NCBI RefSeq assembly: GCF_000735345.1 | Contig: NZ_JMPJ01000047.1 | Coordinates: 1 to 64,000 of the forward strand | DNA length: 64,000 nt | Direction of reading: 5' to 3' | Source of the DNA: Ewingella americana ATCC 33852 | GTDB lineage: Bacteria > Pseudomonadota > Gammaproteobacteria > Enterobacterales > Enterobacteriaceae | Shown here: positions 1 to 64,000 of the stretch, piece by piece | Layout of the letters: every line of letters starts with the position of its first letter | How positions within the stretch are numbered: position 1 is the first letter of the stretch | Notes under the pieces: model-generated | Database searches by the model: none | What the model saw: the letters and a program-made list of their open reading frames with translations, nothing else | What the model was told of the DNA's origin: nothing | Position numbers and translations under genes: made by a program

Positions 1-4
1 GCCG

Positions 5-61
5 CATCGAGCACAAGTCAAACCACTCCTCATCCCAACCTTCTCCTCTGAGAGGAGAAGG
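5..61 (-). repeat. Short palindromic intergenic element (module A), copy 1
   Basis: A 42-bp element (20-61) whose core is a perfect palindrome at 39-61: arms CCTTCTCCTCT and AGAGGAGAAGG around one G. The flank AAACCACTCCTCATCCCAA is shared with the copy at 49460-49501, and in inverted orientation with those at 7180-7221 and 13021-13062. Similarity to the 49460 copy extends left to about position 5. It lies just past the 3' end of the ABC ATPase gene. The strand is arbitrary; minus is used when the AAACCACTCC flank lies at the left. Confidence 0.85.
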
Positions 62-76
62 CGCTAAAACCCTAAA

Positions 77-1165
77 TCATTCACTATCCAACCTTACCCC
101 GGTCTTAGCATCAAACAGATGAATATTTGCGCTATTGGCTTCGAGCCAGACGGGTTTATCGGTGCTTACTGCGGCGCGGCCGGCGCATTGGACGTGCATC
201 GGGAAGCCGCTCCAGGTGACGTGCAGCAGGCTGCTTTCTCCGGTGACTTCTAACAAGCGCAGCTCCGCCGGGGTTTGCAGGCTGCTTTCGACGATTTTTA
301 CATCATGCGGGCGCAGGCCGACGGTAACAGGCTGACCTTCTGCGTGGCGGGCTTGGGACCACCATTTCTCGGGGAGAGGGAACCACAGCTGGCCGCAGGC
401 GACGCCAGGCGTGCCGCTCATATTCATAAAAGAGCCGGACAGCAGATTCATTGGCGGAGAGCCGATAAACCGCGCCACAAAGGTGTTAGCGGGCTGATCG
501 TAAATCGACAGCGGCGAGCCTTGCTGCACGATATAACCGTCTTTCATTACCACGATATTGTCGGCCAAGGTCATGGCTTCCACCTGATCGTGCGTCACAT
601 ACACCGTGGTAGTGCGGAACTGCTGATGCACCGATTTGATTTCGGCGCGCAGCTCCATACGCAGTTGGGCGTCGAGGTTAGATAACGGCTCGTCGAACAG
701 AAACACCTTCGGATTACGCACCAGTGCGCGGCCCATGGCGACGCGCTGACGCTGGCCGCCGGAGAGATCTTTCGGCAGGCGCTGCAACAGATGATCAATC
801 CCCAGCACCTTGGCGGCCTGTGCCACTTTGGCCTGCTGCTCGGCCTTCGGCACCTTCTTCACCTGCATGTGAAACGCCATATTCTCGGCCACGGTCAGGT
901 GCGGATAGAGCGCGTAAGACTGAAACACCATGGCGATATCGCGGTCGGCAGGGTCGAAATTGTTGATCTTCACCTTATCCAGCAAAATATCGCCGTCGGA
1001 GAGCGACTCAAGACCCGCCAACAGACGTAAAAGAGTGGATTTACCACAGCCGGACGGGCCGACCAGTACAGTGAAGCTGCCATCTTTGATGGTCAGGTCC
1101 AGCGGCTTTAACACCTGCTGCTTGCCATAGTTTTTGGCAACTTTTACTAATTCAACCAATGCCAT
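77..1165 (-). CDS. Sugar ABC transporter ATP-binding subunit (MalK/UgpC type)
   Basis: This 362-residue protein is the ATPase that energises a carbohydrate importer at the inner face of the cytoplasmic membrane. Visible motifs are Walker A GPSGCGKST (about 36-44), the Q-loop at Q82, signature LSGGQ (134-138), Walker B FLFDEP (about 155-160) and the switch His in YVTHD (192). The last 120 residues form the TOBE-type regulatory extension of the MalK/UgpC (CUT1) family, so the length is normal. It is the last gene of a five-gene operon and starts 3 nt after the kinase gene, with GGAG about 9 nt upstream. MalK-like ATPases can be shared between importers; the sugar cannot be read from this protein. 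Confidence 0.93.
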   Translation of the reverse strand: MALVELVKVAKNYGKQQVLKPLDLTIKDGSFTVLVGPSGCGKSTLLRLLAGLESLSDGDILLDKVKINNFDPADRDIAMVFQSYALYPHLTVAENMAFHMQVKKVPKAEQQAKVAQAAKVLGIDHLLQRLPKDLSGGQRQRVAMGRALVRNPKVFLFDEPLSNLDAQLRMELRAEIKSVHQQFRTTTVYVTHDQVEAMTLADNIVVMKDGYIVQQGSPLSIYDQPANTFVARFIGSPPMNLLSGSFMNMSGTPGVACGQLWFPLPEKWWSQARHAEGQPVTVGLRPHDVKIVESSLQTPAELRLLEVTGESSLLHVTWSGFPMHVQCAGRAAVSTDKPVWLEANSANIHLFDAKTGVRLDSE

Positions 1166-1168
1166 CGA

Positions 1169-2167
1169 TTATTTCTCCACCGAAATTTTTTCTGCCGAAA
1201 GTGAAAGCAAAACCTGCCAATCTGGATACTGACGCGGGTTGCTGCTGATGGCGCTTCCCGCCACGCGCACGCCCCATTGCAGTGCCTGCTGCGGCTCTTG
1301 ACCATAAACCAGCGCCGACAAGAAACCGGCGTTGAAGCTGTCGCCAGCGCCGATGGTGTCAACCACCTGCACCGGATCCGCCGCCTGATATAGCTGCCCG
1401 CGAGCAGACCACAGCCGCGCGCCGTCTGGGCCACATTTGGCGACCACAAATGCGTTTTCCGCCATCTGCGACAGCAGGTAGACTGCGGCGTCATCTAAGG
1501 TGTCGCGGGCCGACATGCCCAGCGTTTCGACTTCGTTGAGCAGCAGCGCATCGCAATAGCCCAACCATGGCGTGATTTGCTGGCGCAGGGCGTCGCTCCA
1601 GTCCTGCGGCGGCCAGCCGCTATCTACCACCACATGATAACCGCGCTGTTTGAGGGCCGACAGCAGTTGCGGATACTGCTCGAACAGCCGGGTGCAGAGG
1701 AAGGTGCCGCACAGCAAAACCCAGTCCCCGGGCTGCGCCTGAGAAGGCAGTTGCAGCAGCACGTCGTCGAGATTCAGCCGGACAATGTGCCCCTGATTGC
1801 TGAAAAAGGTGCGTTCGTGGTCGGGGTGAGTCACGCCAAAAGTCAGCGAGGTTTCACACTCCACGGTCGGCCAGTGCGGCGCGCTCTGCGGGAACAGGCT
1901 CGCCAGCCAGTCGGTAAACTGGTCATTGCCCTGATTGGCAACCAGACGGTGCGGTGTTCCCAGCGCCGCCAGCGCTAAGGCACAATTTCCTGCCGAGCCG
2001 CCGGGGCGAATCGAGCTGGTTTCCAGCATGGTTTCAGTGCCTTTTTGCGGCCACTGGTGCAGGGTGCTCATGATCAAATCAACGTTCAGATTGCCCACCA
2101 CGTACAGGGTGGACAGGGTTTCTGGCTTATTCATGTTGTCGAAGTTTCCCATCATGCTGACATTCAT
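1169..2167 (-). CDS. PfkB-family carbohydrate kinase
   Basis: The 332-residue protein belongs to the ribokinase/PfkB family, which phosphorylates sugars or nucleosides with ATP in the cytoplasm. It shows the N-terminal GGSAGN substrate-binding motif (about 56-61) and the C-terminal signature DTIGAGDSF (270-278), with D276 as predicted catalytic base. The start codon overlaps the stop of the upstream permease gene (ATGA at 2164-2167), so the two are translationally coupled; in-frame Met codons at 5, 6 and 12 are possible alternative starts. Its place between permease and ATPase genes suggests that it phosphorylates the imported sugar or a derivative. The substrate is unknown; a nucleoside or aminosugar is as plausible as a hexose. 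Confidence 0.88.
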   Translation of the reverse strand: MNVSMMGNFDNMNKPETLSTLYVVGNLNVDLIMSTLHQWPQKGTETMLETSSIRPGGSAGNCALALAALGTPHRLVANQGNDQFTDWLASLFPQSAPHWPTVECETSLTFGVTHPDHERTFFSNQGHIVRLNLDDVLLQLPSQAQPGDWVLLCGTFLCTRLFEQYPQLLSALKQRGYHVVVDSGWPPQDWSDALRQQITPWLGYCDALLLNEVETLGMSARDTLDDAAVYLLSQMAENAFVVAKCGPDGARLWSARGQLYQAADPVQVVDTIGAGDSFNAGFLSALVYGQEPQQALQWGVRVAGSAISSNPRQYPDWQVLLSLSAEKISVEK

Positions 2168-3003
2168 CCTTTGCTGCCGCCGCTGGTTAAGCCGCTAACC
2201 AGCGTTTTTTGCAGCCACAAGGCAATAAACAGAGGCGGAATAGCCGCCAAAATACCCACGGCGGCGATCAGGCCGTCGTCGGTGGCGCGCCCGGCGGTGA
2301 AACCGGCAATGGTCACGGGAAGGGTTTGGGCATCAATGTTGTTGGTAAACAGCAACGCGTAGAAGAACTCATCCCACGCCAGCAGCCAGCCGAACATCGC
2401 CGACGCACCCAGCGCGGGCTTAGCCAGAGGTAGTGTGATGCGCAGCAGTACTTGCCAATAGCGCAAACCGTCGAGGCGCGAAGCCTGTTCGATGTCCACC
2501 GGCAGGGCGTCAAACTGGTTTTTCAGCATCCACGTCAGGAAGGGCAAAATCATCGAGCAGTAGACCAGCACCAGCCCCAAATGGGTGTTGAGCAGGGTCA
2601 ATTTTTGCAAAATGAAGTACAGCGGCAGCACGAACGCCACCGGCGGCACCATGTAAATCGCCAAACTGCCGAACAGCCAGCCGTTGCGCCCCGGATAGCG
2701 CGAGAAGCTGTAGGCCGCAGGGATCGCCAGCAGCAGTGAGATAATGGTCGCGCCACAGGCGACCAGCAGACTGTTGCCGAGCGCGTGCAGGAACAGCGCC
2801 CCCGGCTGCCCGGCTTGCAGGGTGAGCAGGCTGGCGTAGCGGCTGAAGTCCCAGTGGCGCGGCAGCCATTCCAGCGGAATGCGGGTTAAATCTTCCGCCG
2901 AACTGACGCTCATCAAGAACATCCACAGCAACGGAGCCAGAATCGACACGGCCAGCAGCAGGGCGAAGGTGTATCGCAGAACCAGACGAATTTTCGATTT
3001 CAT
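2164..3003 (-). CDS. Sugar ABC transporter permease, MalG type
   Basis: This is one of the two inner-membrane permease subunits of the importer, 279 residues with about six hydrophobic segments. The cytoplasmic EAA loop, which contacts the ATPase, reads EQASRLDG followed by ITLPLAKPA. I place the start at 3003 because this ATG overlaps the stop of the preceding permease gene (ATGA at 3000-3003) and the protein then opens with a basic stretch and a membrane segment, as MalG proteins do. A longer frame back to 3069 would overlap the neighbour by 70 nt and adds nothing family-like. Confidence 0.92.
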   Translation of the reverse strand: MKSKIRLVLRYTFALLLAVSILAPLLWMFLMSVSSAEDLTRIPLEWLPRHWDFSRYASLLTLQAGQPGALFLHALGNSLLVACGATIISLLLAIPAAYSFSRYPGRNGWLFGSLAIYMVPPVAFVLPLYFILQKLTLLNTHLGLVLVYCSMILPFLTWMLKNQFDALPVDIEQASRLDGLRYWQVLLRITLPLAKPALGASAMFGWLLAWDEFFYALLFTNNIDAQTLPVTIAGFTAGRATDDGLIAAVGILAAIPPLFIALWLQKTLVSGLTSGGSKG

Positions 3004-3902
3004 TCCACGCTCCCTGAACGGCGCTGGCGCAATAACATCAGCATGTAAATCAAGATTAAAATCCCACAAATCAGGGTCATTAGAATGGCGTAAGCCGCGC
3101 CGCTGCCGGCTCTTAGGTAGCTAAACGACTCTTGATAAACAAAGAAGCTCACCGTTTTGGTGCTGTCGAGCGGGCCGCCACGGGTCATCACATAGATGAT
3201 GTCGAACACTTTGAAGGCGTCGATGGTGCGCAGAACCAGCGCCACCGCCAGCGGAGCCGCAATCGCCGGGAAGGTGATTTTACAAAAACGTCGCCAAGGA
3301 GAAGCGCCGTCCAAACGCGCCGCTTCGAACAAATCTTCGGGAATGGTTTGCAACGCCGCCAGCGTCAGCAGGGTGATCAGCGGGTAGTTCTTCCAGATAT
3401 CGGCGAACATCACCGCGTTCAGGGCTGAAGTGGTATCGCCCAGCCAGCTGCGATAGCTATCCAGCACGCCGAGTTGGGTCAGCAGGGCGTTGATACTGCC
3501 GTAATCCGGGTTGAAGTTGAGCCGCCACATGGTGGCGTTAACGATGGTCGGCAGCGCCCAAGGCAGGATAACCAGCACCCGCAGGGCACTGCGCCCCCAG
3601 AACTGTTGATTGAGCAGCAGGGCAACCAGCACGCCGATAATGCCTTCGAACAGCACCGACACCAGCGTGAAATAGAGGGTACGCCACAGCGCGGCGCGGA
3701 AATCTGGGTCGGTCAGGGCATAGATAAAGTTGTCGCTGCCCACCCAATTAGGCGCGGTGCCGTCACCAATCAGCCCGGCGTCGGTAAAACTCAGCCAAAG
3801 CGTGCGGGCCAGCGGCCATGCGGTGAGCAGGAACATCATCAGCAGCATTGGCGCCAGCAGCAGCCAAGCCTGACGTCGCTCTCGTTGCGGTAAAGTAAGC
3901 AT
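3000..3902 (-). CDS. Sugar ABC transporter permease, MalF type
   Basis: A 300-residue polytopic membrane protein of the CUT1 family, pairing with the MalG-type subunit to form the translocation channel. The N-terminus is basic (QRERRQAW) and followed by a strong membrane segment. The EAA loop is visible as EAARLDGASPWRRF with the following ITFPAI. The gene starts 75 nt after the binding-protein gene, with a hairpin in the gap, and overlaps the next permease gene by 4 nt. It lacks the extra periplasmic loop of E. coli MalF, as is usual for this family outside the maltose system. Confidence 0.92.
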   Translation of the reverse strand: MLTLPQRERRQAWLLLAPMLLMMFLLTAWPLARTLWLSFTDAGLIGDGTAPNWVGSDNFIYALTDPDFRAALWRTLYFTLVSVLFEGIIGVLVALLLNQQFWGRSALRVLVILPWALPTIVNATMWRLNFNPDYGSINALLTQLGVLDSYRSWLGDTTSALNAVMFADIWKNYPLITLLTLAALQTIPEDLFEAARLDGASPWRRFCKITFPAIAAPLAVALVLRTIDAFKVFDIIYVMTRGGPLDSTKTVSFFVYQESFSYLRAGSGAAYAILMTLICGILILIYMLMLLRQRRSGSVE

Positions 3903-3926
3903 GTTCTAAGTTCCGTGGTGTTGATT

Positions 3927-3952
3927 TGCCCCGCATATCGCTATGTGGGGCA
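3927..3952 (-). other. Hairpin between binding-protein and permease genes
   Basis: An 11-bp stem (3927-3937 with 3942-3952, one G-U pair) around a 4-nt loop lies in the 75-nt gap downstream of the solute-binding protein gene. It has no T-run. In binding-protein operons such hairpins usually protect the upstream message from 3' decay, so that more binding protein than permease is made. That role is inferred from position. Confidence 0.7.
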
Positions 3953-3977
3953 TTGAGTTTCGCTAATAAAGTGGAAC

Positions 3978-5222
3978 TTAACGCAGACGGTCTGCGGCTT
4001 CGGTCGCCGTGGTCATGCCATCTTTGGCGCTCACTTTGCCTTGCAGCACGCCTTGCAGGTTCTGCTGCAAGATGTTGGACAGGCGAGAGTAATCAGGAGT
4101 TACCGGGCGAGAAAGCATCACGTTAAGTGAGGTCTTCGCGGCGGCGATCAGCGCTTCCTGATCCTTCTGCACGGCCGGGTCATCATAAGAAGATTTCCAG
4201 ATTGGCAGGCTCAGCTTGGCGTATTTGTCCTGTACCGGCTGGGAGGTCATATAGGTAATGTACTGCCATGCCTGATCCGGATGCGTACTGGCCTTGGCGA
4301 TGCCCAAGCCCATGGAACCGTTAACGCCAGACGCCTGACCCGCCACCGTACCCGGCGCCGGAATAACCCCAACCTGGCCCGCCACTTTGCTCTGTTTCGG
4401 GTCATTCGCCATGTTGTACATATAGGTCCAGTTCAGCGCGAAGGCCGCGTCACCGTTGGAGAAGGACTTACGCACGTCTTCTTCCAGATACTCGCGGGAG
4501 TTCGGGTTTGTCAGCCCTTTATCCAGCGTCTCTTTCATGAAGTCGACGGCTTTCAGCGCGCCAGAATTGTTGAAGTTCAGCTTACCGTCCTTATAAAAAA
4601 CCCCTTTAAACGCAGAAACCAGCGTGGTGTAGTCACACAGCAAGGCTTCGGACTGTGACCAGCTCCACACCAGTGGGAACTTGACGATGCCTTTCTCTTT
4701 CAGGATCTCAGACTGCTTCTCAACTTCAGCCCAAGTGGTTGGCGGGGTGGTGATCCCGGCCTTCGCCAGCATGGCTTTGTTGTAATAAAGGTATTTAGTG
4801 TCGAGGATCCACGGCATGCCCCAGCGTTTGTCTTTGTAGGTCACGGTAGAGATAGCGCCGTCGAAGATTTTGCTGCTTTCGTCAGCGCTGATACGTGAAG
4901 TCACATCTTGCAGCAGGCCGTATTTGTTGAATTCGGCAGGCCAGATGGCATCGAACAGCACCACGTCATAGCCATTGGCCCCGGCACCGCGCGCGGCGAC
5001 GATTTTGTCATGCAGGGCTTCGTAAGGGACGAATTCGAGATTGACCTTGATATCAGGATGCTGCTTGGTGAAGTCGGCGGTCATGGCGCGAATGTCAGCT
5101 TCGCTATAGGCCGCCTGAGTCATAAACAGGGCGCTGAGCTGGGTTTCAGCCAGCGCATTCGCGGAATAACTGAACGCCAGAGCGGATAGGGCGCAAAGTG
5201 TTGCGGCAGGGGTTAATCGCAT
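3978..5222 (-). CDS. Sugar ABC transporter periplasmic substrate-binding protein
   Basis: This 414-residue protein has a Sec signal peptide (basic start, hydrophobic core, likely cleavage after ANALA near residue 25) followed by a family 1 extracellular solute-binding fold, as in MalE/UgpB-type proteins. It would capture the sugar in the periplasm and deliver it to the two permeases. It is the first gene of the operon and should be the most highly expressed. A GGAG motif 8 nt upstream fixes the start at 5222. A perfect palindromic operator lies 44 nt upstream of the start. Ligand unknown; several Trp residues in the mature protein fit a sugar site. Confidence 0.93.
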   Translation of the reverse strand: MRLTPAATLCALSALAFSYSANALAETQLSALFMTQAAYSEADIRAMTADFTKQHPDIKVNLEFVPYEALHDKIVAARGAGANGYDVVLFDAIWPAEFNKYGLLQDVTSRISADESSKIFDGAISTVTYKDKRWGMPWILDTKYLYYNKAMLAKAGITTPPTTWAEVEKQSEILKEKGIVKFPLVWSWSQSEALLCDYTTLVSAFKGVFYKDGKLNFNNSGALKAVDFMKETLDKGLTNPNSREYLEEDVRKSFSNGDAAFALNWTYMYNMANDPKQSKVAGQVGVIPAPGTVAGQASGVNGSMGLGIAKASTHPDQAWQYITYMTSQPVQDKYAKLSLPIWKSSYDDPAVQKDQEALIAAAKTSLNVMLSRPVTPDYSRLSNILQQNLQGVLQGKVSAKDGMTTATEAADRLR

Positions 5223-5265
5223 ATCTTCATCTCCAATAACTCGGTAATGGGTGGGTGGATAATTA

Positions 5266-5278
5266 AATCAATTTGATT
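5266..5278. promoter_or_regulatory. Operator 1, probable ROK repressor site
   Basis: A perfect inverted repeat AATCAA-T-TTGATT, embedded in the 17-nt sequence AAATCAATTTGATTGCT (5265-5281), which recurs identically at 5505-5521. It lies 44 nt upstream of the binding-protein gene, in its leader or promoter. ROK repressors (NagC, Mlc, XylR) bind AT-rich inverted repeats, and this is the only duplicated palindrome between the operon and its divergent ROK gene. Assignment to that regulator is inference. Confidence 0.75.
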
Positions 5279-5284
5279 GCTTTA

Positions 5285-5326
5285 ATGGGCGAAAAAAAAG
5301 TCCCGCCCCTTGCCCCCGTAGGGGCA
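5285..5326 (-). promoter_or_regulatory. G/C-rich leader hairpin with downstream T8 tract
   Basis: On the minus strand a 6-bp hairpin (TGCCCC/GGGGCA, 5311-5326) is followed by a second GGGGC that could compete for the same CCCC arm, and then by eight T residues (5292-5299). It lies in the untranslated leader of the ABC operon if transcription starts upstream of 5330. It could be a pause or attenuator. The T-run starts several bases after the stems, so it is not a classical terminator. Confidence 0.35.
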
Positions 5327-5394
5327 GCATCCATGCCGAATTTCCATCGCTGCTACACGTGGTTTTAAAGATGACCGTGAAGATAATGCCGTAT

Positions 5395-5422
5395 TTGAAT
5401 TATCATCACGCAAAATTATAAT
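5395..5422 (+). promoter_or_regulatory. Candidate promoter for the ROK gene
   Basis: TTGAAT (5395-5400), a 16-nt spacer and a consensus TATAAT (5417-5422) point towards the ROK gene. Operator 2 would lie about 80 nt downstream of the start point. A minus-strand TATAAT overlaps at 5415-5420 but has a poor -35 (TTATGA), so the divergent operon promoter may be here or elsewhere in the 352-nt gap. Confidence 0.4.
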
Positions 5423-5505
5423 AAAAACTTAACATGCTCATAACACTGAAAGCTGTGATAGCGGCGTCATTCTCAACACTTAGATCGGCGCAGGGTGATT
5501 AATAA

Positions 5506-5518
5506 AATCAATTTGATT
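5506..5518. promoter_or_regulatory. Operator 2, probable ROK repressor site
   Basis: The second copy of the perfect inverted repeat AATCAA-T-TTGATT, with the same flanking bases as operator 1. It lies 56 nt upstream of the ROK start codon. Centre-to-centre distance to operator 1 is exactly 240 bp, a spacing that would allow one repressor oligomer to hold both ends of the intergenic region in a loop. This suggests shared control and autoregulation. Confidence 0.75.
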
Positions 5519-5574
5519 GCTCAATTATCTATCAGCATACTGGTTTCAGGCTTTCCCTTGGTGCATAGGTAGTT

Positions 5575-6747
5575 ATGACAACTTCTGGTACTAACCTCGA
5601 GCATGCTCGTGCTCACAATCGTCGGGTGGTTATCGAGGCGATACGCCTGAATGGTGAACTCACCCGCGCTGAAATTGCTCGCATGACGGCCTTAACGCCG
5701 CAAACCGTCTCCAACATTGCCACCGAGCTTGAACAAGCGGGCGTGCTTTCGTCCCATCTGCCGCGTAAAGCGGGAGGAAGAGGGCAACCGGCCACGCCTC
5801 TGACCCTCAATCCAGACAGCGCCTACTCCATCGGCATCCATCTCGACCATCAGTCATTGTTGATCGTGCTGGTAGATCTCACCGGCAGCGTGCGTTTTCG
5901 CCACTGGCTGGCGGTGCAAAAACCGCAGCCGGAAACGACGCTGGCCCTGATAGAGCAGATACTGCAAGAAATGCGCCAACAGGTGAAAATCGATTGGAGA
6001 AAAATGCTGGGGATTGGCATCGTGATGCCTGGACCTTTTGGCGTCGAAGGCATCTCTTCCGAAGGCCCAACCACCTTGCACGGCTGGGATAACGTCGACG
6101 TCGAAGAGCGACTGCGCAGCAGCACCGGCTGGCCCGTCACGCTGGAAAACGATGCCACAGTTGCAGCCATCGGCGAGCGTTTTCACGGCGTCGCCAAGCA
6201 ACTCACCTCCTTCATTTATCTCTATATAGGCACCGGGCTGGGAGCTGGCATCTTTATGGACGGGCGAATTTACACCGGTCATGCACACAATGCGGGCGAG
6301 GTGGGTCACATGGTGGTGCAACCCGGCGGCCGAGAGTGCTACTGCGGCAACAAAGGCTGTCTGGAGCGCTACCTCTCCCTACAAGCCGCCTATGAAGCCT
6401 GCGGGCTGGATCCGATGTCCGCCAAGCCCGAAGATCTGCTCGAGGTGGATGACGACGCCTTCGACCGCTGGCTTGATACCACCGTCGAGCCTGCCTGTCA
6501 GGCCATCAACATCATGGAATGCGTGTTCGACGCCGAATGCGTGATCATCGGCGGCATGGTGCCACAGCCTTTACTCGAAAAGCTGATGAAACGCCTGACG
6601 CCGCTCTACAGCTCAGTAAGAAGCCGCTATCCGCGCGGCATGCGGCTAAGAATGGGGATGTCCGGTACTGACACCGCCGCGTTGGGTGCGGCAGCTTTGC
6701 CGATATTTGATGAGTTTAATCCGCAATATGAGGTGTTGTTGAAGTAG
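5575..6747 (+). CDS. ROK-family transcriptional repressor (NagC/Mlc/XylR type)
   Basis: The 390-residue protein begins with a winged helix-turn-helix (about 15-70, core TRAEIARMTALTPQTVSNI) and continues as a ROK sugar-kinase-like fold. The ROK zinc motif CYCGNKGC is present with cysteines at 255, 257 and 262, preceded by HNAGEVGHM, which carries zinc- and sugar-binding residues. Such proteins bind a sugar or sugar phosphate and release DNA. It is divergent from the ABC/PfkB operon, so it is the likely local repressor of that operon, with the phosphorylated substrate as a candidate inducer. Translation starts at ATG 5575 behind a weak AGGTAG site. Confidence 0.93.
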   Translation: MTTSGTNLEHARAHNRRVVIEAIRLNGELTRAEIARMTALTPQTVSNIATELEQAGVLSSHLPRKAGGRGQPATPLTLNPDSAYSIGIHLDHQSLLIVLVDLTGSVRFRHWLAVQKPQPETTLALIEQILQEMRQQVKIDWRKMLGIGIVMPGPFGVEGISSEGPTTLHGWDNVDVEERLRSSTGWPVTLENDATVAAIGERFHGVAKQLTSFIYLYIGTGLGAGIFMDGRIYTGHAHNAGEVGHMVVQPGGRECYCGNKGCLERYLSLQAAYEACGLDPMSAKPEDLLEVDDDAFDRWLDTTVEPACQAINIMECVFDAECVIIGGMVPQPLLEKLMKRLTPLYSSVRSRYPRGMRLRMGMSGTDTAALGAAALPIFDEFNPQYEVLLK

Positions 6748-6780
6748 AGCGACTTCTGGGCGCTTTCTTTTCAATTTCAT

Positions 6781-7080
6781 CTTAAGGTCAAGGTCGTGCG
6801 CTGCCGCCACACCGGCCTTAAGGTCAAAACCTTGCGTTGCCACGCAAACTGGCCCAAAGGGTTTTAAACGAAACCCTTTGGAATCCTGCGTTTTTTTGCT
6901 GCTGGAAGATCGAGGCTTCGCAGGGTCGGAATGGACATGTTTCAGCGACCAAGGTGATCGCCGCGAAGTGCCGCAGCTTAGGCGGTTCCCGAATTTCAGG
7001 TTTCGAGCCTTTGGTCTCGAACCATTCATTCGGCGTCACTTCTGAATGCGACTTACTGGCATTTCAACCGTGCCGTTTCA
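6781..7080 (+). repeat. Mosaic hairpin repeat, copy 1 (forward)
   Basis: About 300 bp in the gap between the convergent ROK and AraC genes. From left it holds two tandem small-hairpin units separated by AAGGTCAAAACC (the second is TTGCGT-TGCC-ACGCAA), then a perfect 11-bp hairpin at 6854-6881 (arms CCAAAGGGTTT and AAACCCTTTGG). A CCTGCG/CGCAGG stem around a T7 tract follows, then a GCCGC..GCGG element, a TTCGAG/CTCGAA stem, and the terminal block ending CCGTGCCGTTTCA at 7080. It shares its left part with copies 3 and 5 and its TTCGAG stem with copy 2, so it is a mosaic. No protein function is claimed for the open frames crossing it. Confidence 0.88.
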
Positions 7081-7098
7081 GTAGTTTTGCTGTTCTGC

Positions 7099-7221
7099 GC
7101 CTCCCCCTGATAAGGGGGAGGCTGGGAAGGGTATTGCAGCAAAATCAGTGGGTTAGCCCAATCTCGGAGTGGGTTTACTCCTTCTCCTCTCAGAGGAGAA
7201 GGCAGGGATGAGGAGTGGTTT
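7099..7221 (+). repeat. Accessory hairpin and module A, copy 2
   Basis: Directly after mosaic repeat copy 1 come a 9-bp hairpin (7099-7122, arms GCCTCCCCC and GGGGGAGGC, loop TGATAA) and the palindromic module A (palindrome 7180-7202, then a GGATGAGGAGTGGTTT flank to 7221). The linker with GGGTATTGCAG and GGGTTAG also occurs after copy 2 at 12964-13020, so linker and module A travel with the repeat. Together with copy 1 this fills the whole 503-nt gap between two convergent genes. Confidence 0.82.
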
Positions 7222-7250
7222 AAAACTCGCCAAATATACCAAACCCCATA

Positions 7251-8249
7251 TCAAACCTTCCCTCGCCAAGTCGCAGGCGTCACGCCTTCCCATATTTTGA
7301 AGGCGCGGAAGAAGGAGCTTTGATCCTCGTAGCCGAGCAGTAGGGCGACTTCGGTGAGGTCTAGTGCGGGATCGGCGAGGAGTTGATGGGCGCGGGCGCG
7401 GCGCACGGCGGAGAGCAGGTTCTGGAAGCTGGTGCCTTCTTCGGTGAGGCGGCGCTGTAAGGTGCGTTCGCTAACGCCCAGCTCTTGCGCCACGGCGGGA
7501 ATGTCCGGGCGTCCGGCGCTGAGTTGGCGCTCTAACAGCCAGCTCACCGTGTCGCGAAACGCCGGCTGATGGTGATACTCGGCCAGCTGTTTATCGAGGG
7601 CGGGAGTGAGCATCTCCAGCAGTTCGGCGTTGTAAGTGAGGAAAGGGCGATCCAGATCGCTGAGATGAAAATAGAGGCGGTTGTGCGTCGCGCCTGTGCG
7701 CACCCGGCAGCCGAAATAGGCTTCGTGGGCGCGGACGTCCAGCTTTGACTCGACCAGTTCGACGCGGCTCGGCTTGATATTATGCCCCGTGCCGCGTCGC
7801 CCAATCTCCAACAGAGTCGCCATGCTGGCGTCGACCAGCACCAAAGGCTCGGTTTGTTCGGCGAATAGCCATGAAAACTCCACCCGGCACAGGCCGCCTT
7901 CCTCTTGGAGTTCTAAATGTTCGGGAACGCACAGCCTTTTATAGCGCGCCATGCGTTGCAGCGCGTCGCGAAAATCACGGGCGTGATAGGCATCGATCAG
8001 GCTAGGAGGAAGCTTCTCGGCAGGAAGAAAAGCAGGCAGTTTAATGCCAATAGCGCTGTCGCCGGTGACATCAAACATCGCCTGCCAGAGCGCAAAATAT
8101 TGGCGCGTATTGATTGGCCCCTGATGGGTGAACACGGCCAGTGGCAACTGAGCCTGGCGGAGTAACTCTGCCGCGCTCACCCCCATGTTCTGTAGCCCAA
8201 GCCACAAGCCAGAAGGGACTTTGATACGGTCGGCAAACTTCTCTGTCAT
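7251..8249 (-). CDS. AraC-family regulator with N-terminal ligand domain
   Basis: The 332-residue protein has a long N-terminal region (about 20-210) of the type found in OruR/AdpA-like AraC regulators and a C-terminal AraC DNA-binding domain (about 230-330) with two helix-turn-helix motifs, the first around ERTLQRRLTEEGTSFQNLL and the second in the segment LDLTEVALLLGYEDQSSFFRAF. It lies 20 nt downstream of the SDR gene on the same strand, so the two are probably one transcript and it may regulate that dehydrogenase. The inducer is unknown. Confidence 0.9.
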   Translation of the reverse strand: MTEKFADRIKVPSGLWLGLQNMGVSAAELLRQAQLPLAVFTHQGPINTRQYFALWQAMFDVTGDSAIGIKLPAFLPAEKLPPSLIDAYHARDFRDALQRMARYKRLCVPEHLELQEEGGLCRVEFSWLFAEQTEPLVLVDASMATLLEIGRRGTGHNIKPSRVELVESKLDVRAHEAYFGCRVRTGATHNRLYFHLSDLDRPFLTYNAELLEMLTPALDKQLAEYHHQPAFRDTVSWLLERQLSAGRPDIPAVAQELGVSERTLQRRLTEEGTSFQNLLSAVRRARAHQLLADPALDLTEVALLLGYEDQSSFFRAFKIWEGVTPATWRGKV

Positions 8250-8269
8250 CGGATTAACTCAGTCTGGTG

Positions 8270-9019
8270 TTACAGGGCTTGCAGGCCGCCGTCGATGGAC
8301 AGCACGTGACCCGTTACGAAAGAAGACTCGTCGGAGAGCAACCAGGCAATGCCGTTGGCAATTTCGACCGGCTCGCCGATGCGTTTCACAGGGTGCATGC
8401 CTGCCACCACGGCTTCGTCAAACTGGCCCATGGCGAACAGGCCCTCCAGCAGCTCGGTGCGCACACCGCCCGGCGCCACGGCGTTGATGCGGATATTCTG
8501 CGCGGCGCACTCCAGCGCGGCTGATTTGGTCATGCCTACTACGCCAAACTTGGTGGCGGCATAAGGGCCAAACAGCGGCGAACCTTTGATACCGGCAATT
8601 GAGCTGATGTTGACGATAGAACCGCCGCCCTGTTGCTGCATCTGACGAATAACATGCTTCATGATGTAATAAGTTCCCATCAGGTTGATGTCAATCATCG
8701 TCTTGAAAATTTCGCTATCGGAGTCGGCCAATAGCTTGGTTTCCAGCGATACCGCCGCGCAGTTTGCCATCCAGTCGAGGCGACCGTGCTGGGCGGCAAC
8801 GCCTTCAATCAGGCTGCGGACTTTATCTTCATCGCTGACGTCGCAACGAACAAAGTTCGCCTGTCCGCCAGCGGCGCGGATCTCGGCGACAACCTGCGCG
8901 CCTTCGGCTTCGCGGCGGCCGCTGATGGTCACGATAGCGCCTTTGGCGGCGAGAAGTTTGGCTGTAGCTTTACCGATACCTGAAGTGCCGCCGGTTACCA
9001 GAGCAATAGGGTGAGTCAT
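8270..9019 (-). CDS. Short-chain dehydrogenase/reductase (SDR)
   Basis: A 249-residue classical SDR. The NAD(P)-binding motif TGGTSGIG is near residues 9-16, followed by the conserved NCAA in place of the usual NNAG, and the Ser-Tyr-Lys catalytic set is visible as SSIAG with YAATK. The C-terminus (VLSIDGGLQAL) fits the fold. I start it at 9019 rather than 9058 because AGGAGT lies 7 nt upstream of that ATG and the protein then opens directly with the Rossmann strand. It would reduce or oxidise a small alcohol or ketone; the substrate cannot be named. It probably shares a transcript with the downstream AraC gene. Confidence 0.9.
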   Translation of the reverse strand: MTHPIALVTGGTSGIGKATAKLLAAKGAIVTISGRREAEGAQVVAEIRAAGGQANFVRCDVSDEDKVRSLIEGVAAQHGRLDWMANCAAVSLETKLLADSDSEIFKTMIDINLMGTYYIMKHVIRQMQQQGGGSIVNISSIAGIKGSPLFGPYAATKFGVVGMTKSAALECAAQNIRINAVAPGGVRTELLEGLFAMGQFDEAVVAGMHPVKRIGEPVEIANGIAWLLSDESSFVTGHVLSIDGGLQAL

Positions 9020-9133
9020 GGGTTGTACTCCTGTCGAGGGTGGATGATGTCCAGTCACGCTGAACCAACTGTCGTCAGGTTATAGACATCCCCAGCCCCG
9101 GTAATTAGTACAATGCGCCACGCGATTGGCAGA

Positions 9134-10789
9134 TCACGCCAACTTGCGATTCTGCAATTTTACGGCGATCAGCATCAGCGTGACGCCTATCAGCACGGCA
9201 ATCGACGCCATCGCCATGCCGTCGCCGACCGAACCTTGCTCGAACTGCCGCCAGACAAACACCGACACCGTCTGCACTCCGGCGGGGGCCAGCAGCAGCG
9301 AAGTGACCAGTTCGCGAGAAGCCACGGCGAACACCATCATCATGGCGGCCAGCAGGCTCGGGCGCACCAGCGGCAGCAGAATTCGCCACAACGCCTGACC
9401 CGCGCTGGCTCCGTGAACCCGCGCCGCGGCGTCGAGGTTGCCGCCAATCTGTTTCATCGCGGCACTGGCGTAGCGCACCGGGTAAGGCAGCAGCAGGCAA
9501 CAGTAAGCCAGCAGCAAAATCGCCCAGCTGTTGTAGGGCGTGACCGGCCAGAAGGTGCGGTTCCACGCCAGAATCAGCCCGACGCCTACTACAATGCCCG
9601 GCAGCGCGGCGGGGAGCAGCGATAAGCCGTCAATCGCCGCCGAGCCACGCGTCTTGCGCACCACGACCAGCCACGACGCCAGCAGACCGACGGCCCCGGT
9701 GATCAGCGCGGTACCCAAGGCCAGACCCAAGCTGGTGCCGAGCGCGCCCAGCGCATCACCGTCGATTTCAAACAGCGCCGCGTAGTGGCGAAGCGAGAGG
9801 TTTTGCCATGAAATCCCGCCGGACAGGGTGTTGGAAAACGCCGTCAGCGCCATGGAGCACAGCGGCATCACCACAGTGACCAAGCCAACCAGTGAGAACA
9901 GGGCTAACACCGGCCATTTCGCCGCGCCCAAGGGTTTCGCCACCACGTCCGCCGGTTTGCCCGTCAGGGTTTCCACATTGCGCCCGGCCAGCACCGCGCG
10001 CTGCACACAGTAGGCACAGAGCGCCAGCGACACCAAGACCAGAGAGAGCACGGCGGCGCCGGGCATATCCACCGGCCAGTCGGCCAGCTTCTGCTCAATG
10101 CCGGTAGTCAGCAGATTTACGCCGCTGCGCGCGCCCAACGCGCCGGGCACGCCATACTCTTCAATCGTCAGGGTGAAAGCCAGCAGCAGGCTGGAGGCCA
10201 TGGCGGGTAGGGCCAAAGGCAGGGTGACGCGGAAAAATGCCCGCCACGGCCCCGCGCCGTGAATACGCGCGACGTCTGCCAGTCGGCTGCCGCTGGCGGC
10301 CATGCTGCGCGACACCGCGAAGTAGACCACCGGGAAGATGTTGAGCGTCATTACCGCAATAATTCCTGGCATCGAGAACAGAAACGCATTGAGTCGCACG
10401 GCCAGCAGTTGCTCCAGATAGCCGTTGGTTTGCAACGCCAGCATCCACGACAGGGCGGCGATATAAGGCGGCACCATGAAGGGGATCAAAAACACTAAGT
10501 CCCACAACGCCGCGCCGGGCAAGGCGAACAAGCCGCGCAGTGCGCCGAGCGGAATACCAATTATCGCGCTGCACAGCGCCACGCCAAGCCCGACTTTCAG
10601 CGTGCTACTGACCATTTCCCTCAGTTGAGCGTCACAAAAAAGTCGGCCAAAAGGGGCGAAGGCATCGCTAAACGCGCCGCCGTCGAGATGCGGGAAAATT
10701 GCTTGTAATACGACAAAACTAACCGGCAGTCCCACCAGAAGCAGCAGCGCAGCGCCGGTGAGCGCGGGTAACAAAAAAGTCTTATTCAT
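9134..10789 (-). CDS. Fe(III)/AfuB-type ABC transporter permease, fused double domain
   Basis: The 551-residue membrane protein carries two tandem permease domains, each with about six hydrophobic segments and an EAA-like loop (first DVARIHGAGPWRAFF, second DAAARVHGASAGQALW). This duplicated form is typical of FbpB/SfuB/AfuB importers for ferric iron, and of relatives carrying phosphonates or sugar phosphates. It is the last gene of a three-gene operon (ATPase, binding protein, permease). A hairpin lies in the 74-nt gap before it. Confidence 0.9.
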   Translation of the reverse strand: MNKTFLLPALTGAALLLLVGLPVSFVVLQAIFPHLDGGAFSDAFAPFGRLFCDAQLREMVSSTLKVGLGVALCSAIIGIPLGALRGLFALPGAALWDLVFLIPFMVPPYIAALSWMLALQTNGYLEQLLAVRLNAFLFSMPGIIAVMTLNIFPVVYFAVSRSMAASGSRLADVARIHGAGPWRAFFRVTLPLALPAMASSLLLAFTLTIEEYGVPGALGARSGVNLLTTGIEQKLADWPVDMPGAAVLSLVLVSLALCAYCVQRAVLAGRNVETLTGKPADVVAKPLGAAKWPVLALFSLVGLVTVVMPLCSMALTAFSNTLSGGISWQNLSLRHYAALFEIDGDALGALGTSLGLALGTALITGAVGLLASWLVVVRKTRGSAAIDGLSLLPAALPGIVVGVGLILAWNRTFWPVTPYNSWAILLLAYCCLLLPYPVRYASAAMKQIGGNLDAAARVHGASAGQALWRILLPLVRPSLLAAMMMVFAVASRELVTSLLLAPAGVQTVSVFVWRQFEQGSVGDGMAMASIAVLIGVTLMLIAVKLQNRKLA

Positions 10790-10829
10790 CAGAAGGGCAT
10801 CTGTTGGTGTAAACGGAGAAGATAAACGT

Positions 10830-10851
10830 CAGGGCCGGTGATTCGGCCCTG
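10830..10851 (-). other. Hairpin between binding-protein and permease genes
   Basis: A perfect 8-bp stem (CAGGGCCG/CGGCCCTG) with a 6-nt loop in the 74-nt gap downstream of the AfuA-like gene, without a T-run. It takes the same position as the hairpin at 3927-3952 in the sugar operon, and probably has the same role of stabilising the binding-protein message. Confidence 0.65.
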
Positions 10852-10863
10852 AACATGGATGAC

Positions 10864-11841
10864 TTAGCGTTGACCAAACAGAGCGGCAAATCGGTCGAGA
10901 ACCTCTTTGCGCGATGCCGAAGCCTGCGCAGCTTCCGGCAGCAGTTTCAGCGATTTAAACAGCGGGCGCTTGGCGTCGATATCGCTGCGCGCTGGCATCA
11001 ACCAAGCTTCGGCAACCAGCTTCTGGCCTTCTTCCGACAGGGCGTAATCGATAAAGGCTTTGGCCTCTTTTTGCTCTTTGCTCGACTTGAGGATCATCAT
11101 CGGGCGTGGCGCGATCACCGTGCCGGTCGACGGGAAAATCACTTTTATTGCTTCACCGTCCTGCACGCTGCTGTAAGAAACATAATCCACCGCGCCGAAC
11201 ACCGCGGCTTTCGCCCCTTGCAGCACCGGCGTCAGGGCCTGTGCGTTAGGGCCGGCAATCACCATGCCGTTGGCTTTGAGCTGGTCAAAGAGCTTCCACG
11301 CCTGCTCGTGCTGGGCATTTTGTAACCCGATCAGCAAATCCAGCGAAGCCCCGGAGAGTGCCGGGTCTGGCGTGGTGACTTTATCTTTAAATTCAGGCTT
11401 GGCGAGGTCAGCCCAATCTTTTGGCTCCGGCGTGCCGCTTTTGCTGTTCCAGACAATCCCCAGCGCCGAAATCCCCTGAGCCACGTAATAAGGCGTTTTG
11501 AACTGTGCCGGAACCTGCGCCGCGTTCGGGCTTTGATAAGGCAGCAGCCAGTTGCGTTTTTGCAGATCTTCGGCGGTATCCCACGAGGCGGAAATCAGAA
11601 TGTCCGCGCGCGGATTGGCTTGTTCAGCGTCAAGGCGCGCCATCACTTTGCCGGTGGTGGCTTGAAAAACGTCGACTTTGACGCCAGTCTGCTTTTCATA
11701 ACCTGCGGCCAATTTTTTAGCCAGAGAGCCGGGGCCTGCGGTGTAGAGCGTTAGGGCATTTGCGCTGCCCACCATTGCGAGAGAAAGAGTCATTGCAGTG
11801 ATTAAACCTGTTTTCGATATAAAAGGAGTGCGTTTCATCAT
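10864..11841 (-). CDS. AfuA/FbpA-like ABC transporter substrate-binding protein
   Basis: A 325-residue periplasmic protein with a signal peptide (MMKRTPF then a hydrophobic core, likely cleavage after SANA near residue 29). The mature part opens LTLYTAGPGS and contains RADILISASWDTAEDLQKRNWL, as in the iron(III)/AfuA cluster of solute-binding proteins. It delivers ligand to the duplicated permease. I see no Fur box in front of the operon, so iron is not assured; phosphorylated sugars and phosphonates are bound by close relatives. The gene begins 17 nt after the ATPase gene. Confidence 0.88.
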   Translation of the reverse strand: MMKRTPFISKTGLITAMTLSLAMVGSANALTLYTAGPGSLAKKLAAGYEKQTGVKVDVFQATTGKVMARLDAEQANPRADILISASWDTAEDLQKRNWLLPYQSPNAAQVPAQFKTPYYVAQGISALGIVWNSKSGTPEPKDWADLAKPEFKDKVTTPDPALSGASLDLLIGLQNAQHEQAWKLFDQLKANGMVIAGPNAQALTPVLQGAKAAVFGAVDYVSYSSVQDGEAIKVIFPSTGTVIAPRPMMILKSSKEQKEAKAFIDYALSEEGQKLVAEAWLMPARSDIDAKRPLFKSLKLLPEAAQASASRKEVLDRFAALFGQR

Positions 11842-11858
11842 CAGTTATCCATCAGAGG

Positions 11859-12608
11859 TTAAAGAGCAAAAGGAACAACACGGGAAGGTTCAATATGGTC
11901 AATTCGCGCGATCTGGCCGTGCTCCATGCGAGCCACGCAGTGCGCCAAGGCTTGGGCTTCTTGCGGGTCATGGGTGACGTAAACCGCCGTGGTACCTAGC
12001 TGGCGCAGGAGCACTGCCATCTCTTCACACAGGGTTTCGCGCAGGTGGCGGTCGAGGTTGGAGAGGGGTTCGTCGAACAGCAAGATTTGCGGCTCAGCGA
12101 CAATCGCCCGCGCCAAGGCCACACGCTGCTGCTGCCCGCCCGAGAGCTCGGCAGGGCGGCGTTCGGCAAAATCCGCTAAGCCTACGCGCTCGAGCGTCGC
12201 CATCACGCGCTGCTTTTGCTCCGCTCCGCGCACACCGCGCATCTGCAAAGGAAAGGCGACGTTTTGCGACACGCTCATGTGCGGCCAGAGCGCGTAATCC
12301 TGAAACGCCATGCCCAGCGAGCGTTTCTCCGGCGGCAAACTGAATCGACCGGCAGCCACGCGAGTGGCACCAAAATGGATCTCACCCGACGACGGATGCA
12401 GCAGCCCGGCTAACAGTTTCAGCAGCGTACTTTTCCCGCAGCCAGAAGGGCCGAGCAGGGCGATGATGGTACCTTTCGGCACCTCGAGATTGACGTTATT
12501 GAGTACCCGATTTGCCCCAAACTGGTGACAAACCTGATGAACAGCGATTGCGGGCAAGGAAGACGCGCACGGGCGCGATCCCAGAGCCGCAAGGTCTGGA
12601 GTGGTCAT
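11859..12608 (-). CDS. ABC transporter ATP-binding protein (FbpC-like, short)
   Basis: A 249-residue ATPase with Walker A GPSGCGKST, Q-loop FQDYALWPH, signature LSGGQQQRVALARA, Walker B ILLFDEP and switch YVTHD. It ends shortly after the H-loop domain and so lacks the TOBE/regulatory C-terminus of FbpC (about 350 residues). It has an N-terminal extension of about 20 residues before the first strand. The start at 12608 is supported by AGAGGA 7 nt upstream. It leads the operon, an unusual order, since the binding protein is normally first. It serves the downstream AfuA/AfuB-like genes. Confidence 0.9.
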   Translation of the reverse strand: MTTPDLAALGSRPCASSLPAIAVHQVCHQFGANRVLNNVNLEVPKGTIIALLGPSGCGKSTLLKLLAGLLHPSSGEIHFGATRVAAGRFSLPPEKRSLGMAFQDYALWPHMSVSQNVAFPLQMRGVRGAEQKQRVMATLERVGLADFAERRPAELSGGQQQRVALARAIVAEPQILLFDEPLSNLDRHLRETLCEEMAVLLRQLGTTAVYVTHDPQEAQALAHCVARMEHGQIARIDHIEPSRVVPFAL

Positions 12609-12707
12609 GGGAACTATCCTCTTTGGGATTTAATGTATCGCTGGAGCTTAAAGGGGATTGATGAAGGATTTATGACTGTTGGGGGAAACAGTCGGAGTCG
12701 CTTTTAA

Positions 12708-12963
12708 ATTCAAATTCAAAACCGTGCGCTGCCGCCACACCGGCCTCAAGGGGCGCCTATCGCCGCGCCCCTCAAGACTCCCCGGCTCTTCACTGCGCGC
12801 TTCGCTGGTGAGGCGGACGTGTTTCAGTTACTTCCGTTATCCACCGCAAAATGTCGCCGCTTAGGCGGTGCCCGAATTTCAGGCTTCGAGCCTTTGGTCT
12901 CGAACCATTCATTCGGCGCCATTTTTGACTGCGGTTTTGAGGCATTTCGACCGTGCCGTTTCA
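12708..12963 (+). repeat. Mosaic hairpin repeat, copy 2 (forward)
   Basis: It begins with two ATTCAA hexamers (12708-12719) and one small-hairpin unit, followed by the variable-stem hairpin at 12749-12772 (arms AGGGGCGC/GCGCCCCT, loop CTATCGCC). Then come the GCCGCTTAGGCGG element, the TTCGAG/CTCGAA stem and the terminal CCGTGCCGTTTCA block. In the middle it resembles copy 4 rather than copies 1, 3 and 5. It faces copy 3 head to head and lies upstream of the AfuABC-like operon, so that operon's promoter must lie within about 100 nt of its first gene or inside the repeat. Confidence 0.87.
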
Positions 12964-13020
12964 TTGGGATGGGGTATTGCAGAAAACTCAGCGGGTTAGT
13001 TCAGTCTTGGTGGGTTTGCT

Positions 13021-13118
13021 CCTTCTCCTCTCAGAGGAGAAGGCTGGGATGAGGAGTGGTTTAAAATCATGCTCAATCTGGCAAACCTCACCCCAGACCT
13101 CTCCTTAAAAAGGAGAGG
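13021..13118 (+). repeat. Module A copy 3 and adjoining hairpin
   Basis: Module A palindrome at 13021-13043 (arms CCTTCTCCTCT/AGAGGAGAAGG) with its GGATGAGGAGTGGTTT flank to 13062, then a separate 9-bp hairpin at 13098-13118 (CCTCTCCTT/AAGGAGAGG, loop AAA). They lie at the junction between the two inverted mosaic repeats. Confidence 0.85.
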
Positions 13119-13135
13119 GAGTAAACCCAAAACAC

Positions 13136-13450
13136 TGAAACGGCACGATGTAAATGCCAGTAGGTCGCATTCAGAAGTGACGCCGAGCAAGAGGTGGAAA
13201 ACCGCGTGGCTTTTTACGCGGGTTGGAATCCCGCAGCGAGGGAACCGCCTAAGCGGCGGCACTTCGCGACGATCACTGTGGCTGCTGAAACATGTCCATT
13301 CCAACCCTGCGAAGCCTCGATCTCCCAGCAGCAAAAAAACGCAGGATTCCAAAGGGTTTCGTTTAAAACCCTTTGGGCCAGTTTGCGTGGCAACGCAAGG
13401 TTTTGACCTTGAGGCCGGCGTGGCGGCAGCGCAAGGTTTTGACCTTAAAG
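13136..13450 (-). repeat. Mosaic hairpin repeat, copy 3 (reverse)
   Basis: An inverted copy that starts with the terminal block (TGAAACGGCAC at 13136) and runs to AAGGTTTTGACCTTAAAG near 13450. The variable-stem hairpin at 13349-13376 has the same 11-bp stem as copy 1 (arms CCAAAGGGTTT/AAACCCTTTGG) and is flanked by the same CCTGCG..CGCAGG and TTGCGT..ACGCAA units. Where copies 1 and 2 have the TTCGAG/CTCGAA stem, this copy has another hairpin around CCGCGTGG..TACGCGGG, shared with copy 5. With copy 2 and module A it fills the 865-nt gap before bcsG. Confidence 0.88.
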
Positions 13451-13473
13451 CAGCTCAAAGGGCTGCCCTCCCT

Positions 13474-15132
13474 TTACTTAGGATAGGGAACCCAACTCCC
13501 CCCATTCAACCGAATGTAAAAGTCCCCTTGGTACTCCATGACCACGGCGTTCTCGTTTTCTGACACCATTGGCGTCTCTGGCAAGTTGCCGCTGAGGGTT
13601 GGCCAGTCGACGGTTGGGGTGGTGAACAGTTTCCCGTCGACGGCGCGGGAGACCAGTTCGGACAGGGCCAGATAGCTGCTTGGCTGATCGATTTTCAGCG
13701 GCGTGGCGGGGTGCGAAGACTCCATGCCGAAGAACTTCACGCCGACCGGGATGTGCGTGATGCTCGGGCTTGGGATGTCACGCAGGCCGGAGATCTGCAT
13801 CTTATCTCCTGCTAACGCTGCGCCGTGCTCGGGCACCACCACCAGCATCACTTTGCGGCCAGACTTCTCGAGTTGATCCATAAAAGCATTCAACTGGGTG
13901 AATAACGTCTCGGCGCGAGTGCGGTAATCCGCCGGTTTATTGGTACCGACGAAACGGTTGCCGTCGTGCAGCGGCACTAAGTTGAAGAAGGTCGCGGTGC
14001 GATCGCTGCCCGCTTTCTGCTGATTTTCCAGCCAGCGGGTGAACAGTTGGCCGTCATTATAAATCGGCGAACCGTCGAACGAGGTCAGGTTATGGCCCAG
14101 CCCGGCTTGTGACATCAGAGGAGCCTGCAACCCGGCATCTTTGCGTAAGTCTTTAATGTAATTACCAAACTCACCGGTGTGATCCATTGCCAACTGGGAT
14201 CCAAAACCAAGGCGAGCGAGATCGTCAAACAGGTAACATTTCTGGCCTGAGGTTTGATACAAATCGTGGTGCGAGGTCTGTCCACAGCTGGCGCGCAGCA
14301 GGCGAATTGAGGCCGGGCCGCTGTAGGAGGTGGCGGAGTTGAAATTGCTGAACACCATGTCGAAGCGCGACCAGAGCGGAGAATTCGCCAGATTGGCGGC
14401 ATCCAGATCTGACCACGCCAGCGAACAGATGTTGATCACCAACAGATCGAACGGCTGGGCGTCGGCGGGCAGAGCTTCAGGGAACTGCGTCTGACGAGTG
14501 CGCTCGCGCTGATAGAACTGCTCTAAATAGGCATTCAGATTTTCATTAGTCGGCGGGCCGCTGACGGTATTCGGCAAGGATTCACCGGGGCTGGGCTGGG
14601 CGACTGGCTGGCTGACCGGCGCTGACGTACTAGCCACGGTTTTCGCCGCCGGGGAGGACCAGCCCGGCAGCACCAGCAGGCTGACATTGAGCCACACCAG
14701 CACCGCCACGGTCAGCGTAGTGATGCGGATCCACTGCGCCACAAACAGATAAGCCACCAGCAGCACGAAGGCCACGCCGACCCACTGCCAGTTAATAAAG
14801 CGGTCTGCCAACTCGAGCAGGTAGTCGAGACTAAATCCGCTGACATCGCCGCCCTGACTGATGATAGTGCGCCAGCCCGGCAGCCAAGTGTCGTGGTAGA
14901 ACAGCCCTAAACCAAACGGCAGGGCCAGCCAGTGACGCCAGCGATGCAGGCGCAGAGAAGGCAGGGGGAACAGCAGGCAGGCGGCGAAAATCAGGTTGCC
15001 CACCGCGTCGAAATTGAGATAACCCTGCCATAACAGAATGAATTTCAGCAGGAAATAGTAATTCCACGCCCCAAGTCCACGCCATGATTGCCACAGGGGA
15101 AGGCGCGTTGCAGTTGTTTTGTTGTTATTCAT
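13474..15132 (-). CDS. bcsG: Cellulose phosphoethanolamine transferase BcsG
   Basis: The 552-residue inner-membrane protein transfers phosphoethanolamine from phospholipid to cellulose in the periplasm. About five membrane segments fill residues 20-160. A Pro/Ser/Ala-rich linker (about 160-200) leads to the alkaline-phosphatase-like catalytic domain. The nucleophile motif SATSYSGPASIRLLRASCGQ (about 266-285) is as in E. coli BcsG, whose catalytic Ser lies in SYSG. The gene is last in bcsEFG and overlaps bcsF by 4 nt (ATGA at 15129-15132). Its 3' end adjoins the inverted repeat pair. Length and motifs look complete. Confidence 0.96.
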   Translation of the reverse strand: MNNNKTTATRLPLWQSWRGLGAWNYYFLLKFILLWQGYLNFDAVGNLIFAACLLFPLPSLRLHRWRHWLALPFGLGLFYHDTWLPGWRTIISQGGDVSGFSLDYLLELADRFINWQWVGVAFVLLVAYLFVAQWIRITTLTVAVLVWLNVSLLVLPGWSSPAAKTVASTSAPVSQPVAQPSPGESLPNTVSGPPTNENLNAYLEQFYQRERTRQTQFPEALPADAQPFDLLVINICSLAWSDLDAANLANSPLWSRFDMVFSNFNSATSYSGPASIRLLRASCGQTSHHDLYQTSGQKCYLFDDLARLGFGSQLAMDHTGEFGNYIKDLRKDAGLQAPLMSQAGLGHNLTSFDGSPIYNDGQLFTRWLENQQKAGSDRTATFFNLVPLHDGNRFVGTNKPADYRTRAETLFTQLNAFMDQLEKSGRKVMLVVVPEHGAALAGDKMQISGLRDIPSPSITHIPVGVKFFGMESSHPATPLKIDQPSSYLALSELVSRAVDGKLFTTPTVDWPTLSGNLPETPMVSENENAVVMEYQGDFYIRLNGGSWVPYPK

Positions 15133-15356
15133 GATGGTGTATTCGATGAGTCCTGCGCGGGATCAGAAGAAGCCGCGAACCCTTGCTGGGCGCGGCTGAC
15201 ATCCTTGGCGGTAATGCGTTTAAGGTAGCGAGGGGACAAAAAGCGCGCCTCGAAGCTCAGTTTCCAATGCTCCAAACGGCGGCCAATGTACATTCCACAG
15301 GGGATCAAAATAATCGCTGCCAGAATGAATATTTCGATGATGTCGCTGATATTCAT
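15129..15356 (-). CDS. bcsF: BcsF small membrane protein
   Basis: A 75-residue protein with one N-terminal membrane segment (about 5-24, ending IPCGMYIGRRL) and a basic cytoplasmic tail. In E. coli BcsF (about 63 residues) anchors the BcsE system to the membrane and works with BcsG. This version is slightly longer because of an acidic/Ser-rich tail. It starts 2 nt after bcsE and overlaps bcsG, so the three genes form one translationally coupled unit. Confidence 0.93.
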   Translation of the reverse strand: MNISDIIEIFILAAIILIPCGMYIGRRLEHWKLSFEARFLSPRYLKRITAKDVSRAQQGFAASSDPAQDSSNTPS

Positions 15357-15358
15357 AG

Positions 15359-16963
15359 TTATTGCTGATCCTTAGAATGCACAGGCGTCGCGCTCAGCGC
15401 CAAAACGATGGGCTGAGGGCGGGTGGGTTCAGGCGCGTGGGCGGCGTCTGGCTGCGGCACGGTCATTTGCTCCGGCTCGGCGATAGGGGCCGGCAGGGCA
15501 GGCTTGGCGGCCAACCGGCGAATTTCTGACTGAATATCATTGGCTTGATGCCAAACCGTGCGGCTGGCGAATACTTCATCCACCGGCAAGCTGAACAGCG
15601 AACGCAGCACTTGCTCTACATCGCTGGCCTGACAATTGGAGAGGAACAGCAGCAGATGGCGCTCGGTCAGGGTCAACACATCGCCGTCGCGGCGCAAATG
15701 ACACAGCGACATTGATTGCGCCGGATTGATGCCGGTCACCGGGCGCAGGGAGATAAGCACGCCCGGCGCGTCAGTCTGCTGCTCGGCGTGGCTCCAGATA
15801 GACTGCATCACTGTGCAGAAGGCAGGCAGCGGCAAATAACCTTTGTGATGGGTCGGCAGGCGGCCTTGCAACAACTGCTCGATATCGTCCGACACCTGAC
15901 GGGTGAAGCTCAGAGGCTGGATATCCTCCAGCAGGGTGAGGAAGCTGGAGAGGCGCGCCGCCTGTGGCACCACCAAATTGGCCCCGCAGGCTTGCAATAA
16001 GCGCTGATCGGCATAGCGCAGAGCAGCGCCCAGTTCGCGCACCACGATCTTCAGCCCGCTACCGCGCTGGGTGCGCAATAGATGAATTTGCCTGGCAAGG
16101 GTTTCCACCTGTTCATTGCTATTAAGGGCGAAAATCAGCGTGGCCGAGCGGGCGCGCATGCCACTTTCAGCCAGTGCGGCGTTGTCATCAAACAGTTGCC
16201 AGTTACCTGAAAGCGGCGGCGCGCCTTCCAGCACGCCGCGCTCGGCCAAAAAGGCCCACTGGTCGTCACCGAGCGCCACGGGCCCGTTGTCCGTTGTAAC
16301 TTTAGGCATTACCGACCAGCCAAACGCGCGCTTTTGTAGGGCATAGGTGGTATTGGCCTCAGCGGCCAATGGATTATGCCACCAGGAAATAACCCACTGT
16401 GCAGGTTCAATATCACTGCGCAAATGGCAAAGACCATATAATTCCCGATGGTAAGTATTGAGCTTTAATTTAAGGTTCTGCTCGGATTTTCCATGGGCGA
16501 TAATAAGTACGGCACTCTGTTTTGATTTCGCCAGAGCATTGATTTCACGCAGCCAATGAGCAAACTCTTGCTGGCTAAACCCCTGCCAAGCACTGTTGGG
16601 AAACAATAAAACAACCAGTTTATTGCCTTTAGCCACAGCGCGGTTAAGGTCGCGGGGCAGAGATTTAAACGCTTTTTTATCCGTCGACAGCGCAAATTGT
16701 TTGACTGAAGGGTCTGCGGAAATAATACGTGACGTCAGAACGTGCTCGGCAGGAAGTGGGCGTTGCTTGTTACCCGTAATGAGATTTTCTTGAGGATAAA
16801 CAATCGTCGTTATTATTTTCATCTCTTGTGCATCAAGCACCTGGCCCGCCAACTCGTAAGCTGCGTGTTGGCTGTCAGCATTGACCCAGTAAAGCCCGCA
16901 GGACTGCATTTCAGCCAATTCATTCCAGAATTGCTTGCTGCCAAAAGAAAGGGAAAGAGCCAT
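15359..16963 (-). CDS. bcsE: BcsE c-di-GMP-binding cellulose regulator
   Basis: A 534-residue cytoplasmic protein of the BcsE family, which stimulates cellulose synthesis on binding cyclic di-GMP through its GIL domain. The RxGD-type motif is visible as RRDGDVLTL in the segment SLCHLRRDGD (about residue 445), followed by the LLLFLSNC helix. The C-terminus is Pro/Ala-rich. It is the first gene of bcsEFG, divergent from bcsRQABC across 249 nt. The N-terminal domain is degenerate and recognisable only by context. Confidence 0.94.
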   Translation of the reverse strand: MALSLSFGSKQFWNELAEMQSCGLYWVNADSQHAAYELAGQVLDAQEMKIITTIVYPQENLITGNKQRPLPAEHVLTSRIISADPSVKQFALSTDKKAFKSLPRDLNRAVAKGNKLVVLLFPNSAWQGFSQQEFAHWLREINALAKSKQSAVLIIAHGKSEQNLKLKLNTYHRELYGLCHLRSDIEPAQWVISWWHNPLAAEANTTYALQKRAFGWSVMPKVTTDNGPVALGDDQWAFLAERGVLEGAPPLSGNWQLFDDNAALAESGMRARSATLIFALNSNEQVETLARQIHLLRTQRGSGLKIVVRELGAALRYADQRLLQACGANLVVPQAARLSSFLTLLEDIQPLSFTRQVSDDIEQLLQGRLPTHHKGYLPLPAFCTVMQSIWSHAEQQTDAPGVLISLRPVTGINPAQSMSLCHLRRDGDVLTLTERHLLLFLSNCQASDVEQVLRSLFSLPVDEVFASRTVWHQANDIQSEIRRLAAKPALPAPIAEPEQMTVPQPDAAHAPEPTRPQPIVLALSATPVHSKDQQ

Positions 16964-17212
16964 TATCTGTATAGCCTAAATAAGTTTGCCGGAATAAGTC
17001 AGCCTGACTTGCTGGCATAAGATGTGGTTTCATTTTAATTGAAAGTATGCTTTGGACACAATTGGAAATATGATTATAATAACCGAAATTTATTAGTATG
17101 AATATTTCTGGCATTGCCACCCACCATATCCAGTAAAGAACATCCTAACGCCACGACTTAATTTTAGTCGCAGGTGTTATTTTTATATCTCTGGAAATGA
17201 GAGGGAAGCGGA
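16964..17212. promoter_or_regulatory. bcsE-bcsR divergent promoter region
   Basis: This 249-nt AT-rich spacer must hold the promoters of both cellulose operons. I could not choose convincing -35/-10 pairs. A minus-strand open frame crosses it (about 16920-17120) but overlaps bcsE and looks non-coding. Confidence 0.6.
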
Positions 17213-17443
17213 GTGGAAAAAGAGATGCGACCTGAAAGCCTGTCAGTAAACGGCGAAAAAGATAATGAAAACGATGATTTTCTAGTGTTAAGTCGCCTTT
17301 TTTCCTTACCTGAATTAAATTATATCGATATAGCCCGTAAAGAAAAAATTCCGCAGGTATTAACGCGCTGGCCTTTGCTGGCCGAATTATCCCAGTCTGC
17401 GCAAAATAACTCCGACCAACCATCAACACCAAACCAAGGGTAG
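17213..17443 (+). CDS. bcsR: BcsR small cellulose-synthase regulator
   Basis: A 76-residue acidic protein whose core (FSLPELNYIDI, then RWPLLAELSQ) matches E. coli BcsR (about 62 residues). BcsR forms a complex with BcsQ that stabilises and activates the synthase. The start is GTG at 17213, preceded by GAGGG at a good distance. An ATG 12 nt later is the alternative. The gene ends 4 nt before bcsQ. Confidence 0.92.
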   Translation: MEKEMRPESLSVNGEKDNENDDFLVLSRLFSLPELNYIDIARKEKIPQVLTRWPLLAELSQSAQNNSDQPSTPNQG

Positions 17444-17447
17444 ACTC

Positions 17448-18164
17448 ATGCCTGTTATTGCCCTTCAGGGGATCCGTGGTGGTTGCGGCGTCACCTCAGT
17501 GACCGCGGCACTGGCTTGGGCGCTGGCTCAGTCCGGCGAGAAGGTGTTAGCCATCGACTTTTCTCCCGCCAATCTCTTACGTTTGCACTTCAATATGTCT
17601 TATGACTCAGCCCGTGGCTGGGCCACGGCGGTGCGTGCGGGAGAGGGCTGGGAGCAGGGCGCGATGCGCTATAACGCCCAGCTTGATTTCTTGCCTTTCG
17701 GCCAACTGCCTGCCATTGAGCAGGCGCAGGTTTACTGTGACTGGCAAGATAACCTGACAAAAATCGCTAATACCGGCATCTATGATTGGGTGCTGCTCGA
17801 CACGCCTGTTGACCAACCTGCATTAGCGGCGCAGGCGCTCTCTATTGCCGACCACACCTTTACTTTGTTGCATGCCGACAGCCAGTCGCACGTTCGCCTG
17901 CATCAACAGGCTGTGCCTACAGATAGCCATTATCTGGTGAATCAGTTCATGCCCGCCAGCCAGTTACAGCAAGACATTCTGCTGCTGTGGCAACAGAGCC
18001 TGCCGCGCCTGCTGCCGGTGATTTTGCATCGCGACGAAGCCATGGCGGAGTCTCTGGCGGCTAAGCGCCCGGTAGGCGAGATGGCGCCACAAAGCAAAAG
18101 CTGCCAAGAGATCCACGCACTCGCCAGCTGGTGCCAAATCCACCTGCGCGCGGGGCAGAAGTAA
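17448..18164 (+). CDS. bcsQ: BcsQ MinD/ParA-like ATPase
   Basis: A 238-residue SIMIBI ATPase required for cellulose secretion. The P-loop is the BcsQ-type deviant GIRGGCGVTSVTAALAWAL (about 7-25), with no Lys before the GG, as in E. coli. The switch region DWVLLDTP is present. The gene is intact, unlike the premature stop in laboratory E. coli K-12. Its stop overlaps the bcsA start (TAATG), indicating coupling. Confidence 0.94.
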   Translation: MPVIALQGIRGGCGVTSVTAALAWALAQSGEKVLAIDFSPANLLRLHFNMSYDSARGWATAVRAGEGWEQGAMRYNAQLDFLPFGQLPAIEQAQVYCDWQDNLTKIANTGIYDWVLLDTPVDQPALAAQALSIADHTFTLLHADSQSHVRLHQQAVPTDSHYLVNQFMPASQLQQDILLLWQQSLPRLLPVILHRDEAMAESLAAKRPVGEMAPQSKSCQEIHALASWCQIHLRAGQK

Positions 18165-20779
18165 TGAGTCGTCTGCTTCGCGCCTTGCTGGTGCCTCCGG
18201 TCGCCAGCGCCTTACAACAGCGCTATCGTCATTATCGCCAGCAGGGCGCGTCAGTCGTTGCTAGCCTGCTGATGGTGACCTGCGTGGCGCTGGGCTGGCT
18301 CTTGCTGCGCTTTGAGTCTCCGGCGTGGCAGCGCGTGCGCCAACGCCGCGCCCAGTGGTTCCCGCATATTTCAGCCCAGCGCCCGCGCCCGGCGGACCCA
18401 ATCCGCTACCTGCTTCAAACCTGCTGGCTGCTGCTGTTTATCCCCGCTGGCGGCCTGCGCGGGCGAGTCAAAGTCAGCGACTGGCCGCAGCGTCTGCGCG
18501 CCAGAGTGCATAACTGGCTCGGCGCGGTCCCCGCGCGCATCACTCACAGCCCCTTGTCAGACAAGGTGATGCATCCAATACGCGGCCTGAGCAAGTTGGC
18601 AAGGCGCGTGTTGATTGTCTTGGGTTCAGTGGTCGCCGCCGTGCTGGTGATGTTCTGCATCTCGCAGCCCTTTGGCTATCTGGCGCAGTTCGTGTTTGTG
18701 GTGCTGCTGTGGAGCCTCGCCATGCTGGTGCGCCGCATTCCCGGGCGCTTCCCAACGCTGATGCTGATCGTCCTCTCGCTGACCATCTCCTGCCGCTATC
18801 TGTGGTGGCGCTACACCTCGACCCTCAACTGGGATGACCCGGTGAGCCTGATTTGCGGCCTGCTGCTGTTGGCGGCGGAAACCTACTCATGGGTGGTGCT
18901 GGTGCTGGGCTACTTCCAGACCATTTGGCCGCTGAACCGTAAGCCGGTGCCGATGCCTGCTGACATCGCCGTTTGGCCACAGGTTGACCTGCTGATCCCG
19001 ACCTATAACGAACCGCTTAGCGTGGTGAAACCGGCGATGTACGCCGCGCTGGGGCTGGATTGGCCGAAAGAGAAACTGACCATTTGGCTGCTCGATGACG
19101 GCAATCGCCCTGAGTTTGCCGACTTCGCCAAGGAAATTGGGGTGCAGTACATTGCGCGCCCAACCCACGAACACGCCAAGGCGGGCAACATCAATAATGC
19201 CTTGAAGCAGTGTAAAGGGGAGTTGGTGGCGATTTTTGACTGCGACCACGTGCCAACGCGCTCCTTCTTGCAGCTCACCGTCGGCTGGTTCTTCAAAGAC
19301 AGCAAGCTCGGCATGTTACAGACCCCGCATCACTTCTTCTCGCCGGATCCGTTCGAACGCAATCTGGGCCGGGTGCGCCGCACGCCAAACGAGGGCGAGC
19401 TGTTTTATGGTTTAGTGCAGGACGGCAACGACCTGTGGGATGCCAGCTTCTTCTGCGGCTCTTGCGCCGTACTGCGCCGCAGCGTGCTGGATGAAATCGG
19501 TGGTATTGCGGTAGAAACTGTCACCGAAGACGCCCACACCTCACTGCGCATGCACCGCCACGGCCACACCTCGGCTTATATTCGTATTCCACAGGCCGCC
19601 GGTCTGGCGACGGAAAGCCTGTCGGCCCACGTTAACCAGCGTATTCGCTGGGCGCGCGGCATGGTGCAGATTTTCCGGCTCGACAACCCGCTGTGGGGCA
19701 AAGGGTTGAAGCTGGCGCAGCGCCTTTGCTATGCCAATGCCATGTTGCACTTCTTGGCGGGTATTCCGCGGCTTATCTTCCTGACGGCGCCTTTGGCCTT
19801 CCTGCTGCTCAATGCCTACATCATCTATGCTCCGGCGCTGGCTATCGCGCTGTACGTGCTGCCGCACATGGTTCACGCCAGTCTGGCGACCTCGCGGGTG
19901 CAGGGTAAATATCGCCACTCCTTCTGGAGTGAAATCTACGAAACCGTGCTGGCGTGGTATATCGCCCGGCCAACCACGGTGGCGCTGTTTAACCCGCACG
20001 CCGGGAGCTTTAACGTCACGGCGAAAGGGGGGATGCACGACAAGTCTTATGTCGACTGGAAAATCACCCGGCCTTATCAGTTCCTGATGCTGCTCAATCT
20101 GCTGGGCTTCGGCGTGGGCATCTGGCGTCTGTTCCACACTCAGTCCGACGAGTTTTATACCGTGCTGATAAGCCTGGCGTGGGTGACCTACAACATGATC
20201 ATTCTCGGCGGCGCTATCGCCGTGGCCTTTGAAGCCAAGCAGGTCCGGCAGGCGCATCGCGTGGAAGTCTCCATGCCCGCCGCGCTGGCTCGTGAAGATG
20301 GTCATATCTATGTCGCCACATTGCAGGACTTCTCAGACAGTGGTGCAGGGATCGCCACCGCCAGCGCCGCGCACTTCAGTAAAGGTGACAATGTCACATT
20401 ACTGCTTCAACGTGGCCAGCAAGAATATGCGTTCCCGTGCCGCGTAAGCCGGGTGTTTGGTGAAAACATTGGCGTGCAGCTGCTGCCGATGACCACCGCG
20501 CAGCACGTCGATTATATCCAATGTACTTTTGCCCGCGCCGACAGCTGGGTAGTTCGTGGCGACAGCTTCCCAGAAGATAAGCCGCTGGAAAGCCTGCGAG
20601 AAGTGCTGGGGCTGGGCATCCGTGGCTATCTGCGCATGCTGGATATTGCCCCTTATCGCTTCCGCCCGCTGGTCGCTCGCAGCAACACCTTTGGCCGCTG
20701 GGCTATCTCTTTCCTGCCGCGCAATCCGTCGCTCTCCGCGCAGGCTGATGATTCAACCTTAACGATGACAAAAAAATGA
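18164..20779 (+). CDS. bcsA: Cellulose synthase catalytic subunit BcsA
   Basis: An 871-residue inner-membrane GT2 synthase that polymerises UDP-glucose and extrudes the chain. Motifs in order are LLDDGNRPEF (UDP binding), FDCDHVPT (DxD), FFCGSCAVLRR (finger/acceptor site), VTEDAHTSLRMHRHG (TED) and QRIRWARG (QxxRW). A C-terminal PilZ domain shows RQAHR with DFSDSGAG, the two c-di-GMP-binding motifs. I use ATG 18164, which overlaps the bcsQ stop, giving the E. coli-like opening MSRLLRALL; a frame extending to 18131 is less likely. The length equals the enterobacterial norm. Confidence 0.97.
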   Translation: MSRLLRALLVPPVASALQQRYRHYRQQGASVVASLLMVTCVALGWLLLRFESPAWQRVRQRRAQWFPHISAQRPRPADPIRYLLQTCWLLLFIPAGGLRGRVKVSDWPQRLRARVHNWLGAVPARITHSPLSDKVMHPIRGLSKLARRVLIVLGSVVAAVLVMFCISQPFGYLAQFVFVVLLWSLAMLVRRIPGRFPTLMLIVLSLTISCRYLWWRYTSTLNWDDPVSLICGLLLLAAETYSWVVLVLGYFQTIWPLNRKPVPMPADIAVWPQVDLLIPTYNEPLSVVKPAMYAALGLDWPKEKLTIWLLDDGNRPEFADFAKEIGVQYIARPTHEHAKAGNINNALKQCKGELVAIFDCDHVPTRSFLQLTVGWFFKDSKLGMLQTPHHFFSPDPFERNLGRVRRTPNEGELFYGLVQDGNDLWDASFFCGSCAVLRRSVLDEIGGIAVETVTEDAHTSLRMHRHGHTSAYIRIPQAAGLATESLSAHVNQRIRWARGMVQIFRLDNPLWGKGLKLAQRLCYANAMLHFLAGIPRLIFLTAPLAFLLLNAYIIYAPALAIALYVLPHMVHASLATSRVQGKYRHSFWSEIYETVLAWYIARPTTVALFNPHAGSFNVTAKGGMHDKSYVDWKITRPYQFLMLLNLLGFGVGIWRLFHTQSDEFYTVLISLAWVTYNMIILGGAIAVAFEAKQVRQAHRVEVSMPAALAREDGHIYVATLQDFSDSGAGIATASAAHFSKGDNVTLLLQRGQQEYAFPCRVSRVFGENIGVQLLPMTTAQHVDYIQCTFARADSWVVRGDSFPEDKPLESLREVLGLGIRGYLRMLDIAPYRFRPLVARSNTFGRWAISFLPRNPSLSAQADDSTLTMTKK

Positions 20780-23082
20780 AACTACTTCCTTTACTCACTT
20801 TGATGACTGCCGCATGGGGTATGACAACTCCGGCGCTGCATGCCGAAACCGCGCCGTTGAACCCGCCGCAGGCCACCGCCATCCCGCTGGTTGCTCCGGC
20901 GGCCGTGCCGATGATCATCCCCGGCGCGCCGGTACGTGAGGTAAACCTGCCGTTTCAGGCTATCGTGCCAGAGCCGGGGGCCATGACCCTGCGCGGCTTC
21001 AAGCCTTCTGGCGTGATTGAGTTTGGGGTGCGCAGTGACGAAGTGGTGACCCAGTCCACCTTGAATCTGCAATACACGCCGTCGCCGTCGCTGATCCCGG
21101 TGCAGTCGCACCTGAAGGTGTTTCTCAATGACCAACTGATGGGCGTGCAAACCATCGAGAAAGACCAGCTCGGCAAGCCGAATCAGCTGAAAATGGCCAT
21201 CGACCCGCGCTACATTACCGACTTCAACCGTATCCGGCTGGAGTTTGTCGGCCACTATCAGAATGTCTGTGAAAACCCGGCCAACAGCACGCTGTGGCTC
21301 GAAGTGGGCAAGGGCAGTTCGCTGTCGCTGACCGTGCAAAAGCTGCCGCTGAGTAACGATTTGGCGCATTTCCCGGTGCCGTTCTTTGACGCTCGCGATA
21401 GTCGTCCGCTGACGCTGCCGATGGTGTTCTCCGCCGCGCCGGACGCCGGTGAGCAGCAGGCCGCGGCGATTCTAGCCTCGTGGTTTGGGGTAAAAGCCCA
21501 GTGGCGCGGCCAGACCTTCCCGGTGCTTTATAACCAATTGCCGGACAGCCACGCCGTGGTGTTCGCCACCAATGACCATCGCCCGGACTTCCTGCGCGAC
21601 CTGCCGCCGGTGAAAGGGCCGAGCGTGCAGATGGTCAGCCAGCCGAACAACCCTTATGTCAAAATGCTGCTGGTATTAGGCCGTGACGATAAAGACCTGA
21701 TCACCGCCGCCAAGGGCATCGCGCAGGGTAACCTGCTGTTCCGTGGGTCGAATGTCAGCGTGGATAATGTCGAACAGCTCAACCCGCGCCAGCCTTACGA
21801 CGCGCCAAACTGGGTGCGCACCGACCGCCCAATGAACTTTGGCGAGCTGAAGCAGTACGCCGAACAGTTACAGGGTAACGGCATTGAGCCAAACCCAATC
21901 ACCTTGAATATGAACCTGCCGCCGGACCTGTTCCTGATTAACAGCCACGGCATTGATATGCGACTGAAGTACCGTTACACCTCGCCGCAGGTGAAGAATA
22001 CCTCGCGTCTGAGCATCAGCCTGAACAATCAGTTCCTGCAAGATTTCGCACTGGTGCCGGGCAGCGAGCAGGGCTCGCAATTGCTGCGCCTGACCATGTT
22101 GCAAGGGCTGCTGGACGACCACAAAGACCTGATGATCCCGGCGTTGAAGCTGGGTGCCGTGAACCAGCTGCGTTTTGATTTCGACTACAGCTCACTGCTG
22201 GCGGGCACCGCCGAAGGGCGCTGTGAGACTTACACCACGGTGCAAAACCACGTGGTGATTGATGATAGCTCGACTATCGACTTCTCCGGCTACCGCCACT
22301 TTATGGCGATGCCGGACCTGCGCGCCTTTACCAACGCCGGATTCCCCTTCAGCCGTCTGGCGGACCTGTCGCAAACGCTGGTGCTGGTGAAAGCTCAGCC
22401 ACAGCCGGTGCAGCTCACCACCATGCTGAACCAGTTGGGCAATATTGGCTCACTGACCGGCTACCCGGCAACCGGCGTCTCGGTCAGCAATGACTGGTCG
22501 CAGGCCAAAAATGCCGATGCAGATATCCTGATGATTGGCGCGATGCCGGATGATTTGCGCGACGGAACCGTGCGTGATGATAAGAAGGCGAACCTGCTGC
22601 TTGACGCCACTCGCGCCGCCGTCAATACGCCAAACCGTCAAGTTGCCTTGCCGGAGAACACCGCGCCCGTCAGCGATGCCACGCCGGATGCCGATGTGCA
22701 GGTTAGCGCCCAAGGGCCGATTTCCGCCATTGTCGGCCTGCAATCGCCTTACCACGACCAGCGCAGCATCGTCGCGCTACTGGCTGACAGCCCGCAAGGC
22801 TTCGAGATGCTCAATCTCGCACTGCAAGACAGCAAGCAGAAGGCGCTGGTGTATGGCTCGGTGGCGATTTTCCGCGATTCTGGGGTTAACAGCCTGAAAG
22901 TCGGCGATGTGTACTATGTCGGCCACCTGCCTTGGTGGGAACGCGTGTGGAATCAGTTAGCGACGCACCCGGTGCTGCTGGCCTTTATGGCAGTGGTGGC
23001 AGTGGTGTTAATCGCCATCCTGCTGTGGAATGGGCTACGCGCGCTGAGCCGTCGCCGTTTATCTTCCGACGATCAGGACTAA
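20776..23082 (+). CDS. bcsB: Cellulose synthase periplasmic subunit BcsB
   Basis: A 768-residue periplasmic protein with a signal peptide (cleavage near ALHAE, about residue 23), carbohydrate-binding and flavodoxin-like repeats, and a C-terminal membrane anchor (HPVLLAFMAVVAVVLIAILL) that docks on BcsA. It guides the nascent glucan through the periplasm. It overlaps bcsA by 4 nt (ATGA). The next gene is bcsC only 4 nt on, where E. coli has bcsZ. Confidence 0.95.
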   Translation: MKLLPLLTLMTAAWGMTTPALHAETAPLNPPQATAIPLVAPAAVPMIIPGAPVREVNLPFQAIVPEPGAMTLRGFKPSGVIEFGVRSDEVVTQSTLNLQYTPSPSLIPVQSHLKVFLNDQLMGVQTIEKDQLGKPNQLKMAIDPRYITDFNRIRLEFVGHYQNVCENPANSTLWLEVGKGSSLSLTVQKLPLSNDLAHFPVPFFDARDSRPLTLPMVFSAAPDAGEQQAAAILASWFGVKAQWRGQTFPVLYNQLPDSHAVVFATNDHRPDFLRDLPPVKGPSVQMVSQPNNPYVKMLLVLGRDDKDLITAAKGIAQGNLLFRGSNVSVDNVEQLNPRQPYDAPNWVRTDRPMNFGELKQYAEQLQGNGIEPNPITLNMNLPPDLFLINSHGIDMRLKYRYTSPQVKNTSRLSISLNNQFLQDFALVPGSEQGSQLLRLTMLQGLLDDHKDLMIPALKLGAVNQLRFDFDYSSLLAGTAEGRCETYTTVQNHVVIDDSSTIDFSGYRHFMAMPDLRAFTNAGFPFSRLADLSQTLVLVKAQPQPVQLTTMLNQLGNIGSLTGYPATGVSVSNDWSQAKNADADILMIGAMPDDLRDGTVRDDKKANLLLDATRAAVNTPNRQVALPENTAPVSDATPDADVQVSAQGPISAIVGLQSPYHDQRSIVALLADSPQGFEMLNLALQDSKQKALVYGSVAIFRDSGVNSLKVGDVYYVGHLPWWERVWNQLATHPVLLAFMAVVAVVLIAILLWNGLRALSRRRLSSDDQD

Positions 23083-23086
23083 TCCC

Positions 23087-26000
23087 GTGAGGCAGATTTC
23101 TTTAAGAGCCCCTTTGTCACTGAGCGCCTTGGCGCTGGCACTGGAGCTCTGTTTGACTCCTTCGGCGCTGTTTGCCGCCGACCAAGTGGCCCCTGAAGAG
23201 TGGCTGCTGGAGCAGGTGCGGATTGGCGAAGCCAGCCATCGCGATGATTTGGTGCGCCAGTCTTTGTATCGGCTGGAGCTGATGGCGCCGCAAAATCCGC
23301 AGGTCTTATCGGCCCGCATGCGTCTCGCGCTGCGCGAAGGTAACCGGGCGCTGGCCCAGCAGCAGTTAGATAAAATTCAGCAAGTTGCGCCAGATTCGGC
23401 GCTTTATCGTCAGGCGAAACTGAGTCTGGAGTTGACCTCGACGGACAAGCAGAAACAGCTGCAACAGGCACGCCTGTTGGGCATTACCGGCCATCTGCAA
23501 GAGGCTAAAGCGCTGTACGATCAGGCTTTCGAAGGCCAACCGCCGCCGCGCGAACTGGCGCTGGAGTATTGGCAACTGGTGGCGCGCATGCCGGGGCAAT
23601 CTACACTGGCCGAGCGCCAATTGCAGGCGCTGAATCAGCACTTCCCCGGCGACGTAAAAGTGCGTTTGCAGCTGGCAAAAATGGCCTTTGCCGAGAAGCA
23701 AAACGCCCGCGCCATTGCGCTGGTAACCGAGCTTTCTTATGTCGACGAGGGCCGTGAGCCGGCAGCTGACCTGTGGTTAAGCGAGATAAAATCGCAGCCG
23801 GTGAGCAATCAGTCCGTCGACGCATTGCGGCATTTTGGTGAAGTGTTCACCAGCGGCGACTCGGCGATTGAAGCCCAGCAGGAGCTACAGCGCCAGCAAG
23901 CCTTATTGGCTGACCCTCGCTATCAGGCGCGGGTCAGCGGGCTGCAAAAAGTGGCAAGCGGGGCCTCGACCAGCGCCATCGCGCCGCTGAAAAAAGCCCT
24001 TCAACAGACGCCAAACGACGCCGACGTGCTGGGCGCGTTGGGTCAGGCTTACTCCCGCGCTGGTAACCGCCAGCAGGCGCTGTCTTTCTACCAGCAGGCC
24101 AAAAAAGCCGATGTAAACGCGGCTTATGGCAATAAGTGGGACAGCCTGATCAAAGCCGACAGCTACTGGCTGGAAATCGAGCAGGGCGATAAGGCGTTGA
24201 AGGCCCAGAACCTCAATCTGGCCAGCCAGCATTATCAGCGGGCAAGGCAGATCAACAGCCGTGACCCTTGGGCTTGGATTGGTCTGGGAGATATCGCCGT
24301 GGCGCGCCACGACGATGCGCAGGCCGAGCAGGCGTATCTCAGCGCCCTGCGCGTTGAGAGCAATAACAGCAGCGCCCAGCGCGGGCTAGCGAATATCTAC
24401 CAGCGCCAGTCGCCGCAAAAGGCGCTGACCTACATCAAGGCGCTCCCCGCGGCGCAACGTGCCAAGCTCGAGGATATGCAGCGCGGCATTGAGAATAACC
24501 AGTTGGCTGAACAGGCCGAGCGCCTAGCTAGTCAGCAACAGTGGGCCGCGGCGGCGCAGAGCTATCAGCAGTTGCTCAAACTGGATCCGGATAACGTTTG
24601 GGCCACTTATCACTACGCCAATGCGCTGCGTGAGGCAGGGCGCAACGCCGAGGCGGACGCCGCCTTCAAGCCTCTGGTCGCCAAACACCCGGACGATCCG
24701 CAGCAGGTTTATGCCTACGCGCTATATCTTTCCGGCACAGATCGCGATGCCGCCGCCGTGCAGCACCTGAATTCTCTGCCGCAGGCGCGCTGGGACAGCA
24801 ATATGCGAGAACTGGCGCAGCGCATCACTCTCGACAAGACTTTAAATGAGATTGACCAGCTGATTGCCCGTGGTGAGAAGCCGCAGGCGCGGCAGAAACT
24901 GGCCGCCAGCCAGCTGCCGGTGAGCAGTTTAAGCCTCAACCAGCAGCGCCGCGTGGCGATGGCTTGGCATGATGTGGGAGAGGCGGCACAAGCCGCTCGC
25001 CTGCTTCAGCCCGTCAAAACCGCCGCCCGCGATTTGCCGGTCGGCCAAGACAAGGCGCTGATTTACCGTGATTCGGCGCGCCTTGAGCAGCAGGCGGCCC
25101 AGCCAGCCGCCGCGCGTGAAGACTACCAGCAGGCAATGCTCGCCAGCGGCATGACCCCGCAGTTGCCTGCCGACAATGACAGTTACACCCGGCTGACGCG
25201 CAATCAGGCTGGTGATGATTGGCTCAATCGCAGTATTCGCGCCGATGCCCATGACCTTTACCGCCAGCAGGATGTCAATTTCACCCTCGATCAGGATATG
25301 TCCACCAACAGCGGCACGCCGGGCAAGTCAGACCTCAAAGCTAGCACCACCATGCTACAGGCCGATATGCCTTGGTATCAGGGGCGCGCCTTCCTGCGTT
25401 CCGACATTGTGCGCATGGATAACGGCTCGTTTGAAAATACCCCTATCGCAGAGAGTGATCCTAACAAACAACCGGGCTACACCACCTTGTTTGGCTCCTG
25501 TGGCAGTAATTCAAGATGCAGCAGCGATTATGGTCAGCGAGCCAGCGGCGTTAGCTTTGGCGCTGGCTATAAAGACCAGACGTGGGAAGGTGACCTAGGC
25601 ACCACGCCGCTCGGCTTCCCGGTGGTGGATTGGGTCGGCGGGTTAGCTTACAGCAGTGACTGGCAGGATATTGGCTGGACGGCAATGGCGTCGCGTCGGC
25701 CAATCTCCAGCTCGATGCTCTCCTACGCCGGAGCGAAAGATCCGCATACCGGCACCACATGGGGCGGCGTGCGCGCCACCGGCGTTAGTCTCGGTGTCAG
25801 TTACGATCAGGGCAAAGCGCACGGGCTGTGGGGCGACATCAGTGCTCATCAGCTGACCGGCAAAAACGTTGCCGACAACAGCCGCGAACGCCTGATGGGT
25901 GGCTACTACTATAAAGTCATCAATGAGGATAATCGCCGCGCCACCGTGGGGCTGAACTCCATGCTGTGGCACTACCAGAAAGACCTCAGCGGCTATACGC

Positions 26001-26416
26001 TGGGTCAGGGCGGTTACTACAGTCCGCAGCAATATTTCTCGCTGGCGGTGCCGGTGAACTATCGCCAGCGGACGGATAACTGGTCATGGGAAGTAGGCGG
26101 GTCGGTCTCTTGGTCGCGCTCCTCCACCAAGGACCAAAAACGCTATCCGCTGCAGGGGCTGCTTCCGAGTAATTTCGAGGATAAAGACGCCATTGAACAG
26201 GGCAGCAGTAGCTCAGGATTTGGTTATACGGCGCAGGCGCTGATTGAAAGGCGCGTCAGTTCGCACTGGACGGTTGGCGCGGCGATTGATATTCAGCAAG
26301 CCAAAGATTATACCCCGAGCCACTATCTGCTCTATGTCCGCTACTCGCTGGCGGGCTGGCAGGGCGATCTGGATATGCCACCGCGCCCGCTGGTGCCTTA
26401 CGCCGACTTTAAGTAA
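23087..26416 (+). CDS. bcsC: Cellulose export TPR/outer-membrane protein BcsC
   Basis: An 1109-residue protein: signal peptide (about 1-30), a long periplasmic array of tetratricopeptide repeats (about 40-740) and a C-terminal outer-membrane beta-barrel (about 770-1109, ending PRPLVPYADFK). It forms the outer-membrane exit for cellulose. The start is GTG at 23087, 4 nt after bcsB. It is about 50 residues shorter than E. coli BcsC (1157), consistent with one fewer TPR. The barrel is complete. Confidence 0.95.
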   Translation: MRQISLRAPLSLSALALALELCLTPSALFAADQVAPEEWLLEQVRIGEASHRDDLVRQSLYRLELMAPQNPQVLSARMRLALREGNRALAQQQLDKIQQVAPDSALYRQAKLSLELTSTDKQKQLQQARLLGITGHLQEAKALYDQAFEGQPPPRELALEYWQLVARMPGQSTLAERQLQALNQHFPGDVKVRLQLAKMAFAEKQNARAIALVTELSYVDEGREPAADLWLSEIKSQPVSNQSVDALRHFGEVFTSGDSAIEAQQELQRQQALLADPRYQARVSGLQKVASGASTSAIAPLKKALQQTPNDADVLGALGQAYSRAGNRQQALSFYQQAKKADVNAAYGNKWDSLIKADSYWLEIEQGDKALKAQNLNLASQHYQRARQINSRDPWAWIGLGDIAVARHDDAQAEQAYLSALRVESNNSSAQRGLANIYQRQSPQKALTYIKALPAAQRAKLEDMQRGIENNQLAEQAERLASQQQWAAAAQSYQQLLKLDPDNVWATYHYANALREAGRNAEADAAFKPLVAKHPDDPQQVYAYALYLSGTDRDAAAVQHLNSLPQARWDSNMRELAQRITLDKTLNEIDQLIARGEKPQARQKLAASQLPVSSLSLNQQRRVAMAWHDVGEAAQAARLLQPVKTAARDLPVGQDKALIYRDSARLEQQAAQPAAAREDYQQAMLASGMTPQLPADNDSYTRLTRNQAGDDWLNRSIRADAHDLYRQQDVNFTLDQDMSTNSGTPGKSDLKASTTMLQADMPWYQGRAFLRSDIVRMDNGSFENTPIAESDPNKQPGYTTLFGSCGSNSRCSSDYGQRASGVSFGAGYKDQTWEGDLGTTPLGFPVVDWVGGLAYSSDWQDIGWTAMASRRPISSSMLSYAGAKDPHTGTTWGGVRATGVSLGVSYDQGKAHGLWGDISAHQLTGKNVADNSRERLMGGYYYKVINEDNRRATVGLNSMLWHYQKDLSGYTLGQGGYYSPQQYFSLAVPVNYRQRTDNWSWEVGGSVSWSRSSTKDQKRYPLQGLLPSNFEDKDAIEQGSSSSGFGYTAQALIERRVSSHWTVGAAIDIQQAKDYTPSHYLLYVRYSLAGWQGDLDMPPRPLVPYADFK

Positions 26417-26427
26417 CAGTTTCAATC

Positions 26428-26456
26428 ACTTCCTCTACTCAATGGGGAGAGGAAGT
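26428..26456. terminator. Hairpin between convergent bcsC and a GlxA-type gene
   Basis: A perfect 9-bp stem (ACTTCCTCT/AGAGGAAGT) with an 11-nt loop lies 12 nt after bcsC and abuts the stop codon of the convergent regulator gene. There is no T-run on either strand, so Rho-independent activity is uncertain. Confidence 0.5.
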
Positions 26457-27430
26457 TAAGCTTTCACCTCACCATTGGCATAAAACTTCTTATACTGTGA
26501 CGGTGTCACTTTTAGCTGACGCAGAAACGCCCGCCGTAGGATATCCACACTAGAAAACCCGCACTCATCGGCGATTTGCTTGATCGCCAGCTCGCCGTTT
26601 TCCAACAGCGTTCTGGCTTGAGAAATACGCTGTTGCTCCAGCCATTCCGCCGGAGTCTGGCCAATTTCCTGATTAAACAGCCGAGTCAGGTGCCTGACGC
26701 TTACCCCCATATGCTGTGCCATGGTCTGCACATTGTGCGGCGACGCCAGAGAACTCAGCACCCAGCGCTGCACATCCTGTAACGCAGAACGGCCGCTGAC
26801 CGAGGCTTTGCCGTGGCGGCTAAACTGCAGCTGGCCGCCGGGGCGCTTGAAGAACATCACCAGTTGGGCAGCCACCTGCATGGCGATCTCCCGGCCAACG
26901 TCTTCCTCCACCATATTCAACGCCAAGTCTAAGCCCGAAGTCACACCCGCCGCCGTGCGCAGCGGGCCGTCGCAGAGGAAGATGGCATCGGCATCAACCT
27001 GCACCTGCGGGTAGTCACGCGCCAGCTGGTCAGCCACCGCCCAGTGAGTGGTGATGCGCCGGTTATCCAGCAGGCCGCTGGCGGCTAACAGCAGCGCGCC
27101 GCTGCACACTGAGCCATAACGGCTGCTTTGCAGGGCCAAACGGCGAATGGAAGCAAGCACCGAGTCATCGGAGACAAAGGTGTCGAGCACCGGCGCTCCG
27201 GCCAGTAAAAAGGTGTCGATAGGCTGGGTTAGCTCATCAGAAAGCCTGAGGTCCGGCAACAGCCGCGCGCCGGAAGAGGAGACGATCGGCTGGTCATCCA
27301 GCGCCATCACGCTAAGCTTATACAGCTCGCGGCCCAGTTGGGCATTGGCTTCGGCAAACACGTCAAGAGGCCCCGAGACGTCGAGCAACTGCACGCCGGG
27401 CACCGCCAAAATTATCACCTGTTTTACCAT
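26456..27430 (-). CDS. GlxA-type regulator (DJ-1/PfpI domain plus AraC domain)
   Basis: A 324-residue protein: an N-terminal DJ-1/PfpI glutamine-amidotransferase-like domain (about 1-180, with the Cys elbow SVCSGALLLAASGLL) and a C-terminal AraC DNA-binding domain (about 220-320). I start it at 27430 (MVKQVIILAVPGVQLLDV) with AGAGGA upstream; a longer frame to 27538 adds a non-family stretch. It is divergent from the HD-domain gene 143 nt away and is its probable regulator. Relatives control catabolism of small nitrogen compounds; the ligand is unknown. Confidence 0.9.
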   Translation of the reverse strand: MVKQVIILAVPGVQLLDVSGPLDVFAEANAQLGRELYKLSVMALDDQPIVSSSGARLLPDLRLSDELTQPIDTFLLAGAPVLDTFVSDDSVLASIRRLALQSSRYGSVCSGALLLAASGLLDNRRITTHWAVADQLARDYPQVQVDADAIFLCDGPLRTAAGVTSGLDLALNMVEEDVGREIAMQVAAQLVMFFKRPGGQLQFSRHGKASVSGRSALQDVQRWVLSSLASPHNVQTMAQHMGVSVRHLTRLFNQEIGQTPAEWLEQQRISQARTLLENGELAIKQIADECGFSSVDILRRAFLRQLKVTPSQYKKFYANGEVKA

Positions 27431-27573
27431 CTGAGCACTTTCCTCTGTTTTCCTGTCGTGTAACAACGCAATGTCGCTTTTAGTCGTATAACGACGTTTG
27501 AAGACATTTATCATCCCCCTTATTCTCTGCTCATGCAACTCACTGCATCACTACTGACCAACGAGGAACAATC

Positions 27574-28215
27574 ATGAGTCTGAACATTAACGGTATTCGC
27601 ATTCCCGACAGCAAAATGGCCCGCGAGGCGACAGAACTGGTGCGCGACACCGAGTCTTCGCTGCTGTTTAACCACTCAAGCCGGGTTTACTACTGGGCAG
27701 CGCTGGCTGGGCAACAGCGCAATCTGGCCGTCGACCAAGAGCTGCTGTACATCGGCTGTATGTTCCACGACATGGGCCTGACCCACGAGCACTGTAGCTG
27801 CGACAAACGCTTCGAAGTGGATGGCGCCAACACCGCGCGTGACTTTATGAAACAGTATGGCGTCTCAACACAGGATATCGACAAGGTGTGGACCGCCATT
27901 GCGCTGCACACCACGCCGGGCATCCCGGAGTTTATGGACCCCGTCATTGCGCTGGTCACCGCCGGGGTAGAGATGGACGTGCTGGGCATTAACTACGGCG
28001 GCTATGAAGATAAGATCCGCGAAGAAGTGGTGGCCGCTTTCCCACGCACTGCGCAATTTAAAGAAGATATTATTCAGGCATTTTACGACGGGATTAAACA
28101 CAAGCAGGATACCACTTTCGGTAACGTTAAAGCCGACGTCATTGCCGATAAAGAGCCGAACTTTGTGAAAGGTAATTTCTGCCAAGTTATTCGCGCTTCG
28201 CGTTGGAAAGCGTGA
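27574..28215 (+). CDS. HD-domain hydrolase, cyanamide-hydratase-like
   Basis: A 213-residue protein with metal-binding His and Asp of the HD fold: H34 in FNHSSRVYYW and H65-D66 in MFHDMGLTHEH, followed by a His-rich loop. The arrangement, with GANTARDFM and VWTAIALHTT, resembles the cyanamide hydratase branch of HD proteins (enzymes hydrating cyanamide to urea, or acting on other small nitrogen compounds) rather than nucleotide phosphohydrolases. This placement is family-level only. It is divergent from a GlxA-type regulator and convergent with a nitrilase-family gene. SD GAGGA lies before ATG 27574. Confidence 0.82.
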   Translation: MSLNINGIRIPDSKMAREATELVRDTESSLLFNHSSRVYYWAALAGQQRNLAVDQELLYIGCMFHDMGLTHEHCSCDKRFEVDGANTARDFMKQYGVSTQDIDKVWTAIALHTTPGIPEFMDPVIALVTAGVEMDVLGINYGGYEDKIREEVVAAFPRTAQFKEDIIQAFYDGIKHKQDTTFGNVKADVIADKEPNFVKGNFCQVIRASRWKA

Positions 28216-28231
28216 GTTAACTAATTGATTC

Positions 28232-28257
28232 CCCGCGCCATTAATCTTTGGCGCGGG
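28232..28257. terminator. Hairpin between convergent HD-domain and nitrilase genes
   Basis: A perfect 9-bp GC-rich stem (CCCGCGCCA/TGGCGCGGG) with an 8-nt loop in the 51-nt gap between convergent genes. It has only short A/T stretches beside it. Position and stability suggest a shared terminator. Confidence 0.6.
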
Positions 28258-28266
28258 ATTAAAGCT

Positions 28267-29271
28267 TCAATCCTGCTTGTTATTGCTGCCCGACACGGCG
28301 GTCTCTTCTTCACTGAAACGCGCGGTGATGGCGTCGCGTTCATAGCCCTGCGGCTCGGCGAGGATTTTATATAAAGCTGGCCGACGGCCGTAAATCCAGC
28401 GCCGCCCGGTGCTCAGAGGGATCAGCGTCAGATCCAGTTCAGCGGTAACCATCCTATCTGCCGCCGCCCAGGTTTCATTGATAATCCGGCCATAAGGGTC
28501 GAGGATCATCGCATTGCCGGTTCGCACTTCGTCGTCGTCCGCCCCCACGCCATTACTAAACAGGATAAACAATCCATTGTCGTGCGCCCGCGACGGCAAC
28601 CAGCGCATCAGCCATTCACGGCCATTCGGGCCACGGAAGGCGGCGGTAATTTCTTCCTTCTTCTCATGCCGCTGATGCCATAACTCCAGCGGAATAGGCT
28701 TCATGCCGTGCGGGCTACGGGAGTTCGTCCCTCCGGTCTGATGGGGCGCAAGCAGGATATCAGCGCCCAGTAGAGTGGTCGCCCGGACGTTTTCCACCAA
28801 GTTGTTATCCCAGCAGATCAGAATGCCGACCTTCACGCCCCAAGGGGTATCAAACACGGTATAGGCGTCGCCGCTGCTGATGGCCTGATGCTCGAAGGCG
28901 TGGAGTTTGCGATGGGTGTGAAAGCTGCCGTCCGGCAGACAGGCCACATAAGCATTATAAAGTCGCCCGTCGTCGGCCTGCTCAATCAGCCCAACACCAA
29001 TGAGCATATTATGGCGCATCGCCAGTGAGCGGATCAGCGCTAGAGAAGGGCTGTCGGACAGGGGTTCGGCCAGATCCTTCACTTCATCCGCGCTGAGTTT
29101 TGGCACGTGCCAATAGCCGGTAATGCACATCTCCGGGAAGGCGAGGATCTGAATCCCCTGTAGCGCGGCCTGCTCAATATACTTCTCAATCACCATCAAA
29201 TTGTATTTCTTGTCACCCGCCTGATGCTGAAACTGCACCACGGCGCTTTTAATCAGTTTGCTTTCGGTCAT
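28267..29271 (-). CDS. Nitrilase/carbon-nitrogen hydrolase family enzyme
   Basis: A 334-residue cytoplasmic C-N hydrolase. The Glu-Lys-Cys triad is complete: E47 in FPEMCITGY, K122 in HRKLHAFE and C153 in LICWDNN. These enzymes hydrolyse nitriles, amides or carbamoyl groups through a thioester on Cys. I start it at 29271 because GGAG lies 8 nt upstream; a frame to 29298 exists. It is divergent from a LysR-type gene, its likely activator. The substrate is unknown, though the HD-domain gene beyond it hints at nitrile or cyanamide chemistry. Confidence 0.9.
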   Translation of the reverse strand: MTESKLIKSAVVQFQHQAGDKKYNLMVIEKYIEQAALQGIQILAFPEMCITGYWHVPKLSADEVKDLAEPLSDSPSLALIRSLAMRHNMLIGVGLIEQADDGRLYNAYVACLPDGSFHTHRKLHAFEHQAISSGDAYTVFDTPWGVKVGILICWDNNLVENVRATTLLGADILLAPHQTGGTNSRSPHGMKPIPLELWHQRHEKKEEITAAFRGPNGREWLMRWLPSRAHDNGLFILFSNGVGADDDEVRTGNAMILDPYGRIINETWAAADRMVTAELDLTLIPLSTGRRWIYGRRPALYKILAEPQGYERDAITARFSEEETAVSGSNNKQD

Positions 29272-29379
29272 GTCATTCTCCAGTTCACTTGAGGTCACTG
29301 GCTGGTATTACAGCAACTTCGCTGATAACTTTATAATGAAGTATTTTCCAATATTGATTACCAAATGGAATGTAAAATC

Positions 29380-30249
29380 ATGAACCTTAAGCTGCTGAAA
29401 GCCTTTGTGACACTGGCCGAGAAGGGGAATTATGCCGAGGCGGCGTCGGCGCTCTCGATGACTCAGCCGGCGCTGACCAAGCAGATTAATCTGCTCGAGT
29501 CGGCGATCAATCTGCGGCTATTTAATCGTGGCAGGCAAGGGACGCTGCTGACGCCCGGCGGCGCACAGCTGCTGCCCGAAGCGCGTAAAGTCTTGAAGCA
29601 GTCGGCCCTGTTTATGCAGCACGCCGGGCTGGTGGCACAGGGCCTTGAGGGCAAAATCGCCATAGGGTTCGGGTTATCGAGCTTTGTCTATGCGCCGCAG
29701 AGCGTGGCGCGGTTTGGTAAGCGTTTTCCGGCAATCAACATCACCTTGCAGGACCTGCCTTCAAGCCAGCAAATGCAGATGTTGCAGCAGGGCGAATTGC
29801 AGATGGGTTTCGTGCGCGTTCCGCCACCTAGCCCGCTGGAGTATTTGCCGCTGTTTGAGGACCGTCTGGTGCTGATCACGCCAGAAAGCCGTTCTTTGAC
29901 GGTAGATCAGTGGCTGGCAAAACATCCGCTGCTGCGGTTGCAGTCCGGGCGCGGGCAGGGGCTGAATGGGCAGATTGACCTGTTTATGCATGAGCAACAC
30001 TATCAGGCCAGTAGTGAACAATATGCTGCTGATATTCATACGCTTTTGGCTATGGTGCTCGCCGGGCTGGGCGTGGCTTTGCTGCCGCAGAGCATTGTGC
30101 ATATTGCGCCGTCGGATCTGAATATCGTGCAACTGAAAGGGCGCGCGTTGCGCTGGCAGACGGGAATTGCCTGGGACCCAAGAATAGAGGATGGCGTGCG
30201 GGATAAATTTATTGAGATGGTGCGGCAGGAGAGTCCCGCCGCAGGCTAA
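29380..30249 (+). CDS. LysR-type transcriptional regulator
   Basis: A 289-residue LysR regulator with the N-terminal winged helix (about 3-60: NYAEAASALSMTQPALTKQINLLE) and a periplasmic-binding-like co-inducer domain. Translation may begin at ATG 29380 (GGA about 9 nt upstream) or at ATG 29365. It is divergent from the nitrilase-family gene across about 108 nt, the classical arrangement for a LysR regulator and its target. It ends 7 nt before the convergent yqfB-like gene. Confidence 0.9.
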   Translation: MNLKLLKAFVTLAEKGNYAEAASALSMTQPALTKQINLLESAINLRLFNRGRQGTLLTPGGAQLLPEARKVLKQSALFMQHAGLVAQGLEGKIAIGFGLSSFVYAPQSVARFGKRFPAINITLQDLPSSQQMQMLQQGELQMGFVRVPPPSPLEYLPLFEDRLVLITPESRSLTVDQWLAKHPLLRLQSGRGQGLNGQIDLFMHEQHYQASSEQYAADIHTLLAMVLAGLGVALLPQSIVHIAPSDLNIVQLKGRALRWQTGIAWDPRIEDGVRDKFIEMVRQESPAAG

Positions 30250-30255
30250 TAGGCT

Positions 30256-30564
30256 TTATTTCAGCAGGCGGAACTCAATCATAAATAGCTCATTCAGGCC
30301 GGGGTAAATTTCTGAAATCACCTCCCTGAGTTGCTCTAAGGTCATGTTCTCCTGATCGGCGTGGCGCTGATTCAATTCTGAAAACAGCACCGGTGTCACC
30401 GCAATCACTTCAATATTGCAGAAAAACACCTCATCTTCGTAGCGCGAAACCCGGACTTTATCACCCGCTGAGAACTGGGCGTCGCTGGCTTCGCGCAGGG
30501 TAATGGTTTTGCGTTCGGCCAAAATATCGGTTTCAAAGCGCGAGAAGAAAGTGATGCTTTTCAT
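30256..30564 (-). CDS. yqfB: YqfB-family N4-acetylcytidine amidohydrolase (ASCH domain)
   Basis: A 102-residue ASCH-fold protein that matches E. coli YqfB along its length (ITFFSRFETDILAERKTIT, QENMTLEQL). E. coli YqfB hydrolyses N4-acetylcytidine to cytidine and acetate. The three catalytic residues described there (Lys21, Thr24, Glu74) align with K19, T22 and E72 here. It is a stand-alone gene, tail to tail with the LysR gene. Confidence 0.93.
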   Translation of the reverse strand: MKSITFFSRFETDILAERKTITLREASDAQFSAGDKVRVSRYEDEVFFCNIEVIAVTPVLFSELNQRHADQENMTLEQLREVISEIYPGLNELFMIEFRLLK

Positions 30565-30704
30565 TGTTGTTCCTGTTGTGTGGCCGGGAATTATTGCCTG
30601 ATCATCTGATTGGCGAAGCGTCGCACGCAGGCGTCACCAGCCGTTTAAAACCCATTGTAAGAAGCACGGGGAGAATGTAAACGGCTGGCGATAATTAAGC
30701 TCGG

Positions 30705-31541
30705 CTATTGGCTATCGGTAGAGCGCGTCAGGCTTTCCCATTGGTCGATTTCCTCACTCCAGCTAGCCAGTTTTTGTCGAACCAATTGCAGGGCATCGCT
30801 GCCTAACAGCAGGTGGGCTGGTGGATTTTCACTGGCAATCAGCGTCAACATGGCGCGAGCGGCCTTCTGCGGATCGCCAAGCTGCTTGCCACTTTTGGCT
30901 TCGCGCGCCTGACGAATTGGGTCAAACAGGGCGTCATAATCAGTGAGCGAGCGTGGGCTGCGCACCATCGAGCGACCGGCCCAGTCAGTGCGGAACGAGC
31001 CTGGCTCGACGGCGGTAACGAAGATGTTGAAGGGCGCCAGCTCTTTGCTCAGCACTTCAGAAATCCCTTCTAAAGCAAACTTGCTGCCGCAGTAGTAGGC
31101 GATCCCCGGCATGGTGATAAAGCCGCCCATGGAGGTGATATTCAGAATATGGCCACGGCGGCGTTGGCGCATAAAGGGCACCACGGCCTTGGTGACGGCC
31201 ACCGCGCCGAACACGTTGACGTCAAACTGGCGACGCATCTCTTCCAATGGCGACTCCTCGAACACGCCTTCGTGGCCGTAGCCCGCGTTATTCACCAGCA
31301 CGTCAATCGGCCCGACGTTTTCTTCAATTTCAACAATGGTTTCGTCGATATAGGCAAAGTCGGTAACATCTAAAATGCGCGCGATGGCGTGAGTCGGGTG
31401 CAGCGCGGTAAATTCTTCGGCGGCCTTGGCGTTGCGCACGGTGCCAATCACGCGATGGCCGTCAGTCAGCGCCTGCTGCGCCAGAGCACGGCCAAAGCCA
31501 CTGCTTACACCGGTGATCAAAATGTTTTTAGTATCAGACAT
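30705..31541 (-). CDS. SDR-family oxidoreductase
   Basis: A 278-residue classical SDR: cofactor motif TGVSSGFG (about 9-16), NNAGYG, then Ser in NITSMGG with YCGSKFALE as the Tyr-Lys pair. I start it at 31541 (MSDTKNILITG), with GGAG 9 nt upstream. It is divergent from an AraC-type gene about 180 nt away, which probably regulates it. The RTDWAGRSM segment after the Lys is common in SDRs acting on lipophilic or aromatic alcohols; the substrate is unknown. Confidence 0.9.
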   Translation of the reverse strand: MSDTKNILITGVSSGFGRALAQQALTDGHRVIGTVRNAKAAEEFTALHPTHAIARILDVTDFAYIDETIVEIEENVGPIDVLVNNAGYGHEGVFEESPLEEMRRQFDVNVFGAVAVTKAVVPFMRQRRRGHILNITSMGGFITMPGIAYYCGSKFALEGISEVLSKELAPFNIFVTAVEPGSFRTDWAGRSMVRSPRSLTDYDALFDPIRQAREAKSGKQLGDPQKAARAMLTLIASENPPAHLLLGSDALQLVRQKLASWSEEIDQWESLTRSTDSQ

Positions 31542-31722
31542 GGTTATTTCTCCAAAAGCATTGATAAAGCCAACGCGGCTTTTCACGGCGCTCAGAGTAA
31601 CGCCGATGTGTCATTCGCAAGAGACCTGAAACTCGGAGTTTATTGCCTAAAACTATGAGTGTTGTTTTTATCACCACCATAACTTGCTACACTGCACTAG
31701 GGGTATCTATGGGATGATTGGC

Positions 31723-32676
31723 ATGAACAGCGAAAATGTAGGGCAGGTTGGGGCAGTACAGCAGGAGATGGTCAAACTGTTGGAAACACTGGCGCAGGTC
31801 GAAGGCTATAACCTGTCACGGGTGCCCGATGTGCGCTTTTTACGCTCAAACCGCCCCTTGAAACGCATGCCGGTGCTCTATGACCCGGGCATTGTGATTG
31901 TCTGTCAGGGCACAAAACGCGGCTATTTTGGTGACCGGGTGTACGTTTATGACGCACAGCATTTCCTCGCCGTGGCGCTGCCAGTGCCTTTTACTATGGA
32001 AACCGATGCCAGCGCGGAACAGCCGCTGTTAGCTATTTATATGCATCTCGACTTTTCTGTCGCCGCTGAACTGATCATGAAGATTGACCAAAACTCTGCG
32101 CAAGAGTCGCCAAAGCCGCAAAGCATGGTGTCGACACCCATGGGCGAAGCTATGCAGCACTCGGTGTTGCGTTTTCTTCAGGTAATGAGTGAGCCACAGG
32201 ATGCCGCCATCCTAGGCCCAGCGCTGGTTCGCGAGATCTACTACCGCGTATTGACCAGCGAGCAGGGTGCCGGGATCCGCACCGCGTTACAGCTGCAAGG
32301 TCAGTTTGGCCGCATCTATAACGTGATTCGCCACATCCATAGCGCGTATAACGAAAACCTAGATATCAATCAGTTAGCTCAAATGGCCAACATGAGCCCG
32401 GCGACTTTTCACAGCCATTTCAAGCTGATCACCGAGACTTCGCCGATGCAATATCTGAAGTCTTTGCGGCTGCATCAGGCCAGACTGTTGATGGTCAGAA
32501 AGGAGATCACCGCGCTGACGGCATCGCTGCAAGTGGGCTATGAGAGTGCGTCGCAATTTAGCCGTGAATTCAAACGCTTATTTGGCCGCACGCCGGTCGA
32601 GGAAGTGAAACGTATGAAAGAGAATTTCGCCGTACCGCCAGAACATCAGGCCACGGAGTTTATTTCTTCTCATTGA
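31723..32676 (+). CDS. AraC-family regulator (AraC_N type)
   Basis: A 317-residue regulator with the AraC_N cupin-like domain (about 20-180, including LYDPGIVIVCQGTKRGYFGD) and an AraC DNA-binding domain near the C-terminus (HTH around MANMSPATFHSHFKLITETS). The start is uncertain: ATG 31723, ATG 31714 or an upstream TTG. I prefer 31723 with GGGA upstream. Members of this type often activate a divergent aldehyde or alcohol oxidoreductase gene, which fits the SDR gene on the other strand. Confidence 0.88.
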   Translation: MNSENVGQVGAVQQEMVKLLETLAQVEGYNLSRVPDVRFLRSNRPLKRMPVLYDPGIVIVCQGTKRGYFGDRVYVYDAQHFLAVALPVPFTMETDASAEQPLLAIYMHLDFSVAAELIMKIDQNSAQESPKPQSMVSTPMGEAMQHSVLRFLQVMSEPQDAAILGPALVREIYYRVLTSEQGAGIRTALQLQGQFGRIYNVIRHIHSAYNENLDINQLAQMANMSPATFHSHFKLITETSPMQYLKSLRLHQARLLMVRKEITALTASLQVGYESASQFSREFKRLFGRTPVEEVKRMKENFAVPPEHQATEFISSH

Positions 32677-32780
32677 AGGGGCTGACAGCAGACAGTCCAT
32701 CAGCTGACGGTTTCGGGGCATCTTCCGGGGAACCGTCAGCTTATCCTTAACTCCTTTCCACCGAGTTAAGGGGATTTTCT

Positions 32781-33341
32781 ATGTCTTCACGTATTAATCT
32801 GGCACTGCTGGCCGTAGCTGCTTTAGTCAATGTGTCGGCGCATGCCGCAGACTTTAAGCTTTCCAGCCAGACCATCAAGAACAATAAGCCATTGGATTCA
32901 CTGCAGGTTTTCAACAGCTTTGGCTGTAACGGCGGCAATACTTCGCCTGATTTACACTGGAGCGGCGAGCCCGCAGGCACCAAAAGTTTTGCTATCACTA
33001 TTTATGATCCGTCCGCGCCGTCAATCAGCGGATGGTGGCATTGGACCATGGTGAATATCCCGGCTTCCGTCCATAATTTAGGAATAGACGCGGGCAACGC
33101 CAATGGTAAAAATGTACCCGCTGGCGCAGTTCAGGGCAGAAATGATTATGGCTATGCTGGATTCGGCGGGGCTTGTCCGCCACCGGGCTTTAAATCTCAT
33201 CCTTATATCTTTACCGTTTGGGCACTGGATACCGATAAATTGCCAATCACCGAGGAAAGTAGCGGGGCGCTGGTAGGGTATCAGCTGAAGGCACATATGA
33301 TCGCAAAGGCGGAACTCAAACCCGTTTATGGAAAAAAATAA
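32781..33341 (+). CDS. PEBP-family protein, YbhB/YbcL type, secreted
   Basis: A 186-residue phosphatidylethanolamine-binding-protein fold with a signal peptide (cleavage after SAHA, about residue 22). PEBP motifs are DPSAPSISGWWHW (ligand-pocket DPDxP type), GxGxxGACPP as GFGGACPPPG, and HPYIFTVWALD. E. coli YbcL is similar in length and periplasmic. The 3' end overlaps the next gene by 14 nt. In E. coli ybcL is also followed by an AraC-type gene (ybcM), so the pairing looks old. The molecular ligand is unknown. Confidence 0.9.
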   Translation: MSSRINLALLAVAALVNVSAHAADFKLSSQTIKNNKPLDSLQVFNSFGCNGGNTSPDLHWSGEPAGTKSFAITIYDPSAPSISGWWHWTMVNIPASVHNLGIDAGNANGKNVPAGAVQGRNDYGYAGFGGACPPPGFKSHPYIFTVWALDTDKLPITEESSGALVGYQLKAHMIAKAELKPVYGKK

Positions 33342-34158
33342 GACAGCCACACCTGATAATGAAAGCATTGAAATTATTCATTATCAGGCCAGTCAGGGCC
33401 ACGCTCTCAAAAACATGACTTTTTTGCGCCCCGTCTTTTGCCACGTGCTGCGGGGCACGAAAATCATGCAACTCACTCATAATAAATGTGTTTCTGGAGC
33501 CGGAAACCTGATATTTGTCGCACCGCATGAGTCCATTTTGATGCAGCACATCACGGAAGATGGCGGTTTTGCATCAGAAATTGTGGCGTTTCCTGCTCAT
33601 TTACTACGTGAGTTTAACAGCCGATATGCTGATATGTTAAAGACGGCGCAGGACATTACCACCACGACGCAATTGCCAGCCGGTTTAGATTTGCACGAAG
33701 CCTGGCAGAAAACAGTTAGGGCGCTAACTAAGAGAGAGCATCCACAGATGATAAAACATCACTTTGAGGGTTTTCTTTTACGACTATCGATTGCCGGTTA
33801 CCGCATTACTGTGTGCCAGAATGAAAAGACGTTCTCGCAGCGGGTCATCGACAGAATCAGCCGCAGTCCGGAAACAGAGCCAATGTTAGCCGACATTGCC
33901 AAAGCGCTGTTTGTCAGTGAATCGACATTATTGCGTCGACTGAAAAGTGAAGGGACTCATTTTCGCCAATTAAAAGACGACGTTTATCTTTCGCTGGCCA
34001 TGGAGCATGTTCAGGGTAATCAGATGCCCATCAAGCAAATTGCCTGTCTGGCAGGTTATTCATCGACATCGCGATTTATTGCCAGATTCAAAGAACGCTT
34101 TGGGTTAACGCCAGGCGCATTACGCAAAGTGATGCTGCCAGATAACGCCAGCGAGTAG
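33328..34158 (+). CDS. AraC-family transcriptional regulator (YbcM-like context)
   Basis: A 276-residue protein with a variable N-terminal sensing region and a C-terminal AraC domain (about 175-270): first HTH LADIAKALFVSESTLLRRL, second IKQIACLAGYSSTSRFIARFKERFGLTP. It begins inside the last 14 nt of the PEBP gene, so the two are coupled. A third small gene follows 28 nt later. AT content looks somewhat higher than in the flanking genes. Target and signal are unknown. Confidence 0.88.
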   Translation: MEKNKTATPDNESIEIIHYQASQGHALKNMTFLRPVFCHVLRGTKIMQLTHNKCVSGAGNLIFVAPHESILMQHITEDGGFASEIVAFPAHLLREFNSRYADMLKTAQDITTTTQLPAGLDLHEAWQKTVRALTKREHPQMIKHHFEGFLLRLSIAGYRITVCQNEKTFSQRVIDRISRSPETEPMLADIAKALFVSESTLLRRLKSEGTHFRQLKDDVYLSLAMEHVQGNQMPIKQIACLAGYSSTSRFIARFKERFGLTPGALRKVMLPDNASE

Positions 34159-34186
34159 GCCAGATTTTTACCAGCAGGGAGAATGC

Positions 34187-34567
34187 ATGACAAACCACGC
34201 AGAATTAGTGCAGCACATTGTTGAACTTGAAACCTGTTTGCATCAGCCAGCTTTACGCCGCGACCAGCAAATCCTCGAGCATTTGCTGCATGGCGAGTTT
34301 GCAGAGATTGGTCGTTCGGGGCAGCTGTATAACAGAAGCGAGGTTGTCGACGCATTACTGGGTGAAACTGAGCAAGTGAAGATAGAAGCAGAAAACTTTG
34401 CGCTGAGCAAAATCAGCGAAGACCAAGTGATTCTGATTTATCAAAGTTTCGAGTTGAGACAAGACAATGTGAAAGTGCGGCGCACATTGCGCAGTTCAAT
34501 ATGGCAGAGGTCAGAGCCGTATGGCTGGCAGCTTAGATTTCATCAAGGGACACCGATGAAGGAGTGA
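34187..34567 (+). CDS. DUF4440/SnoaL-like small protein
   Basis: A 126-residue cytoplasmic protein of the NTF2-like DUF4440 type (LHGEFAEIGRSGQLYNRSEVV and the C-terminal SIWQRSEPYGWQLRFHQGTP are typical). Family members bind or act on small ligands, but no activity can be assigned. A strong AGGGAG site precedes the ATG. It appears to be the last gene of a PEBP-AraC-DUF4440 unit. Confidence 0.85.
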   Translation: MTNHAELVQHIVELETCLHQPALRRDQQILEHLLHGEFAEIGRSGQLYNRSEVVDALLGETEQVKIEAENFALSKISEDQVILIYQSFELRQDNVKVRRTLRSSIWQRSEPYGWQLRFHQGTPMKE

Positions 34568-34810
34568 AGTGAGAAAAGCAGAGGAAATGGGGTAAAACAG
34601 CAGATCCGTGAGCAACACAATGACAGCGCCAAAAGTCCAGATTCCACGTATCCTTACCTGAGTGCGCATAATGTATATTATGTTAAATTAGATATCATGA
34701 CGTACCAGCCTGACTGACTTACTTCATCCCCTGTTGTATTTCTATTGCTTAGCTTTATGATTCAGTCAATTTCTTCAGCTACCGGAACCATCATCGATGG
34801 ATAACGATTT

Positions 34811-34836
34811 AGATTGCGGCCTTATGACCGCAATCT
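34811..34836 (-). terminator. Hairpin downstream of the NTF2-like secreted protein gene
   Basis: A perfect 9-bp stem (AGATTGCGG/CCGCAATCT) with an 8-nt loop, 18 nt past the stop of the minus-strand gene. The T-tract is poor. The rest of the 286-nt gap (34568-34853) is AT-rich and I see no gene in it. Confidence 0.5.
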
Positions 34837-34853
34837 GTCGCAACACTCTATCT

Positions 34854-35381
34854 TTAGCTCTTAACCACCGGCGTTGGCGGCACAGGAAGAATAATCTCTG
34901 AAGCGATCTTCCATTCTTTATTAACTTTCAACCAGTTATGAATCAACAGGAAAGGTTTTGGCTTACCGTCTTGCCCAGCGTAGGACACGGTAATGGTCAC
35001 CGGTGCGTAGCTTTGGGCCACGTCTTTGGTTAACCCCACCACTTTTAACTTGGTCAAATCTGGCGTCAAAACCACCGGGCCGGAGCGCGCGATGTCTGAC
35101 AATTTCTGATCGATAGCCGCATTGCCCCACACTGCCGACCAATTGCCCTCCACTTCTGGATTGGCGCTTTTCGCCACCAACATGGCTGACGGCGATTCCC
35201 AGAACATGTCATGAATGCCTTTGATGTCGTGCTTGTTAGCCAAATCCGCTAAATGAATAAAGTCATTTCTGATGACTTCTCGGGTTTGCGCTGTTAAGGG
35301 ATCCTGATCCGCCGCCATCGCTGCCGGCAAGCTGGCCAGTGTAGAAAGAGTCACCATCAGCCCGGCTACTAATTTTTTCAT
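34854..35381 (-). CDS. Secreted NTF2-like protein
   Basis: A 175-residue protein with a signal peptide (MKKLVAGLMVTL.., cleavage after AMA near residue 24) and an NTF2-like fold suggested by DFIHLADLANKHDIKGIHDMF and the C-terminal NWLKVNKEWKIASEI. It would lie in the periplasm. The start at 35381 has AGGA about 10 nt upstream; a longer frame to 35429 would mask the signal peptide. Function unknown; NTF2-like enzymes and ligand binders are both possible. It is the second NTF2-like gene within 1.2 kb. Confidence 0.8.
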   Translation of the reverse strand: MKKLVAGLMVTLSTLASLPAAMAADQDPLTAQTREVIRNDFIHLADLANKHDIKGIHDMFWESPSAMLVAKSANPEVEGNWSAVWGNAAIDQKLSDIARSGPVVLTPDLTKLKVVGLTKDVAQSYAPVTITVSYAGQDGKPKPFLLIHNWLKVNKEWKIASEIILPVPPTPVVKS

Positions 35382-35646
35382 CGCTTCATATCCTGCTGTT
35401 AAGTAAAAGACACGCGTTGTAGCCAACACGCCTCGGTGTTGGTGTCTTTATTAATGACCGATCATCTTGTAATAATCAAGACAACGCTGTGGCAAATTTG
35501 TAACTGTCTGCCTACTCTGACCATGCAGAATTCATCAGAACGCGTCATTTCACTATGGCATAAAACGAGGGTTTCATGTCATTTGTGATGTCGGTTTAAA
35601 GATCGATACTGGCTATCCCTTAATGAGACACTATTGGATACTTAAA

Positions 35647-36444
35647 ATGACAACATCTACTGCTCGCCCTGTTGCTCTGATCACTGGCGCTTCTACCGGC
35701 ATCGGCGCTATCTATGCAGACCGTTTAGCCCGCCGTGGCTATGACCTGATTCTGGTGGCGCGTAACCAGTCTCGCTTAGAGAAAGTGGCTGATATTATTA
35801 AGGAAAGTACCGGTGCAGACGTCAGTGTTATTGCCGCAGATCTCGGCCTGCGAGAAGAGTTGCGTCAGGTGGAAGCCCTGTTACGCCGTGAAGATAGCCC
35901 GATAAGTTTGCTAGTCAACAACGCGGGGTTTGGCTCAGTGTTCCCACTTCTGAATGCCAATGTCGATGAAATGGAACAGATGATCGACCTGAACGTTACC
36001 GCCCTGACCCGCCTGACCTACGCCGCCGTGCCGGGATTTGTGGCGCGCGGCAATGGCGCCATCATCAATATCTCTTCCATCGTGGCGATCAGTACCAATG
36101 TGCTGAACGATGTTTACAACGCCAGCAAAGCCTATGTGCTGAACTTCACCCAGTCGCTGCATCACCAGTTGGCAGATAAAGGCGTTAAAGTTCAAGCAGT
36201 TCTGCCGGGCGCGACGGCTACTGAATTCTGGGATGTGGCCGGAACCAACACTACCAACTTGCCGCAGGACTGGGTAATGAGTGCCGAAGCCATGGTGGAT
36301 GCGTCGTTGCGCGGATTTGATCAGGGTGAAGTGGTCACCATCCCGCCTTTGCAAGATGGTGATAAATGGCTGGCTTATGATGCAGCGCGCGTCGAGCTTT
36401 CAGGGCTGTTTGCGAATAAAACCCCAGGCCCGCGCTATTTATAA
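35647..36444 (+). CDS. SDR-family oxidoreductase
   Basis: A 265-residue classical SDR with TGASTGIG cofactor motif, NNAGFG, Ser in NISSIVA and YNASKAYVL as the Tyr-Lys pair. GGATA precedes ATG 35647 by about 8 nt; an in-frame ATG at 35623 is the alternative. It is convergent with a GlxA-type regulator and divergent from the secreted NTF2-like protein gene across about 265 nt. Substrate unknown. Confidence 0.9.
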   Translation: MTTSTARPVALITGASTGIGAIYADRLARRGYDLILVARNQSRLEKVADIIKESTGADVSVIAADLGLREELRQVEALLRREDSPISLLVNNAGFGSVFPLLNANVDEMEQMIDLNVTALTRLTYAAVPGFVARGNGAIINISSIVAISTNVLNDVYNASKAYVLNFTQSLHHQLADKGVKVQAVLPGATATEFWDVAGTNTTNLPQDWVMSAEAMVDASLRGFDQGEVVTIPPLQDGDKWLAYDAARVELSGLFANKTPGPRYL

Positions 36445-36453
36445 CTGACTGAA

Positions 36454-36488
36454 AGAACAGGCGTTACTCTGCAACAGACGCCTGTTCT
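36454..36488. terminator. 11-bp hairpin overlapping the 3' end of the GlxA-type gene
   Basis: A perfect 11-bp stem (AGAACAGGCGT/ACGCCTGTTCT) around a 13-nt loop starts 10 nt after the SDR stop and includes the stop and last codons of the convergent regulator gene. It can serve both directions. No T-run follows. Confidence 0.6.
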
Positions 36489-37450
36489 ACAAAAGGTTGG
36501 CGGGAGCGAATCTCTCGCAATAACGCCTGCGGCGGCTGCCCTAGCGTGCGCAAAAAAGCGCGCCGCATGCGCTCTTCATCGCCAAAACCGGTTTTTAGGG
36601 CAATCTGCGCGATAGAAGAATGCCCTGCTTCAATCATCGATTTCGCGGCTTCAATACGTAATTTTTCCACCGCCTTGGCCGGAGAATGGCCGGTTTGGTG
36701 CTGGAATGCCCGGCTGAAATGCCGCGGGCTCCAGTGAACGTGCTCGGCGAGCTGCTCGACATTTAAAGGTTCGCACAAATTCTCTTTGGCGAATTCCAAC
36801 GCTTTGCGAACGCGATCGGAATCTGGCTCCATTTCGGCCACGGTGGAAAACTGCGACTGGCCGCCAATCCGACGGTGATAAACCACCAGTTTTCGCGCCA
36901 CGCTTTTGACAATGTCCGCCCCTAAATCCTGTTTTACCATGGCGAGAGCTAAATCGATGCAGGCGGTCATTCCCGCTGAGGTCCAGATTTGGCCCTCGTT
37001 AATGTAGATCTTGTCCTGATCGACACGAACTTTTGGGAATCGCTGCTGCAACGCCGCGGCCTGCCCCCAGTGGGTAGTTGCGCTGTGACCGTCCAACAGT
37101 CCTGCATCGGCTAACACAAAAGCGCCGCTACAGATGCTGGAAACCCGCCGCGTTGCTAAAGCCGCCTGCTGAATTTGGCTAATTAATAGCGGCCCAACCT
37201 GAGGAATATCCGTACTGCCGCCGACCATCAGGGTGTCGAACTCGAGCTGCTCAATCGGCTGGCTATCAATTTTCACCCCAGCCGAGCTGGCAATTAGCCC
37301 GCCCTGACTGGAAACAATGTCGAACTGATAGAAAGGCTGTTCATGGCCACGCATCGCCATTTCCAGATTGGCTATTTCAAACACTGACAAAGCCGCCAGA
37401 TCCAACATCTGAAATCCGGGGAAAATAACCAATCCGATACGCAGCGCCAT
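36464..37450 (-). CDS. GlxA-type regulator (DJ-1/PfpI domain plus AraC domain)
   Basis: A 328-residue protein with an N-terminal DJ-1/PfpI-like domain (about 1-185, Cys elbow SSICSGAFVLADAGLLDG) and a C-terminal AraC domain (about 215-315, HTH NVEQLAEHVHWSPRHFSRAFQHQTG). It is a paralogue in architecture of the gene at 26456-27430, but the two differ in most positions. It lies next to an ABM monooxygenase gene on the same strand (72 nt) and is convergent with an SDR gene. The ligand is unknown. Confidence 0.9.
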   Translation of the reverse strand: MALRIGLVIFPGFQMLDLAALSVFEIANLEMAMRGHEQPFYQFDIVSSQGGLIASSAGVKIDSQPIEQLEFDTLMVGGSTDIPQVGPLLISQIQQAALATRRVSSICSGAFVLADAGLLDGHSATTHWGQAAALQQRFPKVRVDQDKIYINEGQIWTSAGMTACIDLALAMVKQDLGADIVKSVARKLVVYHRRIGGQSQFSTVAEMEPDSDRVRKALEFAKENLCEPLNVEQLAEHVHWSPRHFSRAFQHQTGHSPAKAVEKLRIEAAKSMIEAGHSSIAQIALKTGFGDEERMRRAFLRTLGQPPQALLREIRSRQPFVEQASVAE

Positions 37451-37521
37451 AATGGCCTCTTTTGAGGGAAGTAATAGTTATTAGACTTTGCCACGGACCG
37501 GGTATGCAGGTCAATCAGCCT

Positions 37522-37866
37522 TTAACCATGACAGCAGCGGCTGTCGGCCGGAGCCTGTTCGCGCTCCTTCAGGCCATAGTCTCGCACCACTTCGGCGACG
37601 CGCAGCCGGTAATCCGCCAAGATATTTTCCCGCCCTTTGCTCTGCGCCAGCCGGTGCGGCTCGAGGTTTCGCCACTGCTTGACGGCCTCTTCGTCGTGCC
37701 AGAAAGAGAGCGAAAGCAGCTTGTTAGGATCAGACAGACTCTGAAACCGTTCAATGGAAATAAAGCCGTCAATTTCTTCCAGCAGCGGCTTCAGCGCCGC
37801 CGCAATCGCCAGATAGCTTTCGCGCCGATCTTCGGCAGGTTGTAGTTCAAAAATTACAGCAATCAT
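37522..37866 (-). CDS. Antibiotic biosynthesis monooxygenase (ABM) domain protein
   Basis: A 114-residue ferredoxin-like ABM protein (MIAVIFELQPAEDRRESYL, ISIERFQSL, LLSLSFWHDEEAVKQWR), the fold of YgiN-type quinol monooxygenases and heme-degrading relatives. It is cytoplasmic and probably dimeric. It is divergent from an ArsR-type regulator 84 nt away and may be its target. Substrate not assignable. The C-terminus is Cys/His-containing (SRCCHG). Confidence 0.88.
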   Translation of the reverse strand: MIAVIFELQPAEDRRESYLAIAAALKPLLEEIDGFISIERFQSLSDPNKLLSLSFWHDEEAVKQWRNLEPHRLAQSKGRENILADYRLRVAEVVRDYGLKEREQAPADSRCCHG

Positions 37867-37950
37867 GGGGTTCTCCTGTCGTGGTGTTCCGGGACTTTTC
37901 CCATCAGTTTATGACTGGCGCGAACGCCATACTTCGCTTAATCTCAAAGT

Positions 37951-38637
37951 ATGGATAACATTGATATTGAAGATAGGCTGGCTGCCCTCGCGGCGGCGAT
38001 GGCCGACAAAACCCGCACTCGCATGTTGTGCCTGTTAATGGACGGGCGGGCTTACACTGCCACGGAAATGAGCGCGGCGGTGGATGTTGCGGCGTCCACA
38101 ACCAGTGCCCATCTGGCCCGGTTGCTGGAGCAGAACCTGATCAGCTGCGTCAAACAGGGGCGTTATCGCTACTTTCGGCTGGCAGGTTTAGAAGTCGCTC
38201 AACTGCTGGAATCCCTGATGGCGATGGCCGGTGTCGAACGCCCGGTGGTGAAAAGCTCTACCCCCGGCGCACTGCAATTTGCCCGCACCTGCTATGATCA
38301 TATGGCGGGTGACGTGGCGGTGAAACTGCATGACAGCCTGTTCCGCGCTGGTTGGCTGAGTGGCGATCAGCAGTATCAATTAAGCGATGTAGGCCGTGAA
38401 AAACTTACCGCTTTGGGCGTGGATTGCAGTCAGCCCGCTTCACGCCGCCACTTTGCCTGTAGCTGCCTCGACTGGAGTGAGCGCAAAGCTCACCTTGGCG
38501 GTGCGTTGGGCGCGGCAATATTGGCGACTTTTGAAAGAAAAGAGTGGGTTTTGCGCCAGCTCGACAGCCGCCAGTTAGCAGTCACCGCCCAAGGCAAAAA
38601 GGCTTTAGCTCGCTACTTTTCAATTCATCTGGATTAA
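37951..38637 (+). CDS. ArsR-family winged-helix regulator
   Basis: A 228-residue protein, about twice the usual ArsR length. The N-terminal ArsR winged helix (about 5-95; TATEMSAAVDVAASTTSAHLARLLEQNLI) is followed by a C-terminal region with FACSCLDWSERKAHLGGALGAAI. That region is known from longer ArsR proteins next to ABM and transporter genes. Cysteines in CSC may bind a metal or ligand. It probably controls the divergent ABM gene and possibly the MFS gene downstream. Confidence 0.87.
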   Translation: MDNIDIEDRLAALAAAMADKTRTRMLCLLMDGRAYTATEMSAAVDVAASTTSAHLARLLEQNLISCVKQGRYRYFRLAGLEVAQLLESLMAMAGVERPVVKSSTPGALQFARTCYDHMAGDVAVKLHDSLFRAGWLSGDQQYQLSDVGREKLTALGVDCSQPASRRHFACSCLDWSERKAHLGGALGAAILATFERKEWVLRQLDSRQLAVTAQGKKALARYFSIHLD

Positions 38638-38765
38638 GTCAGTTGCCCGCCAGATCCTGCTGCTTTTTATTACATTTCAGTAACATTCCCTGTGACAGCC
38701 TCCTCGCGAAAAGGTAGTCTGAACGTAAATTAGTGTCATCGTCAGTCGCCTTTTCGGAGTGGTTC

Positions 38766-40202
38766 ATGTCTTTCAAATTCAGCCTCCCTGCTGGCTCCGC
38801 CTTACCTTTATTGGTGGCGGGCGCTTTCTTCATGGAGAACCTAGACGCCACGGTGATTGTCACCGCTCTGCCGCAAATGGCGCAGGCGTTTGGGGTACAC
38901 CCGGTCGATATGAATATCGGCGTTTCGGCCTATATACTGACTACCACGGTGTTTATTCCGGCCAGCGGCTGGATTGCCAATCGCTTCGGGACGCGCAAAG
39001 TTTTCTCGATGGCTATCGTGCTTTTTGCGCTGGCGTCGATCCTCTGCTCGGTCAGTACCAGTCTCGCCACCTTTACTGCCGCCCGCATGCTGCAAGGTTT
39101 TTCCGGCGCGCTGATGGTGCCGGTTGGGCGTCTGGTGGTGCTGAGAAATACCTCCAAATCTGATTTGATTCGCGCCATCGCCACGATCACCTGGCCGGGT
39201 CTGGTCGCGCCCATTATCGGCCCGCCGCTGGGTGGTTTTATTACCACTTTTGCCTCTTGGCACTGGATTTTCATCATCAATGTGCCGCTCTCTGTGGTGG
39301 CGCTCTACTTTAGTCAGAAGCTGGTTCCGGCGCTGCCGGGCGAGAAAGGCGTGCCCTTCGATTGGCTGGGATTTGTGCTGACAGGCGCGGCCTGTCTGGG
39401 CCTGATGTTTGGTCTGGATCTGTTTAATCAGCAAGGCGTGAGCTGGTTGCCGATTGCCTGCGTAGTGGGAAGTATTCTGCTGGGAGCCTTAACCGTGCTG
39501 CACTCCATCCGCACGCCTTTCCCGCTGCTGCCAATGGTGGCGATGAAGATAAAAAGTTACGCCGTCACTATTTATGGCGGATCGCTGTTCCGTATCGCCA
39601 TCGGCGCCCTGCCTTTCTTGCTGCCGCTGATGTTCCAGTTAGGCTATGGCATGAGCGCTTTTGATGCCGGTCTGCTGGTGCTGGCGGTGTTTGCCGGAAA
39701 TCTGGCAATGAAGCCTTTTACCTCGGCCATTTTGCATCGTTTTAAGTTCCGCTCGGTGATGCTGGTCAATGGCATTCTCAATAGCCTGACCATTTTTGCC
39801 TGTGCGCTGCTGACACCTGAAGTGCCGACCTCGCTGACCTTGTTGCTACTGTTCGCCAGCGGCATGACGCGTTCCATGCAATTCACCGCCCTGAATACGC
39901 TGACATTCTCCCAAGTGCCGAGTGAGCAAATGGGCGGCGCGAACACTTTGGCGAATACCGTGCAGCAGCTCTCCACAGGTCTGGGTATCACCATCGGCGC
40001 GCTGTCACTGCGCGTGGCGGAACATTTCCAGACTGACGCGGGCAGCACGGTTCACCTTGAGCAGTTCCACGTGGCGTTTATTATTATCGGGCTGTTCTCG
40101 CTGGTCGGCACGCTGAATAACCTCTCCCTTAGCCCAACCGCCGGGGATGAAATTCGCCGTAAAAAAGCGCCGCCGAGTTCTGCCCCCGCTGGCGGAAAAT
40201 AA
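38766..40202 (+). CDS. MFS exporter, DHA2 (EmrB/QacA) family
   Basis: A 478-residue polytopic inner-membrane protein with about 14 hydrophobic segments. Family motifs are FMENLDATVIVTALP in the first helix (DHA2 motif D1) and GWIANRFGTRKVF (motif A). It resembles E. coli MdtD-type proteins through ASWHWIFIINVP. It probably exports drugs or metabolites using the proton gradient. I start it at 38766 with GGAGT 8 nt upstream. The C-terminus is basic. No specific substrate can be inferred. Confidence 0.9.
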   Translation: MSFKFSLPAGSALPLLVAGAFFMENLDATVIVTALPQMAQAFGVHPVDMNIGVSAYILTTTVFIPASGWIANRFGTRKVFSMAIVLFALASILCSVSTSLATFTAARMLQGFSGALMVPVGRLVVLRNTSKSDLIRAIATITWPGLVAPIIGPPLGGFITTFASWHWIFIINVPLSVVALYFSQKLVPALPGEKGVPFDWLGFVLTGAACLGLMFGLDLFNQQGVSWLPIACVVGSILLGALTVLHSIRTPFPLLPMVAMKIKSYAVTIYGGSLFRIAIGALPFLLPLMFQLGYGMSAFDAGLLVLAVFAGNLAMKPFTSAILHRFKFRSVMLVNGILNSLTIFACALLTPEVPTSLTLLLLFASGMTRSMQFTALNTLTFSQVPSEQMGGANTLANTVQQLSTGLGITIGALSLRVAEHFQTDAGSTVHLEQFHVAFIIIGLFSLVGTLNNLSLSPTAGDEIRRKKAPPSSAPAGGK

Positions 40203-40295
40203 TGGCTTTAGCGCACTGCCGATTTCGCTTCATTTATGTTAATACTGTGTGCAGCTTCACATTTTAATGCGTGATAACTATTGAGGATTATTGGG

Positions 40296-41045
40296 ATGAT
40301 TATTTTTGTAACAGGCGCAACCGCTGGTTTTGGCGCTGAAATTGCCCGTAAATTTGTTAAAGCAGGTCATCAGGTTATCGCCTCCGGACGCCGTAAAGAG
40401 CGTCTGGCCGATTTGAAATCTGAGCTGGGCGATGCGCTGTACGTGGTGCAGTTAGACGTGACCAACCGCGCCTCTGTTGGCGAAGCGATCGCCGCGCTGC
40501 CTGCCGAATGGCGCAACATTGACGTGCTAGTCAACAATGCCGGTTTGGCGCTGGGTCTGGAAAAAGCCGACAAAGCCGATCTGGATGACTGGGAAAACAT
40601 GATTGATACCAACGCCAAAGGCTTGGTGTACATGACCCGCGCGGTGCTGCCGGGCATGGTTGAGCGCAACGTGGGCCACATCATCAACATCGGATCCACT
40701 GCCGGTAACTGGCCTTATGCCGGTGGCAACGTTTATGGCGCGACCAAGGCTTTCGTTCGCCAATTCAGCTACAACCTGCGTTCAGACCTGCATGGCACAC
40801 ACGTTCGCGTGACTAACATTGAGCCGGGCCTGTGCGGTGGGACTGAGTTCTCCAATGTGCGTTTTAAAGGTGATGACGAGAAAGTCAGCAAAACCTACGA
40901 CAACACCAACCCACTGACCGCGGCCGACGTGGCTGAGTCGGTGTTCTGGGTCTCTACGCTGCCAGCGCACGTCAACATCAATAGCATCGAAATGATGCCC
41001 GTCAGCCAGTCTCTGGCAGGCTTGCAGGTGCATCGCGAAGAGTAA
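40296..41045 (+). CDS. ydfG: NADP-dependent 3-hydroxy acid dehydrogenase YdfG (SDR)
   Basis: A 249-residue SDR closely resembling E. coli YdfG (248 residues), which oxidises L-allo-threonine, serine and 3-hydroxypropionate with NADP and takes part in malonic semialdehyde reduction. It shows TGATAGFG, NNAGLALG, NIGSTAG and VYGATKAF with the Tyr-Lys pair. I use ATG 40296 (GAGG upstream); TTG 40281 extends the frame by five codons. A strong bidirectional terminator follows. Confidence 0.95.
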   Translation: MIIFVTGATAGFGAEIARKFVKAGHQVIASGRRKERLADLKSELGDALYVVQLDVTNRASVGEAIAALPAEWRNIDVLVNNAGLALGLEKADKADLDDWENMIDTNAKGLVYMTRAVLPGMVERNVGHIINIGSTAGNWPYAGGNVYGATKAFVRQFSYNLRSDLHGTHVRVTNIEPGLCGGTEFSNVRFKGDDEKVSKTYDNTNPLTAADVAESVFWVSTLPAHVNINSIEMMPVSQSLAGLQVHREE

Positions 41046-41064
41046 TTTTTGCGAGCTGGAAAGC

Positions 41065-41091
41065 AAAAAAGCGCCGATGGGCGCTTTTTTT
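41065..41091. terminator. Bidirectional terminator between ydfG and ynfA
   Basis: A stem of GCGCC/GGCGC with a GATG loop, extended by an A6 run on the left pairing with T7 on the right. It has the poly-U in both directions and lies between two convergent genes (ydfG plus, ynfA minus). Confidence 0.9.
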
Positions 41092-41105
41092 ATATCTGAA
41101 ACAAC

Positions 41106-41432
41106 CTAACTGGCTTTCCAGCCCGAGACAATGATCAGCATCCCCGCCAAGGCCACGCAGGCACCCAGCCAGTCGGTATGACTTAATTTCACGCCATCGA
41201 CAAAACGTAACCACAAAAGCGCGGTCATAATATAGACTCCGCCGTAAGCTGCATAAACACGGCCACTGGCCGCCGGATGCAGGGTGAGCAACCAGGCAAA
41301 CGCCGCGAGACTCAGCGCGGCGGGAAACAGCAGCCAGATACTTCCGCCCTTTCTTAACCACAGATAAGGCAGGAAGCAGCCAATGATTTCAGCCAGCGCG
41401 GTGACAAAAAACAGTATTGAAGTTTTGAGCAT
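41106..41432 (-). CDS. ynfA: YnfA family (UPF0060) small membrane protein
   Basis: A 108-residue protein with four hydrophobic segments, the size and pattern of E. coli YnfA (SMR-superfamily-like). It opens [20 protein letters not shown], with the conserved Glu in the first segment. Relatives are small multidrug-type exporters, but transport by this protein is unproven. It is transcribed towards ydfG and ends at the shared terminator. Confidence 0.95.
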
Positions 41433-41561
41433 GGCGTAAGTTTACAGTCCATAGTTCAATCAGTAATAAACCACTCGACCGTCAAAGAGTGACGTTCGTG
41501 GTCGCAATGGTATAATTTATTTATTCGCCTGAGCGATGTGTAAACCTATAAGGAAGAGCTA

Positions 41562-41933
41562 ATGAATACAATGTTTATGACCCAAATGACCCGCCGGTTG
41601 TTGCCGGTTGCCCTGTTGGTCATGGCGGCAAGTTGGCAGGTTTCTGCACAGGCCGCAAATACCAACTGTTCCGGCGGTACCTGCGTGTTTAGCGGTACAG
41701 GCAATGACGCGCTGAATAACGAAGCGGCGCGCCAGAGCAAAGAGCAGTGGAATGACACCGAGCAGCTGCGTCATTCAATCAACCAACGTGCTACCAAGAG
41801 CTTCAACAAGTTCGATAAAGCCGTTGACGCGCGCGATGCCTGTGAAGCAAGCCAAAATCTGAATGCTTATTGGGAACCTAACACCGAGCGCTGTCTTGAC
41901 CGCCGTACGGGTCGCGCCCTGTTAGCACCGTAA
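41562..41933 (+). CDS. ynfB: YnfB (UPF0482) secreted protein
   Basis: A 123-residue protein with a signal peptide (cleavage near AQA, about residue 31) and the UPF0482 core: [11 protein letters not shown] and [18 protein letters not shown] match E. coli YnfB. It is periplasmic, function unknown. Cysteines in CSGGTC and CEASQNL could form disulfides. AAGGAAGAG precedes the ATG. In E. coli speG lies between ynfB and ynfC/ynfD; here ynfD follows directly after a large hairpin. Confidence 0.94.
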
Positions 41934-41945
41934 AGCAGAGTTAAC

Positions 41946-41985
41946 AGCCCACGAGCGCAAAGGCCCCCCTTTGCGCTCAGGCTGC
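41946..41985. other. Large hairpin between ynfB and ynfD
   Basis: A perfect 11-bp stem (GAGCGCAAAGG/CCTTTGCGCTC, 41953-41978) with a CCCC loop, extended by a second 5-bp stem (CAGCC/GGCTG). No T-run follows. It may terminate ynfB transcription or stabilise its mRNA. Confidence 0.6.
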
Positions 41986-42036
41986 TAAACTTAGGTAGAA
42001 GATCTCTCTTTTACTTAATAATCATAAAAGGATTAG

Positions 42037-42330
42037 ATGATGAAAAAAACCATGTTAGCCGGACTGGCCATTCTTGCCCTCGCCCCGTTAGCGGCTCAAG
42101 CCTCTTGCGACAGCGTCAAAGCCGATATCACCCAGAAGATCGTTGCTAACGGTTTGCCTGAAGCCAATTTTAAATTGGATATCGTGCCAAATGATCAAGC
42201 CGATCAAGCTGGCGGTCAGGTAGTAGGTCACTGCGAAAATGACACGCAGAAAATCGTCTATACCAAGACTTCCGATCGCATCGATGATAGTGCTAAGACT
42301 GGGACGAGTCAGGATGCGCCAGCACAGTAA
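42037..42330 (+). CDS. ynfD: YnfD (DUF1161) secreted small protein
   Basis: A 97-residue protein with a signal peptide (cleavage after AAQA, about residue 22) and the DUF1161 core SCDSVKADITQKI, with the motif IVPNDQADQAGGQVVGHCENDTQKI as in E. coli YnfD. The two Cys may form a disulfide in the periplasm. Function unknown. AGGATTAG lies before the two tandem Met codons. The gene is followed by mosaic repeat copies 4 and 5. Confidence 0.9.
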   Translation: MMKKTMLAGLAILALAPLAAQASCDSVKADITQKIVANGLPEANFKLDIVPNDQADQAGGQVVGHCENDTQKIVYTKTSDRIDDSAKTGTSQDAPAQ

Positions 42331-42353
42331 TTTGCGCTTTTAAAAGCTCGAAA

Positions 42354-42675
42354 CTTAAGGTCAAGGTCGTGGGCTCGCCGCCCACACTGGCTGGAACCTT
42401 GCGTTGCCACGCAAACTGGTCTTTAAGGTCAAAACCGTGCGCTGCCGCCACACCGGCCTTAAGAGGCGCCTATCGCCGCGCCTCTTAAGAATCTCCGGCT
42501 CTTTACTGCGCGCTCCGCTCGTCGGGCGGACCTGTTTCAGATACACCTGTTCTCCACCGCAAAATGTCGCCGCTTAGGCGGTACCTTCGCTGCGGGTTCA
42601 AGCCTTGGGTCTTGAACCTCTTGCTCAGCGCCATTTTTGACTGCGGTTTTGAGGCATTTCGACCGTGCCGTTTCA
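42354..42675 (+). repeat. Mosaic hairpin repeat, copy 4 (forward)
   Basis: The left part has three tandem small-hairpin units: GTGGGC..GCCCAC, TTGCGT..ACGCAA and GTGCGC..GCCAC, separated by GGTCAA/AAGGTCAAAACC spacers. Then comes the variable hairpin 42458-42489, a perfect 12-bp stem CTTAAGAGGCGC/GCGCCTCTTAAG with loop CTATCGCC. After the GCCGCTTAGGCGG element the stem that is TTCGAG/CTCGAA in copies 1 and 2 is TTCAAG/CTTGAA here, with both arms changed. The terminal block ends at 42675. It lies between convergent ynfD and cbl. Confidence 0.88.
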
Positions 42676-42730
42676 GTAGATTTAACTTTGATCCTTTCCT
42701 ATTTAGGGGAGGAGCAGAACAGTACTCCAC

Positions 42731-43035
42731 TGGAACGGCACGGTGTAAATGCCAGTAGGTCGCGTTCAGAAGTGACGCCGAGCAAGAGGTGGAAAACCGC
42801 GTGGCTTTTTACGCGGGTTGGAATCCCGCAGCGAGGGAACCGCCTAAGCGGCGGCACTTCGCGACGAACACCGTGGTCGCTGGAACACGTCCATTCCAAT
42901 CCTGCGCAGCCTCGATCTCACAGCAATAAAAAACGCAGGGTTCCAAGGGAGGCGCGTTTACGCCTCCCTTGGTCGGTGTGGGCCGACGCCCACGGTTTTG
43001 AATTTGAAATTGAACTTGAACTTGAACTTGAATTT
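42731..43035 (-). repeat. Mosaic hairpin repeat, copy 5 (reverse), with hexamer array
   Basis: An inverted copy facing copy 4 across a 55-nt spacer. Its first 150 bases match copy 3 closely. The variable hairpin at 42943-42972 is a perfect 12-bp stem (CCAAGGGAGGCG/CGCCTCCCTTGG, loop CGTTTA), unlike copy 3. The next small hairpin is GTGGGC..GCCCAC. The outer end is six tandem TTGAAN hexamers (42998-43033) where copy 2 has two. Open frames across the pair read FEFEIELELELEF in this array and do not look like a protein. Confidence 0.88.
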
Positions 43036-43069
43036 AAAGATTCTAAAAGCAGCTCAGGCCTGCAGCCCC

Positions 43070-44029
43070 TCAAATCTGATAATCAATGACCACTTCTTCC
43101 TCTTGCGGCTGCGCGAAAGCCTTCTCCTTGATCTCATTCACCGACAAACGTGGGTTACACAACTCGATAAAACGCCACACATAGTTACGTTGTAACTGCG
43201 CCCTTTTCAACCCTAGCCACACGGTGTTGGCTTCGAACAGGTGTTCGGCGTTGATTAGCGTCAGGCCGCTGTCGCGCTCAACTTCAAAGGCTTTGTCGGC
43301 GACGATACCCACGCCCAGACCTAGCTCCACGTAGGTTTTAATCACGTCGGAGTCTTGCGCGCTTAACACGATGTCCGGGTTGAGGCCCGCGCGGTTAAAG
43401 GCTTCGTCAATGCGCGAACGGCCAGTGATGCCTTGACGATAAGTGATTAACGGCTGCTCGCTGAGGTGTTGCAAGGTCAACGGCTGCTGGTTAATCAGTG
43501 GATGATCGTTCGGTACCACCACCGAGTGATGCCAGCGGTAGTAAGGGAAAGCGGCGACGGCGGGATCGTTAATTAGCCTTTCGCTGGCGATACCAATGTC
43601 AGCCTGACCGCCAAGCAGCATGGCGAGCACTTCCTGCGGCGAGCCCTGCTGCAACTCAAGACGCACGCCAGGATAAATGGCGCGGAAAGCTTTGATCACC
43701 TTCGGCAGGCTGTAGCGCGCCTGCGTGTGGGTGGTGGCGATGGTCAGAACCCCGGCGTCTTCTTTCGAAAACACGTCGGCCAGACGGCGAATATTTTGCG
43801 CTTCATTCAGAATACGCTCGGCGACGGCCAGCAGCTCTTTGCCCGGCTCGGTCAATCCCAGCAGACGTTTACCGCGACGGATGAAAATTTCCACGCCCAG
43901 CTCATCTTCCAGTTCACGGATATGGCGGCTCACGCCCGACTGAGAAGTGAACAGGATGTTGGAAACTTCCGTCAGGTTGTAGTTGCATCTCGCCGACTCG
44001 CGAATGATTTTTAGCTGTTGGAAATTCAC
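43070..44029 (-). CDS. cbl: LysR-type regulator Cbl
   Basis: A 319-residue LysR protein closely matching E. coli Cbl (316 residues), the CysB-like activator of sulfonate-sulfur and alternative sulfur-source genes under sulfate starvation. It opens MNFQQLKIIRESARCNYNLTEV and contains FTSQSGVSRHIRELEDELGV (HTH) and LITYRQGITGRSRID (ligand pocket). It ends VIDYQI as in E. coli. The gene stands alone, 3' to the repeats; CysB would be expected to regulate it, though no site was identified. Confidence 0.95.
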   Translation of the reverse strand: MNFQQLKIIRESARCNYNLTEVSNILFTSQSGVSRHIRELEDELGVEIFIRRGKRLLGLTEPGKELLAVAERILNEAQNIRRLADVFSKEDAGVLTIATTHTQARYSLPKVIKAFRAIYPGVRLELQQGSPQEVLAMLLGGQADIGIASERLINDPAVAAFPYYRWHHSVVVPNDHPLINQQPLTLQHLSEQPLITYRQGITGRSRIDEAFNRAGLNPDIVLSAQDSDVIKTYVELGLGVGIVADKAFEVERDSGLTLINAEHLFEANTVWLGLKRAQLQRNYVWRFIELCNPRLSVNEIKEKAFAQPQEEEVVIDYQI

Positions 44030-44158
44030 CGTTTTCTGCCTCTTGAAGTTCGTAAATGTTCGTAAATCTTTTTTTGCGTAGCACTATTGTTACGGCCTGT
44101 TGCTGCGCAGGACAAATACGAAAAAACGGTTACTTATGCTTTTTCCGACTAAAGAAAC

Positions 44159-44181
44159 AAAAAACGCCGGAAACCGGCGTT
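44159..44181 (-). terminator. Terminator of the 2-hydroxyacid dehydrogenase gene
   Basis: An 8-bp stem AACGCCGG/CCGGCGTT with an AAA loop, followed on the minus strand by a run of T residues, 23 nt after the stop codon of the minus-strand gene. Confidence 0.9.
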
Positions 44182-44203
44182 AAGCAAGAGAGGCTGATGT
44201 CAT

Positions 44204-45148
44204 TCAGGCGCGGACGGGAGTCAGTACCGGCGTGCCGCCAAAATGGGCCTGTAGATTTTCGATCACCAGCGTCATCATATTGTTCATCGCCTCGGGTGAG
44301 CGACCGCCGATGTGCGGTGTGATCACCAGATTGGTCAGCGGGATGATCTCTGCCGGGACCTTCGGCTCGCCGTCGATAACATCCAACGCCGCGCCGGCGA
44401 TTTCACGCTGCGACAGGCTGTCCACCAAGGCTTGGGTGTCTACCACGCTGCCACGTGAGATGTTGATTAAGAAGCCCTTCTCGCCCAGCGCGCGCAATAC
44501 TGAGGCATCTACCAGCTTGGCGGTGCCTTGACCGCCCGGCGTCGAGACGACCAAATAATCGGCCCACTCGGCCAAGGCGTGCAGGCTGTCAAAATAGCGC
44601 CACAGGCTGTCTGTCAACGGGTTGCGGTTATGGTAGCCCACCGCCATGTCGAAGCCACCGGCGCAGCGGCGGGCGATCTGCTCGCCGATATTCCCCAGCC
44701 CCAAAATACCCAGTTTCTTGCCAAACATGCCGCCAACGTCAGTACCGGCGCGGGTCCAGTCACTGCGGCGCACTTTCGCATCCATCTGTGGGATTTGGCG
44801 GGTGATCGCCAGCATCAGCGCCAGAGTATGGTCAGCCACCGACGAGCTATTAGTGCCGGGGCCGTGAGTCACCACGATGCCGCGCTGCTTGGCGGCGGCC
44901 ACGTCAACTAACTCATAGCCCACGCCCTGCGCACAGATAATTTCCAGATTCGGCAATTTATCCATCTCTTCGCCCGTCAGCCCGATGGTGCCAATGGTCA
45001 GCACGGCGCGGATTTTTTCAGCCACGGCGGGGTCGAGATCTGCCCGGCTTTCCGGGGTCATGGCGTAGTGCAGTTCAAAGCCTGCGGCGGCAAAACGTTC
45101 TGGATAACCGGCTTCGAGGGGGACATGACATAGCAACGGGACACTCAT
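44204..45148 (-). CDS. D-isomer 2-hydroxyacid dehydrogenase (GhrB/HPR-like)
   Basis: A 314-residue NAD(P)-dependent dehydrogenase: the Rossmann motif GILGLGNIGEQIARR (about 145-160), catalytic Arg in NISRGSVVD, Glu in DVIDGEP and His in TPHIGGRSPEA. It would reduce glyoxylate, hydroxypyruvate or a similar 2-oxoacid. AGGAG lies upstream of the ATG. It is monocistronic with its own terminator. It is divergent from the glgX-like gene; no functional link is evident. Confidence 0.91.
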   Translation of the reverse strand: MSVPLLCHVPLEAGYPERFAAAGFELHYAMTPESRADLDPAVAEKIRAVLTIGTIGLTGEEMDKLPNLEIICAQGVGYELVDVAAAKQRGIVVTHGPGTNSSSVADHTLALMLAITRQIPQMDAKVRRSDWTRAGTDVGGMFGKKLGILGLGNIGEQIARRCAGGFDMAVGYHNRNPLTDSLWRYFDSLHALAEWADYLVVSTPGGQGTAKLVDASVLRALGEKGFLINISRGSVVDTQALVDSLSQREIAGAALDVIDGEPKVPAEIIPLTNLVITPHIGGRSPEAMNNMMTLVIENLQAHFGGTPVLTPVRA

Positions 45149-45396
45149 GATAGCTCCTGATTAAACAACGAATATTGGCTCAAAGATGTTTCAACTTATG
45201 GTTTTGACTATCGGCGAATGGCGCAACCTTGTACAGCCAATAAGCGCATTATCAGGGGCTTAAAAGGTAAAAAATTGCATCAAGGTCTACACTCAATCAA
45301 GGCTTCGTGCACACGGCTTTATCTGCCGCTGATGTTCTTCGCTCAATTTTCCTTCAGGTTTTATTCTGATTTCCCTGTTCAGGAGTGACGTTAAGA

Positions 45397-47685
45397 ATGG
45401 CAAAAAAAGCACCCCATAAATCCACAACTTCCGCCGAAACCCCAGCAGCCAAGCCCTCCACCGCGCCTCACAAGCAAGTGAATGTCGCGGTCGACGACGG
45501 CGGCGTCCGAATTATTCATCCTTATAGCGACGGTGAAATCGTCAAAAGTTTCGACTCGGCGCACAAGACGCGAGTGCGCGAGGGGCTGCCCGTGCCTTTA
45601 GGTGCAACTTGGGACGGTTTGGGGGTCAACTTCGCCCTATTCTCTGCTAATGCCACCAAAGTCGAGCTGTGCTTGTTCAACGATCAGGGCGAGCAGTATG
45701 ACGTCATTGAGCTGCCGGAATATACCGATGAAGTCTGGCACGGCTATTTGCCCGACGCCCGCCCCGGCCTGCTGTATGCCTACCGAGTGCACGGGCCTTA
45801 TGACCCGCACAACGGCCACCGTTTTAACCCGGCCAAATTGCTGCTCGATCCTTATGCGAAGCAGATTGTCGGCGAGTTGAAATGGGACGATGCGCTGTTC
45901 GCCTACGACATGCAGAGCGACAAAAAGGACCTGCACCTCGACAACCGCGACAGCGCCGAATTTTTGCCGAAGTGCCGCGTGATTGACCCTGCCTTCTCTT
46001 GGGCGAGGTCGCGCAAGAACCATATTCCGTGGGAAGAGACGCTGATTTATGAAACTCACGTGCGCGGCTACACCATGCGCCATCCGGCGGTGCCTGAGCA
46101 TCTGCGCGGGACCTTCTCGGGCCTGAGCACCCCGCAAATCGTCGATTACATTAAGTCTCTAGGCGTGACCTCGGTCGAGCTGATGCCAATCCACGCCTTT
46201 ACCGACGACCGGCACTTGCAGGAAAAAGGGTTGCACAACTTCTGGGGCTACAACACCCTGAGTTTCTTCGCGCCGCACCCGCAATACATGGCGACCCACA
46301 CGGTCAATGAATTCAAGCAGATGATCGCCACCCTGCACGCGGCGGGCATTGAGGTGATTCTGGACGTGGTCTACAACCACACGGCGGAAGGCAACGAGCT
46401 TGGCCCGACCCTCTCCTTCAAAGGAATAGATAACGCCAGCTACTACCGCCTGATGCCGGACAACAAGCGTTATTACATCAATGACACCGGCACTGGCAAT
46501 ACCCTGAACCTGAGCCATCCGCGCGTGCTACAAATGGTGACCGACTCCCTGCGCTATTGGGCGACCGAGATGCAGGTGGACGGTTTTCGCTTCGACTTGG
46601 CGACTATTCTGGGACGTGAAAGCTACGGCTTTGATGAAGGCTGTGGCTTCCTCGACACCTGCCGTCAGGACCCGGTACTTAGCCAGTGCAAACTGATTGC
46701 CGAGCCTTGGGACTGCGGCCCCGGCGGTTATCAGGTAGGCGGCTTCCCGCCGGGCTGGACCGAGTGGAATGACCGATTCCGTGACTCAGTGCGTAAGTTC
46801 TGGCGTGGCGACGAAAGCCAACTGGCGCAGTTCGCCACCCGCCTCTCTGGCTCCGCCGACCTGTTCAACCATCGCGGCCGTAAGCCTTACGCCTCGGTAA
46901 ACTTCATTACCGCCCACGACGGCTTCACCCTCAATGATTTAGTCTCCTATGAGAATAAACATAACCGAGCCAACGGCGAGGATGGCAAAGATGGCAGCGA
47001 TAACAATATCTCCGCCAACTACGGGGTTGAAGGACCGACCGATGACCCGGCGATTAATGAACTGAGACTGCGGCAGATGCGCAATATGCTGGCGACGCTG
47101 CTGTTCTCACAGGGCACGCCGATGCTGCTGGCAGGCGATGAGTTCGCCCGCTCGCAAAACGGCAACAACAACGCCTACTGTCAGGATACCGACATCGCGT
47201 GGGTGAACTGGAATATCGAAGATAAAGGCAAGTCGATGATCTTGTTCACTTATCGGCTGATTGCCCTGAGAAAGCGCTTCCCCATTTTGCACCGTGGGCG
47301 CTTCTTGACTGGGGCAGTGCATGAAAAGCTGAATGTGAAGGATGTGAGCTGGTTCCAGCCGCGCGGCGAGGAGATGACCGACGAAGCTTGGGCCGATCCT
47401 CATGCCAAAAGCATCGCTATGCTGCTTGATGGCCGCGCACAGCCTACCGGCCTGCTGCGCTACGGTTCATTAAGCACCGTGTTGCTACTGTTCAATGCAT
47501 CTCATGAGGAAGTGGTGTTTACCCTGCCATCGGTGGCCCACGGCGAGAGCTGGCGGCACATCTTTGATACCTTCCAGCCGGATGATGTCAATGAGCACAA
47601 CTTTGATTTCGGTCGGGAGTACATCTGTCCGTCACGCACCGTGGCGCTGTTTGAGCTGTTAAGCGCTGGGAAGCACTCGGCGTAA
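45397..47685 (+). CDS. glgX: Glycogen debranching enzyme GlgX-type (GH13 isoamylase)
   Basis: A 762-residue enzyme that hydrolyses alpha-1,6 branches in glycogen or limit dextrin. A CBM48-like domain (about 55-190) precedes the GH13 barrel. The catalytic triad is D400 in DGFRFDLA, E436 in LIAEPWD and D508 in TAHDGFTLND. E. coli GlgX is about 657 residues; this one carries an extra N-terminal tail of about 50-60 residues rich in Lys, Ala, Thr and Pro, and no glg genes surround it. I choose ATG 45397; a GTG at 45385 overlaps the AGGAG motif. Confidence 0.93.
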   Translation: MAKKAPHKSTTSAETPAAKPSTAPHKQVNVAVDDGGVRIIHPYSDGEIVKSFDSAHKTRVREGLPVPLGATWDGLGVNFALFSANATKVELCLFNDQGEQYDVIELPEYTDEVWHGYLPDARPGLLYAYRVHGPYDPHNGHRFNPAKLLLDPYAKQIVGELKWDDALFAYDMQSDKKDLHLDNRDSAEFLPKCRVIDPAFSWARSRKNHIPWEETLIYETHVRGYTMRHPAVPEHLRGTFSGLSTPQIVDYIKSLGVTSVELMPIHAFTDDRHLQEKGLHNFWGYNTLSFFAPHPQYMATHTVNEFKQMIATLHAAGIEVILDVVYNHTAEGNELGPTLSFKGIDNASYYRLMPDNKRYYINDTGTGNTLNLSHPRVLQMVTDSLRYWATEMQVDGFRFDLATILGRESYGFDEGCGFLDTCRQDPVLSQCKLIAEPWDCGPGGYQVGGFPPGWTEWNDRFRDSVRKFWRGDESQLAQFATRLSGSADLFNHRGRKPYASVNFITAHDGFTLNDLVSYENKHNRANGEDGKDGSDNNISANYGVEGPTDDPAINELRLRQMRNMLATLLFSQGTPMLLAGDEFARSQNGNNNAYCQDTDIAWVNWNIEDKGKSMILFTYRLIALRKRFPILHRGRFLTGAVHEKLNVKDVSWFQPRGEEMTDEAWADPHAKSIAMLLDGRAQPTGLLRYGSLSTVLLLFNASHEEVVFTLPSVAHGESWRHIFDTFQPDDVNEHNFDFGREYICPSRTVALFELLSAGKHSA

Positions 47686-47704
47686 GACTTTAGGTGAGAG
47701 CATC

Positions 47705-47740
47705 AGGGCGCGAGTCAGCCGATTCGCGCCCTCTTTTTTT
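47705..47740 (+). terminator. Terminator after the glgX-type gene
   Basis: A perfect 9-bp stem (AGGGCGCGA/TCGCGCCCT) with a 10-nt loop and a CT7 tract on the right. It lies just beyond the end of azoR on the other strand and can serve plus-strand transcription. Confidence 0.93.
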
Positions 47741-47744
47741 GGCT

Positions 47745-48362
47745 TTACTTGCCGCTCATGGCACCGCGCAGCGACTGGCGCGCCTTAGCCAGCGCCAACT
47801 CTCGGCCAATAGACGCCATGCCGACGCCTTCGGCAGTGATCACTTCGACGTCATTCATGCCCATCAGCGCCAGAATCGACACCAAATAAGTTTCTTGGAA
47901 GTCGTGTAACTGCCCGGCTGCTGATGAATAAACCCCACCACGCGATGAAGCGATATAAACTTTTTTATCAGAGATGAGGCCTTTCACGCCTGCTGAGGTA
48001 TAGGTGAAGGTGATGCCTTTTTGCGAAATTTGGTCAATCCAGGCTTTGAGGTTACTGGAAATCGAATGGTTGTACATTGGCGCGCCAATCACGATGACGT
48101 CGCTGGCCATCACCTCTTCGATGGATTGATAAATGCCGTCGATTTCCTGTTGCAGCTCAGGAGTGATTGCCGTCTCTTGGGTGTCGTGGAACATGGTCAT
48201 CGCCTCCGCCGATAAGTGTGGCGGCGGCGTGACGCCTAAATCGCGATAGTGCACGGTGGCGTTGGGATTAAGTTCCAACAGTTCAGCGACGATAAAGGCC
48301 GACAGCTCGCGACTGACGGAGGTTCCAACATACGGGCTGGAATCAATATGTAAAATTTTCAT
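47745..48362 (-). CDS. azoR: FMN-dependent NADH-azoreductase AzoR
   Basis: A 205-residue flavodoxin-like oxidoreductase of the AzoR family (E. coli 201 residues), reducing quinones and azo dyes. It opens MKILHIDSSPYVGTSVSRELSA, with the phosphate-binding SS..TSVSR segment, and contains APMYNHSISSNLKAWID (flavin/ligand contacts) and ASSRGGVYSS. It is divergent from a LysR regulator 107 nt away, which probably controls it in response to quinone or electrophile stress. Confidence 0.94.
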   Translation of the reverse strand: MKILHIDSSPYVGTSVSRELSAFIVAELLELNPNATVHYRDLGVTPPPHLSAEAMTMFHDTQETAITPELQQEIDGIYQSIEEVMASDVIVIGAPMYNHSISSNLKAWIDQISQKGITFTYTSAGVKGLISDKKVYIASSRGGVYSSAAGQLHDFQETYLVSILALMGMNDVEVITAEGVGMASIGRELALAKARQSLRGAMSGK

Positions 48363-48469
48363 GCTGCTGCCTTAAATCAGAAAAAGTGAATCGGCGCAGT
48401 TTAGTCGTTGTCGTAAAATGATGAAATACGCATAATGGCAACTTATCGTTGTGAAAAAAGGACGATGCT

Positions 48470-49369
48470 GTGCAAGAAGATCTGAACGATATGGCTTACT
48501 TCGCTGCCGTGGTGCAGTATCAGGGTTTCACCGCCGCCGGGCGAATGATCGGGGTGTCGAAATCGGTACTGAGCCGCCGTATTGAGGCGCTGGAAGCCCG
48601 TTTAGGCGTGCGGCTGTTGAATCGCACCTCGCGACACTTCTCGGTGACCGACGTCGGCATGCGCTATGCCCAAGAGTGCCGAAAGCTGCTTGAACTGGCA
48701 CAGGATGCCCGTCAGGTGATCGACCAAGCCCAGCAATTTCCGCAAGGTTTTCTGCGCATCACCGCCCCGGTGATGATGGCCGAAGTGGTTATCGCGCCGA
48801 TTGTCAGCCGTTTTCTCCAGCTTTATCCGCAAGTTACCTGTGAAGTGCTGGGGATGAACAGCCGCGTGGACCTGCTGGAGGAGAATGTGGATGTGGCGAT
48901 CCGCACCCACGAAGTGCCGCTGGAGGACTCTTCGCTTTATCGTCGCCCTCTGGGTCAATTGAGAAATCTGCTGGTTGCCAGCCCCGAGTTTATCGCCCAG
49001 TGCGCAGTGCCGCCGAGTATCGACACCCTTGAACAGCTGCCGGTGCTGACGCGCCACTCCGCTTCGTCACGCAGCGAATGGCGGCTGCATCATGCCGAAT
49101 TGGGCAGCCGAAGCGTGCAAGTGCAGGCACGTCTGCGCAGCAATAACCTGATGGTGGTCATGCAAGCGGCGATAGACGGTCTGGGGGTTGCGCTGATTTC
49201 GGAACACGCCTGCCACGATGCGCTGGCCGAGGGGAAACTGGAGCTGGTGATGCCAGATTGGCACACCGCGCCGTCGTACATTTCGGCGCTGTATGCCAAT
49301 AAGAGAGGTCAATCGTCCGCCCTGCGCGCCTTTCTCGACTATTTGAGTCAGGCGATGGGTGCGGAGTGA
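48470..49369 (+). CDS. LysR-type transcriptional regulator
   Basis: A 299-residue LysR protein with an N-terminal winged helix (GFTAAGRMIGVSKSVLSRRIEALEARLGV) and a co-inducer domain. The start is GTG at 48470 with AGGA about 7 nt upstream. It is divergent from azoR, a common arrangement in which the regulator controls an NAD(P)H-quinone reductase. It is unlike the other two LysR proteins here. The ligand is unknown. Confidence 0.91.
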   Translation: MQEDLNDMAYFAAVVQYQGFTAAGRMIGVSKSVLSRRIEALEARLGVRLLNRTSRHFSVTDVGMRYAQECRKLLELAQDARQVIDQAQQFPQGFLRITAPVMMAEVVIAPIVSRFLQLYPQVTCEVLGMNSRVDLLEENVDVAIRTHEVPLEDSSLYRRPLGQLRNLLVASPEFIAQCAVPPSIDTLEQLPVLTRHSASSRSEWRLHHAELGSRSVQVQARLRSNNLMVVMQAAIDGLGVALISEHACHDALAEGKLELVMPDWHTAPSYISALYANKRGQSSALRAFLDYLSQAMGAE

Positions 49370-49402
49370 TTGTTGCAGGTTTAGTTTGGTTTTGACTTTG
49401 TT

Positions 49403-49501
49403 CCTCCCTTTCAGGAGGGGGCTAGGTGGGGTGTGGGGTGGTTGCATTGAGCATGATTCAAACCACTCCTCATCCCAACCTTCTCCTCTGAGAGGAGAAG
49501 G
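49403..49501 (-). repeat. Hairpin and module A, copy 4
   Basis: A short CCTCC..GGAGG hairpin (49403-49418) with a GGGGCTAGGTGGGG flank, then the 42-bp module A (49460-49501) with its perfect palindrome at 49479-49501. The orientation is that of the copy at 20-61, and the flank is alike. There is no full mosaic repeat here. It lies between convergent LysR and apbE genes. Confidence 0.82.
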
Positions 49502-49520
49502 AGTAAACCCGCAACCTCAA

Positions 49521-50585
49521 CTACTCAGGCTCACGCAAATACGCCTTAAACTGCGGGGTCATATGCACTTCGAAGCCTTCCGGGGTTTTAGTGATCAAAT
49601 ACACCGCCAGATGCTCCTTCTCGGCCAAGGCCATGGCCTTTTTGGTGCCGAGCACCATCAGCCCGGTGTCCCAACCGTCGGCTTCTAGCGCGGTAGAAGC
49701 AATAACCGTGGCGGAAACCAGCTTATGGGTGATTGGATGGCCGGTCGCCGGGTCGATAATGTGCGAAAGGCGCTTACCGTCCAGCTCATAATAGTTGCGA
49801 TAACTGCCCGAGGTGCTGATACCCATGCCTTGTAAATCCACAATGGCCTGCACTTCATTGTCTTTGTCAGTCGGCTTCTGAATCGCCACCTGCCAAGGAT
49901 TGCCCTTTGGATTATGCCCGCGAGACACTACCGCGCCGCCGACGGACACCAGATAGTTGCTGATGCCGTTAGCTTCAATCAAACGCGCCAAATGGTCTGT
50001 TGCGTAGCCTTCGCCGACGGTGGACAGGTCGACATACATGTTTGGCATATCTTTTTGCAGATACTGGCCGTCACTCTGCTGAATCACTTTCAGATGCTGT
50101 AAACCAATCTCCTGACGCGCGGCGGCAATTTGCTCATCGGTCGGCGTTTTGGTTGGCTGCTTTTGCGGGCCAAAGCCCCACAAATTAACCAACGGGCCGA
50201 CGGTGATATCCATTTCGCCGCCAGTTTTCTGCCCGATACGCAGCGAGGTCACAATGGCGTCAGCCATCCCGGCGCTGATGGGCTGTGGCGCGGTACCCAA
50301 ATATTGGTTAAAGCGTGAGAGCACCGAGTCTTCTTTATAGGTCGACATCTCGTGGTCGTCTTCCGCCAGCTGCGCCTCAATCTGCTTACGCAGCTCTGGC
50401 TCGCGGCTCTTATCCACGCCAAGTAGGCTGACCCGGTAGAAAGTCCCCATGGTTTTGCCGTCAATCACCAGTGCATCTTTTGATGAATTAGTGACGTTGT
50501 CACAGGATGAGAGCAGAGTGACTCCGGCAATAACCCCTGCCAGACTCAGTGCCAGCGAGAGTGAGGAACGCTTAAAATGGAACAT
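49521..50585 (-). CDS. apbE: ApbE family FAD:protein FMN transferase, lipoprotein
   Basis: A 354-residue enzyme that attaches FMN to Thr in flavoproteins such as Rnf/Nqr subunits, using FAD, in the periplasm. A lipoprotein signal peptide ends LLSSC (Cys about 28). ApbE motifs include TMGTFYRV, YVDLSTVGEGYATDHLA, SVGGAVVSRGHNPKG and LEADGWDTGLMVLG. It is a stand-alone gene just downstream of smrA, which has its own terminator. Length is near E. coli ApbE (351). Confidence 0.95.
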   Translation of the reverse strand: MFHFKRSSLSLALSLAGVIAGVTLLSSCDNVTNSSKDALVIDGKTMGTFYRVSLLGVDKSREPELRKQIEAQLAEDDHEMSTYKEDSVLSRFNQYLGTAPQPISAGMADAIVTSLRIGQKTGGEMDITVGPLVNLWGFGPQKQPTKTPTDEQIAAARQEIGLQHLKVIQQSDGQYLQKDMPNMYVDLSTVGEGYATDHLARLIEANGISNYLVSVGGAVVSRGHNPKGNPWQVAIQKPTDKDNEVQAIVDLQGMGISTSGSYRNYYELDGKRLSHIIDPATGHPITHKLVSATVIASTALEADGWDTGLMVLGTKKAMALAEKEHLAVYLITKTPEGFEVHMTPQFKAYLREPE

Positions 50586-50599
50586 GTAATTGACTCGCT

Positions 50600-50630
50600 A
50601 AAAAAACAAACCGCCTGCAGAGCAAGCGGT
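50600..50630 (-). terminator. Terminator after smrA
   Basis: Stem ACCGC/GCGGT extended by three more pairs beyond one mismatch, with an AGA loop. On the minus strand it is followed by TTTG and a T7 run. It lies between smrA and apbE, both on the minus strand. Confidence 0.85.
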
Positions 50631-50671
50631 GAAAGTGTTTGCACAGTACGACATGTCACTTAAACAAGAAA

Positions 50672-51241
50672 TTAACGGCTGCGTTTCGCATGGCGTTCCC
50701 AGTTCTCTTGTTTGGCCTGCGCGGTTTTCTTCAGCGCGACATAACAGGCCCCGGCCCCGCCGTCTCGCTGTAGCGCGACGCTAAACGCCTGCACTTCATC
50801 GAGCTGCTTCAGCCATTTGGCGACATAACTTCTGACAATGTTGGTATGGCTTTCATCATCGCGACCCCGGCCATGGATAATCAGCAGCGTACGCAAACTG
50901 TGGGTTTGAGATTCGCAGAAGAAGTTAAATAACTCCTGACGACAGGTTTCGACCGGCTTTCTGAGCAAATTTAAACTGGCTTCTAACGGATATTTCCCCG
51001 CCCGCAGTTTGTCCAGCACGCCCTGCTGCACGCCGCTCTGCTTGTACTCCAACGGCTCATCAACAGGCAGGATATCCAGAAAGCCAGTGGTGAAGGTGTT
51101 TTCAGGTCGCTCAGGTTGGCTTTCCGCGCTGCCTTTGGCCGCCGGATGCCCGCTACTTTTGAGGTAAACCACGCGTTTATCGCTTGCCAGCGGCCTGACA
51201 TCGGCCATTTCCTGACTGAAGAGTTGATCATCATCTTTCAT
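50672..51241 (-). CDS. smrA: SmrA, Smr-domain DNA endonuclease
   Basis: A 189-residue protein with a C-terminal Smr domain (MutS2-type). The conserved segments are LLIIHGRGRDDESHTNIVR and the end GGAGACYVALK, and length and order agree with E. coli SmrA/YdaL (187 residues). E. coli SmrA nicks DNA. The N-terminal half is less conserved. It is likely transcribed singly, with a terminator at 50600-50630. Confidence 0.93.
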   Translation of the reverse strand: MKDDDQLFSQEMADVRPLASDKRVVYLKSSGHPAAKGSAESQPERPENTFTTGFLDILPVDEPLEYKQSGVQQGVLDKLRAGKYPLEASLNLLRKPVETCRQELFNFFCESQTHSLRTLLIIHGRGRDDESHTNIVRSYVAKWLKQLDEVQAFSVALQRDGGAGACYVALKKTAQAKQENWERHAKRSR

Positions 51242-51469
51242 CTAAACGCCCTCCCGTTACGCCTCTAGTTTACCTATTTTTGCTCGCAGAAACAGTCCCG
51301 CGCCGGGCCAGCAACAGGTCGGTTTGGGCTGCTGAAACCTTTCTCCCCTGACCTCGCGCCCCGGCCCTTCGCCCAGTGAATCTGAATTTTCCGTATATAC
51401 TGAATGATTAGGGAGCGAAATAATCATTCGTGATTGTATTCGGTTCCTTAATGAAATTGAGGAGAAATA

Positions 51470-52267
51470 ATGCCGTACCTTGATGATTCCTTGGTAGTTT
51501 TTACCGATCTTGATGGTTCATTACTCGACCACGACAGCTACTCTTGGCAACCGGCGCAGGGCTGGCTGGACAAATTAGCGCAGCACGGGGTGCCGGTCAT
51601 TATCACCACCAGTAAGACTTCGGCTGAAGTCTCCTCCTTGCAGCGTGATTTGCAGCTCAATCACTTACCTTTTATCGCTGAGAACGGCGCTTATATTCAT
51701 CTCCCGGCCAGTGAGGGTCCACAGCATCAGGTGATTGGTGCGGATTACCAGCGGGTGCGTGAAATTTTAGTTCAACTTCGCCAAAGGTACGATTTTGAGT
51801 TTCGCGGCTTTGGCGATGTCAGCCCGCAGCAAGTGGCGGACTGGACCGGGCTTTCTCTCGACGACGCTAGGCTGGCAATGCAGCGCGAAGGCTCGGAGCC
51901 TTTGATGTGGTTTGGCAGCCAGCCCGATTTTGCCCATATGGAGAAATTGCTGGCAGAGGAAGGCTTGGCGCTCACTCGCGGCGGGCGTTTCTGGCACGTG
52001 ATGGGCCGCGAGGCGGGCAAAGGACAGGCGGTCAAATGGCTGATTGAACACTATCGGCAGCAGCGCAACAATCCGCCGGTGAGCTTGGGTCTGGGAGACG
52101 GCCCGAATGATATTTCAATGCTAGAAGCCGTGGATTTTGCGGTGGTTATTCGTGGGAAACATGACCAAAAAATGCCGCTCAATAAGGCGGAAAATAATAT
52201 TTATCGCACCACTTTGTATGGTCCGGAAGGCTGGCGACAAGGGCTGGATCACTTTTTATCCCTTTAA
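51470..52267 (+). CDS. gpgP: Glucosyl/mannosyl-3-phosphoglycerate phosphatase (GpgP/YedP type)
   Basis: A 265-residue HAD phosphatase. Motif I is FTDLDGSLL (about 12-20), motif II is ITTSK and motif IV is GDGPNDISMLEAVD. It resembles E. coli YedP (annotated mannosyl-3-phosphoglycerate phosphatase). The downstream glycosyltransferase makes it likely that it dephosphorylates glucosyl-3-phosphoglycerate to the compatible solute glucosylglycerate. A GAGGAG motif precedes the ATG. The preceding 228-nt gap should hold the promoter. Confidence 0.9.
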   Translation: MPYLDDSLVVFTDLDGSLLDHDSYSWQPAQGWLDKLAQHGVPVIITTSKTSAEVSSLQRDLQLNHLPFIAENGAYIHLPASEGPQHQVIGADYQRVREILVQLRQRYDFEFRGFGDVSPQQVADWTGLSLDDARLAMQREGSEPLMWFGSQPDFAHMEKLLAEEGLALTRGGRFWHVMGREAGKGQAVKWLIEHYRQQRNNPPVSLGLGDGPNDISMLEAVDFAVVIRGKHDQKMPLNKAENNIYRTTLYGPEGWRQGLDHFLSL

Positions 52268-52302
52268 TTTTAATAATTTAATCATTTACGGGAGTGTGTT
52301 CT

Positions 52303-53523
52303 ATGAGCGATTTCTATCAGGATGGCATCATTACCAATTTCCACAATCTGACCAATCGTAAAACCGAAGAGCTGGAGTATGACCTTCAGGTGTTCTCCGG
52401 CCGCCGCTCGATGGGGCTGATCCTGCCCTCGCTGTTTTCCGAGTTGGAAGGCCCGGCGCTGACCAAGATTGTTGATGAGCTGACCAAAGTCCCCTATCTG
52501 GATGAGATTGTCATCGGCCTTGACCGCGCCGATCGCGAACAATTTTTGTTTGCCCGCGAGTTCTTCTCGCGCCTGCCGCAGCGCCACCGCATTCTGTGGA
52601 ATGACGGCCCGCGCCTGAAAGCCTTGGATGAAGAGTTACAGCAGAAAGGGTTGTCGCCGATGGAGCCGGGCAAAGGCCGCAATGTCTGGTTCTGCGTCGG
52701 ATATACCCTCGCCTCACGCCGCACCTCGGTGGTCGGGCTGCACGATTGTGACATTGTCACTTATAATCGCGATATGCTGGCTCGCCTGATGTATCCGGTG
52801 GCCAACCCGAACTTCAACTATGACTTCTGCAAAGGCTATTATGCTCGTGTGGCGGACGGTAAATTTAACGGCCGCGTGGGCCGCCTGCTGGTGTTCCCTC
52901 TGCTCAAATCACTGCAAAAGGTCTACGGTAACTCGGATTTCCTCGACTACCTGCGCACCTTCCGCTATCCGCTCTCTGGCGAATTCGCCATGCGCACTCA
53001 CGTGCTGAATGACCTGCGCATTCCGAGCGACTGGGGGCTGGAGATTGGCGTGCTGTCAGAGATGCACCGCAATACCGCCACCAAACGCATCTGTCAGGTG
53101 GATATCGCCGACAACTATGACCACAAACACCAGCCGATGTCAGAGGAAGATGCCAGCAACGGCTTGCAGCGCATGAGTATTGATATCACCAAGGCGCTGT
53201 ATCGCAAGATGGCGGTGCTGGGGGTAAACATCACCAGCGAGTCTTTCCGTATTCTGAAAGCGACCTACTACCGCAACGCGCTGGATATGATTGACGGCTT
53301 TGAAAATGACGCGCGGATGAACGGTTTGTCCTTCGACCGTCACAATGAAGAGTCAGCAGTGGAGCTGTTTTCCAAAGCGATTATGGAAGCCGGACAAGCC
53401 TTTGTGGATACGCCGAGTGAGAAACCCTTTATACCGAGCTGGAGCCGCGTGCAGTCGGCCTTCCCGGATATGCTCGACCGGCTGCATGACGCCGTAGAGC
53501 TGGATAACGAAGGTGATGTGTAA
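52303..53523 (+). CDS. gpgS: Glucosyl-3-phosphoglycerate synthase, GT81-like
   Basis: A 406-residue GT-A glycosyltransferase related to GT81 glucosyl-3-phosphoglycerate synthases. It has a VVGLHDCDIVTY segment carrying the DxD-type metal motif, and GPRLKALDEELQQKG. It would join glucose from a nucleotide sugar to 3-phosphoglycerate. It starts at ATG 52303 (GGGAG 8 nt upstream) 36 nt after gpgP, so the two form an operon for glucosylglycerate, an osmolyte accumulated under salt or nitrogen stress. Donor nucleotide and product are inferred from context. Confidence 0.85.
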   Translation: MSDFYQDGIITNFHNLTNRKTEELEYDLQVFSGRRSMGLILPSLFSELEGPALTKIVDELTKVPYLDEIVIGLDRADREQFLFAREFFSRLPQRHRILWNDGPRLKALDEELQQKGLSPMEPGKGRNVWFCVGYTLASRRTSVVGLHDCDIVTYNRDMLARLMYPVANPNFNYDFCKGYYARVADGKFNGRVGRLLVFPLLKSLQKVYGNSDFLDYLRTFRYPLSGEFAMRTHVLNDLRIPSDWGLEIGVLSEMHRNTATKRICQVDIADNYDHKHQPMSEEDASNGLQRMSIDITKALYRKMAVLGVNITSESFRILKATYYRNALDMIDGFENDARMNGLSFDRHNEESAVELFSKAIMEAGQAFVDTPSEKPFIPSWSRVQSAFPDMLDRLHDAVELDNEGDV

Positions 53524-53534
53524 GCCAAAAAAGT

Positions 53535-53560
53535 AAGGGCGCCACAGCGGGCGCCCTTTT
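53535..53560. terminator. Bidirectional terminator between gpgS and a TerC-family gene
   Basis: Stem AAGGGCGCC/GGCGCCCTT, 9 bp, loop ACAGCG, ending in a short T-tract. It lies between convergent genes. Confidence 0.9.
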
Positions 53561-53581
53561 AAAGCAGGTCAAACGGGACGC

Positions 53582-54610
53582 TTAGGCGTCCTGTTGTTTT
53601 TTACCGGGGAACAGGAAGCTGGCGACAATGCCCAGCGCCAACACGCCCAGTACCACGTACAGGCTGGTCATGGCGCTGATGTTGTAGCCGTGGTGCCACA
53701 GGTGGTCGCTAGAGTTAAGCGCCAGTTTCACCGCCACGAAGAACAGCAGCGAAATCACCGATTTCTCCAGATGCACCAGATACTTGCGCAGCGCTTCCAA
53801 CACAAAATACATCGTACGCAGGCCCAGCACGGCAAACATCATTGCCGAATAAACAATCAGCGGCTCGCGGCTGACGGCAATCACCGCCGGTACGCTGTCA
53901 AAGGCGAACATGACGTCTGAGATTTCCACTACCGCGATACACAGCAGCAGCGGCGTGGCGTAACGCACGCCCTGCTTCACTTTGAAGCTAAAATCTTTGT
54001 TTTCAGGCTTGGCTAAATCGGCTTCCACTTCTTGGCTGGTGACCAAAAATTTTGGCCCAATCAGCTTCGGATAAACTGGGAAGAAGCGACGCACCAGACG
54101 ATTGGCGATATGGTCGGAATAGTCGTCAGACTCTTCATCGTCATTGCCCGCGCGCATCATCAGGATTGCCGTCCAGAGAATGACCACCGCGAAGACCATC
54201 TCCACCCAAGGCCCGAGTGCCAGCAGGCTGGTGCCAATCACCACGAAAATGCCTCGGAAGACGATAGCGCCAATCACGCCCCAGTAGAGAATGCGGTGGC
54301 GATAGCCGTCCGGCACTTTGAACCAGGCAAAAATCGCCATAATCACGAACAGATTATCGACTGACAGTACCTGCTCTAAGGCATAGCCGGTGAGGAACAG
54401 GCTGGCGACCTCTTTGCCGTGGTGGTAATAGAGGAAACCGGCAAAAGCGAGGGAAACGGCGATCCAAAAGAGAGTCCACAAGGAAGCGCTTTTCAGGCCG
54501 ATAGGCTTGTGACTGCGATGAGCCAGAATATCAATAAGCAGCGCCGCGACGGCGACAACAACAAAAACGGCGGTGGTTTCCGGTGGGAATCCCAGAGAGT
54601 CTGACTGCAT
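53582..54610 (-). CDS. TerC-family integral membrane protein
   Basis: A 342-residue membrane protein with about eight or nine hydrophobic segments and the TerC signatures GYALEQVLSVDNLFV and VVEISDVMFAFDSVPAV. The conserved acidic residues in these repeats are seen in Alx/TerC/MntX-like proteins that handle manganese or confer tellurite tolerance. It is not part of a ter operon here. An acidic cytoplasmic loop NDDEESDDYSDH lies mid-protein. Metal export is inferred from the family. Confidence 0.9.
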   Translation of the reverse strand: MQSDSLGFPPETTAVFVVVAVAALLIDILAHRSHKPIGLKSASLWTLFWIAVSLAFAGFLYYHHGKEVASLFLTGYALEQVLSVDNLFVIMAIFAWFKVPDGYRHRILYWGVIGAIVFRGIFVVIGTSLLALGPWVEMVFAVVILWTAILMMRAGNDDEESDDYSDHIANRLVRRFFPVYPKLIGPKFLVTSQEVEADLAKPENKDFSFKVKQGVRYATPLLLCIAVVEISDVMFAFDSVPAVIAVSREPLIVYSAMMFAVLGLRTMYFVLEALRKYLVHLEKSVISLLFFVAVKLALNSSDHLWHHGYNISAMTSLYVVLGVLALGIVASFLFPGKKQQDA

Positions 54611-54774
54611 TGCACTTCCTGATAAGTAAACAAAAGCTAAACGATTGTTGCATTGTAAGCGGTTGTGCTGATGTTGGGTATTGAAAGTCGAAAAATGCTA
54701 TGGGTCATGCGATAATTCGAGACCCGTCTTGGTCTTTGTTGGAGAAACTGTCGGAGAGACAGTCGGAGAAACCT

Positions 54775-55359
54775 ATGTTGATGTTAAAGAGTGAGACTAT
54801 TGATACCCCGCTCGGCGATCTGGAGATTATCACTGACCCGCAGGGCCAGCTGCGCGCGCTGGAATGGGCTGATTTTCACCATCGACTGCTGCAACTGCTG
54901 GTTCGCCATTATGGGCCTGACCAGTCTTCAACCCTCTCCGCCGCGTCACCCGCCAAATCTAACGCTAAACCGGGCTTTTCTTTGCACCAAGAGAGCGTAG
55001 AGGAAAATATAAAGCAGCGAATTAGCGATTATTTTGCCGGAGACTTGGCAGCCATCGACGCTCTGCCCGTCGCCACGGCTGGGACTGAATTCCAACGCAC
55101 CGTGTGGAAGATGCTGCGCACTATTCCTTGCGGGCAGATCATGACTTACGGTCAAATGGCGGCACAGCTCGGTAATCCGGGGGCATCAAGAGCAGTCGGG
55201 CTGGCAAATGGTTCCAACCCGATAAGCGTCGTGGTGCCCTGCCATCGGGTGATTGGCAGCAATGGCACGCTCACCGGCTACGCGGGTGGGGTCGAAAGAA
55301 AAAAATGGTTATTGGTGCATGAAGGTTATTTATTTGATCAACAAAATTCACTTTTTTAA
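54775..55359 (+). CDS. ogt: Ogt, O6-methylguanine-DNA methyltransferase
   Basis: A 194-residue suicide DNA-repair protein that accepts the methyl group from O6-methylguanine or O4-methylthymine. The active site PCHRVIG has Cys at about 156, with the SNPISVVV segment before it and the [13 protein letters not shown] region. I start it at 54775 (GGAG 6 nt upstream); a frame back to 54700 adds nothing family-like. It has about 20 residues more than E. coli Ogt (171), as an insert around residues 50-70. ogt and fnr are neighbours in E. coli too. Confidence 0.94.
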
Positions 55360-55495
55360 TACATTTAATCTAATTTAGATCTTATTGATTCTCGATTGGC
55401 TTATTTTTGGCAGTCGAGATCAAATAATAAGAAAAAAAATCCCTTTAAAAATCGGGTATTTTAATAATTTAGCCCTTTTGGCCTATATTCCCCAC

Positions 55496-55537
55496 TTATC
55501 AATTCTGGCAAAAGATGTTAAAATTGACCCATATCAA
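55496..55537 (+). promoter_or_regulatory. fnr promoter with FNR box on the start site
   Basis: TTATCA (55496-55501), a 17-nt spacer and an extended -10 TGTTAAAAT (TG at 55516, -10 55519-55524) predict a start near 55531. The FNR box TTGACCCATATCAA (55524-55537; consensus TTGAT-N4-ATCAA with one mismatch) is centred on that start, as in the autorepressed E. coli fnr promoter. The region lies between ogt and fnr. Confidence 0.8.
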
Positions 55538-55558
55538 TATTGCCAGAGTGAATCTATT

Positions 55559-56314
55559 ATGATCCCGGAAAAACGTATTATTCGTCGTATCCAATCTGGT
55601 GGCTGTGCAATCCACTGCCAAGACTGTAGCATTAGTCAACTCTGTATTCCTTTCACGCTCAACGAGCACGAGTTGGACCAACTCGACAATATCATCGAAA
55701 GGAAGAAACCTATTCAGAAAGGCCAGGCACTGTTCAAAGCAGGCGATGAGCTTAAGTCTCTGTACGCCATCCGCTCCGGGACCATTAAGAGCTACACCAT
55801 TACAGAACAAGGCGATGAGCAGATCACCGGCTTCCACCTTGCAGGTGACTTGGTTGGTTTTGACGCTATCGGCGGTTTAGAGCATCCGAGCTTTGCACAA
55901 GCTTTAGAAACCTCCATGGTCTGTGAAATTCCTTTCGAAACCCTCGATGACCTGTCGGGTAAAATGCCTAATTTGCGTCAGCAAATGATGCGTTTAATGA
56001 GCGGTGAAATTAAGGGCGACCAGGATATGATCCTGCTGCTCTCGAAGAAAAATGCTGAAGAAAGATTGGCGGCATTTATTTTCAACCTCTCTCGCCGTTT
56101 TGCTGAACGTTGTTTTTCTCAGCGCGAATTCCGCCTGACAATGACCCGTGGCGATATTGGTAATTACCTTGGTTTAACGGTTGAGACTATCAGTCGTTTA
56201 TTAGGCCGTTTCCAGAAATCGGAAATGCTTAGCGTGAAAGGTAAATATATCACCATTGAAAACCATGCGATGCTTTCACAGCTGGCAGGCCACTCAGTGG
56301 CGGTTACCGCATAG
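55559..56314 (+). CDS. fnr: FNR, oxygen-sensing global regulator
   Basis: A 251-residue CRP/FNR protein. The N-terminal Fe-S cysteines C16, C20, C23 and C29 ([16 protein letters not shown]) and the later Cys in [10 protein letters not shown] give the [4Fe-4S] ligands. A cNMP-like sensing domain, a long dimerisation helix and the [21 protein letters not shown] follow. I take ATG 55559 as start because it gives E. coli-like [10 protein letters not shown]; the frame extends 58 codons further but through the promoter. It activates anaerobic respiration genes. Confidence 0.98.
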
Positions 56315-56350
56315 TTCATAAAATAGTCCACAAATAAGTCATCTCTATGA

Positions 56351-56384
56351 TCGGATCAGCAAAGACAATAATTTGTTGATCCGA
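56351..56384. terminator. Hairpin downstream of fnr
   Basis: A 13-bp stem (TCGGATCAGCAAA pairing with TTTGTTGATCCGA, one G-T pair) with an 8-nt loop, 37 nt after the fnr stop. The T-tract that follows is weak. Confidence 0.65.
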
Positions 56385-56484
56385 CTCAATTTCTGCTCTG
56401 TCCGATTGCTAAATCTTGGTTTACTCTGTACTTAATACACTGAGCTATAACGCTGTTCAATCACAGGTGTTAAGGAGTTTCCTC

Positions 56485-57444
56485 ATGGCTAAGTATCAGA
56501 ACCTTCTGGTCGCGATTGACCCCAATCAGGACGACCAACCCGCGCTGCGACGTGCGGTTTATTTGGTCCAACGAAACGGCGGGCGCATTAAAGCCTTCCT
56601 GTCGATTTATGACTTCTCCTATGAAATGACCACCATGCTCTCCCCTGACGAGCGTTTAGCCATGCGTCAAAGCGTGATTAACGAACGTGCCGCGTGGATT
56701 GCAGAACAGGCCCACTACTACGTTGAGGCCGGCATTCCGATTGAAATCAAAGTGGTGTGGCACAACAAGCCTTTCGAAGCCATTATTCAGGAAGTGATTG
56801 CCGGTGAGCACGACCTGCTGCTCAAGATGGCGCATCAGCACGACCGCCTTGAGTCCGTAATTTTCACCCCGACCGACTGGAATCTGCTGCGCAAATGTCC
56901 GTGTCCGGTGTGGATGGTGAAAGACCAGCCTTGGCCAGAAAGTGGCAAAGCGCTGGTGGCGGTAAACCTGTCCAGCGAAGAGCCTTATCACGACCCACTC
57001 AACATCAAGCTGGTAAAAGAAACCATCGAACTGGCGGACCATGTGAACCACACCGAGGTGCATCTGGTAGGCGCTTATCCGGTGACGCCAATCAATATCG
57101 CCATCGAGCTGCCTGATTTTGACCCGAGCGTTTACAACGACGCTATTCGCGGTCAGCACCTGATTGCGATGAAAGCCCTGCGGCAGAAATTCCAACTGGA
57201 TGAGAAATTCACCCACGTGGAAAAAGGCCTGCCGGAGGAAGTGATCCCCGACCTCGCCGAGCATCTGCAAGCCGGGGTGGTGGTTATCGGTACCATCGGC
57301 CGCACTGGCCTGTCCGCCGCCTTCTTGGGGAATACCACTGAACAGGTGATCGACCATCTGAAATGCGATTTGCTGGCGATTAAGCCGGATGACTTTGAGT
57401 GCCCTATTACTTCAGAAGACGTTGAAGAGCACGACGACGAATAA
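56485..57444 (+). CDS. uspE: Universal stress protein UspE
   Basis: A 319-residue protein of two tandem Usp domains, near E. coli UspE (316). The first domain opens [21 protein letters not shown], and the second ends in [25 protein letters not shown], the Usp nucleotide-binding G-x2-G-x9-G-S/T pattern. E. coli UspE supports stress survival and motility/adhesion switching. ATG 56485 is preceded by AAGGAG. The fnr-uspE order is conserved with E. coli. It ends at a terminator shared with pntB. Confidence 0.95.
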
Positions 57445-57474
57445 CAGCTTTTATTCACCGGGAAACGCCAAACA

Positions 57475-57506
57475 AAAAGCCAGTTCATCACGAACTGGCT
57501 TTTTTG
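57475..57506. terminator. Bidirectional terminator between uspE and pntB
   Basis: A 9-bp stem (AGCCAGTTC/GAACTGGCT) with a 5-nt loop, an A-run on the left and a T-run on the right; it serves both convergent genes. Confidence 0.93.
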
Positions 57507-57526
57507 CTTTTACCACTGGTAAACCA

Positions 57527-58918
57527 TTAAAGTGCGCGAAGAATATTCTCCACGCTCTCTTTGGCATCGCCGAACAGCATTTGGGTGTTGTCTTTGAAGA
57601 ACAGCGGGTTCTGAACGCCAGCGTAGCCGGTATTCATTGAACGTTTGAAGACGATAACGTTCTGCGCTTTCCACACTTCCAGCACCGGCATACCGGCAAT
57701 TGGGCTGCGCGGATCTTCCTGAGCCGCCGGGTTCACTGTGTCATTGGCACCAATGACCAGCACCACGTCGGTGTCGCTGAAGTCGTCGTTGATTTCGTCC
57801 ATTTCCAGCACGATGTCATACGGCACTTTAGCCTCAGCCAGCAACACGTTCATATGGCCCGGCAGACGCCCTGCCACCGGATGGATGCCAAAGCGAACTT
57901 TGATGCCCATGGCGCGCAATTTAGCGGTGATATCCTGAACCGGATACTGCGCCTGCGCCACCGCCATGCCATAGCCCGGCGTGATGATCACCGAGCTGGC
58001 GCTTTTCAGCATTTCCGCCACGTCTTCGGCACTGGCTTCGCGGTACTCGCCCATCTCTTCGGCATCGCCAGTAGAGGAGCCATCGGTACCAAAACCACCG
58101 GCGATCACGCTAATGAAAGAGCGGTTCATGGCTTTACACATGATAAACGACAGAATGGCACCGGAAGAACCGACCAAGGCACCCGTGACAATCAACAGGT
58201 CATTGCTCAACATGAAGCCCGCCGCTGCTGCCGCCCAACCGGAATAAGAGTTGAGCATCGAGACCACCACTGGCATGTCCGCGCCGCCAATGGAGGAGAC
58301 TAAATGCCAGCCGAACGCCAAGGCAATCAGCGTCATGATCAGCAGTGAGAACACCTGCAAACCGACGCTGTCGGTGCGCACGAAAGTGATCATCAGCAGG
58401 AAGGAAATCACCAACGCCGCCAGATTGAGCTTATGACGATGTGGCAAGGCCAATGGCTTCGAGGAGATGATCCCGCGCAATTTGCCGAACGCAACGATGG
58501 AGCCGGTAAAGGTCACTGCTCCGATGAAGATGCCCAAGAACACTTCGGTGAGATGAATGTTTTCCATTACCGAGTCCATGGCAACCGCGCCGTGGTCAAG
58601 GTAGCTGTTGAAGCCAACCAGCACCGCTGCCAGACCCACGAAGCTGTGAAGAATGGCAACCAACTCTGGCATTTCGGTCATTTCGACTTTTCGTGCCAGA
58701 TAGATACCAATGGCTCCGCCAATCACCATCGCGACGATTATCCAGCCAACGTTGCCGGAGTCAGGCCCGAGAATGGTGGCAATCAGCGCGATAGCCATCC
58801 CGGTAATGCCGTAGATATTGCCCTGTTTTGACGTTTCGTGTTTTGACAATCCAGCCAAGCTGAATATAAACAGAATAGCGGCAACGATATAGGCTGCTGT
58901 AACTAATCCCCCAGACAT
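57527..58918 (-). CDS. pntB: Proton-translocating transhydrogenase beta subunit PntB
   Basis: A 463-residue inner-membrane protein (E. coli 462) with about nine N-terminal hydrophobic segments (domain II) and the soluble NADP(H)-binding domain III (about 280-463: [42 protein letters not shown]). It exchanges reducing equivalents between NADH and NADP+ driven by the proton gradient. It lies 10 nt downstream of pntA. Confidence 0.97.
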
Positions 58919-58928
58919 ATGCTACCCC

Positions 58929-60993
<2,065 letters not shown>

Positions 60994-61959
60994 ATGAAGC
61001 TGACCAAAACGATCATCGCATCGGCTCTCTGTTTATCTTTAACGGCTATTTCCGCCTTGTCAGCAGCACAGGCAGCCCAGGAAATTGCTCCAGAAAAAGC
61101 AGCCGCCATCAAACCCTTTGATCGCATTATAGTTTCCGGTCGTTTCAACACGTTGGGTGACGCGGCAGATGCCGTTTCTCGCCGTGCTGATGCACTGGGT
61201 GCAGATTATTTTTATATTCAAGACACAAACAGCTCAGGTAACAGCGGTAACTGGCGCGTCGTCGCGGACATCTATAAAAAAGATGCGGCTGAAGTCAGTA
61301 AGAAAACCACTTACCGCGAAATCAATGGCGTAAAAGAATTACCGAAAGAAGAGGCTTACCTGCTTGAGCCTTATGACACCGTCACCGTCAGCGGCTTCTT
61401 CCGTAGCCAGCCAGACGTGAATGATGCCATCACCAAAGCGGCGAAAGAGAAAGGGGCTTACTCCTTCTTCATCGTGCGTCAGGTTGATGCCAACAGCGGC
61501 GGCAACCAGTACATTACGGCTTTCATCTATAAGAAAGATGCTGCAAAACGCGTGGTACAGGATCCAGATGCAATTCCTGCTGATTCTGAAGCAGGTAAAG
61601 CCGCTCTGGCCGCCGGTGGTGCAGCAGCCAAGAAAGTTGAAATTCCAGGCGTGGCTTCTTCTAGTAGCCCAAGCCGTTCCGTGGGTCGCTTCTTCGAAAC
61701 TCAATCTTCTACCGGTCAGCGTTACACAGTGACTGCGACTAACGGCGCGAAGATCCAAGAAGTGAACGACGTGACTGCGGCACAGATGGCTCCGTTTGAT
61801 TCCATCACTTTCACCGGCCACTTCAACAGCATCACCGACGTCTCTCAGGAAGTGGGTAACCGTGCGGCTGCTAAAGGCGCGAAGTACTACCACATTACTC
61901 GCCAGTGGCAGAACAAGAGCGGTGGTAACCTGACGGTTAGCGCTGACCTGTTCAAGTAA
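60994..61959 (+). CDS. ydgH: YdgH, DUF1471/BhsA triple-domain periplasmic protein
   Basis: A 321-residue protein with a signal peptide (cleavage near AQA, about residue 26) and three repeated DUF1471 (YhcN/BhsA) domains. Each has a core such as KPFDRIIVSGRFNTLGDAADAVSRRA, EPYDTVTVSGFFRSQPDVNDAI or APFDSITFTGHFNSITDVSQEV. It matches E. coli YdgH (314 residues); the family is tied to envelope stress, biofilm and secretion. ATG 60994 has AGGA upstream; a GTG 5 codons earlier is possible. It adjoins pntA as in E. coli. Confidence 0.94.
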   Translation: MKLTKTIIASALCLSLTAISALSAAQAAQEIAPEKAAAIKPFDRIIVSGRFNTLGDAADAVSRRADALGADYFYIQDTNSSGNSGNWRVVADIYKKDAAEVSKKTTYREINGVKELPKEEAYLLEPYDTVTVSGFFRSQPDVNDAITKAAKEKGAYSFFIVRQVDANSGGNQYITAFIYKKDAAKRVVQDPDAIPADSEAGKAALAAGGAAAKKVEIPGVASSSSPSRSVGRFFETQSSTGQRYTVTATNGAKIQEVNDVTAAQMAPFDSITFTGHFNSITDVSQEVGNRAAAKGAKYYHITRQWQNKSGGNLTVSADLFK

Positions 61960-61978
61960 TTAGCGGTTTAGAAATAAC

Positions 61979-62005
61979 AAAAGGCAGCCTGCGGGCTGCC
62001 TTTTT
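61979..62005 (+). terminator. Terminator after ydgH
   Basis: Stem GGCAGCC/GGCTGCC with TGCG loop, flanked by A4 and T5, directly after the ydgH stop. Confidence 0.93.
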
Positions 62006-62072
62006 GCTAATGCGGTTTTACTAAAACTCTTTATCGTTTTACTGCTGGAACCAAGTTTAAAACTTTATACAA

Positions 62073-62486
62073 CTAGTGCGCAGGTTGTTGGATTTCCACG
62101 CGCAACTGGTCATTGCTTTGTAATAGCTGCAAGCGGTGTTTGCATTCTTTTTTAATGGTATTCAACTGCTCATCGTTAAGCGCATAGGGCAAATTAATAT
62201 CAACGCTATAAAGCCCCTGCTGTTCCGCCAATTCAATTAAACGCACAATATTGGTTTCATCACTGACCTGTGTTGATACCACTTGCAGCGCTAAACTTCT
62301 CAGGCGTTCTTGCTTAGATTTTTCTTGCGAGGTGCGTGATCGAAGTACCATGCCAAAGAACGGCAGCACTCCATAAATCGCGTCGATAAAGCTCCACTGC
62401 TTTTTGCATGATGCAGAAAGGTATTCCATGTAATCAAAGGAAGCTTTTTCACTGCGCACATCGGGTAGCAGGCGATTATCGCTCAT
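62073..62486 (-). CDS. Uncharacterised small protein (not recognised)
   Basis: A 137-residue protein without a signal peptide; one moderately hydrophobic stretch near residues 33-48 (FIDAIYGVLPFFGMVL). The remainder is Lys/Arg/Gln/Glu-rich and helical-looking, with LRSLALQVVSTQ and ECKHRLQLLQSNDQLRV. A strong AGGAG/GAGG site lies just upstream of the ATG, and codon use looks like that of its neighbours, so it is very probably real. It occupies the place of ydgI, folM and ydgC in E. coli, between ydgH and rstA. I know no family for it. Confidence 0.75.
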   Translation of the reverse strand: MSDNRLLPDVRSEKASFDYMEYLSASCKKQWSFIDAIYGVLPFFGMVLRSRTSQEKSKQERLRSLALQVVSTQVSDETNIVRLIELAEQQGLYSVDINLPYALNDEQLNTIKKECKHRLQLLQSNDQLRVEIQQPAH

Positions 62487-62812
62487 CCCCTATTCCTCTC
62501 CTGGCCAGTGTTAGCACGGTTAAACGCACGAAGAATGAATCAGACAATATAATGCAGCGTAATATATTTCGTTAAGTATATTCGCCTCTATAATGGCATA
62601 TTTCACGAAGAGTGCGCTAGTCAGTTAAGTGGGCAAAACGCAATACTGTGTCGCATAATGTGAATGTTAAAATATTGTCAGTTTTTCTACGTTTATCTCT
62701 ATAAATGGGCCGCAAACTCTGAAAAACTGTCACTTCCTATTACGCATGTCTTGTAGCCATAGCCTGTGTCTGCGGCTATGCTGACCATCGGATAATAATT
62801 AACAGCAATCCA
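62487..62812. promoter_or_regulatory. Promoter region of rstA
   Basis: A 326-nt AT-rich gap between the unknown gene (minus) and rstA (plus). TATAAT at 62589-62594 is a good -10 without a convincing -35. A GTTTTT/GTTTAT direct repeat with 10-nt period lies at 62681-62696. E. coli rstA is PhoP-activated, but the period and sequence do not fit a PhoP box well. Confidence 0.5.
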
Positions 62813-63547
62813 ATGAATAAAATCGTTTTTGTAGAAGATGATCCAGAAGTCGGTAACCTGATTGCGGCCTATTTAGGCAAACATGACATTGAAGTGCTGG
62901 TCGAACCCCGTGGTGATACCGCGCAGGACCGCATCGCGCGTGAAAAGCCTGATTTAGTGCTGCTAGACATCATGCTGCCCGGCAAAGACGGCATGACTCT
63001 GTGCCGCGACCTGCGCCCTACCTATAGCGGCCCTATCGTGCTGCTGACCTCGCTCGACAGCGACATGAACCACATTCTGTCGCTGGAAATGGGCGCTAAC
63101 GATTACATCCTCAAAACCACGCCTCCCGCCGTGTTACTGGCGCGCCTGCGACTGCATCTGCGTCAGCATGCGCCGCAGTCCGCTGGCGAAGAGAAACCGG
63201 CCAGCAAGCCGTTGCAAAGTGGCAATGCGCTGCACTTCGGCCAGCTCTGTATCGACCCGGTGAACCGCGAAGTGACGCTGGTCGATGAAGTAATTGTTCT
63301 CTCCACCTCTGACTTTGATTTGCTGTGGGAGCTGGCCACTCACGCCGGTCGGATCATGGACCGCGAGGCACTGCTGCTGAACCTGCGCGGCGTCAGCTAT
63401 GACGGCTTAGATCGCAGCATCGACGTGGCGATTTCGCGCCTGCGCCGCAAACTGTACGACAACGCCCTCGAGCCATTCCGCATTAAAACTATTCGTAACA
63501 AAGGTTACCTTTTCGCCCCTAATGCCTGGGAGACAGGACAGGAATGA
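62813..63547 (+). CDS. rstA: Response regulator RstA (OmpR family)
   Basis: A 244-residue two-component regulator (E. coli 239). The receiver domain (about 1-115) has the acidic pair in FVEDDPEV and phosphorylated Asp in LVLLDIMLPGKDG. A winged-helix OmpR DNA-binding domain (about 150-240) ends KTIRNKGYLFAPN. It regulates acid, iron-uptake and motility genes in E. coli. Its stop overlaps the rstB start (ATGA), so the pair is coupled. Confidence 0.96.
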   Translation: MNKIVFVEDDPEVGNLIAAYLGKHDIEVLVEPRGDTAQDRIAREKPDLVLLDIMLPGKDGMTLCRDLRPTYSGPIVLLTSLDSDMNHILSLEMGANDYILKTTPPAVLLARLRLHLRQHAPQSAGEEKPASKPLQSGNALHFGQLCIDPVNREVTLVDEVIVLSTSDFDLLWELATHAGRIMDREALLLNLRGVSYDGLDRSIDVAISRLRRKLYDNALEPFRIKTIRNKGYLFAPNAWETGQE

Positions 63548-64000
63548 GAAAGCTTTTCATCCAGTTTTTCCTGCTGTTGCTGGTCTGTTTTCTGGTGATG
63601 ACTATGCTGGTCGGTCTGGTTTATAAGGTCACCGCCGAGCGAACCGGCCGCCAGTCTCTCAACGACTTGATGAAAAGCTCGCTGTACTTAATGCGCAGCG
63701 AACTGCGTGAAATCCCGATTAAGGATTGGAACAAGACCATCAACACGCTGGATCTCAACCTCTCCTTTAAGCTGCATATTGAGCCTTTGGGGAAACGCGT
63801 ACTCAGCCCTGAGCTAGATAAACGCCTGAAAGACGGAGAGATTATCGCGCTCGATGACGAATACACCTTCATTCAACGCGTGCCGCGCAGCCACTACGTC
63901 TTGGTGGTCGGCCCAATTCCTTATCTGTTCTACATGCACGAGATGCGCATTCTGGATCTGGTGGTGATGATGCTGATCGGCCTGTCACTCGCCCTGCCGG
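63544..64000 (+). CDS. rstB: Sensor histidine kinase RstB, 5' part
   Basis: The first 152 codons of the kinase partner of RstA. It starts with a short basic stretch and a membrane helix (FIQFFLLLLVCFLVMTMLVG), followed by a periplasmic sensing domain (about 30-125). The second membrane segment begins where the window ends. The kinase domain lies outside. Confidence 0.95.
   Translation, partial: MRKLFIQFFLLLLVCFLVMTMLVGLVYKVTAERTGRQSLNDLMKSSLYLMRSELREIPIKDWNKTINTLDLNLSFKLHIEPLGKRVLSPELDKRLKDGEIIALDDEYTFIQRVPRSHYVLVVGPIPYLFYMHEMRILDLVVMMLIGLSLALP

Follow-up and report, generated by a model that had tools for sequence, protein, structure and literature searches.

Three-strand covariation in a mosaic palindromic repeat of Ewingella and Rahnella points to a short intrastrand-triplex-type DNA motif

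Intrastrand triplex motifs fall into four classes, with BoxC/PIT in class II, according to the parts of PMC4666352 on which all statements about that source rest here. BoxC forms a stable triplex in vitro, in vivo DMS footprinting of BoxC gave no triplex, and no promoter or terminator activity was found. The same parts mention a stem length of 6-15 nt for an ITxF search and state that the purine motif is unable to form in RNA. Class I purine-motif/PIT elements carry on one strand, in succession, a reverse-Hoogsteen, a purine and a pyrimidine segment, use G.G-C and A(T).A-T triads and have many intergenic copies; the hairpin slot described here (slot 1) resembles them in all of this, but differs from PIT/BoxC in its triad runs of 4-6, against 9-nt BoxC stems, and from PIT in having many stem sequences that covary in three strands rather than one consensus, and in lying within a palindromic mosaic repeat. 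BoxC/TM_ECO elements (class II) follow the order pyrimidine, loop, purine, spacer, mirror purine with 9/9 triads, as do some central modules of the present repeat, whereas slot 1 has the opposite (class I) order; the published TM_ECO pattern (CCCTCNCCC N3-6 GGGNGAGGG N3 GGGNGAGGG) has no match in the stretch of DNA analysed. REP/BIME repeats with their RAYT, as far as the partial descriptions used here go, are likewise mosaic palindromic hairpin repeats of intergenic DNA, but the present family, unlike them, does not conserve its stem sequence. A REP/RAYT system was rejected, given that Y1_Tnp (TnpA-REP) occurs in three of the six genomes of the Ewingella group and in neither the genome under study (G000) nor G001 or G005. 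ERIC/RU, YPAL and other enterobacterial repeats are also palindromic and intergenic, a likeness of description and not of sequence. Searches of an open-access library for repeats in these genera brought up no paper that seems to describe this family, and three-strand covariation was not found in print there; the word covariation does not occur in PMC4666352.

The window, that is the whole stretch of 64,000 nucleotides of Ewingella americana ATCC 33852 (contig NZ_JMPJ01000047.1), holds five hairpins, at the positions given in the initial annotation, which occupy one fixed slot of a palindromic mosaic repeat family. In copy 1 (6854..6881, arms CCAAAGGGTTT/AAACCCTTTGG) the proposed folded strand is the minus strand, read from the centre of the element to its edge, and the flank bases f2-f5 (6883..6886, minus strand) would supply a third strand of four triads by the purine rule given below. 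Copy 3, in the inverted half (13349..13376, plus strand), is also of the CCAAAGGGTTT type, with four triads by the same rule from f2-f5 at 13344..13347 (plus strand). Copy 4, CTTAAGAGGCGC (42458..42489, minus strand), has six triads from f2-f7 (42491..42496, minus strand), and copy 5, CCAAGGGAGGCG (42943..42972, plus strand), read from the sequence, has five purine-rule triads from f2-f6 (42937..42941, plus strand). For copy 2 the hairpin AGGGGCGC annotated at 12749-12772 is present, but the slot is longer, running from 12745 to 12776 (minus strand, CTCAAGGGGCGC/GCGCCCCTCAAG) with two mispairs that are G.T on the minus strand; its f2-f7 (12778..12783, minus strand) give six triads by the purine rule. 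A difference at a second slot, also noted at the outset, is present: slot 2 of copy 4 (42597..42616, no strand assigned) reads TTCAAG/CTTGAA, against TTCGAG/CTCGAA in copies 1 and 2 and at the same locus of the relative G001. Slot 2 varies little, being mostly TTCGAG, in a few cases TTCAAG, or another hairpin altogether. The pairs of a third slot (GTGGGC/GCCCAC, TTGGGT/ACCCAA, TTGCGT/ACGCAA) covary. Slot 3 stands in an upstream array of units of about 37 bp, of which there are two in the window at 6780-6853 and three at the same locus of G001 (L205, about 1980-2091).

Copies 2 and 3 form one imperfect palindrome (12709..13449, no strand assigned) with 43-nt ends that are 88% complementary, and copies 4 and 5 form another between convergent genes (42354..43040, no strand assigned, ends approximate). 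The slots face inwards in all 81 of the two-slot Ewingella-group loci outside the window, at an end-to-end spacing of 357-679 nt. A covariance model of the slot, run with stricter filters, gave at least 68 matches in the genome of the window and at least 69, 57, 69, 78 and 50 in five relatives of the Ewingella group; six Rahnella genomes have 39-79 matches each at E 1e-5, again lower bounds, and among the candidates scored in 54 genomes of other sampled genera there was no slot match at E 1e-6. An exact-pattern search returned 39 matches in the window's own genome; across 394 genomes of the order it had matches in 2. Many assembly contigs begin or end within repeat copies (C26, C40, C43-C45, C51, C54, C57 and others), and given that the repeat breaks the assembly in this way, copy counts may be low. 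Among the 50 of 126 Ewingella-group loci with enough flank, 33 lie between convergent genes, 11 between tandem and 2 between divergent genes, and 4 are unclear, the orientations being taken from crude reading-frame calls. The convergent-gene site of copies 4 and 5 (window 42331-43066) holds the element in G000 and G001; in G002-G005 (L217-L220, L222, L223) the same site has no element and, by eye, a short terminator-type hairpin. No target-site duplication was definable at this empty site or in Rahnella. The same outer palindrome occurs in two Rahnella genomes (L260 about 18100-18700 against L300/L304) and encloses, depending on the genome, either a copy of this element or another hairpin that is long and perfect, an arrangement of palindromes nested in palindromes. 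Rahnella has a further hairpin type beside GCCGAAACCG (L266 8894-8965, L264 64-131, L262 1024-1108) with longer matched third-strand runs, such as CCAAAGAGGG with AATCTCC, which is apparently a related module within a different repeat.

Three readings of the slot were rejected: a Rho-independent terminator, since about 9 nt separate the stem from the T run in the TAAACG type and the CTATCGCC type has no T run; a known structured RNA, with no Rfam match in the window at gathering thresholds; and coding sequence, since a swap between A- and B-type slots, which are 28 against 30 nt long, would shift the frame by the 2 nt of difference.

The Ewingella-group counts over all copies come from alignments A3 and A4, 251 rows in all, with 25 of the 175 matches of one search lying outside the set. 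In the Ewingella group, skipping rows shorter than 66 nt left 218, of which 215 have the hairpin, and with two spurious ones removed 213 entered the mispair and third-strand counts (212 in another count). The 186 Rahnella rows, less 8 short ones and 8 with no good hairpin, gave 170, and 135 once 35 same-place duplicates were removed. Two-arm covariation was measured on 26 selected sequences with 12-nt arms (18 pairs, 468 cells) in a structure-aware alignment, A2, which replaced an alignment, A1, that was not structure-aware. In A2 97.9% of the 468 cells pair, against 80.1% when shuffled and 33.8-53.0% when slid, and both sides have changed in 83 cells, where shuffles average 23.2 and none of 500 reaches the observed value; such changes affect 13 of the 18 pairs and include G-C to C-G and A-T to T-A. 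One measure of the five, further pair types, gave 19 against 17.3 shuffled and was matched by 95 of 500 shuffles, and the 12-pair helix of these 26 sequences has no one-sided G.U cell in the direction modelled. Arms that change independently, the outcome that would have spoken against the initial annotation, were looked for: hairpins are perfect in 163 of 213 cases in the Ewingella group and in 62 of 135 non-duplicate cases in Rahnella, and a single kind of wobble accounts for nearly all the mispairs. Counting every usable copy, the Ewingella group has 73 distinct combinations of arm and loop, and Rahnella has 54.

The annotation had also described the flanking sequence as kept while the arms change; the arms do covary, but the bases beside the inward arm change with them. 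Lying immediately inside the hairpin, these bases follow each position of the inward arm, in mirror order, with f2-f6 matching pairs a4-a8, as in CCAAAGG with AATCC, CCAAGGG with AACCC and CCAGGGG with ACCCC, or in CTTAAGAGG with AATCTCC and CTTGAGGGG with ACTCCCC, and where the stem is longer by one base the flank is longer by one base. The match is confined to one register: at one offset it is 0.931 against a shuffled maximum of 0.724, with the other offsets near their shuffles, and for f3-f6 it comes to 0.917 overall (Ewingella group 0.894, Rahnella 0.949), the next offset giving 0.579. The f3-f6 match was reached by none of 2000 shuffles, also with shuffling within loop class, and this is true of each genus; such shuffles, like the binomial p below, are not true probabilities, given that the copies are related and recombining. 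In the left flank, with the same geometry, nothing comparable appeared, one value of 18 lying marginally over its shuffled maximum (0.336 against 0.323). An A at f2 accompanies A-T in 79 rows, a C there accompanies an inward-arm C in 43, and the 4 exceptions are all T; both states of the a4/f2 pair are found, matched, in six loop backgrounds. This three-strand relation is well supported.

Read from centre to edge, the relation follows the purine-motif rule, G over G-C and A or T over A-T, in a test that covers 365 of 383 instances, or 332 of 348 non-duplicates, in 126 distinct rows, under a filter (arms of at least 11 nt, flank starting with A) that favours the common type. The rule holds in 124, 121, 121, 122, 95 and 29 of the 126 rows at f2, f3, f4, f5, f6 and f7 respectively, that is 96-98% at f2-f5, 75% at f6 and 23% at f7, and the purine-rule score is 0.925 at offset 2 with 0.565 as the next best. 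A pyrimidine-motif triplex on the other strand fails at f2, where its rule is followed in 33 of 126 rows. Of the 332 usable non-duplicate copies, 323 have at least four contiguous triads (4 in 106, 5 in 162, 6 in 55) and 9 have fewer. Measured against class I, the order reverse-Hoogsteen, purine, pyrimidine on one strand is found at one register, the purine-motif triads G.G-C and A(T).A-T at f2-f5 and less regularly at f6, and six triads, the lower end of the ITxF stem length mentioned in PMC4666352, in 55 of 332 copies, with 4-5 in 268.

The mispairs are one-sided. Read from edge to centre, they amount in the Ewingella group to 22 A.C and 6 C.A distinct-stem cells against 1 G.T, and in Rahnella to 26 and 9 against none; read from centre to edge, these A.C and C.A mispairs are G.T wobbles. 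Counted as local-context events, A.C and C.A together make 42 against 1 for G.T and T.G (two-sided binomial p 1e-11 if independent), the single opposite G.T event being included in this count and excluded by threshold in another. Within a4-a8 a C-to-T change in the pyrimidine arm would keep a G.T wobble and the G.G contact, whereas a change in the purine arm would break both; the bias is 36 to 1 inside a4-a8 and 16 to 0 distinct-stem cells outside the triad region, and being present also outside the triads it points to the same strand as the folded one. Strand-biased mutation was rejected: rare variants in unpaired inner element DNA have no overall strand bias (G>A 30, C>T 26), although their direction differs by class (G>A outnumbers C>T by 10 to 3 in one class, and C>T outnumbers G>A by 14 to 7 in a second), and slot-3 mispairs, by a pattern that also picked up some unrelated sequence, have none (12 C.A and 1 A.C against 8 G.T and 5 T.G distinct, 13 against 13).

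Flank identity allowed eleven loci of the window's genome to be paired with loci of G001, in two cases on the evidence of one flank. Between window 42458-42496 and L216 of G001 five bases differ, namely two compensated pairs and f5, which faces one of them (a7), and slot 2 of copy 4 differs from L216 by one compensated pair. One half of the L028/L057 element differs by two compensated pairs and f2, the second half by a swap of the whole stem; in W2/L210 the whole stem is swapped together with the neighbouring module. In L015/L060 a single purine-to-A step gives A.C with the flank the same; L009/L070 and L012/L071 have other stem changes, L011/L063 a change of loop and f1, and slot 1 is the same in W1/L205, L010/L062, L023/L068 and L025/L066. 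Exchange of whole cassettes, one of the two processes first put forward, thus stands as a second process beside selection, orthologous loci differing by fully compensated pairs or complete stem swaps.

Class II (BoxC-like) modules accompany the repeat. One lies in the inner part of copy 1 (7100..7132, plus strand; pyrimidine segment 7100-7108, purine segment 7113-7121) with a degenerate third strand from 7125 that makes 7 of 9 triads, counted by eye; another is beside copy 1 (7180..7215, plus strand; CCTTCTCCTC tca GAGGAGAAGG cag GGATGAGGAG), and a third, recognised from its sequence, occupies the middle of the element formed by copies 2 and 3 (13021..13056, plus strand). Further modules of this kind are on the minus strand at 27-61, 13083-13118 and 49471-49501, those near 39-61 and 49479-49501 being away from the large repeats. 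The central modules comprise five types. Compared over 2-10 sequences per type, each scores best with the third strand native to it, which gives 8.4-9.0 of 9 triads, where the strands of the other types give 6.7-8.0.

Given the covariation of both arms, the covariation of the third strand at one register and the one-sided wobbles, which together make up the comparative evidence, slot 1 is probably an intrastrand-triplex-type DNA motif of class I, short, similar in kind to PIT/BoxC and maintained by selection. On the centre-to-edge strand a 5' purine run (f6-f2) would be followed by the hairpin, with a purine run (a4-a8) in its 5' arm and a pyrimidine run in its 3' arm; the f6-f2 run would fold back antiparallel along the purine arm as the reverse-Hoogsteen third strand of a class I purine motif, a1-a3 and f1 forming the turn. 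Such a fold may form whenever this strand becomes single, as it could during replication or in supercoiled DNA, and selection may keep it because it serves the upkeep or the spread of the repeat itself, or because it acts locally on polymerases where genes end. In the likeliest course, template switching and cassette exchange would supply the variation and selection would act on the fold of the single strand. A DNA triplex appears to be the simplest reading found for the three-strand relation; against it are the shortness of the triad runs (4-6, with f7 fitting in 29 of 126 rows) and, for BoxC as a motif of similar kind, the negative in vivo footprint and the lack of promoter or terminator activity. 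The selection on structure proposed at the outset is supported, but the constraint is one of three strands and not two, and of the two carriers then named, RNA or extruded DNA, single-stranded or extruded DNA is favoured, with the centre-to-edge wobbles taken together with the purine motif speaking against RNA.

It is possible to see the slot instead as a structured RNA, a hairpin kept in a transcript read from centre to edge with some other pairing role for the flank, and wobbles on one strand only are what an RNA of that strand would tolerate. This is unlikely: RNA triple helices use the pyrimidine rule, which breaks down at f2, the centre-to-edge strand would need a purine motif that RNA, according to PMC4666352, is unable to adopt, inspection by eye showed no Watson-Crick partner for the flank, and the window lacks an Rfam match. 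Neutral quasipalindrome template switching, which would keep the arms complementary with no selection, is known in microbes, makes and mends perfect stems (PMC8794818, in part) and agrees with the many perfect stems of both genera. It may well be the source of the paired changes, yet as the whole explanation it seems improbable, given that copying reverse complements could not make or keep a mirror-ordered third strand and would give no reason for the asymmetry of the mispairs. RNA structure, or template switching alone, leaves the third strand unexplained.

A further possibility is that the association is one of history, with arm-plus-flank blocks spread by recombination from a few founders, and the same-locus stem swaps of W2/L210 and L028/L057, like the single outer palindrome with different inner cassettes in two Rahnella genomes, are of the kind that such exchange would leave. 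History of this sort does not predict triad rules, nor is it easily reconciled with both a4/f2 states being matched across six loop backgrounds, with longer stems having longer flanks, or with a match at one register that the left flank, bar one marginal value, lacks; as an account of the covariation it seems improbable. Last, the shortness of the tracts and their strict positions would suit a protein for which arm and flank together make up a single duplex recognition site, its purine runs in mirror order, but what is kept is a relation between positions and not sequence identity, which a duplex reader does not require, and this is very improbable.

A further-reaching reading of the three-strand comparison is that natural selection acts on a triple-stranded DNA fold itself, at hundreds of sites on the chromosomes of both genera, and that the folding strand is thereby identified; the chances of this appear evenly balanced. 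If so, evolution would provide evidence that intrastrand triplex DNA is active in living cells. Dozens of sequences with the same three-strand relation provide a probe-free evolutionary test that tells which strand folds, and the natural variants of the family, which have 4, 5 or 6 triads and either carry wobbles or lack them, lend themselves to bench work. Compensatory changes in a stem, furthermore, need not mean RNA.
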